In this document: in pieces, positions 1 to 64,000 of the stretch
Numbering within the stretch: the first letter of the stretch is position 1
How the letters are laid out: each line of letters opens with the position of its first letter
Assembly: GCF_900112705.1 (NCBI RefSeq)
Contig: NZ_FOMR01000002.1
Location: forward strand, 310,001 to 374,000
Direction of reading: 5' to 3'
Length of the DNA: 64,000 bases
From: Lentibacillus persicus
Lineage (GTDB): Bacteria > Bacillota > Bacilli > Bacillales > Amphibacillaceae
Program-made: the position numbers and the translations under genes
Notes under the pieces: model-generated
Told to the model about the DNA's origin: nothing
What the model saw: only the letters and a program-made list of their open reading frames with translations
Database searches by the model: none

Positions 1-115
1 TCTGATCTACTTGACTGGCAACCAGACGAACGTGTTTTGGATCTTCATTACCGACTACTGTATAATATTTGTTATATATCTCAACGGTTACCCGTGTCTT
101 ATCGTCCCCTGCCAA
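1..115 (-). CDS. zapA: Cell division protein ZapA, N-terminal part (runs off the window)
   Basis: ZapA binds FtsZ and promotes bundling of its protofilaments at the division site. Only the first 38 codons are present. The reverse strand reads MAGDDKTRVTVEIYNKYYTV, then VVGNEDPKHVRLVASQVDQ, which is the start of Firmicute ZapA. The start is a TTG at 113-115, preceded by an AGGGGG ribosome binding site at 126-131 with 10 bases between. No ATG lies in frame nearby. zapA divergent from rnhC is the B. subtilis arrangement, which supports the call. The rest of the gene lies left of the window. Confidence 0.85.
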   Translation of the reverse strand, partial: MAGDDKTRVTVEIYNKYYTVVGNEDPKHVRLVASQVDQ

Positions 116-321
116 AACAAGACAACCCCCTATAATTGTTTGAAAACAATTTGTTAACGTTTGTCGTATGTTGCAATAAAATAATCCACTATATATTAAC
201 ACAAAAACTGACGATCAGAAAATCTTTAAACGTATATATTACACTGACAAAAGCAGTTTTCATTTCATTCTTTTCAGCAATTTGCTATCGTTTATGTTAG
301 TAAATCAAATGGAGGATTAAA

Positions 322-1251
322 ATGCCACAAAATGTTTATGTCTTCCCGGAAGCTATCATTCAACAAATGAAACAGTATTACGCGGGGCAACTGCAGAATG
401 CTCCAGCAGGGGCGCTTTTTCGGGCCAAAACAGCCAATGCCGTCATAACTGCTTATAAATCAGGCAAGGTTTTATTCCAGGGAAAAAACCCCGCAGGCGA
501 AGCAGAGCAATGGGCTGATAATACGAGCGAGGTGCAAGCGAAACCAAAAAAGGCGTCGGAGAAATCCATTTATACGCCGCCGGATACTCTGCCCGCAAGC
601 AGTCACATCGGCTCAGATGAAGCCGGAACAGGCGATTACTTTGGACCAATAACAACTGCAGCTGTGTTCGTTAAAAAAGAGCAGATTGAACTGCTCAAGG
701 AACTGGGCGTACGTGATTCCAAGAATTTATCGGACGCTTCAATCCGTCATATTGCTCAGGATATACTTAAGCTTGAATTGCCTTATTCCTTGCTGGTTTT
801 GCGAAATGACAAGTACAACCAATTGCAAAAACGCGGCTGGTCGCAGGGAAAAATGAAAGCCATGCTCCATCATCAAGCAATCAGCAATGTGCTTAAAAAA
901 ATAAATGCCGCTGATACAGAAGGCACACTAATCGACCAGTTTTGCGAACCCTCTGTCTTCAAGCGGCATATTGCTGCTGAAAATAAACAGCTGCACGATA
1001 AGACATATTTCATGACAAAAGCTGAAAGTGCCTCAATCGCCGTAGCAGCTGCGTCAATTATTGCCAGGACCAGTTTTTTAAAAGAGATGGAACAGTTATC
1101 ACAAAGGGCGGGCATTACCTTGCCTAAAGGAGCCTCAGGGAAGGTAGACCAGGTTGCCTCCCGACTGATCAAATCTCACGGGCAGGCACATCTCAATTCA
1201 TATGCTAAAACACATTTTGCCAACACAAAAAAAGCGCTCGATCGTTTATAA
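322..1251 (+). CDS. rnhC: Ribonuclease HIII
   Basis: RNase HIII cuts the RNA strand of RNA/DNA hybrids in the cytoplasm and helps remove R-loops and primers. The 309-residue protein has the N-terminal TBP-like substrate-binding domain (about 1-85) and then the catalytic domain, which opens with GSDEAGTGDYFGP, where Asp99 and Glu100 are metal ligands. VRDSKNL near residue 131 and LIDQF near 203 carry further conserved acidic positions. Length matches the family (about 310). The ATG at 322 follows GGAGGA at 311-316. It is divergent from zapA and ends before a hairpin terminator shared with pheT. Confidence 0.95.
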   Translation: MPQNVYVFPEAIIQQMKQYYAGQLQNAPAGALFRAKTANAVITAYKSGKVLFQGKNPAGEAEQWADNTSEVQAKPKKASEKSIYTPPDTLPASSHIGSDEAGTGDYFGPITTAAVFVKKEQIELLKELGVRDSKNLSDASIRHIAQDILKLELPYSLLVLRNDKYNQLQKRGWSQGKMKAMLHHQAISNVLKKINAADTEGTLIDQFCEPSVFKRHIAAENKQLHDKTYFMTKAESASIAVAAASIIARTSFLKEMEQLSQRAGITLPKGASGKVDQVASRLIKSHGQAHLNSYAKTHFANTKKALDRL

Positions 1252-1271
1252 CTAACCTTTATATTAGGGGA

Positions 1272-1311
1272 AAAAGCAAGAGCAGACACCTAAATGCCTG
1301 CTCTCTCTTTT
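1272..1311. terminator. Bidirectional terminator between rnhC and pheT
   Basis: The stem AGAGCAG / CTGCTCT pairs 1279-1285 with 1298-1304. It is followed on the plus strand by TCTTTTT and on the minus strand by TGCTTTTT. The genes converge here, so the hairpin can serve both rnhC and pheT. Confidence 0.75.
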
Positions 1312-3737
1312 TATGACCTGACGTAAGCGTTAAAATTCCGATTTACTGTGTCGACGATTTTCTGATAAGATTCTTCAACTTCCGCATCTTTCAATGTTTT
1401 CTCCAGATCCTGATACAACAAGCTATATGCAACAGATTTTTTACCTTCTGGCAGGTTTTCTCCTTTGTAAACATCAAAAATACGTACATTTTTCACGAGC
1501 GGTGACCCAGCTTCTTCAATCATGTCTTTTATCTCGCCGGCTTTGACGTCTTCATTAACAATAAATGCAATGTCCCTGGCAATTGAAGGGTATTTCGGTA
1601 CCGGGCGGTAATCCGTATCAGTTGTAAACGCGTCAAAAATAACCTCCATATTGAGATCAAAAGCGTAGGATTCTTTTATATCCATTGTTTTTTCGAGCTT
1701 CGGATGAACCTGTCCCAAAAATCCGGCCACTTGATTATCAATTAATACAGCTGCACAGCGGCCTGGGTGCATATCGGCTAATTTCGTTTGTTCAAACGTT
1801 ACCGGAATATTTAAGAAATCAAACAATCCCTCAACAATTCCTTTAACCAAATAAAAGTCGACTTTCCTTTTTTCCTGCTGCCATGAATGATTCAGCCACA
1901 GCCCTGACAGAACACCTGCTAAACGCAAATTTTCCTCCGGCTGATTAGATGGCTGAGATTCTTCTGACAAAAACACATTGCCCAGTTCAAAATAATGAAT
2001 ATCCGTTTGAGAACGTGCTTGATTATGTGCCAACGATTTCAGAAGTCCCGGCAGTACGCTCAAGCGCAAATATCTATGATCTTCACTCATCGGCATTGAA
2101 AGCTGAACAGGTTCCAGTGCTTTTTTAGCGAGTTCAGGGCTAAGCAATTTGTTAATACCGGCTTCATCGGTAAGCGAGTACGTGATGGTTTCCATCAACC
2201 CTGCGCTCTGTAAATATTTTTTTATTTCACGTTTGAGTTTTTGCTTCTGTGTCAACCCGCCGGCTTGAGGCGATCCTTCCGGCAGCGTATATGGCAAGTG
2301 TTCATAACCATAAATCCTGGCGACTTCTTCGACCATATCTTCGAGAATTGAAATATCCCCGCGGCGGGTTGGTACGTGAACGACAAACGAATCGTTTTCC
2401 TGTTCAAATGAAAACTGTAATTTATTTAGGATCGTGCTGATTTCTTCAGAAGTAATAGCCGTTCCAAGCCTTTTGTTAATTTCTTCAGTCGCAAAGGTTA
2501 CCGTCTTTTCACCCCTGTCCATTTCATCAAACGAAACAGGTCCGGCTAAAATAGTCGCTCCGGCATATTTTTCAAGCAGATGGCACGCTCTTAAACCTGC
2601 GCGTTCCACACGATTTGGGTCAACCCCTTTTTCAAACCGTGTACTTGAATCACTCCGCAAGCCAGTATCGCTCACCGCTTTTCTAACAGCAGACGGATTA
2701 AAATATGCGGACTCCAGTAATATCGTAGCCGTATCACTGTATACTTCGGTATTCGCTCCCCCCATTACACCAGCAAGCGCAACCGGTTCCTTACCGTTTG
2801 TGATTACCAGGTTCTCATTGGTAAGCGTTCTTTCTTCCCCATCAAGTGTCATAATTTTTTCATTATCAAGAGCCCGCCGCGTCACAACTTTATCCGAACC
2901 AAAACGGTCATAGTCGAACGCGTGCAGCGGCTGACCATATTCGAGCAAAACATAGTTCGTAATATCGACAACATTATTGATCGGACGAATACCTGCCGCA
3001 ATCAAATAGTTGCGCATCCACAGAGGAGATTGCTTGATTTCAACATTTTTGGCTATAAAGGCGCCATAATAAGGGTTCAATTCAGGGTCTTCTGCTGTGA
3101 CCGTGATATAATCTTCAGCTTTTTCCTCCGACGGATGAATTGTTTCATCAGGGAATGTTACTTCCTCATCAAAAATGGCTGCAGTCTCGTATGCCACACC
3201 GAGCATACTCAGTGCATCCGCCCGATTAGGTGTTAAGTCAAATTCCAGCACCGCGTCATCCAGATTGAGGAGTTTCTCAACACTTTCACCGATGGTTGTA
3301 TCCTCCGGGAATACAAAAATTCCTTCGGCTACATCAGACGGCACATATTTTTCGTCAATGCCTAATTCTTGAAGCGAGCAAATCATTCCGTTTGACTCTA
3401 CTCCACGAAGCTTTACTTTTTTGATTTTGAAATTATTCGGCAGTACTGCCCCCGGTTTCGCGACTGCGACTTTTTGACCTTGTGTAACATTCGGAGCACC
3501 GCAAATAATCTGCAGCTTATCATCACCAGTGTTAACTTGACAAAGCTGTAATTTGTCGGCATTTGGGTGTTGTTCACACGATTCGACATACCCAACGACG
3601 ACGCCGCTGGTTTTTTCTGCAACATATTCTATACCATCCACTTCGATTCCTGTTTTTGTGATTTTATCCGATAATTCTTCAGGTTTTATCGATTGGATAT
3701 CAACGTAATTATTCAGCCAATTCAACGATACAAACAT
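1311..3737 (-). CDS. pheT: Phenylalanyl-tRNA synthetase, beta subunit
   Basis: This is the beta chain of the alpha2beta2 enzyme that charges tRNA-Phe. At 808 residues it has the usual length. Visible domains are an N-terminal tRNA-binding (EMAP-like) region around residues 40-150 with VVVGYVESCEQHPNADKL, the B3/B4 editing region, the B5 region, the catalytic-like core, and a C-terminal ferredoxin-fold anticodon-binding domain with YPSIARDIAFIV near residue 715. Its ATG overlaps the pheS stop codon in TAATG, so the two subunits are translationally coupled. Transcription is controlled by the T-box upstream of pheS. Confidence 0.97.
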   Translation of the reverse strand: MFVSLNWLNNYVDIQSIKPEELSDKITKTGIEVDGIEYVAEKTSGVVVGYVESCEQHPNADKLQLCQVNTGDDKLQIICGAPNVTQGQKVAVAKPGAVLPNNFKIKKVKLRGVESNGMICSLQELGIDEKYVPSDVAEGIFVFPEDTTIGESVEKLLNLDDAVLEFDLTPNRADALSMLGVAYETAAIFDEEVTFPDETIHPSEEKAEDYITVTAEDPELNPYYGAFIAKNVEIKQSPLWMRNYLIAAGIRPINNVVDITNYVLLEYGQPLHAFDYDRFGSDKVVTRRALDNEKIMTLDGEERTLTNENLVITNGKEPVALAGVMGGANTEVYSDTATILLESAYFNPSAVRKAVSDTGLRSDSSTRFEKGVDPNRVERAGLRACHLLEKYAGATILAGPVSFDEMDRGEKTVTFATEEINKRLGTAITSEEISTILNKLQFSFEQENDSFVVHVPTRRGDISILEDMVEEVARIYGYEHLPYTLPEGSPQAGGLTQKQKLKREIKKYLQSAGLMETITYSLTDEAGINKLLSPELAKKALEPVQLSMPMSEDHRYLRLSVLPGLLKSLAHNQARSQTDIHYFELGNVFLSEESQPSNQPEENLRLAGVLSGLWLNHSWQQEKRKVDFYLVKGIVEGLFDFLNIPVTFEQTKLADMHPGRCAAVLIDNQVAGFLGQVHPKLEKTMDIKESYAFDLNMEVIFDAFTTDTDYRPVPKYPSIARDIAFIVNEDVKAGEIKDMIEEAGSPLVKNVRIFDVYKGENLPEGKKSVAYSLLYQDLEKTLKDAEVEESYQKIVDTVNRNFNAYVRS

Positions 3738-4786
3738 TACTGTGCCCCTCCTTGTGCATGGTGAAACTGTGTCAGGAATCGTTTATCATTCGTATAGAAA
3801 TGACGGATATCATCAATGCCATATTTCAGCATAGCAATTCGGTCAGGTCCCATGCCAAACGCGAAACCTGTGTAAACTTTGGAGTCATATCCCGCCATCT
3901 CCAAAACATCAGGGTGAACCATACCGCCACCTAAAATTTCAATCCAGCCGGAGTGTTTACAAACTGAACAACCTGCCCCTTTGCAGACCTTACATGAAAT
4001 GTCCATTTCAACAGATGGTTCGGTAAATGGGAAAAAGCTTGGACGCAGCCGAATCTCGCGGTCATTGCCAAAAATGCTTTTGGCAAACTTGTCCAGTGTC
4101 CCTTTCAAATCACTTAGTCGCACGTTTTTATCAACATAAAGTCCTTCAATTTGGGTGAACTGATGGGAATGTGTCGCATCGTCGGTATCGCGTCGGTAAA
4201 CTTTTCCCGGGCAAATCATCTTGACCGGCTTTGCCCCGCCATATTGCTGCATGGTTCGTGCCTGTACAGGCGATGTGTGTGTCCTGAGAAGCAGCTCATT
4301 TGTAATGTAAAACGTGTCCTGCATATCACGTGCCGGGTGGCCCTTAGGCATATTCATTGCCTCAAAATTGAAATAATCGGTTTCCACTTCAGGTCCTTCT
4401 TTTACTTCATAGCCCATCCCGATGAATAAATCTTCAATTTCCTCGATTATACTTGTCAACAAATGAGGACCGCCGGCTTCAACAGGACGACCCGGCAATG
4501 TCACATCGAGTGTTTCACTTTCAAGTTTTGCATCGAGCTCTGCCTGTTCAAGCAATTCAGTTTTATGATTAATTTCTTCTGTTATCGCCTCACGCACTTT
4601 ATTGGCAATCTCACCTACTACAGGCCGTTCCTCTTCTGAAAGTTTTCCCATTCCGCGCAAAACGCTTGTCAATGACCCTTTTTTACCTAAATACGTCACT
4701 TTTATTTCCTGAAGCTTTTTTAAATCGTTTGCTTCTTCAATTTTAGCAAGAGCTTCCTTCCGAATCATTTCTAACTGATCCTTCAT
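3737..4786 (-). CDS. pheS: Phenylalanyl-tRNA synthetase, alpha subunit
   Basis: Catalytic subunit of PheRS, which activates phenylalanine and transfers it to tRNA-Phe. The 349-residue protein has an N-terminal coiled-coil tRNA-binding arm (about 1-90) and a class II aminoacyl-tRNA synthetase core. Motif 2 is [21 protein letters not shown], split here as [13 protein letters not shown] and HQFTQIEG. Motif 3 is [14 protein letters not shown] near residue 310. The insert with [17 protein letters not shown] is typical of bacillar PheS. The start follows GGGAGGTATTTTC. First gene of the pheST operon, behind a Phe T-box. Confidence 0.97.
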
Positions 4787-4828
4787 GAAAATACCTCCCT
4801 ATAGATTTTTGAATTCGTTCAAACATGA

Positions 4829-5112
4829 AAAAAGCCCCTATCCCTATAAAGGGACGAGGCTGTTATTAATCGCGGTACCACCCTTGTTGACACACGTATC
4901 GTGTCCAACTTTGCTATGATAACGGATGATTCGATCCGATGCACCTTTACTTACGTCGAAGGTCCAAGTGCCAGCTCCAGAGTGAAACGGCAGCAAACGT
5001 ATCGGCAGAGGTGCTCTCAGTCTATGACACCTCTTCCCTTATTGCCGAACAGAATATTGTTGCCTGGCTCTTTCTCAGCTTTTTAAACAACACATATTTA
5101 ATTTAATCAAAT
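4829..5112 (-). promoter_or_regulatory. T-box leader of pheST (tRNA-Phe sensing)
   Basis: The minus strand carries the T-box core AAGGGTGGTACCGCG at 4871-4885. It is followed by a terminator hairpin, AGCCTCGTCCCT / AGGGATAGGGGCT, ending in six T residues near 4829. The UGGU of the T-box bulge would pair with ACCA, which fits the A discriminator of tRNA-Phe. Stem I has a basal GCCAG / CTGGC helix, and a TTC (Phe) triplet at 4984-4986 followed by A is the likely specifier codon. T-boxes of this class antiterminate when uncharged tRNA accumulates. The specifier assignment is my inference. Confidence 0.9.
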
Positions 5113-5119
5113 TTCTTTA

Positions 5120-5148
5120 ATTATAGTTAATTTAAATAAAATATGCAA
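5120..5148 (-). promoter_or_regulatory. SigA-type promoter of the pheST T-box transcript
   Basis: On the minus strand TTGCAT (5143-5148) and TATAAT (5120-5125) are separated by 17 bases. This places the transcript start near 5113, just ahead of stem I of the T-box. The promoter directly abuts the stop codon of the upstream methyltransferase gene. Confidence 0.65.
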
Positions 5149-5886
5149 CTAATTTACAAAAGCATACATCAATATACCGGCTGCAATACTCACATTGAGT
5201 GATTCAGCTTTGCCATAAATTGGAATTTTCACCGAATTGTCTGCCTGCCTGATAATTTCTTCTCGAACACCTGCACCTTCATTTCCAAGGATTAAAGCAA
5301 TCTTGTCAGGCACTCTTACCGCTTTAAACGAACAGGCATTCTCTAAAGCTGAAGCCAGTACGGTAAACCCGTCGGCCTGCAATTCAGGTATTTTTTCGAC
5401 TAGATTTGCAGAAAGTACTGGTATATGAAACAACGAGCCCTGAGTGGCTCTGATGACTTTGTCGTTATATAAATCAACGGTGCCGCTACCGGTTATAACT
5501 GCATCAAATCCTGCTGCATCCGCTGTACGAATTATTGTGCCGAGATTGCCCGGGTCCTGAATCGCATCAATTAAGAGCATTTTCGCTTCTCTGTCGATCT
5601 GAAGCTCTTTCATTTCAACGATTGCCGCCACTCCCTGTGGCGTCTCAGTCATTGTGATGTGCTGCATCACTTTTTTATTCACATTAATAATAGGGTATTG
5701 ACTGAACCACGAGGGTTTATGTACATCATCCTCAATAATAATCTCATTTATTCGCCATCCGCTTTGATATGCTTCTTCGATTAAATGAAAGCCTTCAATC
5801 AAAAACTTGCCAAATTTGTTGCGATCTTTGCGTTTTTGTAATTTCGTCCACTGTTTAACTTTTTCATTTTGCAGTGAGGTAATCAT
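5149..5886 (-). CDS. ysgA: TrmH/SpoU family RNA 2'-O-methyltransferase (YsgA type)
   Basis: SPOUT-fold methyltransferase expected to 2'-O-methylate a ribose in rRNA or tRNA using S-adenosylmethionine. The exact target cannot be read from the sequence. The protein (245 residues from the ATG) has an N-terminal substrate-binding domain with LQNEKVKQWTKLQKRKDRNK. The C-terminal knotted domain carries the three SpoU motifs: DAIQDPGNLGTIIRTADAAG, then ALILGNEGAGV, then IPIYGKAESLNVSIAAGILMY. A TTG three codons upstream (5893-5895) is in frame, but the AAAGTGGG ribosome binding site is better spaced for the ATG at 5884-5886. It neighbours pheS and sspI as in B. subtilis. Confidence 0.88.
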   Translation of the reverse strand: MITSLQNEKVKQWTKLQKRKDRNKFGKFLIEGFHLIEEAYQSGWRINEIIIEDDVHKPSWFSQYPIINVNKKVMQHITMTETPQGVAAIVEMKELQIDREAKMLLIDAIQDPGNLGTIIRTADAAGFDAVITGSGTVDLYNDKVIRATQGSLFHIPVLSANLVEKIPELQADGFTVLASALENACSFKAVRVPDKIALILGNEGAGVREEIIRQADNSVKIPIYGKAESLNVSIAAGILMYAFVN

Positions 5887-5986
5887 TTTATTCAACCCAC
5901 TTTACGATTTTCTTCTATTATCATACATACTTTTTACTTTGCGGGTCAAACTATCGTTAGTTTAATTAATTTTGTGAGGTGTTTTT

Positions 5987-6211
5987 ATGGATTTGAACTT
6001 ACGTAAAGCTATTTTATCCAATATCGCTGAAAATGATCACGAGCAGCTGGAAGCGACAATTGTTGATGCCATACAGGACGGTGAAGAAAAAATGCTCCCG
6101 GGATTAGGCGTCCTGTTTGAATTGATTTGGAAACAATCTGATGACGAGGAGAAGCAAGAGATGATCAAATCATTGGAGCAAGGCGTCCACCAAGCAAACC
6201 CCGGCTCCTAA
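5987..6211 (+). CDS. sspI: Small acid-soluble spore protein SspI
   Basis: Minor spore-core protein found only in endospore formers. At 74 residues it matches the SspI family, with the conserved [13 protein letters not shown] start, [20 protein letters not shown] core and KQEMIKSLE end. It is divergent from ysgA, as in B. subtilis. The start ATG follows GTGAGGTG. In B. subtilis the gene is expressed in the forespore by SigG. I did not find a clear SigG promoter by eye in the 90-base gap. It is followed by a strong terminator. Confidence 0.93.
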
Positions 6212-6218
6212 CGACGGA

Positions 6219-6256
6219 CAAAAGACAGATGCATCCAGGCGTCTGTCTTTTTTTAA
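6219..6256 (+). terminator. Terminator of sspI
   Basis: AAAGACAGATG pairs with GCGTCTGTCTTT across a short loop and runs into seven T residues. It lies directly after the sspI stop codon. Confidence 0.85.
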
Positions 6257-6284
6257 GAGTTTTGTTTTTCCCTGTTTGTCTATC

Positions 6285-6535
6285 GATGTAAAAGTGCCAC
6301 GTAGTGAAAATTCTTCAGTAAGTGCTATACCACCGCTCCGGAAATACACGCCGCTCCTGCGGGAAAAGCAACGGCTGAAGACCCCGCAGGAAGCGGTAAG
6401 GTTCAAAGGCTAAGAACGCCACGTCCTGTGGCAACGCCTTTGTGACCAACATCGTGTTGGCCCGAGGCTGAAGCGTTGCCCGCGGAAAGCGACTGCCTGG
6501 AACGGAAATCAACCAGCACTTTGTCGCAGTTTATG
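6285..6535. repeat. Mosaic intergenic repeat R1, copy A
   Basis: A GC-rich, non-coding 251-bp block fills most of the 578-base gap between sspI and the next gene. It begins GATGTAAAAGTGCCACGTAG and ends TTGTCGCAGTTTATG. The end is an imperfect inverted copy of the beginning. Internally it has CTCCTGCGGG / CCCCGCAGG and GGCAACGC / GCGTTGCC inverted repeats. It also contains a 69-bp module (6400-6468) that recurs inverted in copy B at 29850-29918 with one difference. The right half (6361-6395 and 6463-6535) closely matches copy C. No open reading frame with a ribosome binding site is inside. The remaining bases 6536-6789 hold only AT-rich upstream sequence of the next gene. Confidence 0.85.
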
Positions 6536-6789
6536 GGTTTTGTGTAATAAACAACTACCTTTATGAAAACAGTTTTTCTTATAAATTCTTATATTAAGAT
6601 AACTCTTCCCCCTAGAAAGGTAAACCGCTTTAATTCTGAAACTTGCTGGCTATAATCCTATTTATATATGCCGATTTACTTTTCCATGCTATTTCAATGA
6701 TAAATAGAATAGTATATAATTAAATTATTGTATCAAGGATAGTCTTTACATATATATAATTATAAAGGTAAGAAGGGGGATAATAATCA

Positions 6790-8376
6790 ATGGAACAGAA
6801 TACCACCAAAAAAAGAATGCCCAAAACGTTAATAGCTATTATTGTGGCAGCAGTTTTGGTTATCGGAGGAAGTGCAGCAGCATTTGCTCTTATCACCGGG
6901 TCTCCAAAGGCTCAATATTTTCAAGCGGAAAAGAACACAATCGAATTTTTAACAGACAGCGTGAAGGAACGCTACCAGCCTGAAATGGACTGGAGAGAAC
7001 ATTCAATGGAAAATCCGACTGAGAACGCAGTGGAGTTATCCGCTGAATACAACGGCCCGCCAAGCAGTGGAATGGGCATGGGTCCTGAGCAAATTCTCAA
7101 TAATTCAACAATTGCCTTCACCTCACAAGTGGACCAGGACAATCATCAAATGAATGCAGATTTACAAATGAATTTTGCCGGTATTGAAATAAATGACATC
7201 GGAATGTATCTCGATTCTGATAAGGCCAGATTGCAACTTCCATTTTTGGATGAAGCACTTCAAATTACAGATGAGAATTTAGGCCCGCTGTTGCAGGATG
7301 CTGACCCGTCCCTCAGCGAAATTAAGATTGATTTTGAGGCAATATTTAATCAGATGGAAGGAACTTTGCCTGAAGAAGACCGTGAATACATAGCAGATGA
7401 ATATCTGAGTATGATTTACAGCGAACTGCCTGACGATGCCTTCACGGAAGAACAGGAAAAAGTGACCGTGCAGGAACAATCGATTGACACAACGAAAATA
7501 ACACTTAATCTCTCAGAGCAACAATTAAAAGCGTTAATCACAACGGTTTTGGAAAAAATGAAAAATGATGACGACTTAAAAGAGATTATAGAAGAACAAA
7601 TCAGAATGCAGCAATACGGCGTTTTTGCTTCCGATTCATTGCCAAATGACATGGAAAATGATGTAACGGCTGCAATGGACGATTTTGACCAATCCATTGA
7701 TGATGCTATCAGCGGATTGGAAGATTACCAGATTCCTGAAGGACTGACGTCAACCATCTGGGTTCAGGATAACTTGATTGTTAAACGCGAGTTTTCAACG
7801 AGTTTAGCACCTGCAGAGGAGACGTTGACAACTTTAACAATAAGCGGCAATCAATTGTTAACTAATGAGGAACAAAACCTAAGTTATGAATTCACTGCTG
7901 ATGACGACTCAACTGTGACTGTTGATGCCAATCTATCAAACAAGGAAAATCAGCTTGAAGATTCCATCACAATTGCTGCTGATGGGATAGAATTGTCCTA
8001 TAACGGCTCCTCACAGCTACAGGATGGCACAAGAGAATTTGAACGGGTTTTTTCATTCAGCAGTCCGGATCCAAACGGCTCAGGAAGTTTGAACTGGAGC
8101 GGTGAAGCCACATATGAAAACGACCAGAAGCGTGCGGACCATACATTGGCTGTGGATATGCCCGATCTGCCTCAGGAATTTGTCAGTCTCAATATCAAAA
8201 ATGATGCCAAAACTATTAATGAAGTAACACAGCCTGATGATTCCAACGTCAAACAACTTGGCGACATGTCTGCACAAGAAGTGGAGACGTATTTCCAAAC
8301 AGAATTCGCTCAACAGTTCCAGCAATGGTTCATGGGGATGATGGGTGCCCCAGGCGGTAATATGAACAACTTTTAA
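6790..8376 (+). CDS. Membrane-anchored extracytoplasmic protein of unknown function, partner of an ABC-2 exporter
   Basis: A 528-residue protein with a basic N-terminus (KKRMPK) and one hydrophobic segment at about 14-37 (LIAIIVAAVLVIGGSAAAFA). It has no lipobox cysteine, so it is probably anchored by an uncleaved helix with the bulk outside. The rest is acidic, rich in Asp, Glu and Gln, with beta-strand-like repeats (LTISGNQLLT, ITIAADGIELSYNGSS) and a Met/Gly-rich C-terminus. It may belong to the family called DUF6583, but I cannot confirm this. It starts after AAGGGGGA and is followed 16 bases later by two permease genes and an ATPase. It is therefore likely to be a substrate-handling or accessory component of that exporter. 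Function unknown. Confidence 0.75.
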   Translation: MEQNTTKKRMPKTLIAIIVAAVLVIGGSAAAFALITGSPKAQYFQAEKNTIEFLTDSVKERYQPEMDWREHSMENPTENAVELSAEYNGPPSSGMGMGPEQILNNSTIAFTSQVDQDNHQMNADLQMNFAGIEINDIGMYLDSDKARLQLPFLDEALQITDENLGPLLQDADPSLSEIKIDFEAIFNQMEGTLPEEDREYIADEYLSMIYSELPDDAFTEEQEKVTVQEQSIDTTKITLNLSEQQLKALITTVLEKMKNDDDLKEIIEEQIRMQQYGVFASDSLPNDMENDVTAAMDDFDQSIDDAISGLEDYQIPEGLTSTIWVQDNLIVKREFSTSLAPAEETLTTLTISGNQLLTNEEQNLSYEFTADDDSTVTVDANLSNKENQLEDSITIAADGIELSYNGSSQLQDGTREFERVFSFSSPDPNGSGSLNWSGEATYENDQKRADHTLAVDMPDLPQEFVSLNIKNDAKTINEVTQPDDSNVKQLGDMSAQEVETYFQTEFAQQFQQWFMGMMGAPGGNMNNF

Positions 8377-8392
8377 ATAAGGAAGTTGCATT

Positions 8393-9613
8393 ATGGAATT
8401 TTTAAAACACACCTTCCTGTTCATCAGGAGCAACTTGAAGAAATTACAGAGGAAGTGGCTAGCGCTTCCTCTGTTTTTACTGTTTCCTGTTTTTATCGTT
8501 TCACTCATCGCAGTAGTCATTCTGTCCATCTTCATGCCTGATGAGACCGAACCGATTCAAGTCGGACTTGTTGACCAGGATAAATCGGATGAAACCGAAA
8601 TGGTTGTCGACTTAATCGAGGAATCAGCACAGCTTGGAAGCTTTGTAAATATAAACGCTCTAACCGAGGAACAAGCAAAAAAACAAGTCAACGACCACTT
8701 AAGCGGCTACATAACTTTTCCAGAGGGCTTTACCGCAAATTTGTATAACGGCGAATCAGTTACCCTAACTATTACGGGTAATCCTGATAAACAAATGGAA
8801 GCTTATTTGATAAAAGAATTGCTGGATAGTATTGCACGGCATATTCGAACATCACAGGCCAATATCCTGACAATTAATTATTATGCCAAACAGCTCCCCA
8901 TCGATAATGCTTCACGCGAAGACATGCTGTTTCAGCAATTTAATAACTTCCTGGTTTATGCTGTCGGCAAAGATAGAATAATAGATGATGAGGAAATCAG
9001 TAACCACGCTTCCGCTTCACCCTTCCGTTATTTTGGATTGGGAGCATGGTTTATGATCATCACAATCTGGCTATTTTTATTTTACGCATTTTTCACGAAT
9101 GATGAACAACCCGGGATGCAAAACAGGATGCGTTTATACGGTGTCACCACACTTCAGCAATTGACAGCTAAAATTGTGACAACTTTGATTACTGCCGGTG
9201 TTTTAACTGGAGTGGCTCTTTGTACATACGTTGTGCTTACAGACCTTGACGTGTCAGCAGAAAATTATTTTCATGCAGCACTTCTGACAAAGTTGTACAG
9301 CTTAATATATTTGATCATACTGGCAATCCTGGACGTTATTTTTACAGGACAAAAGATTCGAATGCTCTTCCAATCAATCGTTTCACTGATTATTCTGCTG
9401 GTGAGCGGTGCGATTATACCAACCTTGTACTTCCCGTTATATGTACAAAACTTGCTGCCACACTTTTTTGCAAGTAACGGGTTCTATTGGCTGCAGGAAG
9501 TTCTATTAAGCGCCAGGTTTTATGCAGATTACGTGCCAATGATCATGACTCTAGCAGCTGCCGGGTTTATACTAATAGCTGCAGTAGCTTGGAAGGAGCG
9601 CGACATCCTATGA
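8393..9613 (+). CDS. ABC-2 type transporter permease (first of two)
   Basis: A 406-residue integral membrane protein with the ABC-2 export permease layout. There is one N-terminal membrane helix (about 24-46, LFLLFPVFIVSLIAVVILSI), a large extracytoplasmic domain of about 165 residues, then five or six helices from about residue 215 to the end. The extracytoplasmic part opens with VGLVDQDKSDETEMV, as in YhgE/CcmB-like and drug or peptide exporters. Its stop overlaps the next start in ATGA, so the two permeases are co-translated and probably form a heterodimer. The substrate is not known. Confidence 0.85.
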   Translation: MEFLKHTFLFIRSNLKKLQRKWLALPLFLLFPVFIVSLIAVVILSIFMPDETEPIQVGLVDQDKSDETEMVVDLIEESAQLGSFVNINALTEEQAKKQVNDHLSGYITFPEGFTANLYNGESVTLTITGNPDKQMEAYLIKELLDSIARHIRTSQANILTINYYAKQLPIDNASREDMLFQQFNNFLVYAVGKDRIIDDEEISNHASASPFRYFGLGAWFMIITIWLFLFYAFFTNDEQPGMQNRMRLYGVTTLQQLTAKIVTTLITAGVLTGVALCTYVVLTDLDVSAENYFHAALLTKLYSLIYLIILAILDVIFTGQKIRMLFQSIVSLIILLVSGAIIPTLYFPLYVQNLLPHFFASNGFYWLQEVLLSARFYADYVPMIMTLAAAGFILIAAVAWKERDIL

Positions 9614-10728
9614 AACAAATCATCACAACGCGCTTAATGCACTGGAAAAAACAATGGGTCAGTCTCGTTTTTTGGCTTCTGTTCCCTTTGCTTGCCACCA
9701 TTTGTATCACATTGATTGCTGCGGCGCTACAGGATGATACAAACGTTCCAGTCGGTGTTGTACTTGAGGAGGACACGGATGCTTCGCGGGAATTGGTTGA
9801 GGAGGTCAGACGGGCACCATTTATCAGACTGAAATTGCTTAATCAAGATGAAGCATTGTACGAATTGGAAAAACACGAGCTTGATAGTGTATTCGTCATC
9901 CATGAAGGTTTTAAAGAAAATATTCAGGAAGATAACCGAAACAAATTAATCACCAGCTATCAATCCGATCTATCATTTGCCTATCAGCCGGTCAAAGAGA
10001 TGATTATATCCTATGTTCAGCAAGAAACAGGACGAGTAAAAGCAGCCTTTACCGTTAATCAGCTTGAACAGGAATACAATTCTCAGGCAAACTGGACGTT
10101 TGAAGAGATTGTCGCAAAAAGCAAAGAAATCCAGAAGAACGAAAATTTGTTAAATACCGACTTTTCATTTCCTGAATCACCGGCTGAAACAACTCAGAAC
10201 ACGCGACTCTTTTCCATTTGGGGCCTATGGGGCGTATTCAATCTTTTGTCAACATGGCTTCTGTTTGACTGGGTCATTAAGGAAAAGCGATCTAAAGCTA
10301 TACTACGGTTGGCATTTACACGTTTTTCATTAAAAGCATATTTGATTCAAAATTTTCTTCATTATTTTATTTTAATTTTGTTAACTGATCTTTTGAGTGC
10401 AGTCATTTTCTATTGGATGTTTGGGGAATGGATCAGCATTGCAAATATATTGATTTATCGTTTTTTCGCGGCAGCTGCAGCATTTTTAGTCGCACATCTT
10501 TTTTCGAATACATTTGTATATTATACGAGTGCATTTGCATTTGTGCTGATCGTTTCAATTGGCAGTGGTGCCATACTGCCTGCAAGCTTTATTGGCGGGC
10601 TGGCTTGGTTTGACCTAATTAACCCGCTCGCCCCACTACTTTCCGGCGAATATATCAGTTTATGGACCGTGCTTATTACCATTTTTGCTTTTCTTTGGAT
10701 TATCAGAAAGGACCGATATCATGCTTGA
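9610..10728 (+). CDS. ABC-2 type transporter permease (second of two)
   Basis: A 372-residue membrane protein paralogous in layout to the gene before it. It has one N-terminal helix (SLVFWLLFPLLATICITLIAA), an extracytoplasmic domain opening with VPVGVVLEEDTDASRELV, and a C-terminal membrane block. I chose the ATG at 9610, which overlaps the upstream stop (ATGA), over an in-frame upstream codon at 9487, because the earlier residues come from inside the preceding gene. Its last codons overlap the start of the ATPase gene by 8 bases. It is likely to be the second half of a heterodimeric exporter channel. Confidence 0.85.
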   Translation: MKQIITTRLMHWKKQWVSLVFWLLFPLLATICITLIAAALQDDTNVPVGVVLEEDTDASRELVEEVRRAPFIRLKLLNQDEALYELEKHELDSVFVIHEGFKENIQEDNRNKLITSYQSDLSFAYQPVKEMIISYVQQETGRVKAAFTVNQLEQEYNSQANWTFEEIVAKSKEIQKNENLLNTDFSFPESPAETTQNTRLFSIWGLWGVFNLLSTWLLFDWVIKEKRSKAILRLAFTRFSLKAYLIQNFLHYFILILLTDLLSAVIFYWMFGEWISIANILIYRFFAAAAAFLVAHLFSNTFVYYTSAFAFVLIVSIGSGAILPASFIGGLAWFDLINPLAPLLSGEYISLWTVLITIFAFLWIIRKDRYHA

Positions 10729-11392
10729 AGTTCAATCCTTATCAAAATCATATGGCGCAAAGCAGATTCTGGATAAAATTTCTTTTTCTGTGAAACCCGG
10801 TGAAATTGTTGGGCTGGTTGGAGAAAATGGTGCGGGAAAATCAACGCTTTTGCATATTCTGGCAGGCTTAATTAAACCTGCCTCTGGCGACATAACACTT
10901 AACAGTTATTCGTACGAATCCCGGCCAAAAAACATCCGTCGGCATATCGGCTTTGTCCCCCAGGAGATTGCATTGTGGGAAAACTTTACAGTGAACGAAA
11001 ATATGGTATTTTTCGAACGGCTAGCCTGGAATAATACGCATAGAAGGGAACTCAGGAAGCTATGCCAAGATATGGGGCTTGAAAAGTGGAACGAGCCGGT
11101 GAAAGTACTTTCCGGCGGTATGAAACGGAAATTAAATTTAGCCATCAGCTTGATTCATAACCCTGACTTATTGCTGCTCGACGAACCGACTGCTGGAATT
11201 GATTTAAAGTCGCGCAAAGAGATCGGTGCCTATTTAACTAATTTAGCAAAAATAAATGGGAAAGTGATTTTATATACGTCACATGACATGGACGAAATTA
11301 TACAGATATGTGACCAAATCTATTGTCTTGGAAATGACCCTTTTTACCATCAGGTTTTGAAAGAGTATGGCCGCCAGCCAATTCTATTATAA
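10721..11392 (+). CDS. ABC transporter ATP-binding protein of the exporter
   Basis: A 223-residue nucleotide-binding subunit that powers the two adjacent permeases. It has Walker A GLVGENGAGKSTLL (about 33-46), the Q-loop in FVPQEIALWENFTVNENM, the ABC signature LSGGMKRKLNLA, Walker B LLLLDEPTAGID and the switch His in YTSHDMDEI. The start ATG at 10721 follows AAAGGA at 10708-10713. An upstream in-frame ATG at 10685 lies inside the permease gene and lacks a ribosome binding site. The short length is normal for one-domain export ATPases. It is the last gene of the operon 6790-11392. Confidence 0.93.
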   Translation: MLEVQSLSKSYGAKQILDKISFSVKPGEIVGLVGENGAGKSTLLHILAGLIKPASGDITLNSYSYESRPKNIRRHIGFVPQEIALWENFTVNENMVFFERLAWNNTHRRELRKLCQDMGLEKWNEPVKVLSGGMKRKLNLAISLIHNPDLLLLDEPTAGIDLKSRKEIGAYLTNLAKINGKVILYTSHDMDEIIQICDQIYCLGNDPFYHQVLKEYGRQPILL

Positions 11393-11400
11393 AGTAAATC

Positions 11401-11512
11401 TTCATTCAGCGGGATGCCTCTCCCCGCTGAATGTTAGATGAACAGAATCGGACATTTATGGGCAGTTAGCTGCCGTTCTTCGGCAGGTTACTGTCCATTA
11501 CATGCGGGATAA
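11401..11512 (+). repeat. Double-hairpin repeat R2, copy 1
   Basis: The first stem CATTCAGCGGG / CCCGCTGAATG pairs 11403-11413 with 11423-11433. It is followed by the conserved string TTAGATGAACAGAATCGGAC. A second stem then pairs ATGGGCAGT (11458-11466) with ACTGTCCAT (11490-11498), enclosing a smaller CTGCCG / CGGCAG hairpin. The element ends in CATGCGGGATAA. It lies just after the exporter operon, so the first hairpin could also end its transcript, though no long T run follows. See copies at 17002-17138 and 47425-47493. Confidence 0.8.
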
Positions 11513-11589
11513 TATTTGTCCTAGTCGCTTTATTGCCTTTCAGCTATTTTAAGTATAAACTATAGTCAGGATATAAAGGAGTTGGGTTT

Positions 11590-12267
11590 ATGGATATTCG
11601 CAGTCTGCAAACGTTTATTCAGCAGCAAGCACTGGCGACAATGACATCATCACTCTCCGGCAGCTCGAGAGAGAAGTCATCGGTAAGCGGTTTGCCATTC
11701 AAATTAATGCTTCAGCAGCAAATGCAGGTTAATAGCCTATCTGCTGGACAGGATGCTTCTCCTCTTAATCTAACCGGTCAGCCGCCTCTAAATTATAATG
11801 TAAATAATGTAACCAACTCCCTACCAAAAGCATTTTCCAGTGAGAATGCAATAAGCAACCTGCAGTACCCATCAGTTAACACACAAGCAGAAACCGGATT
11901 CGATTCATACATTGAAAAAGCTTCTGAGAAATACGGGGTTGATCGCAATTTGATAAAATCGGTGATTGACGCTGAATCAAATTATAACCCAAATGCAAAA
12001 AGTCATGCCGGTGCCCAAGGGCTGATGCAATTAATGCCGGCAACCGCTGCAGGGCTTGGCGTTTCCAATCCTTATGACCCAGCGCAAAATATTGACGGCG
12101 GCACAAACTATTTGAAACAAATGCTTGATAAATATAATGGAAAAATCGAAATGGCCCTTGCAGCCTACAATGCAGGGCCAGGAAACGTTGATAAATATCA
12201 GGGCATACCGCCATTTAAAGAAACGCGGCAATATGTCGAAAAAGTTATGAATCGTTATGTGACATAA
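11590..12267 (+). CDS. Lytic transglycosylase, SLT domain (CwlQ/YjbJ-like)
   Basis: A peptidoglycan-cleaving enzyme of the soluble lytic transglycosylase family. The N-terminal about 105 residues are low-complexity, rich in Ser, Gln and Asn, and have no signal peptide. The SLT domain spans about 108-225, with the catalytic Glu in [12 protein letters not shown] and the family motifs [13 protein letters not shown] and [15 protein letters not shown]. The layout resembles B. subtilis YjbJ (CwlQ), which also lacks an export signal. How such proteins reach the wall is unclear. The start follows AAAGGAGTTGGGTTT. The gene appears to be a single unit downstream of repeat R2. Confidence 0.88.
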
Positions 12268-12305
12268 TCGCACATTCAAAATAAACCTCCCTTTCCTGGA
12301 AGGAT

Positions 12306-12977
12306 GTGATAATAATTCATACAAGACTAAAAGGCACAGATTATGTATGGTATGCCAGCTATGGTTCAAATTTAGACAGAAATCGATTTTCATGTTACAT
12401 CGAAGGCGGTAAACCTGAGGGATCTGGGAAAGTTGAAGCTGGCTGCAGAGATCAGTCGCCTCCCATAAAGGAAGCAACGCACATCATGCGTTATCCATTA
12501 TATTTTGCAAAAGAATCAGCGCGCTGGCAACAGCAAGGCGTTGCCTTTATAGGGTTGGATAAAGATGAAAAACATTATACCTACAGTACAAAATATCTTA
12601 TAACAGTGGAACAGTTTATGGACGTTGTAAAACAGGAAAATAACGGATTAAACTTGGAAATCGATTTAGAAACCGTTATGGTAAATGGACTTGAAGCATT
12701 TAGCAATTCATGGTACGGAATGATTTTGCACATCGGTGAAGCCGAGGGATATCCAATCTTTACATTTACGGCTGACTCGGAACCGGAGATAACCTTTAAT
12801 AAACCCTCTGATGAATATTTAAGCATGATCATTAACGGTTTAAAAACAACGATAGGACTGGAAAATACCGAGATTACAAATTATCTCACCTCAAAACCGG
12901 GGATTACCGGAAATTGCGATCGAAAGGCTATTGAAAAGCTGGTGTTAAATTGGGGAGACAGGAGTATCCAGATATAG
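12306..12977 (+). CDS. Gamma-glutamylcyclotransferase-like fold protein, function unknown
   Basis: The N-terminal VWYASYGSNLDRNRF is the signature opening of the gamma-glutamylcyclotransferase (AIG2-like) superfamily. The remainder of this 223-residue protein (KEATHIMRYPLYFAKES and so on) fits longer bacterial members, which are often misnamed histone deacetylase. No function can be assigned. The start is doubtful. The GTG at 12306 is only one base from the GGAAGGA ribosome binding site, while ATA or ATT codons at 12309-12317 are better spaced but rare as starts. The gap to the upstream gene is 38 bases, so the two may share a transcript. Confidence 0.65.
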   Translation: MIIIHTRLKGTDYVWYASYGSNLDRNRFSCYIEGGKPEGSGKVEAGCRDQSPPIKEATHIMRYPLYFAKESARWQQQGVAFIGLDKDEKHYTYSTKYLITVEQFMDVVKQENNGLNLEIDLETVMVNGLEAFSNSWYGMILHIGEAEGYPIFTFTADSEPEITFNKPSDEYLSMIINGLKTTIGLENTEITNYLTSKPGITGNCDRKAIEKLVLNWGDRSIQI

Positions 12978-13095
12978 CGCTATGGTGTTTCTAATCCGTC
13001 TGTATTTCCACAATATTAAAGTAGAAACGCTTTTCATCCAGGATGTAATTATGCAGTAATCAAAAAAATTTTCATCATACTGAGGGGGATGCGTT

Positions 13096-13866
13096 ATGGA
13101 TTTGCAACTAGCGGGTAAAAAAGCGCTTATTACAGGAGGTAGTAGAGGAATTGGTAAAGCGATTACTCGTCAATTGGCCCTGGAAGGTGTCGATTGTGTA
13201 ATATGTTCACGAAATGAATCTTCGTTAAAAGAAACTGCCAGTGAATTAATGAAAGAAACGGGAAGGGATATTAACCCAATCATGGCGGATATTGGAGACC
13301 CTGATTCGATTCAACAACTAGCGGAGAAAGCAGCAGAGACTATGGGTGGTATTGATATTTTAGTGAATAATGGAGCACGTGTCAGCGGTGGAGATCCAGA
13401 AGATTTCCACCATATAAACGATGAGCTTATTTTAAAAGATTTTGAAGAAAAATTTATGGGCTATTTTCGTTGTACACGAGCAGTTGCTCCTTATATGGTT
13501 AAAAACAATTGGGGACGGGTTATTAATGTAAGTGGTATGGCTGCGAGGAATGCCGGAAGTATCAGTGCTGGTGCTCGTAATGTATCAGTTGTTCATTTAA
13601 CCAAGTCTTCGTCAGTTGAATTAGGAAAACATGGAATTACTGTTAATGCCGTTTATCCAGGTATTACGGAAACTGAGACAACTCGAGAAAGATTCCCAAA
13701 TCAGGCCGATTTACTTGAGGTCTCTAAAATGAATTCGATCGGACGCTTAGTTAAAGCTGAGGAGATAGCCAACGTGGTTACATTCTTATCTTCACCATTA
13801 TCAGTTTCTATTACAGGGGATGTTATTAATGTAACTGGAGGGACAGGCAACGCTGTTCATTATTAA
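13096..13866 (+). CDS. SDR family oxidoreductase with atypical active site
   Basis: A 256-residue short-chain dehydrogenase/reductase-fold protein. The nucleotide-binding motif is clear: ALITGGSRGIGKAI (TGxxxGxG) near residue 10 and ILVNNGARV (NNG) near 90. Substrate is unknown. The usual catalytic Tyr-x3-Lys is missing: after the Ser-containing strand NVSGMAA the sequence reads SAGARNVSVVHLTK, where YSASKAAV would be expected. A subgroup of SDR proteins has this RNVSV-type replacement, so it may be non-catalytic or use other residues. The start follows GAGGGGGAT. Flanked by a terminator, it stands alone. Confidence 0.85.
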   Translation: MDLQLAGKKALITGGSRGIGKAITRQLALEGVDCVICSRNESSLKETASELMKETGRDINPIMADIGDPDSIQQLAEKAAETMGGIDILVNNGARVSGGDPEDFHHINDELILKDFEEKFMGYFRCTRAVAPYMVKNNWGRVINVSGMAARNAGSISAGARNVSVVHLTKSSSVELGKHGITVNAVYPGITETETTRERFPNQADLLEVSKMNSIGRLVKAEEIANVVTFLSSPLSVSITGDVINVTGGTGNAVHY

Positions 13867-13923
13867 AATATCAATCATTTTGAGGCAGATGGAGAAAGCT
13901 TGATTTTCTTCTTCAGCCTAAAA

Positions 13924-13956
13924 AAGTCGATTTTTCAAAGAAATCGGCTTTTTTAT
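13924..13956 (+). terminator. Terminator of the SDR gene
   Basis: AAAAGTCGATTT pairs with AAATCGGCTTTT around a short loop and continues into TTTTTT. It sits 60 bases after the SDR stop codon. Confidence 0.85.
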
Positions 13957-13999
13957 TTACCAATACAATAAATTTTATCTCCTCTGTACTGATTCTTGG

Positions 14000-14101
14000 T
14001 CACTTTGTGTTACATGGAGTATTCTTTACTAAAGAATGGCGACCGATTCTATAATATAAATTACTTGCTACTTCATCAAAAGGCATTTCTTCTCCCTTCA
14101 T
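14000..14101 (-). CDS. Possible small ORF overlapping the grpB stop (33 codons)
   Basis: The ATG at 14099-14101 overlaps the GrpB stop codon in ATGA, and a second ATG five codons later has GGGAG upstream. The peptide MKGEEMPFDEVASNLYYRIG and 13 further residues matches no family I know. The coupling geometry is suggestive, but so short a frame can occur by chance. It may be a remnant of a longer gene. Confidence 0.25.
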   Translation of the reverse strand: MKGEEMPFDEVASNLYYRIGRHSLVKNTPCNTK

Positions 14102-14631
14102 AAGAACATTGATTGTATCGTTCTTTGGTACCAAGTCATTGCCTTTTTTTCAATCTCCGAAACTAGCCGTTCTTTCCCACTTATGTATGCTTCAATATCA
14201 TAGGGAAAGTGCTGGGACAATTCTTTTTTTAAGTTACTATATTCTTCTGCGGCACCAGGATGTGAGCGCAAATAATCGCGAAATGCCAGATGGCGTCCGA
14301 TTTCGGAATTGCCTGCCTCATAAAAATGAATATGGTGAGTCCGCTCTTCTCCGCCCTTTTGGAAATATCGGCGCCCAGGAAGCCCGTTTTCTCCTTTTGC
14401 TTCATAACCACTATCAATCATTGCATTATTAAAGTCATCAATTCGATCAATATTCCTGACCACAGGCATTATGTCAATGATAGGCTTTGCCAATAGACCC
14501 TCTACGGACGTACTGCCAATATGATAAATTTCAATTATTTCGGACTCAAAAATCCTGCATAGTTTCTTTGCTTCTTCTTCAAACATTGAAGGCCAAGCTT
14601 GGTTATATGGTGTTATTTCGACCTTTCGCAA
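14098..14631 (-). CDS. GrpB family protein (nucleotidyltransferase-fold, UPF0157)
   Basis: A 177-residue member of the GrpB/UPF0157 family, which has a nucleotidyltransferase-like fold. Some fused relatives carry CoaE, but the reaction is not established. Hallmarks are VEITPYNQAWPSMFEEEA at the start, IYHIGSTSVEGLLAKPIIDIM (the GSTS-x9-DI nucleotidyltransferase-like signature), HHIHFYEAGN and HLAFRDYLRSHP. Length is usual for the family. It is a lone gene in the accessory stretch. The 225 bases upstream (14632-14856) show no convincing gene or structure. Confidence 0.88.
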   Translation of the reverse strand: MRKVEITPYNQAWPSMFEEEAKKLCRIFESEIIEIYHIGSTSVEGLLAKPIIDIMPVVRNIDRIDDFNNAMIDSGYEAKGENGLPGRRYFQKGGEERTHHIHFYEAGNSEIGRHLAFRDYLRSHPGAAEEYSNLKKELSQHFPYDIEAYISGKERLVSEIEKKAMTWYQRTIQSMFL

Positions 14632-14856
14632 CTTTAATCCCCCTTCTTCCTCTTGCCATAATATTTAACAATATGGCCTTTATATATGGAATGGGCTACA
14701 GGTTTTGTTCCGGATTGACACCCTCGAGTTGAACAATCTCCTGCTGCTAGTGATACCTCTCATAAAAGGTGGTAACATTATATAAAACTTCACCTGGTTT
14801 GTAGCTATAACTTTTATGAACGCTGAAGTGGGAGTCAAACCGGAAGACGTTTTTCA

Positions 14857-15159
14857 TCATTCTGCTTGATCTTTATCGTATTTCAGAAAAAAAGGCACTA
14901 TTAATGACAAACTAAACATCATTACAAACATAATCAAGAGGGTAACCATAGAAGTGAATGGTGATAAGAAGATTGCAAAATATAGTGGCAGAAGGGTAAC
15001 AAGTGGGAGGACAAGGACGCGAAAATAAAAAGGAGTACTTTGTTTTCTACCACATGATTGGCAGATAATGCATATACCAAGCCAAATTTGCTTTAAAATT
15101 TGTCCAAGTTCAAATGTATTATCACAGTTTGCACATTTGGGTAAATACAAATATCCCAC
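14857..15159 (-). CDS. Small membrane protein with a CXXC-20-CXXC putative zinc ribbon
   Basis: About 100 residues. CANC and CQSC are separated by exactly 20 residues, the pattern of the family named TIGR04104. Two hydrophobic stretches follow (VLVLPLVTLLPLYFAIFL and VTLLIMFVMMFSLSLIVPFF), so the protein is a membrane protein with a cytosolic or external zinc ribbon. Function unknown. The start is uncertain: the GTG at 15157-15159 lies one base from AAAGG, and a TTG three codons later is better spaced. Confidence 0.7.
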   Translation of the reverse strand: MGYLYLPKCANCDNTFELGQILKQIWLGICIICQSCGRKQSTPFYFRVLVLPLVTLLPLYFAIFLSPFTSMVTLLIMFVMMFSLSLIVPFFLKYDKDQAE

Positions 15160-15247
15160 GCCTTTCTATTCTGATCTTCAGATCTATTTTAACATAATAC
15201 TCGGGAAATATTTGGCAAAATTTTTCAAAATACATCTCTACAGTAAA

Positions 15248-15291
15248 AAAATTAGCGTACTAAAAATTATGTAATTTAGTACGCTAAATGT
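15248..15291 (-). terminator. Terminator downstream of the M42 peptidase gene
   Basis: TTAGCGTACTAAA pairs with TTTAGTACGCTAA (13 perfect pairs), followed on the minus strand by seven T residues. It lies 41 bases past the peptidase stop codon and is one of the strongest hairpins in the window. Confidence 0.88.
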
Positions 15292-15331
15292 ATTGTGTTT
15301 TTGCCTTTCTTCTATTAATAAAGCCCTGAGA

Positions 15332-16417
15332 TTAACCGAGTTTAATCTCCTTTACCTTATCAGCATCCAATTTCTTGATTGTTGCAACGATCAGTTTTAC
15401 GGCATTTTCAAAATCATCACGATGCAAAATCGCAGCGTGAGAATGAATATACCGTGTTGCAATCGTAATTGACAGTGACGGTACGCCATCTGCTGTTAAA
15501 TGAATGGAACCCGAATCTGTTCCGCCGCCGGCAATGGAGGCAAATTGGTAAGGGATGTTTTGCTCTTCCGCCGTATCGACAACTAAATCACGAACACCTT
15601 TATTCGGTACCATAGAGGCATCATAAATAATAATTTGCGGTCCTTTACCGAGTTCACTATCCGCTTCTTTATCCGAAACACCTGGCATATCGCCAGCAAT
15701 GCCAACATCGACACCAAAGCCGATATCAGGCTTAATAGCGTGCGCCGATGTACGTGCGCCGCGCAGCCCTACTTCCTCCTGAATCGTTCCTACGCCATAA
15801 ACTACGTTAGGATGTTTTTCTCCTTTCAGCTGTTTGAGTACTTCGATTGCAATTGCACAGCCGATACGGTTGTCCCACGCTTTAGCCATAAGCATTTTTT
15901 CGTTTTTCATTTGCGTGAATTCAAAATAAGGGACGATCGAATCACCGGGACGTACGCCAAATTCCTCTGCCTCTTCTTTGCTGGATGCACCAATGTCAAT
16001 AAACATATTTTTAATATCAACAGGTTTCTTGCGTTCTTCAGCACTCAGGACATGAGGCGGCTTAGAACCAATCAGGCCTGTCACATCTCCCCGTGCAGTC
16101 ATAACGGTTACGCGCTGGGCAAGCATAACCTGATTCCACCAGCCACCAACCGTTTGGAAGTAGATAAAACCTTTGTCGTCAATACGGGTAACCATAAAAC
16201 CAACCTCGTCTAAATGGCCCGCGACCATAATTTTCGGACCATTCGCTTCGCCGGTCTTTTCAGCTATAAGACTGCCCAGATTGTCCGTATACACCTCATC
16301 AGCATAAGGTGTAATATATTGACTCATAACTTCTCGTGGTTCTTTTTCGTTGCCGGGAATCCCGCGGGCGTCTGTTAGCGCTTTAAGCATGGTATTTGTT
16401 TCATCTAAATTTGCCAT
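15332..16417 (-). CDS. ysdC: M42 family glutamyl/leucyl aminopeptidase (YsdC type)
   Basis: A 361-residue cytosolic, dinuclear-metal aminopeptidase of the TET-like M42 family, which trims N-terminal residues from peptides. Metal-site motifs are visible: [11 protein letters not shown] (His/Asp ligand), [13 protein letters not shown] (bridging Asp), [12 protein letters not shown] (catalytic Glu pair), [11 protein letters not shown], and [14 protein letters not shown] near the C-terminus. [12 protein letters not shown] is also conserved. The start follows AAGGAGGTCCTTAC. It lies near ysdB and ysdA as in B. subtilis, although a dUTPase gene and repeats now separate them. Confidence 0.92.
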
Positions 16418-16487
16418 ATGTAAGGACCTCCTTCTTTTCCTCTTTAATTATAACGCTAACATATAAAATAACAAAATAATATTTCTT

Positions 16488-16973
16488 TTAATATCCCTCG
16501 TCCTGCCGTTTATAATTAATTTTGTTTTTGCTCAAATAGGCATCCTTTACTGCTTGTTCATCAAATCCCAGCAGATAACCCAGCTGCAGGTAATTATCAA
16601 ATAGTTTATTATAATTTTCTTCAAGCGGCTTCCGATAAAAGGAAATACATGCATCATAAACACGATTAAATTGTCCTGTTTCATCGTCTTCAGGTTGTAC
16701 TAATGAATTGGAACTGTAACGATACCCTTTTTCCAGTCCTAACGATAAAATAAAGTGAATACCATCAACATATTCTTCCAAAATGACAGATTGCTTATTC
16801 CTTGGTTTTGTACTCCAGAACTTAAAACAGCGTGTTTCATTAGCAAGTTCTCCCAATTCGACAAGCAAAGCTAAATATTTCTCGCGGAAGACATCTTTGT
16901 TGGCAAGTTCATGCTGGTCTTCAATATAAGAATCCAGCTGTTTTTGCATCGTGTAAAGCTCCGACCAGTCCAT
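16488..16973 (-). CDS. dUTP diphosphatase, dimeric all-alpha type
   Basis: A 161-residue member of the dUTPase_2 family (all-alpha NTP pyrophosphatase superfamily). It hydrolyses dUTP to dUMP and PPi, which keeps uracil out of DNA and feeds dTMP synthesis. The metal-binding ExxE and ExxD signatures appear as LLVELGELANE (about 37-47) and EEYVDGIHFILSLG (about 66-79). RCFKFWSTKPRN between them is typical of the family. The start follows a purine-rich GGGGAAATAATA. Upstream lies repeat R2 copy 2, whose end comes to 29 bases from the start codon, so the promoter may lie in or beyond the repeat. Confidence 0.88.
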   Translation of the reverse strand: MDWSELYTMQKQLDSYIEDQHELANKDVFREKYLALLVELGELANETRCFKFWSTKPRNKQSVILEEYVDGIHFILSLGLEKGYRYSSNSLVQPEDDETGQFNRVYDACISFYRKPLEENYNKLFDNYLQLGYLLGFDEQAVKDAYLSKNKINYKRQDEGY

Positions 16974-17001
16974 TATTATTTCCCCATTTCAATTTATTTT
17001 T

Positions 17002-17138
17002 TATCCCGCATGTAACTGGCAGTACGACCCCCATGCGTATACAATGACGATTAGGTGGGGATCAACTGCCAGTAAATGTCCGATTCGTTCATCTAACAAT
17101 CAGTGGGGGAAGAAAGCCGCCCCACTGATTGAAGATTC
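17002..17138 (-). repeat. Double-hairpin repeat R2, copy 2 (full length)
   Basis: On the minus strand: TCTTCAATCAGTGGGG with its partner CCCCACTGATTG, then TTAGATGAACGAATCGGACA, then ACTGGCAGT pairing with ACTGCCAGT around a 40-base loop, then TACATGCGGGATA. Against copy 1 the first stem differs on both sides in a compensating way (CATTCAGCGGG versus CAATCAGTGGGG). It fills the dUTPase-ysdB gap. Confidence 0.85.
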
Positions 17139-17142
17139 ACTC

Positions 17143-17182
17143 TATCCCGCATGTAACTGGCAGTACGACCCCCATGCGTATA
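17143..17182 (-). repeat. Partial second R2 unit: perfect 40-bp direct repeat of 17002-17041
   Basis: The 40 bases at 17143-17182 are identical to 17002-17041, beginning TATCCCGCATGTAACTGGCA. They are the 3' end of an R2 element placed head-to-tail with the full copy 2, 141 bases away. This indicates a tandem duplication or an unequal exchange between two R2 units. Confidence 0.9.
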
Positions 17183-17209
17183 AATTGTAGCATGAAAGTA
17201 CACCAATAG

Positions 17210-17236
17210 TGAAACCTCTCAGCTATCTTATTCGTA
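17210..17236 (+). promoter_or_regulatory. SigW-type promoter of ysdB
   Basis: TGAAAC at 17210-17215 and CGTA at 17233-17236 are separated by 17 bases, matching the extracytoplasmic-function SigW consensus. It lies 37 bases ahead of the ysdB start. In B. subtilis ysdB is a SigW regulon member, so motif and gene agree. Confidence 0.75.
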
Positions 17237-17272
17237 CTCAATACTATCAAACAAGGCAGGGAGATTGTTAAT

Positions 17273-17665
17273 ATGGTTGTTCTATTATTCCGAGTGCTTA
17301 TTCTCATCGCCTTTATCATGGTAATCTACACCCTCGTCCAATATTTCCGGAATCCGGATAGAAAACTGCAAATCGCAAAGGCGGCAAACACATTTTATAT
17401 GGTTGATGATCAAAACAATTCCAAAAAAAATATTCAATTTGTATATAAAGGCTGCCATTTTGAAGGTGAAAAATATATTGGAGCCACTGAAGAGGCATTT
17501 GAAGTTGTTGACGTCCATATTTTTGCACGGGATCAGCATGAACTTGAGGGCATAACTCGTGACGACTTGTATTTTATTGAACAAGAAATCCTGATGCGGT
17601 ATCCTTATGCAGCTGTTACATGGAAGTACCCGATAAGTAAGCTGATTTTAACACCTATTGAGTGA
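17273..17665 (+). CDS. ysdB: SigW pathway protein YsdB
   Basis: A 130-residue protein with one N-terminal membrane helix (VVLLFRVLILIAFIMVIYTLVQYF, about 2-25) and a cytosolic domain. The domain carries RNPDRKLQIAKAANTFYMVDD and NIQFVYKGCHFEGEKYIG, and ends YAAVTWKYPISKLI. This matches B. subtilis YsdB in length and order. YsdB modulates the SigW cell-envelope stress pathway. The biochemical role is not known. The ATG follows GGCAGGGAG. A SigW-type promoter lies directly upstream. Confidence 0.88.
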   Translation: MVVLLFRVLILIAFIMVIYTLVQYFRNPDRKLQIAKAANTFYMVDDQNNSKKNIQFVYKGCHFEGEKYIGATEEAFEVVDVHIFARDQHELEGITRDDLYFIEQEILMRYPYAAVTWKYPISKLILTPIE

Positions 17666-17687
17666 GATTCAGTTGCTCATGCAGCGA

Positions 17688-17723
17688 AAAAAGCACATCC
17701 CACATAAGGATGCACTTTTTTCG
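17688..17723. terminator. Bidirectional terminator after ysdB
   Basis: CGAAAAAAGCACATCC pairs with GGATGCACTTTTTTCG around CACATAA. The A and T runs on both sides let it serve ysdB and the converging VTT-domain gene. Confidence 0.85.
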
Positions 17724-18296
17724 TCATGTGCTGACTTGGAAGAAATCATTCCATTTAATTATAATTTCTTTTCTTCGGAGAATATACAAGATCAGCAGTA
17801 ATATTGCCATTAATAGGAGGATGTAAAATGGAGATAAACTTGAAAGCCACTTTCCAATCGACGTGTAAACAAACGCTATTGGGATATTTGTAAGGATTGA
17901 AGACTTGGTATAATCCCGAAAGTTTTCCGAGATTTCGATTAAGCATAATGATAACAAATGAAAATGAATAAACGGTATAAGCCTTAGAAGAGCGATTTGC
18001 GGTGCGGTGAATTCAGAACTGTCTCCCATTAACTTTCGCTTTAAATTAATAAGTGTGTTAGCCGTTCCCGGCATCCAGCGAATCACAGCATAAAAAACAA
18101 TACTGGATAAGGTAATGCCGATCAGAGAGTACAATGTGCCGGCAACAGTTCCGAAAAGTACACCGCCTGAGATACATATAAAAACAACCGGAAGAAAAAA
18201 TAAAGGCCTTAATAAATGAAAGCTGATAAATAAAACCGGTGCGAGCAGCCCGCCTGTTTCAATGAAAATCATCATGTAAGTCCCTAACTGCTCCAT
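17724..18296 (-). CDS. TVP38/TMEM64 family membrane protein (VTT domain)
   Basis: A 190-residue polytopic membrane protein of the TVP38/TMEM64 (DedA-related, VTT domain) family. Members of the wider superfamily are lipid scramblases or flippases, but the role of this one is not known. The conserved GGVLFGTVAGTLYSLIGITL glycine-rich re-entrant region lies near residue 43, followed by FYAVIRWMPG. Five to six hydrophobic stretches are visible. The start follows AAAAAGGAGGTCAGAC. It converges on ysdB. Confidence 0.85.
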   Translation of the reverse strand: MEQLGTYMMIFIETGGLLAPVLFISFHLLRPLFFLPVVFICISGGVLFGTVAGTLYSLIGITLSSIVFYAVIRWMPGTANTLINLKRKLMGDSSEFTAPQIALLRLIPFIHFHLLSLCLIEISENFRDYTKSSILTNIPIAFVYTSIGKWLSSLSPFYILLLMAILLLILYILRRKEIIIKWNDFFQVST

Positions 18297-18359
18297 GTCT
18301 GACCTCCTTTTTCACCTCCAATACCACATCTGTACATGTATATGACATGAGACGAGCCC

Positions 18360-18620
18360 TTATGACAAGAAGCTGTACCAGACTAACAAAACAGCCTGTA
18401 TAATAATCAAAAGCGGCACGCCAAATGTAAATAACCGGTGCTTTGTTTTATGCCGGAACTGCCTCATGCCTGCCAACACACCAAGTGCTCCTCCCAGAAT
18501 TGCGAGTCCCCAAAGGGTCCTTTCAGGTATGCGATACGTTTGCTTTTTGGCTTTTTGTTTGTCGACAGCCATTATTAAAAAACTGATTATATTGACACTG
18601 ATAATATAAGCACTGATCAT
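18360..18620 (-). CDS. ysdA: DUF1294 membrane protein YsdA
   Basis: An 86-residue protein of the DUF1294 family, close in size to B. subtilis YsdA (about 89). It has three hydrophobic segments, with VDKQKAKKQTYRIPERTLWG and LGMRQFRHKTKH-like loops (here LAGMRQFRHKTKHRLF) that define the family. The ATG at 18618-18620 follows AAAGGAGAAACGAACG. An in-frame upstream ATG at 18686 lacks a ribosome binding site. Function unknown. It lies between ysdB and rplT as in B. subtilis. Confidence 0.88.
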   Translation of the reverse strand: MISAYIISVNIISFLIMAVDKQKAKKQTYRIPERTLWGLAILGGALGVLAGMRQFRHKTKHRLFTFGVPLLIIIQAVLLVWYSFLS

Positions 18621-18825
18621 CGTTCGTTTCTCCTTTAGTATCCAACTTGACTTACATGCGCGGTATGTCTTTTGCGCTTTCTCCATTATACGTAAAACAG
18701 ACGGGGAACACTATAAGATTATGAAAAACTTAAACGCCTGCCAGTCAAAAACCTGCCACCAGCCGGAAATGATGATATAATGACAAGCAACATACATATA
18801 ACCGACGACACTAGGGGGATTTGCT

Positions 18826-19740
18826 ATGGAAATTAAAAATGTTTCTATCATTGGACTTGGCGCACTGGGAATAATGTACGGGCACCATCTTTCCAAAGTG
18901 TTACCGAAAGCAAAACTGCGAATTATAGCTGATCAGAACCGTATCGAAAAATATCAGCATGAGGGGATTTTTTGCAACGGTGAACGCTGCAATTTTCGGT
19001 ATGTTACACCAGAAGACTCCGTAGAACCAGCAGACCTATTAATCTTTGCTGTGAAATACAGCGGACTGCAGGAAGCCATGAGAGCAGCCCAAAATCATAT
19101 CGGTGCCAAGACGATTATTTTGTCGACTCTAAACGGCATTTCCAGCGAGAAGGATATCGGTTCACATTTTGGTTATGACAAAGTACTTTATTGTGTAGCG
19201 CAAGGAATGGATGCAGTGAAAACGGGAAACCGCCAAACATATGACAATTTTGGTCTCCTCTGTTTTGGTGACAAACACGGCATTGATTCGGAAAAGGTCA
19301 AACGGCTGACGAACTTTTTCGATAAAGTGAATATGCCCTATGAATTGGACGCCAACATGGCTAAGAGACAATGGGGAAAATTCATGCTGAACGTCGGTGT
19401 CAATCAGACAGTTGCAGTATTTGAAAGTGATTACGGAAAAATCCAGCAGGACGGTGATGCTCGTGAAATGATGATTGCTGCAATGCGGGAAGTTATACAA
19501 TTATCCAAGTATGAAGGCATTCATTTAACTGAAGAAGACCTGGCGTACTGGCTCGAGGTTATTGGTAAGTTAAGCCCGCATGGTAAACCTTCGATGCGGC
19601 AGGATATGGAAGCCAGACGAAAAAGTGAGCTCGATTTGTTTGCCGGGACGGTTCTCGAGCTGGGCAGACAACACGGTGCAGCAACACCTGTGAACGAGGA
19701 GCTCTACCGGAAAATCAGCGAGATGGAAAAGGCGTTTTAG
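18826..19740 (+). CDS. Ketopantoate reductase family protein (PanE/ApbA)
   Basis: A 304-residue NADPH-dependent 2-dehydropantoate 2-reductase family member. The family converts ketopantoate to pantoate for coenzyme A synthesis, though several paralogues have other substrates. N-terminal Rossmann motif IIGLGALGIMYGHHL (GxGxxG), then LLIFAVKYSGLQEA with the conserved Lys, and KFMLNVGVNQTVAVF corresponding to the K-x3-N region. The C-terminal helical domain is complete. The start follows GGGGGATTTGCT. It is flanked by a terminator shared with rplT. Whether it is the main pantothenate enzyme cannot be told from this window. Confidence 0.85.
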   Translation: MEIKNVSIIGLGALGIMYGHHLSKVLPKAKLRIIADQNRIEKYQHEGIFCNGERCNFRYVTPEDSVEPADLLIFAVKYSGLQEAMRAAQNHIGAKTIILSTLNGISSEKDIGSHFGYDKVLYCVAQGMDAVKTGNRQTYDNFGLLCFGDKHGIDSEKVKRLTNFFDKVNMPYELDANMAKRQWGKFMLNVGVNQTVAVFESDYGKIQQDGDAREMMIAAMREVIQLSKYEGIHLTEEDLAYWLEVIGKLSPHGKPSMRQDMEARRKSELDLFAGTVLELGRQHGAATPVNEELYRKISEMEKAF

Positions 19741-19768
19741 GGGGACAGCAATCCCGTCCCCTCGTCCC

Positions 19769-19812
19769 ACAAAAAAACCAAGCCCGCTTGAGATGGACTT
19801 GGTTTTTTGCTT
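19769..19812. terminator. Bidirectional terminator between panE-like gene and rplT
   Basis: AAAAACCAAGCCC pairs with GGACTTGGTTTTTT across a 10-base loop. A-rich and T-rich flanks on both sides suit the converging transcripts. Confidence 0.85.
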
Positions 19813-20168
19813 TATTTAAGGGCTGCTTTTGCTTTGTCAGCCAGTTGTGCAAATGCTTTTTCGTCATTTATAGCAAGGTCTGCCAGCATTTTACGGTTAA
19901 CTTCAACACCAGCTTGCTTCAATCCGTGCATTAATCTGCTGTATGAAATATCGTTCATGCGTGCTGCAGCATTAATACGGGCAATCCACAACTTGCGGAA
20001 GTCACGTTTTTTCTGTCTGCGGTCGCGGTAAGCATATTGACCGGACTTCATAACCTGCTGTTTTGCTTGTTTAAATAACGCTCGTTTCGAGCCATAATAA
20101 CCTTTTGCTAATTTTAATACGCGTTTACGACGTTTACGCGTAACTGTTCCACCTTTGACACGTGCCAT
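19812..20168 (-). CDS. rplT: 50S ribosomal protein L20
   Basis: A 118-residue basic ribosomal protein needed for early 50S assembly. [39 protein letters not shown] and [20 protein letters not shown] are diagnostic. Last gene of infC-rpmI-rplT. In B. subtilis L20 also represses this operon through the leader RNA, and a matching leader lies upstream of infC here. Start after AGGAGGGAACTATC. Confidence 0.98.
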
Positions 20169-20226
20169 GATAGTTCCCTCCTAATACAATTGAAAATCTG
20201 ATTATTAATTTATATATACGTTCGTT

Positions 20227-20424
20227 TTATTTATACGGAAGCATTGTTTTGATACGTCTGAAATCACTTTTCGAGACAATAGCGGATTTACGCAATTTGC
20301 GCTTTTGTTTCTGTGATTTATGAGCAAACATGTGGCTTGTATAAGCGTGTCCGCGTTTCAATTTTCCTGTACCTGTTTTGCGCAGTCGTTTTTGTGAACC
20401 TTTATGGCTTTTCATTTTTGGCAT
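20227..20424 (-). CDS. rpmI: 50S ribosomal protein L35
   Basis: A 65-residue ribosomal protein of the large subunit. [20 protein letters not shown] is the canonical start and [13 protein letters not shown] the canonical end. It lies between infC (28-base gap) and rplT (58-base gap) in the conserved operon. The start follows AAGGAGGATACCAAT. Confidence 0.98.
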
Positions 20425-20452
20425 ATTGGTATCCTCCTTGTATCGTTAAAAA

Positions 20453-20968
20453 CTACTTTTCGTTTATTGGTGCAAGCATCATAAACATATTGCGGCCTTC
20501 CATTTTTGCTTTGGATTCAATCGTCGCAACATCTTTCGTTTCTTCTGCAAGGCGATCAAGAACTTCCCTGCCGAGATCTTTATGCGTAATAGCACGCCCG
20601 CGGAACCGGACAGAGGCTTTCACTTTATCACCTTTGGATAAGAACTTTCTTGCATTCTTCAGTTTGGTGTTGAAATCATGTTCGCCAATACCCGGAGTGA
20701 AACGCACTTCTTTAACATTAATGACCTTCTGCTTTTTGCGCGCTTCTTTTTCTTTCTTTTGCTGTTCAAAGCGATATTTACCGTAGTTCATAATACGGCA
20801 TACAGGCGGTTTGGCATTTGGCGCTACCAAAACCAAATCCAGCTCGCGTTTTTGCGCAATGTCAAGTGCTTCGTTACGTGATTTCACTCCCAGCTGATCA
20901 CCGTTTGAATCGATCAGTCGTACCTCCCGGGCACGAATCTTTTCATTGACGTTCATATCTTTGCTAAT
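20453..20968 (-). CDS. infC: Translation initiation factor IF-3, predicted ATT start
   Basis: IF-3 keeps ribosomal subunits apart and checks start-codon pairing. The two-domain protein has [20 protein letters not shown] in the N domain, the linker with [17 protein letters not shown], and the C domain with [17 protein letters not shown] and [13 protein letters not shown] place the start at ATT (20966-20968), six bases after GGAGGTGG (20975-20982), giving 171 residues. The first in-frame ATG (20954-20956) is 18 bases from that ribosome binding site, which is too far. Non-AUG starts on infC are an established autoregulatory device. Confidence 0.95.
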
Positions 20969-20984
20969 TTAAAGCCACCTCCAA

Positions 20985-21166
20985 AAAATTAAATTCATGA
21001 TCTGTCATTGACAAGTCGCTAGTATCGCAAATAAAAACGTGTCGGTACATACTGCACCCACACGTCTCCAATAGTAAATTGAAAATTTAAACCAGCCGAC
21101 TGCATAAATGCGTCGATCAGGTGAGAAGCGGGTGCTTCTGCTTGTCTTCAGATCGTTTTATTCAAC
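20985..21166 (-). promoter_or_regulatory. L20-type leader of the infC-rpmI-rplT operon with attenuator
   Basis: The 5' untranslated region is about 190 bases. Near its middle a terminator hairpin forms on the minus strand: ACGTGT (21060-21065) pairs with ACACGT (21037-21042), with GGT/ACC inside, followed by TTTTTATTT. An upstream region with two imperfect arms (21080-21150) could form the alternative, L20-binding fold. This is the layout of the Firmicute L20 leader, in which L20 binding favours termination. The fold itself was not computed. Confidence 0.75.
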
Positions 21167-21172
21167 TTTTAC

Positions 21173-21201
21173 AGAATAGCATCAATTAATTATTGTGTCA
21201 A
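21173..21201 (-). promoter_or_regulatory. SigA-type promoter of infC-rpmI-rplT
   Basis: On the minus strand, TTGACA (21196-21201) is followed after 17 bases by TATTCT (21173-21178). A consensus -35 with optimal spacing fits a strong ribosomal operon promoter. Confidence 0.75.
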
Positions 21202-21264
21202 TAGCTAACCTGACCAGTCTGCAAAAGCTTCACTTTCAGTTTACCATGACTGCAATTGAAAAGA

Positions 21265-21293
21265 AAGCCCAGACACTTTGAGGCGTCTGGGTG
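21265..21293 (-). terminator. Terminator of thrS
   Basis: On the minus strand CCCAGAC pairs with GTCTGGG around GCCTCAAAGT, followed by CTTTCTTTT. It directly follows the thrS stop codon. Confidence 0.8.
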
Positions 21294-21298
21294 AAACA

Positions 21299-23245
21299 TT
21301 ATTTCTTATGCAAAACCTTTTGGTCAATTTCTTCTTTAATCATCTTCTCAAACGCATCATAGCTTATTGTTTCTGATTCTTTCTCGCCATATCTGCGGAC
21401 GTTCACGCTCTCGTTTTCAATCTCTTTATCACCAAGCACTAAAGCAAAAGGTACTTTTTGAGTCTGTGCTTCCCTGATTTTATAACCAATCTTTTCATCG
21501 CGTTCATCCACTTCGATGCGGACTCCCTTGAACCGCAGCTCGTCGGCAACCTTTTTAGCATAATCCATATGAGCATCCGGTGAGACCGGAATAACTTTCA
21601 CTTGCACAGGTGCCAACCAGGTTGGAAAAGCCCCTTTATATTCTTCGATCAAAAATGCCACAAATCGTTCCATCGTGGACACAACACCACGGTGAATGAC
21701 GACAGGCCGGTGTTCATTGCCGTCTTTTCCGATATAAGTCAAGTCAAAGCGTTCCGGCAAGTGGAAATCCATCTGCACAGTTGATAACGTCTCGTCTTTG
21801 CCGAGGGCTGTTTGCACTTGAACATCCAGTTTCGGGCCATAAAATGCCGCTTCGCCTTCTGCTTCAACATACGCAACGTTCATCTCTTCCATCGTTTCTT
21901 TCAGCATTGCCTGCGCTTTATCCCACATCGCATCATTATCGACATATTTTTCTTTATCGTCAGGATCACGATAGGATAGACGGAAGTAGTAATCATTTAT
22001 ACCGAAATCTTTATAAACCCTTTGCACCAATTCAACCACGCGGATGAATTCTTCTTTCAGCTGATCAGGTCGGGCAAAAATGTGTGCATCATTCAAGGTC
22101 ATCGCTCGCACACGCTGAAGACCTGCCAGTGCTCCTGACATCTCATGGCGATGCATTGTGCCAAGCTCAGCAATTCTGACCGGCAGATTGCGATAACTGT
22201 ATAATTGGTTTTTATAGACCATCATGTGGTGTGGACAGTTCATCGGGCGAAGCACCAAGTCTTCATTGTCCATTTCCATTGTCGGAAACATATCGTCCTG
22301 GTAGTGGTCCCAATGCCCGCTTGTCTTATATAAATCCACACTGCCGAGAACCGGTGTATAGACATGGTCATAACCAAGGCGCTCCTCGATGTCTACGATA
22401 TACCGCTCAATGTTACGACGGATGGTGGCACCTTTTGGAAGCCATAACGGCAATCCTTGGCCTACTTTTTGCGAAACAGTGAAAATATCAAGTTCTTTGC
22501 CCAGTTTGCGATGATCACGTTCTTTACGTTCTTCCAGAATGTGCAAATGATGGTCAAGCTGGCTTTGTTTTTCAAATGCTGTTCCATAAATTCGCTGGAG
22601 TTGCTTGTTATTACTGTCGCCGCGCCAGTAGGCACCGGAAACACTCAATAATTTAAAGGCTTTGATTTTACTCGTGGATGGCACATGAATGCCACGACAT
22701 AAATCAAAAAACTCGCCCTGACGATAAATCGTTACTTGTTCACCTTCTGGAATATCATCGATTAATTCTAATTTCAGGTCATCGCCAATTTCCTGAAACA
22801 TTTTTTTTGCTTCTTGACGTGAGACTTCAACGCGTTCGATTTCCAGATTTTCATCAACGATGCGTTTCATTTCTTTTTCAATTTTTGGAAGGTCTTCAGG
22901 TGTCAATGTATGGCCCATGTCGATATCATAATAAAACCCTTCTTCAATAACAGGCCCCACGCCGAATTTCACATTATCAAACAGTCTTGTCACCGCCTGT
23001 GCCAGCAGATGGGCGGTTGAGTGACGCAGGATATCAATGCCCTCATTATTTTTATAGGTGATGATTTCAATAGCCCCGCCATGAGGCAGCTCCCGTCTTA
23101 AATCAAACTGTTCGCCATCCACCTTGACAGCAAGTGCCTGTTTTTTTAACCCCGGTGAAATTGAGCCTGCTATGTCTTCGCCGGTTGTTCCTTTAGGGAA
23201 TGCTTTACTGGCGCCATCTGGAAAAGTAATTGTTAAATCTGCCAT
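21299..23245 (-). CDS. thrS: Threonyl-tRNA synthetase
   Basis: Charges tRNA-Thr in the cytoplasm. The 648-residue protein has an N-terminal TGS domain ([19 protein letters not shown]), the HxxxH editing domain ([13 protein letters not shown]), and a class II core. The core has [14 protein letters not shown], motif 2 in [17 protein letters not shown] and motif 3 in [20 protein letters not shown]. The C-terminus is an anticodon-binding domain. The ATG at 23243-23245 follows AAAGGAGCGATCGAT. An upstream in-frame ATG at 23356 falls inside the T-box terminator and is rejected. Regulated by a Thr T-box. Confidence 0.97.
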
Positions 23246-23346
23246 ATCGATCGCTCCTTTTATAGATGTTTTTAAGTGAAAATTTTTGACCATTCCAAGC
23301 TGTCTGAAGTACACAGGCCCAACAGGAAAGCCCTCTGAAAATATAA

Positions 23347-23612
23347 AAACGCTCATCCCCTGCTTTTAAAGCAAAGGGACGAGCGTTAGTCACGTGGTTC
23401 CACCCTAATTCCCGCACGAAAATGCGGCTTCGTTAATCTGTAACGCAGATGATGCGCTGCTGTTTACTGCAATTTTCAACAACAGAGTTTAAAGGGGGTA
23501 GTCATTAGCTTGTGCAGTGGAAGTTTCCAGCCTCTGACTTCCTTCTCTGTTCTGCCCAATCATCTAATAACCATGTCCTCATCGGCACTTTTATCATACA
23601 TGAACTTATATA
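23347..23612 (-). promoter_or_regulatory. T-box leader of thrS (tRNA-Thr sensing)
   Basis: The minus strand carries TAGGGTGGAACCACG at 23393-23407. A terminator follows: AACGCTCGTCCC..TTTGC pairs with GCAGGGGATGAGCGTT, ending in TTTTTA. UGGA in the bulge would pair with UCCA, fitting the U discriminator of bacillar tRNA-Thr, unlike UGGU in the pheST leader. Long paired regions upstream (23420-23590) form stem I. I could not fix the specifier codon by eye. Confidence 0.9.
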
Positions 23613-23618
23613 AATGGT

Positions 23619-23647
23619 ATTATAGCTTCTGTTAGACGTAAAATCAA
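23619..23647 (-). promoter_or_regulatory. SigA-type promoter of thrS
   Basis: On the minus strand TTGATT (23642-23647) and TATAAT (23619-23624) are 17 bases apart, placing the start of the T-box transcript near 23612, just after the ytxC gene ends. Confidence 0.7.
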
Positions 23648-23657
23648 CCACTATTAT

Positions 23658-24521
23658 TTACTTTTTTAAATAGGACCGAAAAGGAAATTTGCTGATTGAT
23701 TCAAATGTGGCTCTTTCCTGAAAGATATTAATGACCGTTAATGTTTTTGGATCAGCGGGATTATCACCATAGATCTTTATCTTTCCCGGGGCCATCGCGA
23801 TCAGCGGTGACAAATTCATTTCCTCAGTATCAAGACCAACAATATAAAGCGGTTCTTTTTGCATAAGTATTAATAATTCCATTCGTGATAACTTTTTACC
23901 ATCCGGGCTAAAAAAAGTGAAAGCCTCACCCTGCAAAATATAAATCGTGTTTAATTTCGATTGCCGCTTCCTGATGTACCCTCTGAGCGAGTCAATAAAT
24001 GCCTGATGCTCCTCTTCACGTTTGAATTCATCAATGGCAAGCCCAACGTAATTAATAATCTGTTCTTTAAACGTCTTCAATTGAAAACTGACAAGTGAAT
24101 CGAAATGGATAGTGGACGATTGGTTTATATGCTCTAACAATAATGAAAAAAGCAGCTTGCTGGGATCTTTGTTATTCCGTACCATTTGGCTGTCTTCGTC
24201 GTCCCCGGTGCAAATCCAATGTGATAAATCCATTATGCGTTCAATCTCATCCGCATTCGTATAATAATAATTGCGCCTGATTATGCTGTTAATCATGTTT
24301 GTCAGTCGATGGGCAACAAACACACCGGACATTGCCCGGGCAACGGTCTCCATGAAGTTGGTGCCCGGTGTCCGGTGCTCCAGCTGCAGATAATTTCCCC
24401 ACGCTTTGGTTGTTTTCCAGTGTAATTCAATTTCTTTATTAAGTTGGAATAAATTCTCACAGAAGCTGATCGCCTCTTTATCGGATTCAAAATAAACTTC
24501 CAGCAAAAACATCACCCTCAT
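23658..24521 (-). CDS. ytxC: YtxC family protein (putative sporulation protein)
   Basis: A 287-residue cytosolic protein of the YtxC family, found next to dnaI and thrS in many Bacillaceae, as here. No catalytic motif is visible. DEIERIMDLSHWI and a late VTVINIFQERATFES-like segment (here LTVINIFQERATFESIS) are family features. The function is unknown. A sporulation link is by family name only. The start is uncertain: ATG at 24519-24521 lacks a good ribosome binding site, and GAGGGTG just inside suggests a TTG start about five codons later. Confidence 0.8.
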   Translation of the reverse strand: MRVMFLLEVYFESDKEAISFCENLFQLNKEIELHWKTTKAWGNYLQLEHRTPGTNFMETVARAMSGVFVAHRLTNMINSIIRRNYYYTNADEIERIMDLSHWICTGDDEDSQMVRNNKDPSKLLFSLLLEHINQSSTIHFDSLVSFQLKTFKEQIINYVGLAIDEFKREEEHQAFIDSLRGYIRKRQSKLNTIYILQGEAFTFFSPDGKKLSRMELLILMQKEPLYIVGLDTEEMNLSPLIAMAPGKIKIYGDNPADPKTLTVINIFQERATFESISKFPFRSYLKK

Positions 24522-24652
24522 CCAAGACCAAACTGTTACATTATATGGACGTGCATGTGAAAAAATGTCACGTCGCCTGAAACTAGTAATAATCTATGGT
24601 CTGGCTATCAATAAGGCTCTGTTCTTTTAATTCTATTCTGCATCACAATTTT

Positions 24653-24697
24653 AAAAAGACATGTCCGTCGTTTTAGGAACATGCCTTTTGTGAGACT
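24653..24697 (-). terminator. Terminator after dnaI
   Basis: On the minus strand GGCATGT pairs with ACATGTC around a 14-base loop and continues TTTTTAAAA. It lies about 30 bases past dnaI, separating the dnaB-dnaI transcript from ytxC. Confidence 0.65.
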
Positions 24698-24726
24698 TGT
24701 TTGATTAAAAATAAAAGAAAGTGCGG

Positions 24727-25659
24727 TTAATTGTCCCGACGGTTTTCGCCGAACAATTCCACCCCTTTACTGACTTGTTTAATGCGCTCAATAATACGAC
24801 CGGCTTTAACCATTTCACTGCCGCCACGGTTAGTAGTGGCAAGTTGTTCTTCCAATTGCTCCATACTGTAATTGGATGTAAAGAATACCGGCAAATTTTC
24901 CATCATTCGATACTGCAAAATAGAACCGAGTATCTCATCCCGGAACCAGGCTGACTGTGTTTCCGCTCCTATATCATCGAGCATTAACACGTCGGTTTTC
25001 TTAAAATAATTTATTTTATCGTTAATTGAATCATCCTTGATGGAACTTTTCATTTCCCTTACGAATTCAGGCATGTAGATCAGCATGGATGATATATTGA
25101 AATGCTTGAGTTCATTTGCAAGTGCGCCAAGAAAATACGTCTTTCCGACGCCAAATGGTCCATGAAAGTATAACCCTTTTGATGGAAGTGCGGTTTTGGT
25201 TTCTTTTAAAAAAGTTAACATCTCATGGACAACCGGTTTTCTTTGGCTATCAATATCAATGCTGTCAATACTTGCATTTAAAATATCTTTTGGCATGTAC
25301 AGACTTTGAATCAAATCCCGCTGCTCTTTCTGTCTTTCATAATCCACGCGATTATGACACTTTTCATAGACGAGGTGTATTTCTCCATTTTCTGTTCGCA
25401 AAATAGGTGAATAGCCTTGAATCATATTAATGCACGTTCCGAAACTTTTACACTTGTCACATTGTTTGGATTGTGTTTTATATTCATAAAGTTTGATAAG
25501 ATTTTTTTCTATCTCTCTTTGGGTCAGCTGTGGATTAAGCGATAAAAATTCACTGATTTCGGGATCGTTCAGCACTTCTTCCTTTACTTTCAAATAGTTT
25601 TCTTTAAAATTCTTATTTTGCTTCATCCATTTTTGAATCTCGGATTGGACTGGCTTCAT
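24727..25659 (-). CDS. dnaI: Primosomal protein DnaI (helicase loader)
   Basis: AAA+ ATPase that loads the replicative helicase at oriC and at restarted forks together with DnaB and DnaD. About 310 residues. The N-terminal helicase-binding zinc domain has CDKCKSFGTCINM and a later His/Cys in EKCHNRVDYER. The ATPase core has Walker A FHGPFGVGKTYFLG (about 166-179), Walker B VLMLDDIGAE and the arginine finger region GGSEMVKAGRIIERI. The ATG at 25657-25659 follows AAGGGTG. It is 21 bases after dnaB, so they form an operon. Confidence 0.95.
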   Translation of the reverse strand: MKPVQSEIQKWMKQNKNFKENYLKVKEEVLNDPEISEFLSLNPQLTQREIEKNLIKLYEYKTQSKQCDKCKSFGTCINMIQGYSPILRTENGEIHLVYEKCHNRVDYERQKEQRDLIQSLYMPKDILNASIDSIDIDSQRKPVVHEMLTFLKETKTALPSKGLYFHGPFGVGKTYFLGALANELKHFNISSMLIYMPEFVREMKSSIKDDSINDKINYFKKTDVLMLDDIGAETQSAWFRDEILGSILQYRMMENLPVFFTSNYSMEQLEEQLATTNRGGSEMVKAGRIIERIKQVSKGVELFGENRRDN

Positions 25660-25680
25660 AATCAACACCCTTGCACCCGA

Positions 25681-27033
25681 TTATTGTTTACCGTTTGAAA
25701 ATTCACGGAGCAATGCCGCGAATTCTTCATTACGCTGTGCCGTATTTGGACTGTTTTGTGTAGTTTCCGCTTTTTTCTTTTTTCGTTCTTTAAACCAGTC
25801 AGGAACCACTTCTTTTGAAACAGGTTTACGGGGATTTTTTGGGTTGTTCTTACGTTCCTGATATTGGGCTTTTTGGTTTTTGGCAAATGCCATAGCATCA
25901 CGTGCTGTTTGCAGATTGGCCCGAGACCAGTGACTCGCAATTGTTTCCATGTAAGCTTTTGACAACTTCATATCAGACTGGAGCAGGACGTAGTGAATGA
26001 GTACATTCATGACCGGTGAAGGCAGCCCTTGAGTGGTCATCACTTCGCGAATCATTTTTAAATCCTGGCCGGAAGCTTGCCCGCCACTGGATAGATCTTC
26101 CAGAAGCTGTCTTGGGGAAATGTTTTCCAGTTTTAAGATCAGCTGTTCTTCTTTCGTGGTCGGCTTATAATCTGGTTCGTGTGCTTCATTTGTATTTTGC
26201 TCAGAATTGACATTTTTCTCAGTCAGCCTGATCGACGGCTCATTATGCTTTGACTGAAACAAATCATGGCATGCTTCCTTGAACTCACTGACTGAAAGTG
26301 TGTTTTCTTCCGTTAGCGCCCAAAGGACAGCCTTTTCTACTTCGAATTCCGCCAAACCGTAGAGGTTCATCATTTGAGATATCAGCCGTTTGTTTACTGC
26401 TGTTAATACTTTTTTCACAGGTATCATCTGTTGTTGCAGTGTCTGTTCCATCCAGGTAAAGTCGATCGATGGATAGCTGTCTTCGGTTAATTGACCGCTC
26501 CCCGGTGCTTCTGAGTCCGGCAAATGATTTGTATCCGGCTGAAACGTCTGGAAAACTTCATTGAACGAAGCGGTAATATTTGTCCCTTTATCAAAACCAT
26601 ACGAATGAAAATGTTCTTTCAAAACTTGGAATTTGGACTCACCGATGTGATGATACAACAATTGAGCAAGCATATCATCGGCAAAAAACTCAGCCGGGGC
26701 AAACGGAGGTAGAAGTTCATATGTGTATGTACCATTTTCATCGGTTTTTTGCTCGAAAGTTTTCAGCAAACCAATGCCTTCAAGTTTTATTCTCGATCTG
26801 TATATCTGATCCAATGGCAAATTCATATAATTCATCAATGTATGATGTGTTTGTGCTGCCGAACCTTTCTGGAAAGCCAGCTCATTGATTAAAGTCTGGT
26901 ACAATGAAATCGCTCTAACACCAATAAGCGGCTGGTACAGATGTGTTAATGACGTTGTATAATCAACCGGCAGACTCCCTTTGAATGTAACCCGATAGCC
27001 TTCGATTGGCAAAATTTTTCCGATATCACGCAT
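25681..27033 (-). CDS. dnaB: Replication initiation and membrane attachment protein DnaB
   Basis: Bacillus-type DnaB (not the helicase), which works with DnaD and DnaI to load the helicase and links oriC to the membrane. It has 450 residues from the chosen ATG. N-terminal winged-helix region with FKGSLPVDYTTSLTHLYQPLIG, a DDBH2 domain with VAPSPR..-like EQLILKLENISPRQLLEDLS, and a basic tail with VPDWFKERKKKK. I chose the ATG at 27031-27033, behind GAAAGGG, over an in-frame ATG at 27087 with no ribosome binding site. Co-transcribed with dnaI. Confidence 0.93.
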   Translation of the reverse strand: MRDIGKILPIEGYRVTFKGSLPVDYTTSLTHLYQPLIGVRAISLYQTLINELAFQKGSAAQTHHTLMNYMNLPLDQIYRSRIKLEGIGLLKTFEQKTDENGTYTYELLPPFAPAEFFADDMLAQLLYHHIGESKFQVLKEHFHSYGFDKGTNITASFNEVFQTFQPDTNHLPDSEAPGSGQLTEDSYPSIDFTWMEQTLQQQMIPVKKVLTAVNKRLISQMMNLYGLAEFEVEKAVLWALTEENTLSVSEFKEACHDLFQSKHNEPSIRLTEKNVNSEQNTNEAHEPDYKPTTKEEQLILKLENISPRQLLEDLSSGGQASGQDLKMIREVMTTQGLPSPVMNVLIHYVLLQSDMKLSKAYMETIASHWSRANLQTARDAMAFAKNQKAQYQERKNNPKNPRKPVSKEVVPDWFKERKKKKAETTQNSPNTAQRNEEFAALLREFSNGKQ

Positions 27034-27095
27034 TATGCTAACCCTTTCTCTTCTCTTTGGTGCCTTTTTCTCCGGCATGTAGCCCACGCAGCCTT

Positions 27096-27138
27096 TGTTA
27101 TCTTAATCAATGGGGAAGCAAGCCCCCGCTGATTGAAA
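27096..27138 (-). repeat. R2-related hairpin between nrdR and dnaB
   Basis: The minus strand reads TTTTCAATCAGCGGGGG, a short loop, then CCCCATTGATTAAGATAAC. This resembles the first hairpin of R2 copy 2 (TCTTCAATCAGTGGGG with CCCCACTGATTGTTAGATGAAC), without the second hairpin. It has degenerated or been truncated. It lies seven bases past the nrdR stop and may end part of that transcript. Confidence 0.6.
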
Positions 27139-27144
27139 ATCCCC

Positions 27145-27615
27145 TTATTCCGAGCGTTCCTTATCAGATTTTATTAAATCTTTTAGTTCGTCCAAAAAAA
27201 CGGATAAGTCTTTGAATTGGCGATAGACAGAAGCAAAACGGACATAAGCGACTTCATCGACTCCGGATAGACGCGCCATCACCATTTCTCCAATTTCATC
27301 ACTTTCAACTTCTGACGCACCTGTGTTTCTAAGCTCTTTTTCCACCTCGAGCGCAATGTCCTCAATTTGCTCCATAGCAACAGGACGCTTTTCACACGCT
27401 TTAATTAAACCGCGGATAAGCTTTTCACGGCTGAATTCCTGACGTGTGCCATCTTTCTTAACCACAATAAGTGGAACTTCCTCGATCCGTTCAAACGTTG
27501 TGAACCGAAAACCGCATTGTTCACATTCTCTGCGTCTTCGAATTGAACGGCCTTCCTCAATCGGGCGGGAATCTAACACTTTTGTACTTTTATTTTGGCA
27601 ATTTGAACACCTCAT
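27145..27615 (-). CDS. nrdR: Transcriptional repressor NrdR
   Basis: A 156-residue repressor of ribonucleotide reductase genes that senses ATP/dATP. Zinc ribbon at the N-terminus: [17 protein letters not shown] and [16 protein letters not shown]-cone domain from about residue 49 ([21 protein letters not shown]). It precedes dnaB-dnaI as in B. subtilis. The start ATG is at 27613-27615. I see no nearby nrd genes, so its targets lie elsewhere. Confidence 0.96.
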
Positions 27616-27812
27616 ATTTGTTCAACCCCATTCATAACTGCCTTCCAATATCTATTTTTTATCTGCAGTAAATTTTTATCAGCACATGTATATTAATTAA
27701 GGCGTCACTCTATCATTGAACAATGTGCCTGATTGCAGATAAATCGATTATAATTAATCATGTGTTCTTTATTGTAACACGTTTCTTATACCTGCAGTAA
27801 ACAAAAGAAAAG

Positions 27813-27850
27813 ATTGACACATCTTTTTTAAAGCGGTCAATCTTTTTGAA
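27813..27850 (-). terminator. Terminator of gapB
   Basis: On the minus strand AAAAAGATTGAC pairs with GTCAATCTTTT around CGCTTTAAAAAAGATGT, followed by CTTTTG. It lies 30 bases after the gapB stop. Confidence 0.75.
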
Positions 27851-27878
27851 TTATTTTGCGTTATCTAACATTCACTTA

Positions 27879-28910
27879 TTATGAAACTTTGACATGTTTT
27901 TTGCTCATATAATTTCCAACATAGCGTGCAAGGTCAACAACGCGTTTTGAATAACCCCACTCATTATCATACCATGCTAATATTTTAATCTTATTATCCT
28001 GCATAACCATTGTCGATAAGCCATCGATAACAGCAGAATAGTCACTTGTCGTATAATCAATTGAAACGAGCGGCTCATCACTGTATTGAATAATGCCTTC
28101 CATGTCATTTTTTGAAGCGTCGCGGAAAATATCATTTATCACTTCAGGTGTGGTTGATTCTTCCACATCAATAACCAAATCAACAAGCGAAACATTTGGC
28201 GTCGGAACTCTCAACGCTGTTCCATGCAATTTCCCATGCAAATGCGGAAGCACCTCTCCCAATGCTTTGGCGGCTCCGGTCGATGTTGGAATAATTGATT
28301 GCGTGCACCCGCGTGCCCTGCGCAAATCTTTATGCGGGTTATCAAGATTCTTTTGATCATTTGTAAATGAGTGAACGGTTGTCATCAAACCATTTACAAT
28401 TGTAAAATGATCATCCAATACTTTCACCACAGGCGCAAGGCAATTCGTAGTGCAGGAAGCATTGGAAATAACTTCATCACTTTCAGGGTCATATGATTGT
28501 TCGTTGACGCCCATTACCAGTGTATTGTCCACTTGCTTGCCGGGTGCCGTAATGACTACTTTTTTTGCGCCTGCCTGAATATGGCGGCCCGCCTCTTCTT
28601 TGGTTTTGAATTTCCCTGTAGCTTCGATGACAACATCAATCTCCAGTTCTTCCCATGGAAGCTTTTCCGGTTCACGCGAACTAACGATTTTAATAAGCTT
28701 GCCATCCACTTCAAGACCTGCTTCCACTGCTTTCACTTCACCGTCAAAAATACCGTGAATACTATCGTATTTAATTAAATGTGCAAGCGTTTCAGGAGGA
28801 TAATTAGCATTGATTGCCACCATGTCTAATTGTCGATCTTTTACAGCCTGCCGGAATACCATGCGGCCGATACGGCCAAATCCATTAATTGCAACTCGGG
28901 TTTTGTTCAT
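27879..28910 (-). CDS. gapB: Glyceraldehyde-3-phosphate dehydrogenase, gluconeogenic (GapB type)
   Basis: A 343-residue GAPDH. Catalytic Cys in SNASCTTNCLAPV (about 150-162), NAD(P)-binding VAINGFGRIGRMVFR at the N-terminus, and LMTTVHSFTNDQKNLD in the catalytic domain. The sequence AINANYPPETLAHLIKYDS and the location beside nrdR-dnaB fit GapB, the NADP-preferring enzyme of gluconeogenesis, rather than glycolytic GapA. The upstream region carries two inverted CcpN-type operators, which supports this. In B. subtilis CcpN represses gapB on glucose. Start after GGGGGATGGAAA. Confidence 0.93.
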   Translation of the reverse strand: MNKTRVAINGFGRIGRMVFRQAVKDRQLDMVAINANYPPETLAHLIKYDSIHGIFDGEVKAVEAGLEVDGKLIKIVSSREPEKLPWEELEIDVVIEATGKFKTKEEAGRHIQAGAKKVVITAPGKQVDNTLVMGVNEQSYDPESDEVISNASCTTNCLAPVVKVLDDHFTIVNGLMTTVHSFTNDQKNLDNPHKDLRRARGCTQSIIPTSTGAAKALGEVLPHLHGKLHGTALRVPTPNVSLVDLVIDVEESTTPEVINDIFRDASKNDMEGIIQYSDEPLVSIDYTTSDYSAVIDGLSTMVMQDNKIKILAWYDNEWGYSKRVVDLARYVGNYMSKKHVKVS

Positions 28911-28926
28911 TTTCCATCCCCCAATT

Positions 28927-28970
28927 TATGTTATACTTTTTTAATCATTATTTGCGATTAGTATAACATA
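28927..28970 (-). promoter_or_regulatory. Two inverted CcpN-type operators in the gapB promoter
   Basis: TATGTTATACT at 28927-28937 on the plus strand and its exact inverse AGTATAACATA at 28960-28970 each match the CcpN consensus TRTGHYATAYW. The distal site contains a plausible -10 (TATACT on the minus strand, 28960-28965), and the proximal one lies between promoter and start codon. CcpN represses gapB and pckA in B. subtilis in the presence of sugars. The -35 region is weak. Confidence 0.75.
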
Positions 28971-29080
28971 TTTAAATGAAAATGTGCTAAATTTTAACGA
29001 AAAATATTCAATTCATCTTCTTTTATTGACACAATGAAACGAAACAAATGGTAAACTTAAATTGTCAAGGGGGATTCTGA

Positions 29081-29584
29081 GTGAATATATCAATTATAAA
29101 ACCGAAAACAGAACATGCAGAAGCAATTGCTGCAATATGCGCTGCGGGCTGGAGGCAAACAGTCGAAGGGAAGCTAAGCGAAGAATACCAGAAAAGGAAT
29201 GTTTCGTTTTGGTATAACCACGAACGGGTGACTAACGACATCAATAGAGGAGCTTATACGCATGCTGCACGTATCGATTCAGCACTTGCCGGCGTTATTG
29301 GCGGCGGAATGACCGGTCCAACTACTGGCGAAATATTTCTGCTTTATGTTGAAGAAACATATCGGTATCAAGGAATCGGCAAACGTCTGCTTGAACAACT
29401 GACTCGGGAGCAAATTGACCTGGGCGCAACCGAGCAATGGGTATCCGTACAAGAGGGTAATCAACGCGGTATTCCTTTTTACGAAGCAAGGGGTTTTATT
29501 TATAAAGCGAAAAGAGTAACATTAACCGAAACCGGCGAAGAACAAGTTTCTTTAAGGTATGCAAGACGGTTACATAAAACTTGA
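29081..29584 (+). CDS. GNAT family N-acetyltransferase
   Basis: A 167-residue acyltransferase of the GNAT superfamily, with acetyl-CoA-binding motif A in GEIFLLYVEETYRYQGIGKRLLEQLT (the QGIGKRLL pyrophosphate loop) and motif B in NQRGIPFYEARGFIYKAK. Substrate cannot be assigned. The start is GTG at 29081 behind AAGGGGGATTCTGA. A TTGACA at 29027-29032 may be its -35. It is divergent from gapB and followed by repeat sequence. Confidence 0.88.
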   Translation: MNISIIKPKTEHAEAIAAICAAGWRQTVEGKLSEEYQKRNVSFWYNHERVTNDINRGAYTHAARIDSALAGVIGGGMTGPTTGEIFLLYVEETYRYQGIGKRLLEQLTREQIDLGATEQWVSVQEGNQRGIPFYEARGFIYKAKRVTLTETGEEQVSLRYARRLHKT

Positions 29585-29615
29585 GAAATTTTCATAAGCT
29601 GTCATAATAAAATTC

Positions 29616-29709
29616 GGGTTGAGACAAAAACGTTTTAAAGTAAATGAAAAGACGAACTATTTTTAAGAAGCAGGTTACACTGCTCCGGAAACCTCGTTTA
29701 GTTCGTCTT
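29616..29709. repeat. Truncated GGTTGRGACA repeat followed by an 11-bp hairpin
   Basis: GGGTTGAGACAAAAACGTTT at 29616-29635 matches the left arm of the terminator at 55869 (GGTTGGGACAAAAGCGTTTT), but its right arm is missing. Instead a different perfect hairpin follows: AAGACGAACTA (29649-29659) pairs with TAGTTCGTCTT (29699-29709). Its loop contains GCTCCGGAAA, a motif of repeat R1. It may end the GNAT transcript. Confidence 0.6.
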
Positions 29710-29755
29710 TATATTGGCTGTTTTCGCATAGATTGTATTTATCTGCTCCACACTC

Positions 29756-30362
29756 GATGTAAAGTGCGACGTGGTGAAAATTCTTCCTTCTGTTTTTCGT
29801 TAAGTTTTAAAAGCTGCTCCGGCAATATACTTCGCTTTCCATGGGCACGGCCTCGGGCCAACACGATGTTGGTCACAAAGGCGTTGCCACAGGACGTGGC
29901 GTACTTAGCCTTTGAACCTTATCGCTTTTCAAGGTGGCTTCGGACACGTGCTGTTCCCATAGGAGTCTGCGTATATTGCCTGCGCTAAAAAGTGCTTACT
30001 GTAGTTTTGTCTATTTAACGATTAATGCAACATTATTTAAACACTAACGTAAGCAGCTGGAATATGCGAGACTCCTGTGGGACAGGCAGGCTAAGTTCTC
30101 AGACGTCAATCGCTAACGCCTGCACTAGCACGTCCGGTGCGTCGGAGCAAAGAGACCCCGCAGTGAGCGGTTTTTGCTCACGAGGAGGCTCGTGGGGAGC
30201 CCACGGAAAGCGACGAGCAAATCTTCCACCGAATCCGCTGCGAGTTGCGAGGAGTGCTGCGTACAGAAGAGCATGCAACACGACGAGCACCATGTATATT
30301 CCAGCTGCGTCTCAAGAAAGTTATCCCAAACGATCCAATCAAACTTTACGTCGCAGTTTATG
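29756..30362. repeat. Mosaic intergenic repeat R1, copy B (longest)
   Basis: A non-coding, GC-rich block of 607 bp in the 882-base gap between the GNAT gene and coaE. It begins GATGTAAAGTGCGACGTGGT and ends TTACGTCGCAGTTTATG, so the ends are inverted repeats of each other. Inside, 29850-29918 is the inverse of 6400-6468 in copy A (68 of 69 bases identical), and 30227-30293 is the inverse of 38858-38930 in copy C. Overlapping open frames here (to 114 codons) have no ribosome binding sites or conserved protein look. Bases 30363-30466 show nothing recognisable. Confidence 0.85.
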
Positions 30363-30466
30363 TTAACTGTGGGGGTTACATAGCAACAATGTTTACTAAA
30401 AGAGCCTTTATATCATATTATAAGTTATTTTCTAACTGTAATTTTAAAGAATTATTTCTCAGACAT

Positions 30467-31066
30467 TCAAATAACTTCCCATTCCCGCAGTAGTGATTCC
30501 AGCTGCTGGTATGTGTCGCGCCTTGTACCATTATTGTCAATAATGGCATCGGCAAGTTCAGCCTTCTTCTTAACCGGCATCTGTGCATTAATTCGCTGAT
30601 GAGCCTCTTCCTCTGAGTAACCATCGCGCTCCATAAGCCTAGCCAGCTGCACATCCTCGTCAACATAGACAACGATTGTTTTTTCAACAAAACCTTTTAA
30701 TTTACTTTCAAACAACAATGGAATATCGAGCACGACACTTTTCTCACCTGATGTTGTGTATGCATCTCGCCTTTCAAGCATCTTCTCCCTTACTGCAGGA
30801 TGTACAATATTATTCAGTTGTTGCCGTTTCTCCTCGTTTTTGAACACGATCGCTCCTAGTTTCTTTCGGTCGAGTGACTTATCCTCCCGCAAAACTTCCT
30901 CGCCAAATGTATCAACAATCTGCTCATATGCTTTTTCGCCTGGCATGACAACTTCTCGTGATATTTTATCGGCATCGATTACCGGGATGTTAAATTCATC
31001 AAACATGAGTGAAACTGTACTTTTGCCGCTTGCAATACTTCCTGTCAATCCAATAACACGTGTCAT
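30467..31066 (-). CDS. coaE: Dephospho-CoA kinase
   Basis: Last enzyme of coenzyme A synthesis: it phosphorylates the 3'-OH of dephospho-CoA. About 199 residues with the P-loop VIGLTGSIASGKSTVSLMF at the N-terminus, DADKISREVVMPG (nucleobase and metal site) and VVLDIPLLFES near residue 110. I chose the ATG at 31064-31066, with GAGG seven bases upstream, rather than a TTG two codons earlier. It directly follows mutM by 9 bases, forming the polA-mutM-coaE cluster seen in B. subtilis. Confidence 0.95.
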   Translation of the reverse strand: MTRVIGLTGSIASGKSTVSLMFDEFNIPVIDADKISREVVMPGEKAYEQIVDTFGEEVLREDKSLDRKKLGAIVFKNEEKRQQLNNIVHPAVREKMLERRDAYTTSGEKSVVLDIPLLFESKLKGFVEKTIVVYVDEDVQLARLMERDGYSEEEAHQRINAQMPVKKKAELADAIIDNNGTRRDTYQQLESLLREWEVI

Positions 31067-31075
31067 ATGCAATCC

Positions 31076-31906
31076 TCACTTCATTTTTTGGCACGATACG
31101 CATACATGCGTTCCTCTACCGCCAATTTTCATTTTTACAATCGGTTTACCGCATGTTTTGCATGGTTCATTTTCCTGTCCGTAAACAAATAATTCCTGCT
31201 GAAACATACCCATATCGCCCTGCGAATTAACGTACGAGCGTATGGTGGTTCCTCCCTGGGTGATCGCTTCTCTTAATGTGACAATAGCCGCTTCCCAAAT
31301 AGCTGCAGCTTCTTTTTTCTTAAGTTTATTTGCTTTTCGTAAAGGATGGATATTTGCTTTAAACAATGTCTCATCAACATAAATATTTCCAAGCCCTGCG
31401 ACAATGCTCTGATCCAAAAGAACTGATTTTATGACGCGCTCAGTTTTCTTCAGTTTTTTATAAAGATAATCAGTCGTGAACGTTTCATCAAAGGGGTCAG
31501 GACCTAATTGGTTCAGCGGTTTGTTGGTGAGTTCATCCCCTTTTTTGAACAAATGCATCGTCCCAAATTTACGTACATCATTGTACCGAAGCTCTTCGCC
31601 GTTACTAAATGAAAAAATAACGTGTGTATGTTTCGTTACCGGCTCCCGGGAAGGGTGGACACTATACTTGCCTTCCATTCTTAAATGGGAAACAAGGATG
31701 GCATCGTCCAGTTCAAAAAGCAAAAATTTACCTCTGCGGTGTATATCTACGATTGATTGACCGGGCAGTAAGCTCTTAAATTGTTCTGCATCCTCCGGGC
31801 GTTTAATGATAGTTGGCCAATACACAGCTACGTCTGATATGGTTTTATTGATGACAAATTGTTTTAACGTTTCTTTAATTGTTTCCACTTCTGGTAATTC
31901 CGGCAT
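31076..31906 (-). CDS. mutM: Formamidopyrimidine-DNA glycosylase (Fpg)
   Basis: DNA repair glycosylase/AP lyase that removes 8-oxoguanine and related lesions. The 276-residue protein starts MPELPEVETI, giving the catalytic Pro and Glu after Met removal. It carries the beta-lyase Lys in HRRGKFLLFEL, the helix-two-turn-helix region QSIVAGLGNIYVDETLF, and a C-terminal zinc finger (CKTCGKP and CVSCQK). It lies between polA (12-base gap) and coaE. Confidence 0.97.
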   Translation of the reverse strand: MPELPEVETIKETLKQFVINKTISDVAVYWPTIIKRPEDAEQFKSLLPGQSIVDIHRRGKFLLFELDDAILVSHLRMEGKYSVHPSREPVTKHTHVIFSFSNGEELRYNDVRKFGTMHLFKKGDELTNKPLNQLGPDPFDETFTTDYLYKKLKKTERVIKSVLLDQSIVAGLGNIYVDETLFKANIHPLRKANKLKKKEAAAIWEAAIVTLREAITQGGTTIRSYVNSQGDMGMFQQELFVYGQENEPCKTCGKPIVKMKIGGRGTHVCVSCQKMK

Positions 31907-31918
31907 ATAATTTTCCCC

Positions 31919-34558
31919 TTATTTTGCGTCAAACCAGCTATCACCATATTCATAGTCGACCTTCAACGGGACATCTAAATCCACGGTTTTTTCCATGATT
32001 GCTGGCACGATTTCTTTAAGTTGTTCAACTTCTTCTTTGGGTGCTTCAAGGATTAATTCGTCATGGACCTGCAGGAGCATGCGTGCTTCGAGTTTCTCCT
32101 CTTTCAGTTTACCATTTAGATCGATCATTGCCTTTTTGATAATGTCCGCGGCGCTACCCTGAATCGGTGTGTTCATCGCGGTACGCTCAGCGAATGAACG
32201 CCGGTTGAAATTACGGCTCGTTATCTCCGGCAAATAACGTCTGCGTTTCATTATTGTCGTAACATATCCATTGTGCTTGGCTTCCTGCACAATCTCATCC
32301 ATGTACGCTTTCACATCAGGATAACTTTCAAAATAACGTTCGATGAACTGCTTGGCTTCCTTCCGGGTGATTCCTAGACTTTGCGAAAGTCCATAGTCGC
32401 TAATGCCATATACAATTCCGAAATTAACGGCTTTTGCCTGGCGACGCATGTTTGCTGTAACCTCGTCACGTTTAACATGAAATACGTCCATTGCTGTCTG
32501 GGTATGGATATCAAGGTCGTTTCTGAATGCTTCAACCAATTTTTCATCTCCGGCAATATGTGCGAGGACACGGAGTTCAATTTGAGAATAGTCGGCCGCA
32601 AACATAATCCAATCTTTTTTGGACGGCACAAATGCATGTCTGATTTTGCGTCCCTCTTCAAGTCTGATAGGTATGTTCTGCAAATTGGGATCAACTGAGC
32701 TCAAACGGCCAGTCTGTGTCAGTGCCTGATTAAAACGCGTATGGATTTTGTGCGTGTCTTTATCAACCACTTTTAAAAGTCCGGCAATATAAGTCGACTG
32801 AAGCTTGCCAAGTTGCCTGTAAAGAAGCAGTTTTGGAATAATGGCATGTTCGTTTTGCAGCTGTTCCAGCACATCCGCAGCTGTCGAATAACCTGTTTTC
32901 GTTTTCTTGATGACAGGCAGACCTAGTCTTTCAAACAGGATCGGTCCCAGCTGTTTAGGCGAATTTATATTGAATTCCTCTCCGGCCAGCTCATATATCT
33001 CCTCTTCCAGGTTGTTCAGCCGCTGCTTCAAATCATCGCCCATTTCTCGGATACGTTCCACGTCAATACGAACACCGCTATGTTCCATCTCACCCAGAAT
33101 AAGGGCGAGCGGCATTTCAAGTTCTTTTAGCAGTTCATATTGTTCATTCGTTTTCAATTGCTGTTGCATGTCATCTTTTATTTGAAACATAACATTCGCT
33201 TTTCGGGAAACATGTTCACTGAGCTCTTTCTGACCAGGTACTTTCATCTTGGCCCCTTTTCCGTAAACCTCTTCATCAAACAACACATCTGCAGTCCCCA
33301 TCCGATGGGCAATCGCAGGAATATCATGGTTATTTTCAGCGGGATTGATGAGATATGAAGTAAGCAGCATATCAAACGTAATACCTTTTATATGGATATT
33401 TTTGTTAAGTAATGCTACAAGCGTTTTCTTCGCATCAAAAACGACTTTTGATTTGCTGTTGTCCTCAGCCCATGATTTAAAGGCTTCTGACTCGATCGCC
33501 GTGTCGGTCGGTATAAAGTATGCTCCCGATTCGTTCACGACGCCGATGCCTTCCACCTTGCCATAATGATAATTGTCTTCAAGCATTTCTACAACCACTG
33601 CCGCTTCACTACCCAGCATATCTTCATCGACATGATCTACAATGGTATAGTCAATTTCATTAAGGTCAGCTCGTTCTTCACCATCTCCCCCGCTCTCGCC
33701 ATCGATACGGTTCAATAGTGACTGAAAGCCCAGATCCTTGAAAATGGCGCTGACATCCGCTTGCGGGTACCCATTATACGTAATCCTATCCAGCGAAACG
33801 TCAATCGGCGAATTGCGGTCTATAATGACAAGTTTCTTGCTCATGAACGCATCATCTTTATGGTTTTCCAGCTTTTCTTTTAACTTTTTGCCGCTCACAT
33901 CTTCCAAATTTTCATATACGTTATCGACCGTCTCGAACTGTTTGAGCAGTTTGAGTGCTGTTTTTTCCCCAACGCCGGGAACGCCCGGGATATTATCGGA
34001 ATTGTCGCCCATTAATGCTTTCAAATCGATTATCTGCTGCGGCGCTATGGACATCTTTTCATACATAAAATCAGGGGTATACGGTTCAATGTCACTTATG
34101 CCTTTTTTGGTCAAATTCACCGTTACGTTGTCAGACACAAGCTGCAGTAAATCTTTGTCGCCCGATATGACAGTAACGTCCCATTTTTCGTCTTGAGCCT
34201 GTTTTGAAAGTGTGCCGATAATGTCATCAGCCTCGTACAAATCAAGCTGATAATGTGAAATGTTAAAAGCATCAAGAACTTCTTTTAAAAGTGGAATTTG
34301 TTCGGATAATTCCGGCGGTGTCTTTTGTCTTCCGCCTTTATATTCTTTATACGTTTCATGGCGGAAAGTTGTCTTCCCGGCATCGAAGGCAACGAGCAAG
34401 TGGGTTGGCTTTTCATCCTCCAGAATTTTCAAAAGCATATTGGTAAAACCGTAAACAGCATTCGTATAAACGCCTTTATCATTATTCAGCAATGGCAGAG
34501 CAAAAAACGCCCTGTAAATGACGCTATTTCCATCAATAAGCACAAGTTTATTACGCAT
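31919..34558 (-). CDS. polA: DNA polymerase I
   Basis: Repair polymerase of 879 residues that fills gaps and removes RNA primers. 5'-nuclease domain (about 1-290, LVLIDGNSVIYRAFFALP and FDAGKTTFRHETY). A degenerate 3'-5' exonuclease region (about 300-470) lacks the usual DEDD acidic set, as in other bacillar Pol I. The polymerase domain has motif A DYSQIELRVLAHIAGD, motif B RRQAKAVNFGIVYG and motif C LLQVHDELILEAP. The ATG at 34556-34558 is eight bases from GGAGG. Another ATG two codons earlier is too close to it. Confidence 0.97.
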   Translation of the reverse strand: MRNKLVLIDGNSVIYRAFFALPLLNNDKGVYTNAVYGFTNMLLKILEDEKPTHLLVAFDAGKTTFRHETYKEYKGGRQKTPPELSEQIPLLKEVLDAFNISHYQLDLYEADDIIGTLSKQAQDEKWDVTVISGDKDLLQLVSDNVTVNLTKKGISDIEPYTPDFMYEKMSIAPQQIIDLKALMGDNSDNIPGVPGVGEKTALKLLKQFETVDNVYENLEDVSGKKLKEKLENHKDDAFMSKKLVIIDRNSPIDVSLDRITYNGYPQADVSAIFKDLGFQSLLNRIDGESGGDGEERADLNEIDYTIVDHVDEDMLGSEAAVVVEMLEDNYHYGKVEGIGVVNESGAYFIPTDTAIESEAFKSWAEDNSKSKVVFDAKKTLVALLNKNIHIKGITFDMLLTSYLINPAENNHDIPAIAHRMGTADVLFDEEVYGKGAKMKVPGQKELSEHVSRKANVMFQIKDDMQQQLKTNEQYELLKELEMPLALILGEMEHSGVRIDVERIREMGDDLKQRLNNLEEEIYELAGEEFNINSPKQLGPILFERLGLPVIKKTKTGYSTAADVLEQLQNEHAIIPKLLLYRQLGKLQSTYIAGLLKVVDKDTHKIHTRFNQALTQTGRLSSVDPNLQNIPIRLEEGRKIRHAFVPSKKDWIMFAADYSQIELRVLAHIAGDEKLVEAFRNDLDIHTQTAMDVFHVKRDEVTANMRRQAKAVNFGIVYGISDYGLSQSLGITRKEAKQFIERYFESYPDVKAYMDEIVQEAKHNGYVTTIMKRRRYLPEITSRNFNRRSFAERTAMNTPIQGSAADIIKKAMIDLNGKLKEEKLEARMLLQVHDELILEAPKEEVEQLKEIVPAIMEKTVDLDVPLKVDYEYGDSWFDAK

Positions 34559-34667
34559 TAACATATCCTCCGTTCACGACAATATAATCATTGACTCTAT
34601 TTTATCATAGTATAACAAAAAGCAGCGTCAGTTAAGCGTAAAGGTTTCCTCACTTGCCGTGTATCAC

Positions 34668-35357
34668 CTATACCCACAATTCAGCAAGCAATGGCGCCAA
34701 CACCGATACGACTACCGCACTCACGACCATGGCGATGGTACTTACCGATCCCTCCAAAGAATCACGCTCCATTGCAATGGCGGTCCCGATGGCATGGCTT
34801 GCACTGCCGATACCGACACCAGATCCGATGTAATGATCGACACGTGTAAATCTAAGAACAAACGAACTGAGCATCGATCCGCCAATCCCGGCAATCATGA
34901 CAAAGACAGCTGCCAGCGGCTCGATTCCTCCCATGCCGGCTGCTACTTCCATTGCAACGGGGGTCGTAGAATTTTTTGGGATTAATGAGTAAATGATTTC
35001 CTTGTCCACACCTGCCCATTTGCTAAGCAGTATGCCACTGGAGATGCCCACTAGTCCTCCAATGACTGTTCCGCTCAAAATGGGAATCGTCAGCCGTTTC
35101 AGCGTGTTTCGGTGTTCATACAACGGGTAGGCTAAAGCAACCACAGCCGGGCCAAGCAGATGATTAATCCATCCCCCGCCAATCATATACATGTCATATG
35201 GAATTTGAAAGAAGAGCAAAATCAAAATAAGTATCAACGTCGCAATAATGACTGGCGCCATAAATGTATAGTTCCATCGCCGATAAACGCTTAGCCCTAT
35301 AAGGTAACAAACAATTGTCACAGCCACTGCAGATAAGCCGATGATAACGTCACTCAT
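34668..35357 (-). CDS. lrgB: LrgB/CidB family membrane protein
   Basis: A 229-residue polytopic membrane protein of the LrgB family. It pairs with LrgA and is linked in Firmicutes to holin-like control of murein hydrolases, or to pyruvate uptake in B. subtilis PftAB. Family signatures: GGWINHLLGPAVVALAYPLYEHR, IPKNSTTPVAMEVAAGMGG and GVGIGSASHAIGTA. The reading frame overlaps the end of lrgA by 8 bases. The pair sits between polA and phoR, where B. subtilis has no such genes. I see no LytTR-type regulator nearby. Confidence 0.9.
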   Translation of the reverse strand: MSDVIIGLSAVAVTIVCYLIGLSVYRRWNYTFMAPVIIATLILILILLFFQIPYDMYMIGGGWINHLLGPAVVALAYPLYEHRNTLKRLTIPILSGTVIGGLVGISSGILLSKWAGVDKEIIYSLIPKNSTTPVAMEVAAGMGGIEPLAAVFVMIAGIGGSMLSSFVLRFTRVDHYIGSGVGIGSASHAIGTAIAMERDSLEGSVSTIAMVVSAVVVSVLAPLLAELWV

Positions 35358-35727
35358 ACCTGCGACGCCTTTCTTTCTGCTTAATCAGCAATTGACTGAC
35401 ATGACCGGCTGAGACCATAACCATCAATGTACTTAACAGCCCAATGACCACTAACAGTAATCCTTTGCCTGAAAACAGGTTTAGATAATTGATGATACCA
35501 ACTGTCGCAGGGATAAAAAACAGAGCCAGATGCTTGATAAAAAAACGAGCACCATCTACTATCCAGGAAGCGTTCATGACCCCTGTCATCAGAAAAATAA
35601 ATAAGAGGACCAAACCAATAATACTTCCCGGAATGAACAGGTCGAACGTTTCCTGAATCCATGCCCCCGTTAAATATAGAACATACAGCACGCCAATATG
35701 AAGAGCTATTTTCATAGCATTTTCCAT
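35350..35727 (-). CDS. lrgA: LrgA/CidA family holin-like protein
   Basis: A 125-residue small membrane protein with four hydrophobic segments, the presumed holin-like partner of LrgB. The conserved FDLFIPGSIIGLVLLFIFL follows the first helix, then FIKHLALFFIPATVGIINY. The ATG at 35725-35727 follows GAGGTGACCCTG. The in-frame GTG three codons upstream lies within that ribosome binding site. Overlaps lrgB, so the two are co-translated. The exact role (cell lysis or pyruvate transport) cannot be told from sequence. Confidence 0.9.
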   Translation of the reverse strand: MENAMKIALHIGVLYVLYLTGAWIQETFDLFIPGSIIGLVLLFIFLMTGVMNASWIVDGARFFIKHLALFFIPATVGIINYLNLFSGKGLLLVVIGLLSTLMVMVSAGHVSQLLIKQKERRRRYE

Positions 35728-35861
35728 CAGGGTCACCTCAATTTTTTAATACATGCCTATAAGTATAGCAAAAATGCTGAACGCACAGAAATAATGAGAC
35801 GTGTTATTTTAAAATTCGTGGGTGGAAGACAATTGTATCGTTTTAGTAACTAAACACAAAA

Positions 35862-35898
35862 TTGACTGCCAAATAAATTTGCAATTTGGCAGTCATTT
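35862..35898. terminator. Terminator of phoPR
   Basis: TGACTGCCAAAT pairs with ATTTGGCAGTCA (35863-35896), a 12-bp stem followed on the minus strand by ATTTTG and on the plus strand by TTTTTG. It lies between phoR and lrgA. Nothing else is seen in 35737-35932. Confidence 0.8.
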
Positions 35899-35932
35899 TT
35901 GCTTCTTTCTTTAATTCCCGTTGGAGGTGACA

Positions 35933-37327
35933 TCAACCCATAGACTGTGAGGATACTTCTTCGGATTTTGGCAAATAGACATGAAAGACTGACCCCTCAC
36001 CTTGTTCACTATCGACCAAAATAGTTCCATCATGAACATCGACAATATGTTTAACAATTGCCAAGCCGAGCCCTGTACCACCCGTGTTGCGGCTTCGTGC
36101 CTTATCGACCCGGTAAAATCGTTCAAAAATTCTTGGGATAGCATCTTCAGAAATACCAATTCCATTATCCACTACTTGAATATGCACATTATTATCTTCC
36201 TCTGATATAGCCAAACGTACCTCACCTGACTCGGGCGTATAACTGATCGCATTTGAAAGCAAATTAATGAGAATTTGTTTGACTTGCTGAGCTTCAGCCT
36301 CAAGCATCACGTCGTCTGCAACATCCGTTTTCAAATCAATTCCTTTTTGTTCCGCTCGCTGTGTAATAATCGGCATCACTTCAGAAACCAAACTATTAAC
36401 GTCAACTGTCGTTCGAACAAGTTTAAAATCGTCTTTTTCAAGTCGTGACAGTTTCAAGAGATCCTCAATCAGTTCCTGCAGCCGGGTGCTTTCATCATGA
36501 ATTATCATCAAGAAATCCCGGAGCGTGTCTTTGTCATCCATGGCACCGTTCAGCAATGTTTCAGCAAAGCCGCTAATTGATGTGATCGGTGTTTTAAGCT
36601 CGTGCGAAACATTAGCTACGAAATCTTTACGCATCAGTTCCAGCTTCTTTAAATGCGTAATATCATATAATAACAGAACAGCACCCCTCAGCATGTTGCG
36701 TTCATTAAAAATTGGTGCCCCGATAATTTCGATATATTTCTTATCAACCCCGATAAACTGGGTGAAAGAATGAATGATATTTCTTTCATATAAGAACGTC
36801 TCCTGAACCGTCTCATGAATCGTTTCATTGGCCAGTACATCATAATACAAGTAACCATGATAATCATGAGTTTCCCCGCCGAACAAGGAAATAAATTTCC
36901 GGTTGACGAGATGTATGTAGCCTTTATCATCAATCAGAATCAGTCCGCTTTGCGTGTTATCTATAACCGTTGACAGCTGCTCTTCCTGTACTTGTTCTTG
37001 TATTTTGAATTCACTCATGTTCCGGGCAAGAACGTTCAGTTTATCACTGAGCTCACCGATGCTGCCTCCTGTGGAATGGTGGACACGGGCCCGGTAATTT
37101 CCCTTAATAAACTCATCAACGGTTTGGGCAGCTTTTTTTACCGGTTTCATATATTTATCATATACATGCAGCATAATCACAACCAGGATGAAATATTCTA
37201 CAGCCAAAATTGAAAAGAGAATAATATATTCGGTTGTTAATTGGCTGATTACAATACCTGTAACTGCAACAAGCAGAAAAAAACCAGCGTGATAAGGCAA
37301 TAGCGGTTTTGTAAATAAAGGTTTCAT
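35933..37327 (-). CDS. phoR: Sensor histidine kinase PhoR, without extracytoplasmic sensor domain
   Basis: Membrane histidine kinase paired with PhoP for phosphate starvation control. At 464 residues it is over 100 shorter than B. subtilis PhoR. Two membrane helices (about 14-31 and 34-54) are joined by only three or four residues, so the external sensor domain is absent. Then come HAMP (about 57-108), a PAS domain (about 115-222), HisKA with FVANVSHELKTPITS (His242) and HATPase_c with QILINLLSNAISYTPE, VVDNGIGISED and GTGLGLAIVKHIV. The start overlaps the phoP stop in ATGA. Input must come from inside the membrane or cytoplasm. Confidence 0.93.
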   Translation of the reverse strand: MKPLFTKPLLPYHAGFFLLVAVTGIVISQLTTEYIILFSILAVEYFILVVIMLHVYDKYMKPVKKAAQTVDEFIKGNYRARVHHSTGGSIGELSDKLNVLARNMSEFKIQEQVQEEQLSTVIDNTQSGLILIDDKGYIHLVNRKFISLFGGETHDYHGYLYYDVLANETIHETVQETFLYERNIIHSFTQFIGVDKKYIEIIGAPIFNERNMLRGAVLLLYDITHLKKLELMRKDFVANVSHELKTPITSISGFAETLLNGAMDDKDTLRDFLMIIHDESTRLQELIEDLLKLSRLEKDDFKLVRTTVDVNSLVSEVMPIITQRAEQKGIDLKTDVADDVMLEAEAQQVKQILINLLSNAISYTPESGEVRLAISEEDNNVHIQVVDNGIGISEDAIPRIFERFYRVDKARSRNTGGTGLGLAIVKHIVDVHDGTILVDSEQGEGSVFHVYLPKSEEVSSQSMG

Positions 37328-38019
37328 ACTTTTAGACTCTCCAATTTATACCCTAATCCTCTGACAGTTTTTATATATGTTGGCTTTTTCGTATCAGGCT
37401 CTATCTTTTCACGCAAATGGCTGACATGAACATCAACAATTCGCGTGTCACCTGCGAAATCATAATTCCATACCGCGCTTAACAGCTTATCCCGGGACAA
37501 AACGATACCTTTATGAGAAACTAAATAATATAAGAGTTCGAATTCTTTTCGGGTAAACGTTAGTGGCTTTCCCTTCAATTCAGCTTCATAACGGTCAGGG
37601 TAGACCGTTAAATCGCCGATTTGTATTGACGAAGAAACCGAGTCTTCGGTTTTTGCGGCACGGCGCAAAATCGCCTTGATCCTGGCGACCACTTCCTTTG
37701 GACTGAACGGTTTTGTTAAATAATCATCCGCTCCCAGCTCCAGCCCCAATATTTTGTCGATTTCTTCATCCTTTGCTGTCAGCATTAAGATGGGCGTATC
37801 AATTTTATTTGATCGTAAATGTTTACATACTTCTGTTCCGTCCATTTCAGGAAGCATTAAATCAAGAATGATCAGATCGAAGTTTCCCTCTTCAGCTTTT
37901 TTAACGGCTTCAAGGCCGTCATAAGCAACATCTGATTCAAATCCTGCCTGTTCCACATTAAATTTCAGCAACGTAACGATTGATGATTCATCATCAACAA
38001 TCAGTATTCGCTTTCCCAT
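37324..38019 (-). CDS. phoP: Response regulator PhoP
   Basis: OmpR/PhoB-class response regulator of 231 residues that controls the phosphate-starvation regulon. Receiver domain (1-120) with acidic pocket DD at 9-10, phosphoacceptor Asp53 in LIILDLMLPEMDG, LMLTAKDEE and YLTKPFSPKEV. The winged-helix domain has RKEFELLYYLVSHKG and RIVDVHVSHLREKIEPD. Coupled to phoR by an ATGA overlap. The start follows GAGGATTGTGA. Confidence 0.96.
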   Translation of the reverse strand: MGKRILIVDDESSIVTLLKFNVEQAGFESDVAYDGLEAVKKAEEGNFDLIILDLMLPEMDGTEVCKHLRSNKIDTPILMLTAKDEEIDKILGLELGADDYLTKPFSPKEVVARIKAILRRAAKTEDSVSSSIQIGDLTVYPDRYEAELKGKPLTFTRKEFELLYYLVSHKGIVLSRDKLLSAVWNYDFAGDTRIVDVHVSHLREKIEPDTKKPTYIKTVRGLGYKLESLKV

Positions 38020-38165
38020 TCACAATCCTCATTTCTATGAAAATCTATTTCTAATTTAATCATACAATGAAATGCGAATAATGTGAACAGAATCGGATGT
38101 AAAGAATAATTTACAAAGTGCAAGCTTGACCGCTTTCCCCAGAGTTAGCTGCACGTTTATTTAAG

Positions 38166-38642
38166 TCAGAAGAAATTTTCCAACGAACGGCCGGTCAGCG
38201 ATTCAGGCTCATAAGCAGGTTGAACGTTCAGCCTCCCGTGTAAAACGGGCTCGCCGCTATCATCATAACCATTGACAGACAAAGTAACTTCATTTTGATC
38301 CGCATCAATGGCTATTACTTCAAGTCTAAATGTTACTTCGGCATAGTGATAGACTGGTTTAGAAAATTTCATTTCGTGCTGTGTGATATGGCTGCCGGGA
38401 CCCGGAAGATGCATGGAAACAATGGATGACACCATGCCAAAAAGCATCAGTGATGGAGCGACAGGCTGTTTATAGGGTGTTTGTGATGCATAATCATGCT
38501 GAATATAGAGAGGATTTGCGTCATTAGTAAGGCCTAGATACAATAATAACTCTTTATCTTCAATGGATCGTGAAGCCGTATATGTGTCACCGATCTGCAG
38601 TTCATCAACTTTCTTGCCCAATTTTCTTTTCTTGCCGATCAT
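38166..38642 (-). CDS. MaoC-like hot-dog protein
   Basis: A 158-residue single hot-dog-fold protein of the MaoC dehydratase-like family. Related enzymes hydrate 2-enoyl-CoA. The hydratase loop here is TNDANPLYIQHDYASQTPY. In active (R)-hydratases the motif is GDxNPxHxDxxxA, so the catalytic His is a Tyr here, and ability to hydrate is doubtful. VAPSLMLFGMVSSIVSMHLPGPGSH and HEMKFSKPVYHYAEVTF follow. A relative sits near phoP and mdh in several Bacillus, from memory. The start follows GGAGGTGGTTAA. Function unknown. Confidence 0.82.
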   Translation of the reverse strand: MIGKKRKLGKKVDELQIGDTYTASRSIEDKELLLYLGLTNDANPLYIQHDYASQTPYKQPVAPSLMLFGMVSSIVSMHLPGPGSHITQHEMKFSKPVYHYAEVTFRLEVIAIDADQNEVTLSVNGYDDSGEPVLHGRLNVQPAYEPESLTGRSLENFF

Positions 38643-38781
38643 TTAACCACCTCCAAACAGTGTAAGCGCTTACTATTATACCATAAAAAGACTGAGTTTT
38701 CCTATTCAATTTAAAGCAACACCTTTTTAATATTTAAACCAAAAATGTGTTGATAATCGTTTTCCTTGGATTTTCACAGTT

Positions 38782-39248
38782 GATGTAAAGTGCGAACCAG
38801 CGAAAATTCCTCCTTCTGATTTCAGTTATTGCTATGCCACCGCTCCGGAAATACACTTGGTGCTCGTCGTGTTGCAAGCAAATTCGGTGCAGTCGGCACT
38901 CCTCGCAACTCGCAGCGGATTCGGTGGATGTTTTGGCTCGTCGCTTTTCGCGGGCGGCTGGTGAGCCTCCTCGGGCTGCGCCCTGCGGGGGTCTCACCTA
39001 TGCCTATGTTCCCGCAGGAGTCGGCATGTATTTCCTTCGCTGGCGTTGCACTCTATAATTAACTTTCTTGGTACGTAACAAACAGCACGTGTGAATGTTG
39101 ATTGGAGTGGAAGACAGTCGACTCCAGCGGGAAAAGCAACAGCTGAGGACCCCGCAGGAAGCGGTTTTCTTCCGAGGAGGCTGAAGCGTTGCCCGCGGAA
39201 AGCGACTGCCTGGAACGGAAATCAACAAGCACTACGTCGCAGTTTATG
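38782..39248. repeat. Mosaic intergenic repeat R1, copy C
   Basis: A non-coding block of 467 bp in the 726-base gap before icd. It begins GATGTAAAGTGCGAACCAGC and ends CTACGTCGCAGTTTATG. The first half (38821-39060) matches copy B in the opposite orientation (GGTGCTCGTCGTGTTGCA, then CTCGCAACTCGCAGCGGATT). The second half (39100-39248) matches copy A in the same orientation, from GACCCCGCAGGAAGCGG to GAAAGCGACTGCCTGGAACG. Where copy A has the 69-bp module, copy C has a 16-base loop. This is the position where mdh lies in B. subtilis. Bases 38643-38781 and 39249-39320 show nothing else. Confidence 0.85.
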
Positions 39249-39321
39249 GTTTTCATGAAACAATAGCCCCTGGGAAAAGCTCGTTTCGGCTTTGCATTGT
39301 TGGTATGAATTTTATTAAACA

Positions 39322-39358
39322 AAAAACTTCTTTTCGCCTGATGGCAAAAAGAAGTTTT
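39322..39358. terminator. Terminator of citZ-icd
   Basis: AAAAACTTCTTTT pairs with AAAAAGAAGTTTTT around CGCCTGATGGC. It lies ten bases past the icd stop, with A and T runs on both sides. Confidence 0.85.
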
Positions 39359-39368
39359 TCGCTGTCTG

Positions 39369-40643
39369 TTAATCCATATTTTTTATCAGTTCATCACCGA
39401 ACTCTGACGTTTTTACTTCTTTGGCACCATCCATCATGCGTGCAAAGTCGTAAGTTACGACTTTAGAAGCAATTGTTTTGTCCATTGCTTTCATAATCAA
39501 GTCGCCAGCTTCCCGCCATCCGAGATGGTTAAGCATCAGAACTGCGGATAGAATAACCGATGACGGGTTAACTTTGTCCATGCCTGCATATTTCGGCGCT
39601 GTTCCATGTGTCGCTTCGAAAATAGCATGACCGGTATCATAGTTGATATTCGCTCCTGGTGCGATGCCGATTCCACCGACTTGTGCTGCCAGTGCGTCGG
39701 AAATGTAGTCACCGTTCAAGTTCATCGTAGCCACAACATCAAACTCTTTTGGACGCGTCAAAATCTGCTGCAGGAAGATATCGGCGATTGCATCTTTAAC
39801 AAGAAGCTTGCCGGCAGCAACTGCTTCATCCTGTGCTTTATTTGCAGCATCTTTGCCATCTTTTTCAACAATGCGATCATACTCAGCCCATGTAAAGACT
39901 TTATCACCGTATTCTTGTTCAGCCAGTTCATAGCCCCATGCTTTGAAAGAGCCTTCAGTATACTTCATGATGTTACCTTTATGGACGAGAGTGACACTTT
40001 TGCGTCCCTCATTAAACGCATAGTCAATAGCAGCTCTTATAAGACGTTTGCTTCCTTCTTCTGAAACAGGTTTTACGCCCAGACCGGATGTTTCAGGGAA
40101 ACGGATATTTTTGACACCCATCTCATTTTGCAGAAAGTTAACGACCTTCTTGACTTCATCAGAGCCTTTTTGCCACTCGATACCCGCATAAATGTCTTCT
40201 GTGTTTTCACGGAAGATTGCCATGTCAACATCTTCAGGGTTTTTTACGGGTGATGGGACACCAGTGAAATACTGGACAGGGCGCAGACACGTGAACAAGT
40301 CAAGTTCTTGCCGCAATGCCACGTTCAATGAACGAATACCACCGCCGATTGGTGTTGTGAGCGGGCCTTTAATCGCTATCTTATACTCATCGATTGTTTT
40401 TAACGTCTCATCCGGAAGCCATTCACCGGTTTTATCATAAGCTTTTTGTCCGGCATAAACCTCAGTCCAGTCAATTGCTTTTTCGCCATTGTATGCTTTA
40501 TCAACTGAAGCCTCAATTACGCGGCGAGCCGCAGCCCAAATATCCGGGCCGGTCCCATCACCTTCAATAAATGGAACAACCGGACGATTTGGCACATTCA
40601 ATTTCCCATTCTTTTCAACAGTAATTTTTTCGCCTTGTGTCAT
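39369..40643 (-). CDS. icd: Isocitrate dehydrogenase, NADP-dependent
   Basis: TCA-cycle enzyme converting isocitrate to 2-oxoglutarate with NADPH formation. 424 residues, the usual bacterial homodimeric size. Substrate motifs include [21 protein letters not shown] (substrate-binding Ser), [29 protein letters not shown] and the metal/nucleotide region [20 protein letters not shown], plus the late [17 protein letters not shown]. It follows citZ after 87 bases, probably one transcript. In B. subtilis mdh comes next. Here repeat R1 does. Confidence 0.97.
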
Positions 40644-40730
40644 TGAAAATACCTCCTAGTCATCTTCTTACCTCATCAGTCTATCATATGGTTGGTGAAA
40701 CTTCATTCAGCAAATGAATAGTCAGTGTTA

Positions 40731-41846
40731 TTACCTGTTCTCGATTGAAACATACTGCTGTGTTTGTGGACCAACATATTCTGCGCGAGGGCGGATAAGC
40801 CGGTTGTTATCAAACTGCTCCAGAATATGTGCAAGCCATCCCGCCATACGGCTCGTTGCAAAGATTGGTGTGAAAAGGTCATGATCAATTCCCAAACTAT
40901 GATAAACCGAAGCCGAATAAAAGTCCACATTAGCAGGCAGACCTTTTTCTTCTTTGATAAAATCTTCTATTTTGACAGACATATTGTACCATTTTGACTG
41001 TCCGGTAATCTTGGTCAATTCTTTGGACATTTCTTTCAAGTATTTTGCGCGTGGATCACCATTTTTGTATACACGGTGGCCCATGCCCATGATTTTCTCT
41101 TTGTTGGCAAATTTCTCTTTAATATACGGAATGGCGTTTTCTTCTTCGCCAATTTCTGTCAGCATCTCCATAACACGCTCGTTCGCGCCACCATGCAATG
41201 GTCCTTTTAGTGCACCGATAGCAGCGGTTATGCCGGAATAAATGTCTGACAATGTAGCAACACATACACGTGCTGTAAATGTTGAGGCATTTAGTTCGTG
41301 GTCGGCATGCAGTATGAGCGCCTTATTAATTGCTTCTTCTTCTGTATCCTGTGGCTCTTCACCGTTTAACATATACAAAAAGTTAGCAGCATAGCTCAGA
41401 TTTTTCTTTGGTTTAATGGGATCCTTACCTTTACGGATCCTGCCAAATGCCGTTACAATCGTGGCCACTTTTGCTTGGAGGCGAATAGCCTTTCGTTTAT
41501 TAGCAGCTTCATCCATCACATCTGCTTCCTCATCATGCAAGCCCAGAATAGATACTGCAGACCGCAGTGCCGCCATTGGATGTACAGTTGATAAATCATA
41601 TGAACGCAGGTGCTCAATAACTGCCTCAGGAAGTTCCATTTCAGCTGCTAATTCAGCTTTAAATTCATCAAGTTCTGACTTTGTCGGGAGCTTTAAATTC
41701 CACAAAAGATAAACAACCTCTTCAAAACTGGAGTTTTCAGCCAGGTCATCAATTGTATAGCCAACATATGTAAGCTGGTCATCGATAATTGAACTGATGG
41801 ACGATTCGGTTGCAATAATTCCTTCAAGCCCTTTTGCTGAAACCAT
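40731..41846 (-). CDS. citZ: Citrate synthase
   Basis: Condenses acetyl-CoA with oxaloacetate at the entry of the TCA cycle. 371 residues, the short Gram-positive type. Active-site His in LILHADHELNASTFTARV, the MGMGHRVYKNGDPRAKYL motif with the second catalytic His, and the catalytic Asp in NVDFYSASVYHSLGI. Start after AAAAGGAGAGGGTTTGTT. A SigA-type promoter with an adjoining catabolite-responsive element lies upstream at 41958-42001. Confidence 0.97.
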   Translation of the reverse strand: MVSAKGLEGIIATESSISSIIDDQLTYVGYTIDDLAENSSFEEVVYLLWNLKLPTKSELDEFKAELAAEMELPEAVIEHLRSYDLSTVHPMAALRSAVSILGLHDEEADVMDEAANKRKAIRLQAKVATIVTAFGRIRKGKDPIKPKKNLSYAANFLYMLNGEEPQDTEEEAINKALILHADHELNASTFTARVCVATLSDIYSGITAAIGALKGPLHGGANERVMEMLTEIGEEENAIPYIKEKFANKEKIMGMGHRVYKNGDPRAKYLKEMSKELTKITGQSKWYNMSVKIEDFIKEEKGLPANVDFYSASVYHSLGIDHDLFTPIFATSRMAGWLAHILEQFDNNRLIRPRAEYVGPQTQQYVSIENR

Positions 41847-41957
41847 AACAAACCCTCTCCTTTTTCTATGAATTTGCTCATTAATTTAGGATGAAAAGTA
41901 ATCACTAAATTACATTCGACAATATTTTAACAAATAACATTGTCATCCCCACGGACA

Positions 41958-42001
41958 ATTATAAAGTATTATTCGCCTAATGTGAATTGAAACCGTTTAA
42001 A
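41958..42001 (-). promoter_or_regulatory. Promoter of citZ with adjoining cre-like site
   Basis: On the minus strand TTCACA (41981-41986) and TATAAT (41958-41963) are 17 bases apart. One base upstream of the -35, 41988-42001 reads TGAAACCGTTTAAA on the plus strand, which matches the CcpA site TGWAANCGNTNWCA except at one position. Carbon repression of citZ is known in B. subtilis. The rest of the gap 41847-42160 shows no gene. Confidence 0.5.
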
Positions 42002-42160
42002 TTCAGCAACATTTTTGGTTTATTGTCATAACATTCAATAGTCTTTTTGGTTTTCCAGACGTGATTTTAGCTGGCTTACGTTCCATTTTCCATCTTTTGG
42101 ACTAAGTCACCCTTATTAGCCCCTTTTCGCCGGAGAGGAAAGGGAAGCCGCAGGCGTGAG

Positions 42161-42550
42161 TTACCATCTGCGGTAAATTATCATATTTCTGTCTGCCCGT
42201 TTGCGCAAAAATTTTTCAATCATTCGTTTAAACGGGGTCCGGGTAAATGGCAGAACTAATATAAAACCAACTATATCGGTAATAAACCCTGGCGCGAACA
42301 GTAAAACGCCACCGATAAATATACAAATACCGTCCATCAGGGCCCACCCCGGAGGTTGTCCGTTATTTATCGCATCCTGTGCTCTTTTCCATGCTTGCAG
42401 GCCTTCCTTTCGGGCGAATGAAACACCGGCAACCCCAGTGAATATGATTAACGCAACAACCCACCATGGACCGATAAAACCTCCTGCCCAAATAAATACG
42501 CCTATTTCAATAGCAGGCAACACGATTAATGCAAGTAATAGCCACCTCAT
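42161..42550 (-). CDS. fxsA: FxsA family membrane protein
   Basis: A 129-residue membrane protein of the FxsA family, named after the E. coli suppressor of F-exclusion of phage T7. The general function is unknown. Two long hydrophobic stretches (ALIVLPAIEIGVFIWAGGFIG and WWVVALIIFTGVAGVSFAR), then GQPPGWALMDGICIFIGGVLLFAPGFITDIVGF, the hallmark of the family, and a basic tail. It lies between citZ and pyk, as the fxsA homologue does in related bacilli. Confidence 0.9.
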   Translation of the reverse strand: MRWLLLALIVLPAIEIGVFIWAGGFIGPWWVVALIIFTGVAGVSFARKEGLQAWKRAQDAINNGQPPGWALMDGICIFIGGVLLFAPGFITDIVGFILVLPFTRTPFKRMIEKFLRKRADRNMIIYRRW

Positions 42551-42621
42551 ACATGCTCTCCCTTTCGTCCTTTGGAAAATGGTAATAGAGTGTCAGTCGA
42601 CAGCGCTCAGGGCGCGCAACG

Positions 42622-44382
42622 TTAAAGCACCCGCGCGTGTCCTTTGTATATATCCCCTTTCGCACCATCGATTGTGATATCCGTACCATCCTGAATATTA
42701 TTATAGACGTCTTCCACGCCTACGATAACCGGAATGCCGAGGCTAAGTCCGACCACAGCCGCATGCGAAGTAATGCCGCCTTCTTCGGTAACGATACCCG
42801 CTGCTTTTTCAACAGCTTCCATCATGTCTCGGTCGGTGCCGTACGTTACAAGAATATCGTTTTCGTTTACTTTTTCAATTGCCTCAGAGGCGTTTCGGGC
42901 AACAACGGCCTTGCCATAAGCACTGGTTCGGCCTATGCCTTGTCCCTTTGCCATTACATCTCCTATTACATGGACTTTCATAAGATTGGTCGTGCCCTTT
43001 TCTCCAATCGGGACACCTGCTGTAACGATAACTCTGCTTCCTCGTTCAAACAGGTTTGTTCCCAGGGCTTCATCAATTGCAATATCAAGCATTTCATCGG
43101 TCGTTTCAGCTTTGCTCCCCATTATCGCATGCACGCCCCAAACAAGCGCTAATTGACGATTAACCGTTTCATGGTACGTTACCGCAACAATTGGTGCTTC
43201 CGGTCGATACTTTGAAATCATTCTGGCAGTATGCCCGCTCTCTGTCGGCGTAATAATTGCACTTACCGACAGATTCATAGCAGTGTGCGTAACTGACTGA
43301 CTAATGGCGTCGGTGATGGTCATGTCGACAGATTTAGAGCGATTTTCAAGGATGTGTTTATGATTCAATGCCGTTTCTGTTTTTATAGCAATATTTCGCA
43401 TCGTCTCTACTGATTCAACCGGATATTCGCCCGCAGCTGTTTCGCCAGAGAGCATAAGAGCATCTGTCCCGTCAAAAATTGCATTCGCCACATCGGACGC
43501 TTCCGCTCTTGTCGGCCTTGGATTCCACTGCATCGAATCAAGCATTTGAGTTGCCGTTATGACGGGCTTTCCGGCTGTATTGCATTGACTGATTAATTCC
43601 TTTTGCACCAGCGGAACATCTTCAGCCGGTGTCTCGACACCAAGATCTCCCCTTGCTACCATCAGACCATTGCTCACTTCCAGAATTGATGCAATGTTAT
43701 CGACACCTTCCTGATTTTCAATTTTTGGAATGATTTGAATGTGTGTTGCGTTATGCGCTTCAAGCAACTCCTGGATTTCTAAAATGTCTGATGGCCGCCT
43801 CACAAATGATGCCGCAATGAAATCGACGCCCTGTTCAATGCCGAATTCGATGTCTCGCGCGTCCTTGTCTGTAATTCCCGGCAAATTCACCCTCACGTTC
43901 GGAACGTTGACGCCTTTTTTGTTTTTAATGGTACCGGAATTTAAAGCTTGTGTTTTCAATTCGTTATTTTCTTTATCCACCTCAACAACTTCCAATTCAA
44001 TTAAGCCATCATCCAGTAAGATTTTTGACCCTTCATGAACATCATTGATCAACCCGCTGTAAGTAACCGAAAATCGATCTGCAGTTCCTTCGACTTCATC
44101 CATCGTGACATAAACAATACTGTCTTTTTCAATCTCGGCTTCACCATTCAGGAAGTTGCCTGTTCTGATTTCCGGTCCTTTCGTATCAAGTAGAATGGCA
44201 ATTGTTTTACCTGTTTGTGCAGCTGCCTGGCGGATATTTTGAATTCTTTGTTCATGTTCGGCAAAATCACCGTGAGAGAAATTCAGTCGGGCAACATTCA
44301 TTCCGGCTTCGATTAATTCTGTCAACGTTTCAACAGATTCAGAAGCAGGACCAATGGTGCATACAATTTTAGTATTTCGCAT
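42622..44382 (-). CDS. pyk: Pyruvate kinase with C-terminal phosphohistidine-like domain
   Basis: Final glycolytic enzyme: PEP plus ADP to pyruvate plus ATP. 586 residues, about 110 longer than enterobacterial PykF, because of the extra C-terminal domain typical of Bacillus. That domain carries [23 protein letters not shown], related to the swivelling domain of PEP-utilising enzymes. Core motifs: [35 protein letters not shown] with the active-site Lys, and [12 protein letters not shown]. It follows pfkA by 20 bases, so they form one operon. Confidence 0.97.
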
Positions 44383-44402
44383 TCTAGTGCCTCCTTAGCT
44401 CA

Positions 44403-45413
<1,011 letters not shown>

Positions 45414-45503
45414 TTATCACAAAAAGAGCATGCCGAGTTTATAGTCACTACTTCCACGATAATTGTAAATAAAACAAATATCAATTATTTATACTGGAAG
45501 TTT

Positions 45504-45533
45504 AAAAGAGGCTGACCATGTCAACCTCTCTTC
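45504..45533 (-). terminator. Terminator of accD-accA
   Basis: On the minus strand AGAGGTTGAC pairs with GTCAGCCTCT around ATG, followed by TTTAAAC. It begins right at the accA stop codon and precedes pfkA. Confidence 0.75.
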
Positions 45534-46489
45534 TAAATCTCTTTATAGTCACCCATTTTATTATACTTTTCCCATCTTTTTTCAAGCAATTCGCCGGCAT
45601 CGACATCTTTCAGTTCCTTGAGTGACTGTTCCAGCACAATATCGATATTCTCCGCTTGCGATTTCACATCACGATGTGCTCCACCCCTGGGTTCCGGGAT
45701 TATTTGATCAATAATCTCCAGCTGCTTCAAATCATACGACGTAATCATCATATTTTCAGCGGCTTGCTGAGCCAGACCGGAATCTTTCCATAATAATGCG
45801 GCAGCACCTTCAGGCGAAATAACTGAATAGGTGGAGTTCTCAAGCATATGAATCCGATCCCCCACGCCTAAACCAAGGGCGCCCCCGCTTCCGCCTTCAC
45901 CAATCACGATACAGATGATTGGGGTTTTAAGACCAGCCATCTCCATGAGGTTGCGGGCAATCGCTTCACTCTGCCCCCGTTCCTCCGCAGCTTTTCCGGG
46001 GTAAGCACCTTTAGTATCGATAAAACAAACCACAGGCCGGTTAAATTTTTCAGCCTGATACATATGTCTTAGCGCCTTTCGGTAACCTTCAGGATGAGGC
46101 ATGCCGAAGTTGCGTCGGATATTTTCTTTCGTATCTTTCCCCCGCTGGTGCCCGATAACAGTAACAGGGGTACCCTTATAATAAGCAACACCTGAAACAA
46201 TCGCTTCGTCATCTCCATATAATCGGTCCCCGTGAAACTCAATAAAGCTGGTAAATAATTTTTCAATATAATCCAATGTTGTCGGACGTTCCTGGTGACG
46301 CGCCATTTGGACACGCTGCCAAGGCTGCAGGTTGCCATATATATCATTTTCCAGTACTTCCAGCCGATTTTCAAGGGTGCTGATTTCTTCGGTTAAGTCG
46401 ATATCACTATCACTGGTAAATGACTTTAATTCCGCAATTTTTTCTTTTAAATCAACGATCGGTTTTTCAAAATCAAGTACGTGTTTCAT
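45533..46489 (-). CDS. accA: Acetyl-CoA carboxylase carboxyltransferase, alpha subunit
   Basis: One half of the carboxyltransferase that moves CO2 from biotin to acetyl-CoA, making malonyl-CoA for fatty acid synthesis. 318 residues with [18 protein letters not shown] at the start and the crotonase-like core [23 protein letters not shown] and [15 protein letters not shown]. The start overlaps the accD stop (ATGA), coupling the two subunits at equal output. Confidence 0.96.
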
Positions 46490-47346
46490 AAATCCTCTCC
46501 GCCTTTCTGATGCATGGAAAGCAGCGTTGAAAGCATGGATTGCATCTCATGGCGGTGAATCACTTTATCAAGCTGGCCATGCTTTAATAAAAATTCAGCG
46601 GTTTGAAAATCATCAGGCAACGCTTCATTAATTGTTTGTTCGATAATCCGGCGGCCTGCGAAACCAATAAGAGCTCCCGGTTCAGCAAAGTTGTAGTCAC
46701 CGATTGATGCAAAACTTGCCGACACACCCCCAGTAGTCGGGTGTGTCATCACAGAAATCATTAACCCTCCGGCCTCAGAAAAACGTTTTATAGCAACAGA
46801 TGTCTTGGCCATTTGCATCAAGCTTAAAACGCCTTCCTGCATTCTCGCACCGCCCGATGCAGTAAATATAATGAAAGGAAGTGACTGCTCGTTAGCGCGT
46901 TCAATTGCACGGGCAATCTTCTCCCCCACTACCGATCCCATACTGCCCATACGGAAGCTTGAATCCATGACACTGAATGCGGTCATTTGACCACCAATCT
47001 GACCTTTTCCAGTAACAACACCTTCATTCAGCCCCGTCTTTTGCCGGTCCTTTTCTACCTTTTCCTCATAATCGGGAAATTGCAGCGGGTTTGTGCTTGT
47101 AAGTTGCTTGTCCCATTCCTCGAACGTTCCTTGGTCAAAGAGAGAATGGATTCTTTCCCAGGCTGTTAATGGATGATGGCAATCACAATTTGGGCAAACA
47201 TTGAAATTCTTGTTCATCTCTTTCCGGTAATAGATTTTATGACAGTTTGTACACTTCTTCATTAACCCTTCCGGAATATCGAGTTTACTTTGTTCACTTG
47301 GGATGGCAGCATATTTTCTTTTCCTGCCAAAAAAATCCTTGAGCAA
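46486..47346 (-). CDS. accD: Acetyl-CoA carboxylase carboxyltransferase, beta subunit
   Basis: Partner of AccA in the alpha2beta2 carboxyltransferase. 286 residues. A four-Cys zinc finger at the N-terminus (CTNCHKIYY and CPNCDCHH, about residues 32-54), then the crotonase-like core with [33 protein letters not shown] and [13 protein letters not shown]. The gene order gntR-accD-accA suggests control by the upstream FadR-like regulator. Start after GGAGGAGGAATACCC. Confidence 0.96.
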
Positions 47347-47424
47347 GGGTATTCCTCCTCCTTTATAACACGGGCGAGCTAATCACTATTTCTACAGCCG
47401 TACGAAAAACGGCCGGCAATCCAT

Positions 47425-47493
47425 AACGAATCGGACATTAATGGCAGTCGCCCCCAACCGATGAGGGTCTTACTGCCAGTCAGATGCGGGATA
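47425..47493 (+). repeat. R2 repeat, copy 4 (lacks first hairpin), overlaps the gntR 3' end
   Basis: AACGAATCGGACATTAATGG, then the stem TGGCAGT / ACTGCCA enclosing CGCCCCCAACCGATGAGGGTCTT, then CAGATGCGGGATA. It matches the second half of R2 copies 1 and 2. The first hairpin is replaced by an unrelated GTACGAAAAACGGCCGG. Bases 47470-47493 are also the last codons of the GntR gene on the other strand. Confidence 0.8.
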
Positions 47494-48090
47494 AAATAGA
47501 TCTTCAATTTTTTTAAAGTTTTTATTTTGGTATAGTTGGAGAAGTTGCTCATAGAACGATTCGTCATATGAGAGACTGGAAATGGTATACGAAAATTCAT
47601 CCATCAGCTGCCACACTTTGGCAAGCAGCAAATTCTCCGTCTTATAAAATAAGTATTGAAAAAAAGCAACGTGCTTCTCCTCACTGCTTAACACATTATC
47701 TTGAACGATAGCCTTCAAGCTTTCGATATCTTCCTCATCAATATGGGTATACGCTATGCGGGCGGCTTCTTTTTCGATGATTTTTTTGGCAAACAACAGA
47801 TCCTGCCGTGTATTCGCCCCTTGAAGAATAAACGATGACAGGACTTCGACAGAGTGATATGGGCGATATTGACTTAGAAATGTTCCTTCACCGTGTCTTG
47901 TTTCAATTAAACCCAATAATTCCATCGCCCGCAATGCTTCTCGAATCGACGAGCGTCCCGCCTCCAGAGTCTCAGCCAGCTCACGCTCAGAAGGAAGCTT
48001 ATCCCCCGGCTTTAAGTCATGGGCATCGATATATTTGCGAAGTTCCTGTAAAATACCCTGATATACTTTTCGTTTTGGCGAAATGGACAC
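47470..48090 (-). CDS. GntR family regulator, FadR/FCD subfamily
   Basis: A DNA-binding regulator of about 206 residues. N-terminal winged helix with LKPGDKLPSERELAETLEAGRSSIREALRAMELLGLIETRHGEGTF, split here at LAETLEAGRSSIREALRAME. The C-terminal helical FCD-like ligand domain is short. It lies between the malic enzyme gene and accD, so fatty-acid or organic-acid control is likely. I prefer the GTG at 48088-48090 behind AAAGGAG. A TTG at 48123 is possible but has no ribosome binding site. The last codons (YPASDWQ) and stop come from repeat R2. Confidence 0.85.
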   Translation of the reverse strand: MSISPKRKVYQGILQELRKYIDAHDLKPGDKLPSERELAETLEAGRSSIREALRAMELLGLIETRHGEGTFLSQYRPYHSVEVLSSFILQGANTRQDLLFAKKIIEKEAARIAYTHIDEEDIESLKAIVQDNVLSSEEKHVAFFQYLFYKTENLLLAKVWQLMDEFSYTISSLSYDESFYEQLLQLYQNKNFKKIEDLFYPASDWQ

Positions 48091-48204
48091 AGCCGGCGTC
48101 ACTCCTTTTTCGGTTCTCAGCAATTAATAAGCATCACTGGGAGAGGATGCTTATTTTCCGCCAACCCGGCATTCATCTTCTATTAACCTGCCGGAGGACC
48201 TGAT

Positions 48205-49443
48205 TTATTCTTCATCGATTTTTGTCATAGCTCGTGTCTTCTCGGCTATTTCCTCAGGATCGACATTAATTCGTGCCACACCGGACTCCATTGCTGCTTT
48301 TGCGACGCTCGAAGCTACAAGCGGTGCTACCCTTGGATCGAACGGTGCCGGGATAACATAGTCTTCGGACAATTCTTCTTCGGTGATAAGTGAGGCTATT
48401 GCCTCAGCCGCAGCGATTTTCATTCTTTCATTTATGCGTGTCGCTCTGACATCCAGAGCACCACGAAAGATTCCCGGAAAGGCAAGGACGTTATTGACCT
48501 GATTTGGAAAATCAGAGCGGCCGGTACCGATTACTTTAGCGCCTGCTTCTTTTGCCTCACCAGGCAAAATTTCCGGATCAGGATTTGCCATAGCGAAGAT
48601 TATCGGGTCGTCGTGCATTTTTTCCACCATTTCTTTTGACAGCAAACCACCAACTGACACACCGATAAACACGTCAGCATCTTCCAATATGTCTTCGAGG
48701 GAACCTTCTTGTTTGTCTTTATTAGTCATTTTGGCAACTTCTTCTTTTACATCATTCATGCCATACTGTCTGCCCTCATAAATAGCGCCTTTGGAATCAC
48801 ACATAATCATATCGCGAACACCTAAATTATGCAGCAATTTAATAATTGCAATGCCGGCAGCGCCAGCACCATTGGCTACTACTTTAATATCTGAAAAGGA
48901 CTTTCCGGAGAGTTTCAAAGCATTCATAAGTCCCGCGACCGTTACAATTGCTGTGCCATGCTGATCATCGTGGAATATTGGAATGTTTGTTTCTTTTTTC
49001 AGTCTTTCCTCTATAATGAAACAGTTTGGTGCTGCAATATCCTCAAGGTTGACACCGCCGAAAGTGGGTTCCATCAGCTTTACAGTTTCCACAATTTTAT
49101 CGATTTCATGTGAGTCCAGACAAATCGGAAATGAGTCCACTCCAGCAAAACTCTTGAAAAGTACAGACTTTCCTTCCATCACTGGCAAAGATGCTTCAGC
49201 TCCAATGTTTCCAAGACCAAGAACAGCTGAACCATCACTTACAACAGCAACCATATTGCCCTTCATCGTATAATCATATACAGCATCTTTCCGATCATAG
49301 ATCTCCTTACACGGTTCTGCAACACCCGGGGAATATGCTAAACTTAAATCTCTTGCATTCCGGACAGGTACTTTTGCTTCAGTTGATAGCTTTCCTTGAT
49401 TCACTTTATGAATGTGTAATGCTTCGTCTCTAAGGTTAGGCAC
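48205..49443 (-). CDS. ytsJ: NAD(P)-dependent malic enzyme (YtsJ type)
   Basis: Oxidatively decarboxylates malate to pyruvate. In B. subtilis YtsJ is the main NADP-dependent form. 412 residues. LSLAYSPGVAEPCKEIYD at the N-terminus with the catalytic Tyr, GNMVAVVSDGSAVLGLGNIG, metal site IPIFHDDQHGTAIV and the dinucleotide fold VVANGAGAAGIAIIKLL. The GTG at 49441-49443 lies eight bases after AAGGAG. An in-frame GTG three codons upstream overlaps that site. A FadR-like palindrome lies about 115 bases upstream. The downstream hairpin at 48124-48153 has no T run. Confidence 0.93.
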   Translation of the reverse strand: MPNLRDEALHIHKVNQGKLSTEAKVPVRNARDLSLAYSPGVAEPCKEIYDRKDAVYDYTMKGNMVAVVSDGSAVLGLGNIGAEASLPVMEGKSVLFKSFAGVDSFPICLDSHEIDKIVETVKLMEPTFGGVNLEDIAAPNCFIIEERLKKETNIPIFHDDQHGTAIVTVAGLMNALKLSGKSFSDIKVVANGAGAAGIAIIKLLHNLGVRDMIMCDSKGAIYEGRQYGMNDVKEEVAKMTNKDKQEGSLEDILEDADVFIGVSVGGLLSKEMVEKMHDDPIIFAMANPDPEILPGEAKEAGAKVIGTGRSDFPNQVNNVLAFPGIFRGALDVRATRINERMKIAAAEAIASLITEEELSEDYVIPAPFDPRVAPLVASSVAKAAMESGVARINVDPEEIAEKTRAMTKIDEE

Positions 49444-49557
49444 ACAGTTCACTCCTTATAAGGTTTCTGAAAAGTTATGCTCCAATCTTGCTGACATAGT
49501 AAATTTTAGTGCAGATAAGGCAAAAACCCCGCCTCCAGAAAGATAAGTTTGGCAGGG

Positions 49558-49568
49558 TGGTCTGACCA
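49558..49568. promoter_or_regulatory. FadR-type palindrome upstream of ytsJ
   Basis: TGGTCTGACCA is a perfect palindrome (extended by G and C to 13 bases) identical to the core TGGTCnGACCA of the E. coli FadR operator. It lies upstream of a plausible ytsJ promoter (TTGCCT, 16 bases, TACTAT on the minus strand near 49490-49525). The FadR-like GntR regulator is encoded downstream in the same direction. Assignment is inference. Confidence 0.5.
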
Positions 49569-49613
49569 CTTAGTGATTTCATTATAACAGATGGCTTTTA
49601 TGTGTAAAGAAGA

Positions 49614-49647
49614 AAGATAGTCTGACATAGATTATCAGACCATCTTA
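49614..49647 (-). terminator. Terminator of dnaE
   Basis: On the minus strand AGATGGTCTGA pairs with TCAGACTATCT around TAATCTATG, followed by TTCTTCTTT. It starts at the dnaE stop codon. Confidence 0.7.
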
Positions 49648-52600
49648 CGTTGCTTTTACCGTATCAAGGACAACATTACTGCTCCCAAAATAGCCTCTCA
49701 AAGCGTTCAACGCTCTCTCATCGGGCGCCACCAAATAAGCGTATGATAATTTGTATGTTTTCTTTTCAGCTTGGTTATAAACGATGATTGGTGTATTGCC
49801 GGGACTTTCCCTCGCTGTTTTTTTAATAGCAGTAAACGCATCCTCACTATTTTCATCTGTTATTCTGATAAACAAGCGCTTGTGCTGATCAACTTCCCAA
49901 TTCGCTTCGTCAAATGTTCTCATCTTATTCAAAATCCATTGTATTTTGTTATTTCGGTTTTCAACTTTTCCGCTGAATTCGACAAGCGTCTCTTCGGCCA
50001 GCCATCGATGAACCTCTCTGTATAAGTCAGGAAAAACGACAGCTTCCATATCATCTGTTTCATCTCCGATTGTTAAAAAAGCCATTGGGTCCCCGCGCTT
50101 AGTCCGTATCGTTTTGATGTTTTGGACGATTGCTGCACTCTTCACGTCTCTTCTTCCCACCATTTTTGGTGCATCGGCCATGGTTATATAGCCGGCTGAT
50201 TTAAGAAGTCCCCGGTATTTGGCGAAAGGATGACTTGATATATATATGCCAAGAAGTGCTTTCTCATCACTCAATTTCTTCATAAGACTGAAATCTTCTA
50301 TGGCAACATAATTTTCTTCCAATTCCAGTTTATCCTGAAACAAACTTGATTGATTATTAAATTCCTTAAATAACTCACCTTGTTCCAAAGCCTGATCGAT
50401 TGATGCCAAGAGGCTTGCCCGATTATCATATAATTCATCGAAAGTTCCTGCCATAATCAGCGTTTCCAATGTCCTGCGATTAATAACGTTAAGTGATACA
50501 CGCAGACAAAAGTCGAATAAACTTTTAAAAACCCCGTTTTTTCTCTCCTCGATTATTTCGTTTATAACCTGATTGCCGATCCCCTTGATTGACATAAAGC
50601 CGATTCTGATTTGCCGATTCTCAACCGAGTACTTCCCAAAGCTTTTATTGATGGATGGCGGCGCTAAAGTTAAACCATGCCCGCCTAATTCTTTCATATA
50701 CGCGCTTATCTTATCGTGCTGTCCTCCGGCTGAACTCATTAGTTCGGCAAAGAAACTCGCCGGGTAATGTGTCTTTAAATACGCAAGTTGGTATGATATT
50801 TGACTGTAAGCTACCGCATGACTTCGATTGAAACCATAATTTGAAAATTTAACGATCCATTGGAAAATCTCTTCTGCTACAGCTTGGGTGTACCCGTTCC
50901 GTATGCACCCTTCAATAAAAGCACTTTTTTGCTCTGCCATGATTTCTTGTTGCTTTTTGCTGACGGCACGCCTTAAAATATCTGCCTGACCCAGGGTGAA
51001 GCCGGCAATTTTATGTGCTATTTGCATAATCTGCTCCTGGTAAATCAGCACGCCGTAAGTATTACTTAAAATTGGCTCCAGATCGGGGTGCGGATATTTA
51101 ACTGGCTCTTTACCATGTTTACGGTTAATATAGACTGGTATATTCTCCATAGGACCGGGACGATAGAGCGCATTGACCGCCACGATATCCTCAAATGTTG
51201 TCGGTTTTAGTTTCATCAGCACTTGTTTCATGCCCTGTGATTCAAGCTGGAAGATTCCGTTTGTCTTCCCCTGTTGCAATAAGTGATACGTCGGTACATC
51301 TTCCGACGGAATAGCCGGTAGTGTAATCGTATCTTTGGTCGAAAAGCGGATGGTTTTTAATATACGTTCAAGCAAAGTCAGATTTCTGAGACCCAAAAAA
51401 TCCATTTTTAATAAGCCGATTGCTTCAAGGTCATTCATGGCATATTGCGTCAGATATGTATCATGACTCCCTGCAGTCAATGGGACGTGCTCTCCCAATG
51501 GATCCTCACTGATAACAACACCGGCAGCGTGTGTCGATATATGACGCGGAATTCCTTCAAGTTTGGATGCTATTGTGAATAAAGCTTTTAACTTTTCCGA
51601 TTGTCGTATGTACGTTTGCAGATCTTCAGATTCACGCACATATGCAGTTATGGAATGTTTTGCCTGTACCGGGATTTCCTTTAAAATATAATAACTGTCG
51701 CCTTCATCAACATCCAATGTTTTAATCAGTTCCCGAAGTAATGAACGGGCAGCAAACGTACCAAATGTAACAATTTGAGCCACATGCTGCGTACCGTATT
51801 TATTGCGGACATAATCAATGACCTCATCTCTCCTGCGATCTGAAAAGTCGACATCTATATCAGGCATTGAAACGCGTTCCGGGTTCAAAAACCGCTCAAA
51901 CAGTAATCCATATTTAATCGGGTCAACTTCAGTAATACCGAGCACATAGGCTACCAGCGACCCCGCAGCAGAACCACGGCCGGGCCCCACCAGGATACGT
52001 TGCTCCTTGGCATACTTAATAAAGTCCCATACGATTAAAAAATAATCACTGAATTGCATTGACTGGATGATGTTCAACTCATAGACAAGCCGCTCTTCAA
52101 CCTCTTCAGTAACCGTCTCATATTTATCGTGTAAATTAGTGCGGCACAGTTTTTCAAGATACTTATTCGCATCCATCTCTTCTGGAACTGGATACGATGG
52201 CAGCATTCGCTTGTTAAAGTCCAACGTGACATTACATTTTTCTGAAATGATAGTTGTTTCAGATATAATCTCAGGCCAATCTATGCCCAAATGTTGCCGG
52301 ACCTCTGTCTCCGAACGTAAATGCCGTTGTTTAGACGAGGAATGCACGATGCGCAGCGGCCATTTTCGATCTTGCTTCATCGCACGTAAACAATCAAAAG
52401 CAATGGCATCTTTTTCGTTTAAATATCGGACATCGTTCAATAATACGGCTTTCGTCTGATATGTTTCGCTGAATGCTTTTATTGCCTGGTTCACATGCCG
52501 TTCTTCCTCCAGCCCATGATCTTGCACACCGAGGTAAAAATTTTCCCGGTCAAACATATCCCACGCGTAATCTAAATATTCTTTAACCTGTGCATAAGAC

Positions 52601-53007
52601 GCCTCCTGTAATTGAGCTCCAATACTGGACTCAACTGTGACAACAATACAAATCAGGTCCCCGCTAAAACGCTTCAAATCAGAGTGTTCAACACGTTCAT
52701 TGCCGGATAATTGAATGTCTGTGCTCAGCTTCATCAGATTTTTATAGCCTGCATTATTTTTGGCCAGAAGAATGCATGTATCTACTGCCTCATTTGCCGC
52801 AATCTCGACACGCATTCCAATGATAGGCTTAATACCTTTTTCAAGACATGCCTTATAAAATGGGATAGCACCATACAAAACATGTTCGTCTGTTAAGGCC
52901 AGCGCATTAAGTTGCAGTTCATGCGCTTTTTCGGTGAGTTTTTCCACGGTAATGGTACTGTTCATGAAGCTGTAACCGCTTCGGATTTGCAAATGCGTAA
53001 ACGACAT
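49645..53007 (-). CDS. dnaE: DNA polymerase III subunit alpha, DnaE type
   Basis: The second replicative polymerase of Firmicutes. It extends RNA primers with a short DNA stretch before PolC takes over, chiefly on the lagging strand. 1120 residues. N-terminal PHP domain (FTHLQIRSGYSFMNSTITVE and LALTDEHVLYGAIPFYKACL), polymerase core with catalytic Asp residues in MPDIDVDFSDRRRDEVIDY, GPGRGSAAGSLVAYVLGIT, a helix-hairpin-helix and a C-terminal OB fold (MAFLTIGDETDDMEAVVF). No proofreading exonuclease insert, so it is not PolC. Confidence 0.97.
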   Translation of the reverse strand: MSFTHLQIRSGYSFMNSTITVEKLTEKAHELQLNALALTDEHVLYGAIPFYKACLEKGIKPIIGMRVEIAANEAVDTCILLAKNNAGYKNLMKLSTDIQLSGNERVEHSDLKRFSGDLICIVVTVESSIGAQLQEASYAQVKEYLDYAWDMFDRENFYLGVQDHGLEEERHVNQAIKAFSETYQTKAVLLNDVRYLNEKDAIAFDCLRAMKQDRKWPLRIVHSSSKQRHLRSETEVRQHLGIDWPEIISETTIISEKCNVTLDFNKRMLPSYPVPEEMDANKYLEKLCRTNLHDKYETVTEEVEERLVYELNIIQSMQFSDYFLIVWDFIKYAKEQRILVGPGRGSAAGSLVAYVLGITEVDPIKYGLLFERFLNPERVSMPDIDVDFSDRRRDEVIDYVRNKYGTQHVAQIVTFGTFAARSLLRELIKTLDVDEGDSYYILKEIPVQAKHSITAYVRESEDLQTYIRQSEKLKALFTIASKLEGIPRHISTHAAGVVISEDPLGEHVPLTAGSHDTYLTQYAMNDLEAIGLLKMDFLGLRNLTLLERILKTIRFSTKDTITLPAIPSEDVPTYHLLQQGKTNGIFQLESQGMKQVLMKLKPTTFEDIVAVNALYRPGPMENIPVYINRKHGKEPVKYPHPDLEPILSNTYGVLIYQEQIMQIAHKIAGFTLGQADILRRAVSKKQQEIMAEQKSAFIEGCIRNGYTQAVAEEIFQWIVKFSNYGFNRSHAVAYSQISYQLAYLKTHYPASFFAELMSSAGGQHDKISAYMKELGGHGLTLAPPSINKSFGKYSVENRQIRIGFMSIKGIGNQVINEIIEERKNGVFKSLFDFCLRVSLNVINRRTLETLIMAGTFDELYDNRASLLASIDQALEQGELFKEFNNQSSLFQDKLELEENYVAIEDFSLMKKLSDEKALLGIYISSHPFAKYRGLLKSAGYITMADAPKMVGRRDVKSAAIVQNIKTIRTKRGDPMAFLTIGDETDDMEAVVFPDLYREVHRWLAEETLVEFSGKVENRNNKIQWILNKMRTFDEANWEVDQHKRLFIRITDENSEDAFTAIKKTARESPGNTPIIVYNQAEKKTYKLSYAYLVAPDERALNALRGYFGSSNVVLDTVKAT

Positions 53008-53152
53008 GCTATCCCACTTCTCCCTTTTTATGGTTATACTCTTATTATAGCTAATCCAGTTTAAAACTGCATTCTATACATTTTTGCCAGTTCCGGTATA
53101 TCTTGTCCGACTCATTCATAAAATGAACCAGTATACAGACAAGGAGTCTATA

Positions 53153-53488
53153 ATGATGGAAGAACGGTTTATCGCTCAACTCATTCACTGTTTTTTTATC
53201 GCTTTTGGTGTCATTATCGGTGGATCAATTATTGGCAGCATCGGCGGGTTTGTCACCGGGGATGCCCCTTTCGCTCAAATGAGCAGAATTGCTGACAGGT
53301 TACGAATTTGGGCAATCGTAGCCGCAATCGGGGGGACCTTCGATGCGATCGCTAATTTTGAAAAAGGCGTATTGGACGGCTCCACATTTGATTTGTTTAA
53401 ACAGATTATGCTTATTTTAACAGCTATGGGCGGGGTGAAAACCGGTATTATTATTATTAGCTGGCTGATTCAGGAGGATGTCGGATAA
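53153..53488 (+). CDS. ytrH: Sporulation protein YtrH
   Basis: A 111-residue protein with three hydrophobic segments, of the YtrH family, made in the mother cell under SigE in B. subtilis. GVIIGGSIIGSIGGFVTGDAPFAQMSRIADRLRIWA is the family core, split here at GGFVTGDAPFAQMSRIADRL. The ATG at 53153 follows AAGGAG. An in-frame upstream ATG at 53084 lacks a ribosome binding site. A weak SigE-like promoter may be GTATAT (53096-53101) with CATAAAAT (53117-53124). It is divergent from dnaE and overlaps ytrI. Confidence 0.88.
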   Translation: MMEERFIAQLIHCFFIAFGVIIGGSIIGSIGGFVTGDAPFAQMSRIADRLRIWAIVAAIGGTFDAIANFEKGVLDGSTFDLFKQIMLILTAMGGVKTGIIIISWLIQEDVG

Positions 53489-53988
53489 TGCATATCCCCC
53501 CATACTATAAAAAGTCATCTTTTCAGCGCTTTCTTGTCGGTGCGTTTACCGGAGCAGTCGTTGCATATTTTATATTTGTTTATATGCACGGAAATATGTA
53601 TGGAGAACTACTGCAGGAGAACCGCGATCTTAAATCTGAAGTACGTGAATTAAAACAGCAAAACGATGCATTGCTGGAAGATAATCAAAATCTTGATGAA
53701 AAGGCAAAGGAACCGGTAAAAGTGGAAACGATCGATATAACAATTGTTAATGAAGAAGATTTGCCGGATAAACTGATTATACACGACCTCGAAGAACTAA
53801 TGAAGGAGGAAATTAATCATATTATCGGCAAAGATCTATCCATTATTGCAGAGAGTGATGGTCTGTTAGAAGCCACAATCGAAAACAAAGTTTTTTCGAT
53901 TGATGATTTTGAATTCCAATTCACGATTGAAAAGCTATACCTGACTCCCACCGTAAAAATATCAGTGGAAGCCAACATAGCCGAGTAA
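53488..53988 (+). CDS. ytrI: Sporulation membrane protein YtrI
   Basis: A 166-residue protein with one N-terminal membrane helix (RFLVGAFTGAVVAYFIFVYM, about 11-31). A coiled coil follows at about 38-72 (ENRDLKSEVRELKQQNDALL), then an alpha/beta domain with LPDKLIIHDLEELMKEEINHIIG, split here at LIIHDLEELMKEEINHI. It matches YtrI, co-expressed with YtrH during sporulation in B. subtilis. The start overlaps the ytrH stop in TAATG, so they are coupled. Molecular function unknown. Confidence 0.88.
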   Translation: MHIPPYYKKSSFQRFLVGAFTGAVVAYFIFVYMHGNMYGELLQENRDLKSEVRELKQQNDALLEDNQNLDEKAKEPVKVETIDITIVNEEDLPDKLIIHDLEELMKEEINHIIGKDLSIIAESDGLLEATIENKVFSIDDFEFQFTIEKLYLTPTVKISVEANIAE

Positions 53989-54084
53989 TGCGACACATTA
54001 ATGAAGAAATTTTCGAGAAATGTGAACGTTTCATGAAACCTCGCTGTATAATAATACGATTCAGCGAATATTGGGTATAATATA

Positions 54085-54107
54085 AATAGAGGAAAACTTC
54101 CTCTATT
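54085..54107 (+). other. Perfect 10-bp hairpin in the leader of the 65-residue gene
   Basis: AATAGAGGAA pairs with TTCCTCTATT around AAC. It ends 10 bases before the AAAGGAGG ribosome binding site of the next gene, with no T run, so it is more likely a transcript-stabilising or translation-control structure than a terminator. A TATAATATAA-like -10 lies at 54076-54085. Confidence 0.5.
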
Positions 54108-54134
54108 CCAAAACTAAAAGGAGGCTGGATTGTT

Positions 54135-54332
54135 ATGTTAGTTATTAACAAGCGACGGTTGCGTGACGCCAAGATCGAACGACTGAAAGAAGGCAAGAAT
54201 GCTTATACCGAATCGGCTGAATTAACCCGTCTTGTACAGCAGCAGATTCAACGCGAAAACCTTAATGTTGTCTGCGATCAGACAAATACCGGTTGCTGGT
54301 TTATCCCGCTTCCTGCACAGAAAAGCTCCTAG
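54135..54332 (+). CDS. Small basic protein of unknown function
   Basis: 65 residues: a basic, helical N-terminal half (LVINKRRLRDAKIERLKEGK), a middle with ELTRLVQQQIQRENLNVV, and an end with CDQTNTGCWFIPLPAQ, where two Cys flank a short loop. It has an excellent ribosome binding site (AAAGGAGG) and its own promoter-like sequence and leader hairpin, so it is very likely expressed. I do not recognise the family. Its position after ytrHI and before nrnA suggests a conserved bacillar small gene, possibly sporulation-linked. Confidence 0.75.
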   Translation: MLVINKRRLRDAKIERLKEGKNAYTESAELTRLVQQQIQRENLNVVCDQTNTGCWFIPLPAQKSS

Positions 54333-54403
54333 AACATGTAATGCGGATTAACCCGCATGTGACAGAGCTGTCTCCGTATTAGGAAATGGCTCTTTCTTGG
54401 TCA

Positions 54404-55351
54404 TTATGTGTTGTATTCCGCACACACTTCTTCTAAATCTTTTATAAGATTTGCAGTTTCGTCCCACGTGTAAACTGTCGCACCGGAAGCCATCGGGTGT
54501 CCCCCGCCATTATATTTAGCAGCTATTTCATTAATAGATGGGCCTTTGGAACGTAAACGGACTCTGATCAGTTCGTCTTCCTCAATAAACAACGCCCAGG
54601 CTTTTATGCCTTCAATATCACCGAGTACACCAACGAGCTGACCGGTTTCCGTTGAGCTGACACCATATTCGTCCAGAAGTTCCTTTGAAAGTTTGACCGA
54701 GCTTAAACCCGATTCGGCGAGTTGGTAATGCTGCAAAATATAACCGCGCAGCCGGGCGATGTTTTCTTTTATTCGATAAAGACCATCATAAAGGGCCGGG
54801 CGGTCAAAGTTATAAGTCACAAGTTCTGAAGCATATTGAAATGTTTTTTTTGTCGTATTCGGAAATAAAAATCTTCCCGTATCGCCGACAATGCCTGCAT
54901 ATATAAGACGCGCTGCTTCGTCCGATAAAGTGAGTCCATCGTTTTTTCCTGCAAGATACAGGTTATAAATCATCTCACAAGTTGAACTGGCAGATGTATC
55001 CACCCATAATGCATCACCGAATGCGTCCACATTTGGGTGGTGATCAATTTTAATAAGCTGATTCCCTAAATCAAAGCGCTGATCACTTATGCGGGCAGCA
55101 TTAGCTGTATCACAAACAATTACCAGCGCATTTTTATATGTATCATCCCTTATCTCATCCATTTGAGCCAGAAATTCCAAAGAGGGCTCACTTTCACCTA
55201 CGATATAAACATTTTTTTCAGGGAAAGACTTTCGTATCATTTCTTTCAGTCCTGCCTGGGAACCGTATGCATCCGGATCAGGCCGCACGTGTCTGTGGAT
55301 AATAATCGTATCATATGCCTTTATCGCTTGTATGATTGCTTGGGTACTCAT
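54404..55351 (-). CDS. nrnA: Bifunctional oligoribonuclease / PAP phosphatase NrnA
   Basis: DHH-family phosphoesterase that degrades short RNA oligomers (nano-RNA) and 3'-phosphoadenosine-5'-phosphate. 315 residues. Metal motifs: IIHRHVRPDPDAYGSQ (motif I), VIVCDTANAARI (II), LIKIDHHPNVDAFG (DHH, III) and AGIVGDTGRFLFPN (IV). The C-terminal DHHA1 domain has NGGGHPMASGA. Start after GAAGGAGAATATA. Known as ytqI in B. subtilis and in the same neighbourhood. Confidence 0.95.
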   Translation of the reverse strand: MSTQAIIQAIKAYDTIIIHRHVRPDPDAYGSQAGLKEMIRKSFPEKNVYIVGESEPSLEFLAQMDEIRDDTYKNALVIVCDTANAARISDQRFDLGNQLIKIDHHPNVDAFGDALWVDTSASSTCEMIYNLYLAGKNDGLTLSDEAARLIYAGIVGDTGRFLFPNTTKKTFQYASELVTYNFDRPALYDGLYRIKENIARLRGYILQHYQLAESGLSSVKLSKELLDEYGVSSTETGQLVGVLGDIEGIKAWALFIEEDELIRVRLRSKGPSINEIAAKYNGGGHPMASGATVYTWDETANLIKDLEEVCAEYNT

Positions 55352-55433
55352 TATATTCTCCTTCTATTATCATATTTAATTATTGATATCACTTTCGAAA
55401 GTATTTAAAACGAGGTATAATTAAGAGAAACTT

Positions 55434-55470
55434 CATTCAGCAGAGCGCTTTTCCCTCTGAATGTTAAACT
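55434..55470 (+). repeat. R2-related hairpin fragment upstream of ytpI
   Basis: TTCATTCAGCAGAG and its partner CTCTGAATGTTAAAC resemble the first hairpin of R2 copy 1 (TTCATTCAGCGGG with CCCGCTGAATGTTAGATG). The inner pairs differ on both sides, but pairing is kept. The second hairpin is absent. A shorter trace, GAAACTTCATTCAGC, also lies at 40698-40712 between citZ and icd. Confidence 0.55.
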
Positions 55471-55541
55471 TATCAGGCATTCAAGAACAGTTCCTTGTTT
55501 ACCGGTATTGTTTAAATTGATGAACTACAGGAGTCGATCAC

Positions 55542-55838
55542 ATGATTATTTTTCCTATTATTATTGTACTGTCACTTGTTTTCTGGGTTTATTACAAAGT
55601 CGCCATTTTAAAGACCGATGATGGTTTGACCCAAGCTTATTTTAACGCAAAATCCCGTGTTTGTCTTGGGAGTTTTATTTTCTTTTTCGCCATTAACCAA
55701 TATATATTTTATGAAACAAGGCTGTCTTTATTTGTCGGCATCATATTTTTGATTTTCGGCGGCACGCATTTATATTCCGGAATCAAAGAGACGAAGCACT
55801 ATAGACGTGAGTGGAGACGATTAAACCCGCAACAATGA
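55542..55838 (+). CDS. ytpI: YtpI family membrane protein
   Basis: A 98-residue protein with three hydrophobic segments (IIFPIIIVLSLVFWVYY, CLGSFIFFFAINQYIFY and LFVGIIFLIFGGTHLY) and a basic tail YRREWRRLNP. It matches the YtpI family, located beside nrnA and ytoI as in B. subtilis. Function unknown. The ATG follows CAGGAGTCGATCAC. Confidence 0.85.
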   Translation: MIIFPIIIVLSLVFWVYYKVAILKTDDGLTQAYFNAKSRVCLGSFIFFFAINQYIFYETRLSLFVGIIFLIFGGTHLYSGIKETKHYRREWRRLNPQQ

Positions 55839-55868
55839 TCTTTGCTATTAATTGAGTCAATCAAAGAG

Positions 55869-55927
55869 GGTTGGGACAAAAGCGTTTTCGTTAAGGAAAA
55901 CCCAATAATGTCCCAACCTTTTTTTTA
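55869..55927. terminator. Bidirectional terminator of the GGTTGGGACA type
   Basis: GGTTGGGACA (55869-55878) pairs with TGTCCCAACC (55909-55918) and runs into eight T residues. It sits between the converging ytpI and ytoI genes. A truncated relative lies at 29616. Confidence 0.88.
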
Positions 55928-55974
55928 TGATAAAAATTCTGTTGCTTCTAACCTTCGCAAATAACGGCCCTATT

Positions 55975-57291
55975 CTACTTGTCGATCAGCTGTGCCATCA
56001 GCAAACCTTTCCCTACCATCTTTTTACCATTATAAACTTCAACGTCCATCTTGGCGTATATCCGACCTGCTTCAAGTATGTTCGGTCTGATCGTCAACTG
56101 ACTGTCGATTTGGACAGGCTTCAAATAATAAACCGTCAAGTTTTCTACAACCAGGTCACCCTTTTTGTAATGACGCAGGATCCGGCTGCTCGCTTCCGTT
56201 ATCAAAGCTGTAAACACACCATTTGACAACGTACCGAGTTGATTTGTCATCTGAGGGGTCACTTGCGCGTGAAAAATTGTGTCATCTTCCTCAGAAGGTA
56301 ACAGATTGCTGGAAACGATGTCATCAATCGTTTCACCGGTTTGTGGCTGCCGCTGAATCTGCTGCAGCGCCTTCAATACATCCTGCCTGGATACAACCCC
56401 TTTCAGTTTGTTGGAATGATCCACAACTGGCACGACTTCAATCCCTTCCCAAACCATCATGTGGGCAACATAAGCCAGCGAAGTCTTCTCCTGAGCAGCA
56501 ATAGGGTGTTTGGTCATAATTTTTTCGACCGGCATGGTCATATCTTTGCCAATCACATCTTTTGAAGTGATCATGCCAACGACACGTTCCTTCGCATCGA
56601 CAACCGGATACCTGGTATGTGTCGACTGTTTATTTAGTTCATACCAGCGTTCAAGTTTGTCTTTCGTGTATAAAAATAACGATTCATCATATGGTGTATA
56701 GATGTCACCAATAAACACAATTTCTTTTTTAATAAGCTGATCATAAATCGCTCTGTTAATCATAGCAGCAACGGTAAACGTGTCATAGCTTGTAGACATA
56801 ATCGGCAGTTCTTTCTCATCCGCCAGTTGTTTAATTTCACCATTCGTGTCAAAACCGCCTGTAATCAAAACGGCTGCACCTTCGTTCAATGCCAATTCGT
56901 GCGCCTTGACCCGGTTACCAACAATAAGCAGTGAACCGGCCTCAGTGTAGCGCATCATAGCGTCCAGTTGCATAGCTCCAATAACGAATTTATTCAACGA
57001 TTTATGAAGACCTTTACGTCCCCCAAGTACTTGGCCATCCACTATTTTAATAACCTCTGCAAATGTGAGCCGTTCAAAATTTTCTTTCTTTTTCCGTTCA
57101 ATACGGATCGTGCCGACACGTTCGATGGTACTGACGATCCCCTGGTTTTCTGCTTCTTTAATGGCACGATACGCTGTTCCTTCACTAACGTCCAGTGTTT
57201 TGGCAACTTGTCTGACCGAAATTTTGTGACCGATTTCCAGCGATAATATATGTTGTAATATTTGTTCGTGTTTCGTAGCCATTTGATTCAC
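55975..57291 (-). CDS. ytoI: HTH-DRTGG-CBS-hotdog regulatory protein YtoI
   Basis: A 438-residue cytosolic protein with four domains in order: an N-terminal helix-turn-helix (about 8-58, ISVRQVAKTLDVSEGTAYRAIKEAE, split at VAKTLDVSEGTAYRAIK), a DRTGG-like domain (about 75-185), two CBS repeats (about 195-310, VDAKERVVGMITSKDVIG and SNKLKGVVSRQDVLKAL) and a C-terminal hot-dog domain (about 325-436). The set suggests a nucleotide-sensing transcription factor. Ligand and targets are unknown. Matches B. subtilis YtoI in layout and place. Confidence 0.9.
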   Translation of the reverse strand: MNQMATKHEQILQHILSLEIGHKISVRQVAKTLDVSEGTAYRAIKEAENQGIVSTIERVGTIRIERKKKENFERLTFAEVIKIVDGQVLGGRKGLHKSLNKFVIGAMQLDAMMRYTEAGSLLIVGNRVKAHELALNEGAAVLITGGFDTNGEIKQLADEKELPIMSTSYDTFTVAAMINRAIYDQLIKKEIVFIGDIYTPYDESLFLYTKDKLERWYELNKQSTHTRYPVVDAKERVVGMITSKDVIGKDMTMPVEKIMTKHPIAAQEKTSLAYVAHMMVWEGIEVVPVVDHSNKLKGVVSRQDVLKALQQIQRQPQTGETIDDIVSSNLLPSEEDDTIFHAQVTPQMTNQLGTLSNGVFTALITEASSRILRHYKKGDLVVENLTVYYLKPVQIDSQLTIRPNILEAGRIYAKMDVEVYNGKKMVGKGLLMAQLIDK

Positions 57292-57360
57292 CGACTTTCA
57301 ACTGTACTAGTCTTTAATCCTAACTATTATTATACAGTTGATACAGCGAAAGCTCAATGA

Positions 57361-57582
57361 TTAAGCCCTTTCACGGGTTTTGGATTTCTCCTGTTCCATA
57401 ATCGGAGGTTCAGTCATTTGCAAAAGTGTTGCAAAATTTGCACCAATCACCAGTATAAGGAACCCGAGCCACACACCCCAAAAAAGGACTGCTTCCTGAA
57501 TGATGGCCTCCGGTATAAATGGCCATGCGATGTATAGGAAAAAACCTGCCAACAATAAACGTAAGATGGCATAATGCCGCAT
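57361..57582 (-). CDS. Small two-helix membrane protein, unknown
   Basis: 73 residues with two hydrophobic stretches (ILRLLLAGFFLYIAWPFIP and AVLFWGVWLGFLILVIGANF) and a charged tail EQEKSKTRERA. The reading frame starts after AGGGAGGCGATATGT, a good ribosome binding site. I recognise no family. It lies between ytoI and comC on the same strand. Confidence 0.7.
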   Translation of the reverse strand: MRHYAILRLLLAGFFLYIAWPFIPEAIIQEAVLFWGVWLGFLILVIGANFATLLQMTEPPIMEQEKSKTRERA

Positions 57583-57650
57583 ACATATCGCCTCCCTGCT
57601 GTTAACTTATGAAATTAGCGAGGGATAAAGAACTTGCATAAGGGATTATA

Positions 57651-58412
57651 TTAGCTGAGAAAGTTAAAATACCACGCCACTATGGGCTCCCCGTAAAAAT
57701 ACGCCACAATAGCTGCAGCAGCAATATACGGGCCAAATGGCACCGGTTGTTTTCGATTAATGATTTTCAAGGATAGCAGCACCACGCCCACAACCATTCC
57801 AAACACACTGGCTAGTAATAAAGTGAGCAATGTATTATCAAGTCCCAGCACAATTCCTATAATTACAAAAAGCTTCATATCACCGCCTCCCATTCCTCCA
57901 CGGCTGGCCAAAATGATTATAACGATGATTGCGCCTCCAGTTAAAGCCCCCATGATAGGAGACCACCAGGGTGTAAGCGGACTGACAATACGAATTAAAA
58001 TAAAAAGAGGAAAAAAGAAAAGCAAAACGTTATTCGGAATAAGCATATAGCGCATATCTGAAACGAACACAATTACAAGCAGCGCTATTAATAATAATGC
58101 AGCGATTAATTCAATTTGCAGTCCCAGTTTTATGTAAGCGAAGGCAAAGAGTAAACCAGTTATAAGCTCAATGGCGGGATACATAATAGAAATGCCATGT
58201 TGACAGTGCCTGCACTTGCCTGACTGAAATATAAACGACAAAAGTGGGATTAGCTCACACCATGACAGTTGATTTTTACAATGGGGACATATGGAGCGGT
58301 CAGCCGTAAATGGAAGTTTTTGCGGGGCACGTAACCCGACGACATTAAAGAAAGAGCCAAACACAAGGCCAAGCAGAAAAAATAGAAGGGTTAGAGTTAG
58401 ATGAGGTGTCAT
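57651..58412 (-). CDS. comC: Prepilin peptidase (A24 family, ComC type)
   Basis: Bifunctional membrane protease and N-methylase that matures type IV pilin-like proteins for DNA uptake. 253 residues from the ATG at 58410-58412 (behind GGAGTATTAAA). N-terminal cytosolic loop with two CxxC pairs (CPHCKNQ and CRHCQHG, about 42-77), several membrane helices, and the two catalytic aspartates in FVSDMRYMLIPNN and GGMGGGDMKLFVIIG. Competence pseudopilin genes are not in this window. Confidence 0.9.
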   Translation of the reverse strand: MTPHLTLTLLFFLLGLVFGSFFNVVGLRAPQKLPFTADRSICPHCKNQLSWCELIPLLSFIFQSGKCRHCQHGISIMYPAIELITGLLFAFAYIKLGLQIELIAALLLIALLVIVFVSDMRYMLIPNNVLLFFFPLFILIRIVSPLTPWWSPIMGALTGGAIIVIIILASRGGMGGGDMKLFVIIGIVLGLDNTLLTLLLASVFGMVVGVVLLSLKIINRKQPVPFGPYIAAAAIVAYFYGEPIVAWYFNFLS

Positions 58413-58493
58413 TTTAATACTCCTTATTAAATTTTGATACAATTCGTGAAGTTATTATAGCACGGTCCACACCTAAAAACGACAAAAAAATAA

Positions 58494-58523
58494 AAACGTG
58501 AGCACGCCGGCTCACGTTTTTTA
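58494..58523. terminator. Terminator after ytkL
   Basis: AAAACGTGAGC pairs with GCTCACGTTTT around ACGCCG. A and T runs flank both sides, and it abuts the ytkL stop codon. Confidence 0.85.
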
Positions 58524-59204
58524 TTATAATTCGACTGTTTCCCCAATCTTCATTGGCTTGCCTTCACCGGTTTTTACCTTGGAAGCAAATGCTTCAGCAT
58601 CCTGTTCGATTACCGGGAATGTATTGTAATGAACCGGAACGACAGTCTTGGCATTAATCCAATCGCTGGCAATAAGGGCATCTTCCGGTCCCATTGTAAA
58701 GTTATCTCCAATCGGCAGAAATGCAAGATCAATTTTGTTCATCTCACCGATCAGTTTTAAGTCACTGAACAACCCGGTGTCACCAGCGTGGTAAATCGTT
58801 TTGCCTTCAATTGTGAGAAGAATTCCGGCTGGCATGCCTGTGTAAATAATCGTTCCATCTTCTTCAGTATAAGATGAGCCGTGAAATGCCTGAGTGAGTT
58901 TCACCTTACCGAAGTCAAACTCATGCGCACCGCCGATGTGCATCGGGTGGGTATTCAGACCTTTCCCGCCTAAATAGTTAGCCAGTTCATTCGGAGCAAC
59001 GACAAGTGAATCATTGCGTTTAGCAATAGCCTCAGTGTCCCCGACATGGTCATTATGACCGTGTGTCAACAGTATCACGTCTGCTTCGACTGATTCTGCA
59101 TCGAGATCACAATCGTCTGTACCTGAAATAAACGGGTCTATTAAAATCTTATGATTGTTTGTTTCCACCCGAACAATTGAATGGCCATGATAAGATACTT
59201 TCAT
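58524..59204 (-). CDS. ytkL: Metallo-beta-lactamase fold hydrolase, UPF0173 (YtkL)
   Basis: A 226-residue UPF0173 metal-dependent hydrolase of the metallo-beta-lactamase superfamily. Substrate unknown. The metal motif is [12 protein letters not shown] (about 52-63), with HAGDTGLF and a late [22 protein letters not shown] is the usual family start, and the ATG at 59202-59204 follows AAAAGGAGCGATAAAC. An in-frame upstream ATG at 59255 lacks a ribosome binding site. Confidence 0.9.
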
Positions 59205-59367
59205 GTTTATCGCTCCTTTTATATATAATCTCCACGCTATACATTCGATAGACATGTTCCAAATTCCTTTACCCGCTTCGGCTTTTTTTTAATCATTAAA
59301 AGGATGGGTTTATGTAAAAAACGCTCAGATAAATAAATATCCAAACGTTTTTATGATTGAAATACAA

Positions 59368-60042
59368 TTAATCTTTGCCCATTTTCTTTTTCAGCTCGGC
59401 CAATTCATCATTAACCTTGCTATTATTTGTATTCAATCGTTCAAACGCTTTGTCCAGCGAACGGCTTTCATGTGAATAGTCCTCACTCGTGTCTGCCTCA
59501 GCTTCATACTGCAACACTTTTTCTTCCATCCGCTCAAATCCTTTTCTGGAATCATCACTGCCTATGGCTGACATTGTACGATTCATTTTTGTCTTTGTTT
59601 TTGCAGTTTCAGCCCGGGCCTGAAGCGCATCTTTTTTTAATTTCATCTGCTGATACTCTTTTTTCATCTCATCGAGTTTATGCTGTAATTCGCTCGTATC
59701 TTGGTTCGCCTGCTCCCACGACTCCTTCAGTAATTCAGCCTGATGTTCTAAATCAGCTTTATCTTCCAATGCGCGTTTTGCCAAGTCTTCATCATCAGCC
59801 TCTATTGCTTGCTCTGCCTGATTCTGACGTTTCTCCACTTTTGCCTGTGCATCATCAGTTTTTCGTTTAAGCATTTTCTCGTTGGCGACCTGTTTGGCAA
59901 CTGCTGAATCGGCTTCCCGTATATCGCTTTCCATGTCACGCATATACTGATCAAGCATTTTCACCGGGTCTTCCGCTTTGTCAATCATCGCATTCAATTC
60001 CGAACCAACAACTGTTGAAACTCGCTTAAAGAACTTAAACAT
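59368..60042 (-). CDS. PspA/IM30 family protein
   Basis: A 224-residue, almost wholly helical coiled-coil protein of the PspA/IM30 (ESCRT-III-like) family, which polymerises on membranes and protects them under envelope stress. MFKFFKRVSTVVGSELNAMI is the amphipathic membrane-binding helix, followed by DPVKMLDQYMRDMESDIREA, the family signature. The C-terminus (NDELAELKKKMGKD) is typical of bacillar paralogues. The start follows GGAGGCTAAGCC. Close to B. subtilis LiaH/YdjF-type proteins. I cannot tell which is the orthologue. Confidence 0.9.
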   Translation of the reverse strand: MFKFFKRVSTVVGSELNAMIDKAEDPVKMLDQYMRDMESDIREADSAVAKQVANEKMLKRKTDDAQAKVEKRQNQAEQAIEADDEDLAKRALEDKADLEHQAELLKESWEQANQDTSELQHKLDEMKKEYQQMKLKKDALQARAETAKTKTKMNRTMSAIGSDDSRKGFERMEEKVLQYEAEADTSEDYSHESRSLDKAFERLNTNNSKVNDELAELKKKMGKD

Positions 60043-60149
60043 GGCTTAGCCTCCTTAGCAAAGCATTTATTAAAGTTTTCCGTTAAAAGCCTTCCTTATA
60101 CAATACGGACAGCTCTAACAAAGGTTTCAAAAAACTTTTTTTCCCAACT

Positions 60150-60184
60150 ACTGACCGCTCCGGAAAAACACTACGCTAGTCAGT
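60150..60184. repeat. Short hairpin holding an R1-like core
   Basis: ACTGAC (60150-60155) pairs with GTCAGT (60179-60184). Between them CGCTCCGGAAAAACACTACGC resembles the R1 core CGCTCCGGAAATACAC found at 6333 and 38841. It may be a minimal remnant of R1. Confidence 0.45.
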
Positions 60185-60284
60185 CTTTACCACCATAATT
60201 ATCCACTCATATCAACCATAGATGTTTGTGTTGACCCCAATTTGTTACAATAGAAAAGATAACACTTTAAGTGAGGTGCTTGCA

Positions 60285-61382
60285 TTGACAAAAAGACTGG
60301 CATCACTGCACGAGAAATTAAAGGAACACAATCTCGACAGTATGTTAATTACATCTACAGCAAATTTTTATTATCTGAGCAACTATTATACAGATCCGCA
60401 CGAACGTTTCATTGCTGTATATATCAGCAGATTTCACGACCCATTAATGATTGTACCCGCTTTGGAGAAAGATGATGCCAAAAAAGCGGGCTGGGCGTAT
60501 GAATTAATCGCTTATGGTGATGATGAGAACCCATGGGAAAAATTTTACCAATTCTTAAAACGTCACGATAAAATGCCGGAAACGATTGGGATGGAATATT
60601 CGCATTTGACATTGGATCGCTTTCAACAAATTAAGCAAATATTGCCTGAAGCTGTTTTTCAGGATGCAGGGGACATTTTATCCAGTTTACGCGTCATCAA
60701 AAGTTCAGAAGAATACAAATTGCTTAAAGAAGCTGCTGAATTTGCCGATTATGGTATTGAGACCGGTATAAAAGCTATAAAGGAAGGTACGAGTGAACTC
60801 GAAATAATTGCAAAAATCGAATATGAGCTGAAGAAGCAAGGCATCCGGGAAATGTCTTTTTCGACAATGGTGTTATCAGGCAGCAAAACAGCATCACCAC
60901 ACGGGACACCCTCAATGAAAATGATTGAAAAAGGCGACCTTGTACTGTTTGATCTGGGCGTCATTTATGAAGGTTATTGTTCGGATATATCCCGCACAGT
61001 TGCCTTTAACTCAATAACACCTGAACAGAAGTCCATTTATAATACAGTTCGTGAAGCCGAAACGAAGGCGATTGAATCATCAAAACCGGACACTGCTGTC
61101 AAGGATATTGATTTAACCGCCCGCAGCCATATAGAGGAAAAAGGCTACGGCCACTATTTCATTCATCGAATCGGTCACGGGCTGGGGATTGAAACACATG
61201 AATTCCCTTCGATGCATAGTGAAAATAAACTGCCAATAAAAAAAGGTATGTGCTATACGATTGAACCCGGTATCTATGTACCTGGTAAAGGTGGGGTAAG
61301 AATTGAAGATATGGTCTTCATCTCAGACAGCGGCCCGGAAACACTGACAAAATTCCCGAAAGAACTGCAAATAGTGGATTGA
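60285..61382 (+). CDS. M24 family Xaa-Pro dipeptidase/aminopeptidase
   Basis: A 365-residue pita-bread metallopeptidase, likely to cleave Xaa-Pro bonds. N-terminal creatinase-like domain (about 1-125), then the M24 catalytic domain. Metal ligands in LFDLGVIYEGYCSDISRTVAF (two Asp), HRIGHGLGIETHEFPS (His), and TIEPGIYVPGKGGVRIEDMVF (two Glu). The start is a TTG at 60285 behind GTGAGGTG with six bases between. The in-frame ATG at 60222 lacks such a site. Resembles B. subtilis YkvY/YqhT. Confidence 0.9.
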   Translation: MTKRLASLHEKLKEHNLDSMLITSTANFYYLSNYYTDPHERFIAVYISRFHDPLMIVPALEKDDAKKAGWAYELIAYGDDENPWEKFYQFLKRHDKMPETIGMEYSHLTLDRFQQIKQILPEAVFQDAGDILSSLRVIKSSEEYKLLKEAAEFADYGIETGIKAIKEGTSELEIIAKIEYELKKQGIREMSFSTMVLSGSKTASPHGTPSMKMIEKGDLVLFDLGVIYEGYCSDISRTVAFNSITPEQKSIYNTVREAETKAIESSKPDTAVKDIDLTARSHIEEKGYGHYFIHRIGHGLGIETHEFPSMHSENKLPIKKGMCYTIEPGIYVPGKGGVRIEDMVFISDSGPETLTKFPKELQIVD

Positions 61383-61404
61383 CATTCTTTCCACCCAATG
61401 TGCT

Positions 61405-61443
61405 AAAAGCGGTCCACACATTAAGGACCGCTTCATTTTTTTC
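61405..61443 (+). terminator. Terminator of the M24 peptidase gene
   Basis: AAGCGGTCC pairs with GGACCGCTT around ACACATTAA, followed by CATTTTTTTC. Confidence 0.85.
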
Positions 61444-61481
61444 AGCAGCTTCTCCTCACACTTCTAAATGTGATTAAAATC

Positions 61482-62240
61482 TTATCGATACCTGTTGATA
61501 ACATCGATGCCGCCGGTAATTTCGAAAATAGAACCTGTTATCATATCAGAGTTTTGGTCACACAAGTATAAAATTGCCCGTGCTATGTCCTCCCCGGTAC
61601 CCGGTCTGCCAATCGGGGTTTTATCATCAGTCATTTTTCTGCTCTCTTCAATCTCAGCTTCTTTCATGTCCCCAACTATATTGCCTGGGCAAACCATGTT
61701 TGACGTAATTTGATTTTCAGCTTCTTCCAAAGCAATGGTTTTGGTCAATGACACAAGCCCGCTTTTAGCGGCTGCAAAAGCAGCACGATAAGGCCAGCCT
61801 GAGGCATTGTTCGCTTCTTGAAAACCATAGTTTATAATCCTGCCGAACCGCTGTTTTCGCATATGCGGAAGTATTTCCTTCAGTAAATAAAATACAGCAT
61901 CCAAATTTCCATTAATCATCTCATGCCATTCTTCATCTGAATAGTCAAGAAGTTTCTTGCGTTCAAATACAAAGGGTCCTGCATTATTGATAAGATAATC
62001 AACGCCGCCATGTACGTCTGCAGCATTGTTGACTAAGTTTACGATATCGCCCTTTTTGGTCACATCGGTTTGTTCTATATGTAATAAATGGCTGTAGGCT
62101 TGAAATTCGTTTTGAACTGCTTCAGCTTTTTCAGCATTTTTGTGATAAGTCGTTGTAACGTTGAAACCGGCTTCCAGAAATTTTTTGACCACTTGTTTTC
62201 CAAGCCCGGAAGTGCCGGCTGTAACCAGTGCGTGCCCCAT
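61482..62240 (-). CDS. ytkK: SDR family protein (YtkK type) with Phe at the catalytic Tyr position
   Basis: A 252-residue short-chain dehydrogenase-fold protein. Cofactor site ALVTAGTSGLGKQVVKKF at the N-terminus and LINNAGPFVF (NNAG). At the active site the usual Y-x3-K appears as FAAAK in YRAAFAAAKSGLVSL, so the catalytic Tyr is Phe unless the nearby Tyr five residues before it takes over. Substrate unknown. The start follows GGAGAGGATTAATCG. Position before the small gene and moaB-ackA matches B. subtilis ytkK. Confidence 0.85.
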   Translation of the reverse strand: MGHALVTAGTSGLGKQVVKKFLEAGFNVTTTYHKNAEKAEAVQNEFQAYSHLLHIEQTDVTKKGDIVNLVNNAADVHGGVDYLINNAGPFVFERKKLLDYSDEEWHEMINGNLDAVFYLLKEILPHMRKQRFGRIINYGFQEANNASGWPYRAAFAAAKSGLVSLTKTIALEEAENQITSNMVCPGNIVGDMKEAEIEESRKMTDDKTPIGRPGTGEDIARAILYLCDQNSDMITGSIFEITGGIDVINRYR

Positions 62241-62332
62241 CGATTAATCCTCTCCTTTATTACAGTACATTTATTATAACTGAAGGCCTGTTGTGATTGG
62301 AATTATAACATATCAACCTGATTATAAGCTGA

Positions 62333-62368
62333 AAAACCCACCCGCCGAGGACATCGGGAGTGGGTTAT
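62333..62368 (-). terminator. Terminator of the 50-residue gene
   Basis: On the minus strand AACCCACT pairs with GGTGGGTT, with an inner CCGA / TCGG pairing, followed by TTTTC. It lies 12 bases past the small gene. Confidence 0.7.
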
Positions 62369-62379
62369 TCACTCGGCTG

Positions 62380-62532
62380 TCAATTCTTTTGATTATTATG
62401 CGTGTGGATGCTGCGATTGTTGGAAAGTTTGTCCTTATCCTCAATAACACCACTTTGATAGCTTTCAAATAACTGGTTTCTTACAGCCGACACACCTTTT
62501 TCATCTTCAAACATTTTATTTTTCTTTGGCAT
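62380..62532 (-). CDS. Small hydrophilic protein, possibly YtzD-like
   Basis: A 50-residue protein not caught by usual length cut-offs: MPKKNKMFEDEKGVSAVRNQ, then LFESYQSGVIEDKDKLSNN and RSIHTHNNQKN. It has one of the best ribosome binding sites in the window (GGAGGTGAGG, five bases before the ATG) and its own terminator, so I regard it as real. No membrane segment or known motif. In B. subtilis a small gene, ytzD, lies at about this place. That match is by position only. Confidence 0.7.
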   Translation of the reverse strand: MPKKNKMFEDEKGVSAVRNQLFESYQSGVIEDKDKLSNNRSIHTHNNQKN

Positions 62533-62665
62533 GGAACCTCACCTCCACGCTTAGTATGTTCACATGAAAGACATAAAAAAGTAGTGCATCTTTCCATTTT
62601 TGGAAAATTTGATTGTCATTTCTTCTAAAAGGGTATTAATATAATAAGAAAAGGAGGGGAATACT

Positions 62666-63100
62666 GTGGATTTTGAATACAAACAAATTGTCGTTGCAGT
62701 TGATGGATCAGAGGCTTCGGAAAAAGCTTTCAAAAAGGCACTGGATATTGTGAAACGAAACGATGCGCGCATGATATTGGCGCATGTGGTTGACTCGAGA
62801 ACATTCGCTACAGCTGAAGCTTATGATCGGACACTTGCTGAGCGAGCGGAAGAATATGCCAAAGATCTGGTGGACAGTTACGTGGAAAATGCTAAAGCTG
62901 TCGGCGTAACAAATTTGGTAAGATGCATTGAATATGGGTCACCAAAGGTTAAAATCGCTAAAGACGTGGCAGGGAGTTTCAAGGCTGATTTGATTATTTG
63001 CGGTGCGACTGGTATGGGAGCTGTCGAGCGCTTCCTGATCGGCAGTGTTTCAGAGAGTATAACCAGATATGCCGATTGTGATGTATTAGTTGTCAGGTAA
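62666..63100 (+). CDS. Universal stress protein (UspA family)
   Basis: A 144-residue nucleotide-binding Usp-domain protein. IVVAVDGSEASEKAFKKAL at the N-terminus (Asp for adenine binding) and the ATP-binding motif GATGMGAVERFLIGSVSESI (G-x2-G-x9-G-S) near residue 113. Likely to bind ATP and act in stress survival, with the client not known. Start is GTG at 62666 behind AAGGAGGGGA. B. subtilis has arginine genes in this interval instead, from memory. Confidence 0.93.
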   Translation: MDFEYKQIVVAVDGSEASEKAFKKALDIVKRNDARMILAHVVDSRTFATAEAYDRTLAERAEEYAKDLVDSYVENAKAVGVTNLVRCIEYGSPKVKIAKDVAGSFKADLIICGATGMGAVERFLIGSVSESITRYADCDVLVVR

Positions 63101-63153
63101 AAGCCTCCTGCAAAAATCACACAATTCCCGATGAGATGGTATCAATGAAAAAG

Positions 63154-63210
63154 CGGCTAAGCTCACAGTATAGTGCTTTATGTGTTGAGAGCTTAGCCTT
63201 GGTTACGTGT
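63154..63210 (-). terminator. Long hairpin terminator of moaB
   Basis: On the minus strand GGCTAAGCTCTC pairs with GTGAGCTTAGCC across a 24-base loop, followed by GCTTTTTC. It lies just after the moaB stop and before the converging usp gene. Confidence 0.75.
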
Positions 63211-63215
63211 GATTG

Positions 63216-63728
63216 TTACAGCAGATCCTTTTTAGCTTCATTGACGGTATGGACTAATTCTGGAATGATTAACTTAGTCATAGCTAATTTAACGGCTCCT
63301 GATGACCCAGGCGTTGCAAAAACCGGTGTGTGGTCAATGACACCTGCGATTGCCCGTGATAAAATTGCCGAGGAGCCAATGTCCTCCTGGTAACTGAGCA
63401 TGCGAAAGATCTCTCCGAAGCCGCTCATCTCTTTAGTGAGCATCGGTTTGACCGTCTCGATGGTCACGTCCCGATAAGCAATGCCTGTTCCCCCATTTGT
63501 TAAGATAGCATTTATATTTGAATCTTTACAGCCATTCTCAATTTCTTTCTGTATAACTTCCTTTTGATCAGAAATTATTTTTCTGGCCTCAACTCGATGC
63601 CCCGCTTCTTCAAGAAGGTCCGCCATCAATTGCCCGCTTTTATCCGTGGCACTTGTTCGTGTATCACTGATTGTAATGATCATACAGTTTACAGGGGCTT
63701 TCCATTGTTTATGCTTCTGAACAGTCAA
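63216..63728 (-). CDS. moaB: Molybdenum cofactor biosynthesis protein MoaB
   Basis: Molybdopterin adenylyltransferase-fold protein of 170 residues. It prepares molybdopterin for molybdate insertion, though MoaB itself is dispensable in some bacteria. IITISDTRTSATDKSGQLM, ILTNGGTGIAYRDVTIE (the GGTG substrate loop) and FATPGSSGAVKLAMTKLI are family motifs. The start is TTG at 63726-63728, behind GGGGAGG. No ATG in the following 15 codons fits. It lies 13 bases after ackA, so they may be co-transcribed. Confidence 0.92.
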   Translation of the reverse strand: MTVQKHKQWKAPVNCMIITISDTRTSATDKSGQLMADLLEEAGHRVEARKIISDQKEVIQKEIENGCKDSNINAILTNGGTGIAYRDVTIETVKPMLTKEMSGFGEIFRMLSYQEDIGSSAILSRAIAGVIDHTPVFATPGSSGAVKLAMTKLIIPELVHTVNEAKKDLL

Positions 63729-63741
63729 AATATCCTCCCCC

Positions 63742-64000
63742 TCAGGTTTGCTGTGCCCAACGCAACGTATCACGTGCAATCATGACTTCTTCATCAGTCG
63801 GTATCACCATTACTTTTACCGGGGAGTGCGGATAATTGATAAACGCTTCCTTTCCTCGCACTTTATTACGTGCCGGATCCCAGTATACGCCCATAAATTC
63901 CAACCCTTTCAGGACTTTTTCCCGGATTACATCACTATTTTCACCAACGCCCGCAGTGAATATGATCGCATCAACTCCTGACATTCGTGCTGCATATGAA
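63742..64000 (-). CDS. ackA: Acetate kinase, C-terminal part (5' end outside the window)
   Basis: Makes acetyl phosphate from acetate and ATP, or ATP in overflow metabolism. Only the last 85 codons are present, reading in frame from the window edge: [20 protein letters not shown], then [20 protein letters not shown], ending [29 protein letters not shown] is the conserved AckA motif. ackA beside moaB is the B. subtilis order. Confidence 0.95.

Follow-up and report, generated by a model that had tools for sequence, protein, structure and literature searches.

The window, a stretch of 64,000 nucleotides of Lentibacillus persicus DNA, contains three blocks with common inverted ends, A, B and C, whose limits between the inner ends are 6289-6533, 29760-30360 and 38786-39246, respectively. 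The left end of B reads TAAAGTGCGACGTGGTG and the right end of C, in reverse complement, TAAACTGCGACGTAGTG; the ends lie where the first-pass annotation had placed them. A 12-base core of these ends is found seven times within the window against 2.5 times in shuffled sequences, with none of 100 shuffles reaching seven. The interior of the blocks had been described as variable, which is incomplete: it obeys a strict plan, a full element being filled by two facing hairpins of ~100-250 bases each, always different from one another. At least five interchangeable hairpin types (a, b, c, d and e) share one common scaffold, and the chassis that carry them, I and II, have TAAACTGCGA as their sub-terminal inverted repeat. 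The features of the three elements are listed by position.

6289-6533, + strand: element A, chassis II, over the span of its sub-terminal repeats; shortened by an internal deletion
6340-6512, no strand assigned: single chimeric hairpin of A, a type a left arm fused to type d, identified from the sequence
6394-6460, + strand: Bacillaceae-1 RNA (RF01690, 75.9 bits), tip cassette of A
29708-29715, no strand assigned: left copy, TTTATATT, of the putative target duplication of B, matching the right copy at 7 of 8 bases
29716-30406, + strand: whole of element B, chassis I, starting GGCTGTTTTCGCATAG and ending CTAAAAGAGCC; ISL3-like ends, the outer ends conserved among chassis I copies
29760-29776, + strand: left sub-terminal inverted repeat of B, the end first annotated
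29821-29980, + strand: left hairpin of B, type b (match to covariance model R1, 48.5 bits)
29858-29924, - strand: Bacillaceae-1 RNA (RF01690, 76.2 bits), tip cassette of the left hairpin of B
30054-30307, - strand: right hairpin of B, type c by its type signature, facing the left one and enlarged by further cassettes
30344-30360, - strand: right sub-terminal inverted repeat of B
30407-30414, no strand assigned: right copy, TTTATATC, of the putative target duplication of B
38786-39246, + strand: element C, chassis II, over the span of its sub-terminal repeats; the conserved sequence goes on for ~14-17 bases on either side
38786-38802, + strand: left sub-terminal inverted repeat of C
38847-39035, + strand: left hairpin of C, type a (R1 match at 38935-39035, 78.0 bits; outer arm from the sequence)
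39098-39225, - strand: right hairpin of C, type d, facing the left one (R1 match at 39112-39211 on the - strand, 40.0 bits)
39120-39206: weak tsr24-like match in the right hairpin of C (RF02577, 27.8 bits against a cut-off of 50)
39230-39246, - strand: right sub-terminal inverted repeat of C

A 528-aa open reading frame without a Pfam match, at 6790-8376, adjoins element A.

The common ends recur throughout the 3.3-Mb genome. Searched with up to three mismatches, the 17-base end TAAACTGCGACGTAGTG gives 73 matches against 10 for a reversed control, the shorter word TAAAVTGCGAM gives 92 against 19, and BLAST with block A returns 82 matches scattered across contigs. We extracted 37 elements with both ends, and all 37 are intergenic. 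Between their inner ends they measure 100-601 bases and hold no transposase gene, in keeping with the size and content of a MITE; the terminal inverted repeats of the family are likewise those of a MITE.

Four loci (L115, L116, L117 at 930-1097, and L124) have the same ends but, instead of hairpins, carry tandem copies of a 20-base unit, GCTCTCCGGAACATATTTCA, 8.4 of them in L117.

The 17-mers had been taken for the outer termini of the elements. They are in fact sub-terminal, because the conservation of the flanks continues outward in aligned copies. In chassis I, represented by B, it extends for ~45 bases, reaching GGCTGTTTTCGCATAGATTGTTG at the left end and, in reverse complement, GGCTCTTTTCGTAAACATTGTTG at the right end, which places the true ends of B 44-46 bases outside those first annotated. 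In chassis II, represented by A and C, it stops after ~14-17 bases, at TTnTGACACAAAATCCA and TnCnCAnTTGATG. The chassis I termini begin with GGCT, like those of ISL3-family insertion sequences, and imperfect 8-base direct repeats stand immediately outside them. In nine anchored elements these repeats are identical at 5.3 of 8 bases on average, compared with 3.0 for shuffled partners, and none of 10,000 partner shuffles gives a mean as high; the best copies are L103 (8 of 8), followed by L070, L105 and B (7 of 8 each). Chassis II gave no convincing duplication, either when the scan was free or when its offset was fixed (best offset P = 0.025).

Seven of the 12 genus genomes and 30 of the 60 family genomes contain ISL3-family elements, which carry GG(C/T)TCT-like ends and 8-base duplications; of the two chassis, only I combines these features. 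The ISL3 ends, among them GGCTATTCGCTATTTAGTG, GGTTCTCTGTCAAATG and GGCTCTATAATATATG, agree with the chassis I end at the first bases only. The window's own genome has no match at all to an ISL3 transposase. Like ISL3-family MITEs, the elements are short, non-coding and intergenic, with GGCT(C/G)T ends and 8-base duplications; unlike them, only chassis I qualifies, the interior is an exchangeable hairpin pair instead of an internally deleted insertion sequence, and a search of ~70 genomes (12 of the genus and 60 of the family, with the fetched ISL3 elements examined) yielded no autonomous element or transposase that has the full chassis I end. We call chassis I ISL3-type because of its terminus and duplication length, and do not class it as a proven ISL3 MITE, since the full end, which a parent should share, is absent from every ISL3 element of the genus and family sample. 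From the same two features we infer that chassis I was probably inserted by an ISL3-type transposase. The MITE-like mobility first proposed thus finds support in a dispersed mosaic with inverted ends, in the duplications of the B class and in empty sites, but a transposase with the same full ends is missing from the genomes searched.

In a related genome, G001, an ISL3-family insertion sequence of 1496 bases occurs in five identical copies with perfect 8-base duplications (L249, L255, L260, L264 and L268) and has apparently been active recently.

Presence and absence at orthologous sites, as MITEs display, is seen for B and for C. The genes around B are in the same arrangement in G001 and G010, with intergenic gaps of only 94 and 154 bases, respectively, that contain no element. 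At the C locus the gap of G001 (92 bases) is also free of it; that of G010 (1486 bases) holds another element in the opposite orientation, so we did not score G010 as empty. One gene away from the C locus, G001 has a ~410-base element where G000 has none. Empty sites had been suggested as a check, and they exist in relatives, with inexact junctions: no exact empty site was obtained for these elements, because the nearest species are only ~81-85% identical; in G001 the intergenic DNA is too diverged. A closer species pair, G007 and G011, is 92.9% identical over ~195 kb and differs by ~25 small length differences, several of which are such repeats.

The same pair (G011:C6 against G007:C2, L294-L314) provides a 421-base element with several RUCCU-type loops, reading TTAAAACAAAAGCGCAAGC...AGTTTCCTA, which is present in G011 and cleanly missing from G007.

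We built the covariance model R1 from 36 type a copies. It comprises 36 pairs, with 97.9% of cells paired and 12 pairs changed on both sides; slid alignments give at most three such double-change pairs, and no shuffle reaches the observed value. The type a model also matches the other types, with a lower score, hence the single scaffold assigned to all of them. Neighbouring matches stand head to head in 48 of 48 adjacent pairs. A wobble test, which weighs G-U against A-C mismatches, favours RNA on neither strand, and DNA-level copying between the arms can be an alternative source of the compensatory changes. The core GAAAGCGACTGCCTGGAACG, initially thought common to the blocks, is shared by A and C but missing from B, because it belongs to one of the several interchangeable hairpin types.

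That the elements are mosaics is real, because copies agree in one half and differ in the other. In 41 pairs of elements one half is at least 85% alike while the other is below 65%; 11 pairs are alike in both. In L119 and L137, for instance, the left sides are 98% shared and the right ones 56%. The exchange extends to the hairpin tips, which hold alternative cassettes, one of them the Bacillaceae-1 RNA. This RNA is present in 16 of 20 loci of one sampled set, twice in some single elements, and in the window the tip cassettes of A and B pass the RF01690 cut-off of 35 bits, an assignment that covers the cassettes and not the elements. The left hairpin of C holds an extra cassette of ~80 bases (GTGCTCGTCGTG...GGCTCGTCGC). 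Two copies, L098 and L103, have a type c left arm joined to a type a right arm exactly in GGCTCACCA, a word common to the c and a arms; judged by this junction, they appear to be deletion products.

By type signatures, the 41 elements of this genome divide into 20 ab, 9 ad, 7 bc and 5 ac. Across all sampled genomes, like-like pairs amount to 0 of 82 elements where 24.7 would be expected, a contrast that is inflated because related copies share descent. Counted by distinct type combinations, six of the ten unlike ones are present and none of the five like ones (P ~0.04, our own calculation). A type-free test gives the same picture: within an element the two hairpins are at most 0.69 identical in this genome (32 elements) and 0.73 elsewhere (14 elements), while an identity of 0.85 or more is reached by 19% and 13%, respectively, of all hairpin pairs; none of 2000 shuffles gave so low a maximum.

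Two elements of other genomes that had looked like-like were discarded, one as a false match in a coding region, the other as containing the fifth hairpin type, e.

The reading we favour, with a probability of roughly 0.6, takes the blocks as composite, MITE-like elements, non-coding, mobilised in trans and shuffled by recombination, whose like-like pairs are lost as unstable palindromes. For the insertion of chassis I copies the transposase would be of ISL3 type and act in trans, and halves would be swapped between copies through homologous recombination. Like-like combinations would then form near-perfect palindromes with arms of at least 100 bases, which could be lost through replication stalls, SbcCD cuts or deletion between short direct repeats. 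The action of SbcCD on long palindromes is well established, as is their deletion. We infer that this is how the like pairs disappeared, which is consistent with the reduced copies L098 and L103 and with the chimeric single hairpin of A. An effect on the host, if any, would come from structured RNA or DNA formed by the elements; for the most part they are probably selfish passengers that the host tolerates between its genes. The never-alike rule would then be a natural, countable record of the inverted repeats that bacterial chromosomes tolerate.

The unlike pairing alone could instead be a founder effect, a few founders, unlike by chance, having been copied ever since. In G001, 18 of 19 elements are a-d, so that the copies there are clearly related, and the excess by distinct type combinations is modest. 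However, halves recombine, as the 41 pairs sharing only one half attest, a-b occurs in both orders, and six different combinations of types a to e are seen, so that like-like pairs would be expected to have formed. A founder effect as the whole explanation is possible, though rather doubtful.

Of 300 genomes sampled from the order, 230 carry the type a hairpin, and these represent 91 of 116 genera. Elsewhere in the phylum it is almost absent: among 200 genomes spread over the phylum, only this one and a second member of its class have it. Widespread as it is, the hairpin reaches the threshold of no Rfam family. The core of type d gives the sub-threshold match to tsr24 of Staphylococcus aureus noted above in C, with both arms aligned and the scaffold GACUCC...AGACC...GGCUGA...GGAAAGCGA lying over model positions 137-198. 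Matches of this kind are found in 10 of 12 genus genomes and in 0 of 14 control genomes; none in the 12 genus genomes exceeds the 50-bit cut-off, and the alignment of hairpin d covers the core only. The scaffold resembles tsr24 distantly. A search of the literature, with most subscription journals outside its reach, returned no published description of the hairpin. Phage records have no match to it; plasmid records match the type d stretch only, in seven records from Priestia, Radiobacillus, Bacillus, Niallia and Planococcus. In other genera the hairpin is often single, within a different chassis with GGCTGGGACA ends, as it is also in L271-L275 of this genome.

Single hairpins between GAGGCTGGGACA ends are seen in many genera (L355-L374, and L271-L275). 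The right GAGGCTGGGACA copy leads into T-rich DNA, for example GTCCCAGCCTCTTTTTT in L360, and has a terminator-like look. A stripped remnant of this other chassis (TTGAGACAAAAACG...AAAAGACGAACTA...TAGTTCGTCTTTATATT; compare L271-L275) lies at 29616-29718. It abuts B directly on the left, and B therefore appears to be inserted at its edge.

Another view is that the blocks are structured small RNA genes (Bacillaceae-1, tsr24-like) under selection for RNA function, their repeats and ends being secondary. Such genes would agree with the strong covariation, the occurrence of the hairpin across the order, Bacillaceae-1 within A, B and many other copies, and the likeness of hairpin d to tsr24, seen in most of the genus genomes and in none of the controls. 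They would not be expected to be so numerous, nor to occupy different sites in related species; some copies are damaged or reduced (A, L062, L098 and L103), Bacillaceae-1 is only one among several alternative tips, and neither strand has a G-U bias. We consider this view unlikely. Within the mobile-element reading that we prefer, the orphan RNA Bacillaceae-1, and perhaps tsr24 too, gains a mobile-element context.

A more speculative and also unlikely proposal is that an order-wide pool of interchangeable hairpins, with Bacillaceae-1 and tsr24-related members, travels in several unrelated mobile chassis, and that the strict pairing of two facing, unlike hairpins is a functional requirement and not only palindrome avoidance. 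If true, the two hairpins might, for instance, be the two domains of one RNA, or the DNA on which an unknown rearrangement enzyme acts.

Domesticated terminators or mRNA-stabilising repeats (REP- or BOX-like) at gene ends would suit the intergenic position of every element and the very stable folds (-198 kcal/mol for the whole of C, z = -6.1), but the flanking genes of the 37 elements are tandem in 20 cases, convergent in 8 and divergent in 6 (3 more are unclassed), so that there is no strong preference for sites downstream of genes, and we think this explanation improbable. It is just as improbable that like-like elements exist and are lost from the data because perfect palindromes break sequencing or assembly: several copies do stand at contig ends of the draft genome (C11, C12 and C21), but the single-contig genomes G001 and G010 give 30 elements, none of them like-like.

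Among known repeats, BOX of Streptococcus pneumoniae is modular, its boxA, boxB and boxC repeats following an ordered A-B-C plan. The elements resemble it, by architecture alone, as modular intergenic repeats with strong folds, and differ in having two facing interchangeable hairpins in place of that order. BOX has been described as clustering with RUP and SPRITE (PMC10969869). The repeats bcr1 of the Bacillus cereus group and Bhal-1/Bhal-2 of B. halodurans, of 147-167 and 74-76 bases (PMC2267715), are likewise structured, multi-copy and intergenic in Bacillaceae; they are shorter than the elements described here. Bacillaceae-1 was described as an RNA motif (Rfam RF01690; Weinberg et al. 2010, PMC2864571). 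Its matches within A, B and many other copies are full-length and above threshold; what differs here is that it forms one alternative tip cassette of a dispersed element and also occurs on its own.

These separate Bacillaceae-1 units are repeats of ~190 bases (CGGGATAAAGTGAATCTTCAATCAGTGGG...GGACATTTA) without the ends of the A/B/C family. They form tandem pairs in L073, L082 and L135 and are also found in L065, L080, L109, L121 and L122. At L120 (685-811), a Bacillaceae-1 copy has a ~60-base insert in its GUCCU apical loop, with AGGAC flanking it on both sides, and a second trace of this insert lies beside the element of L124.
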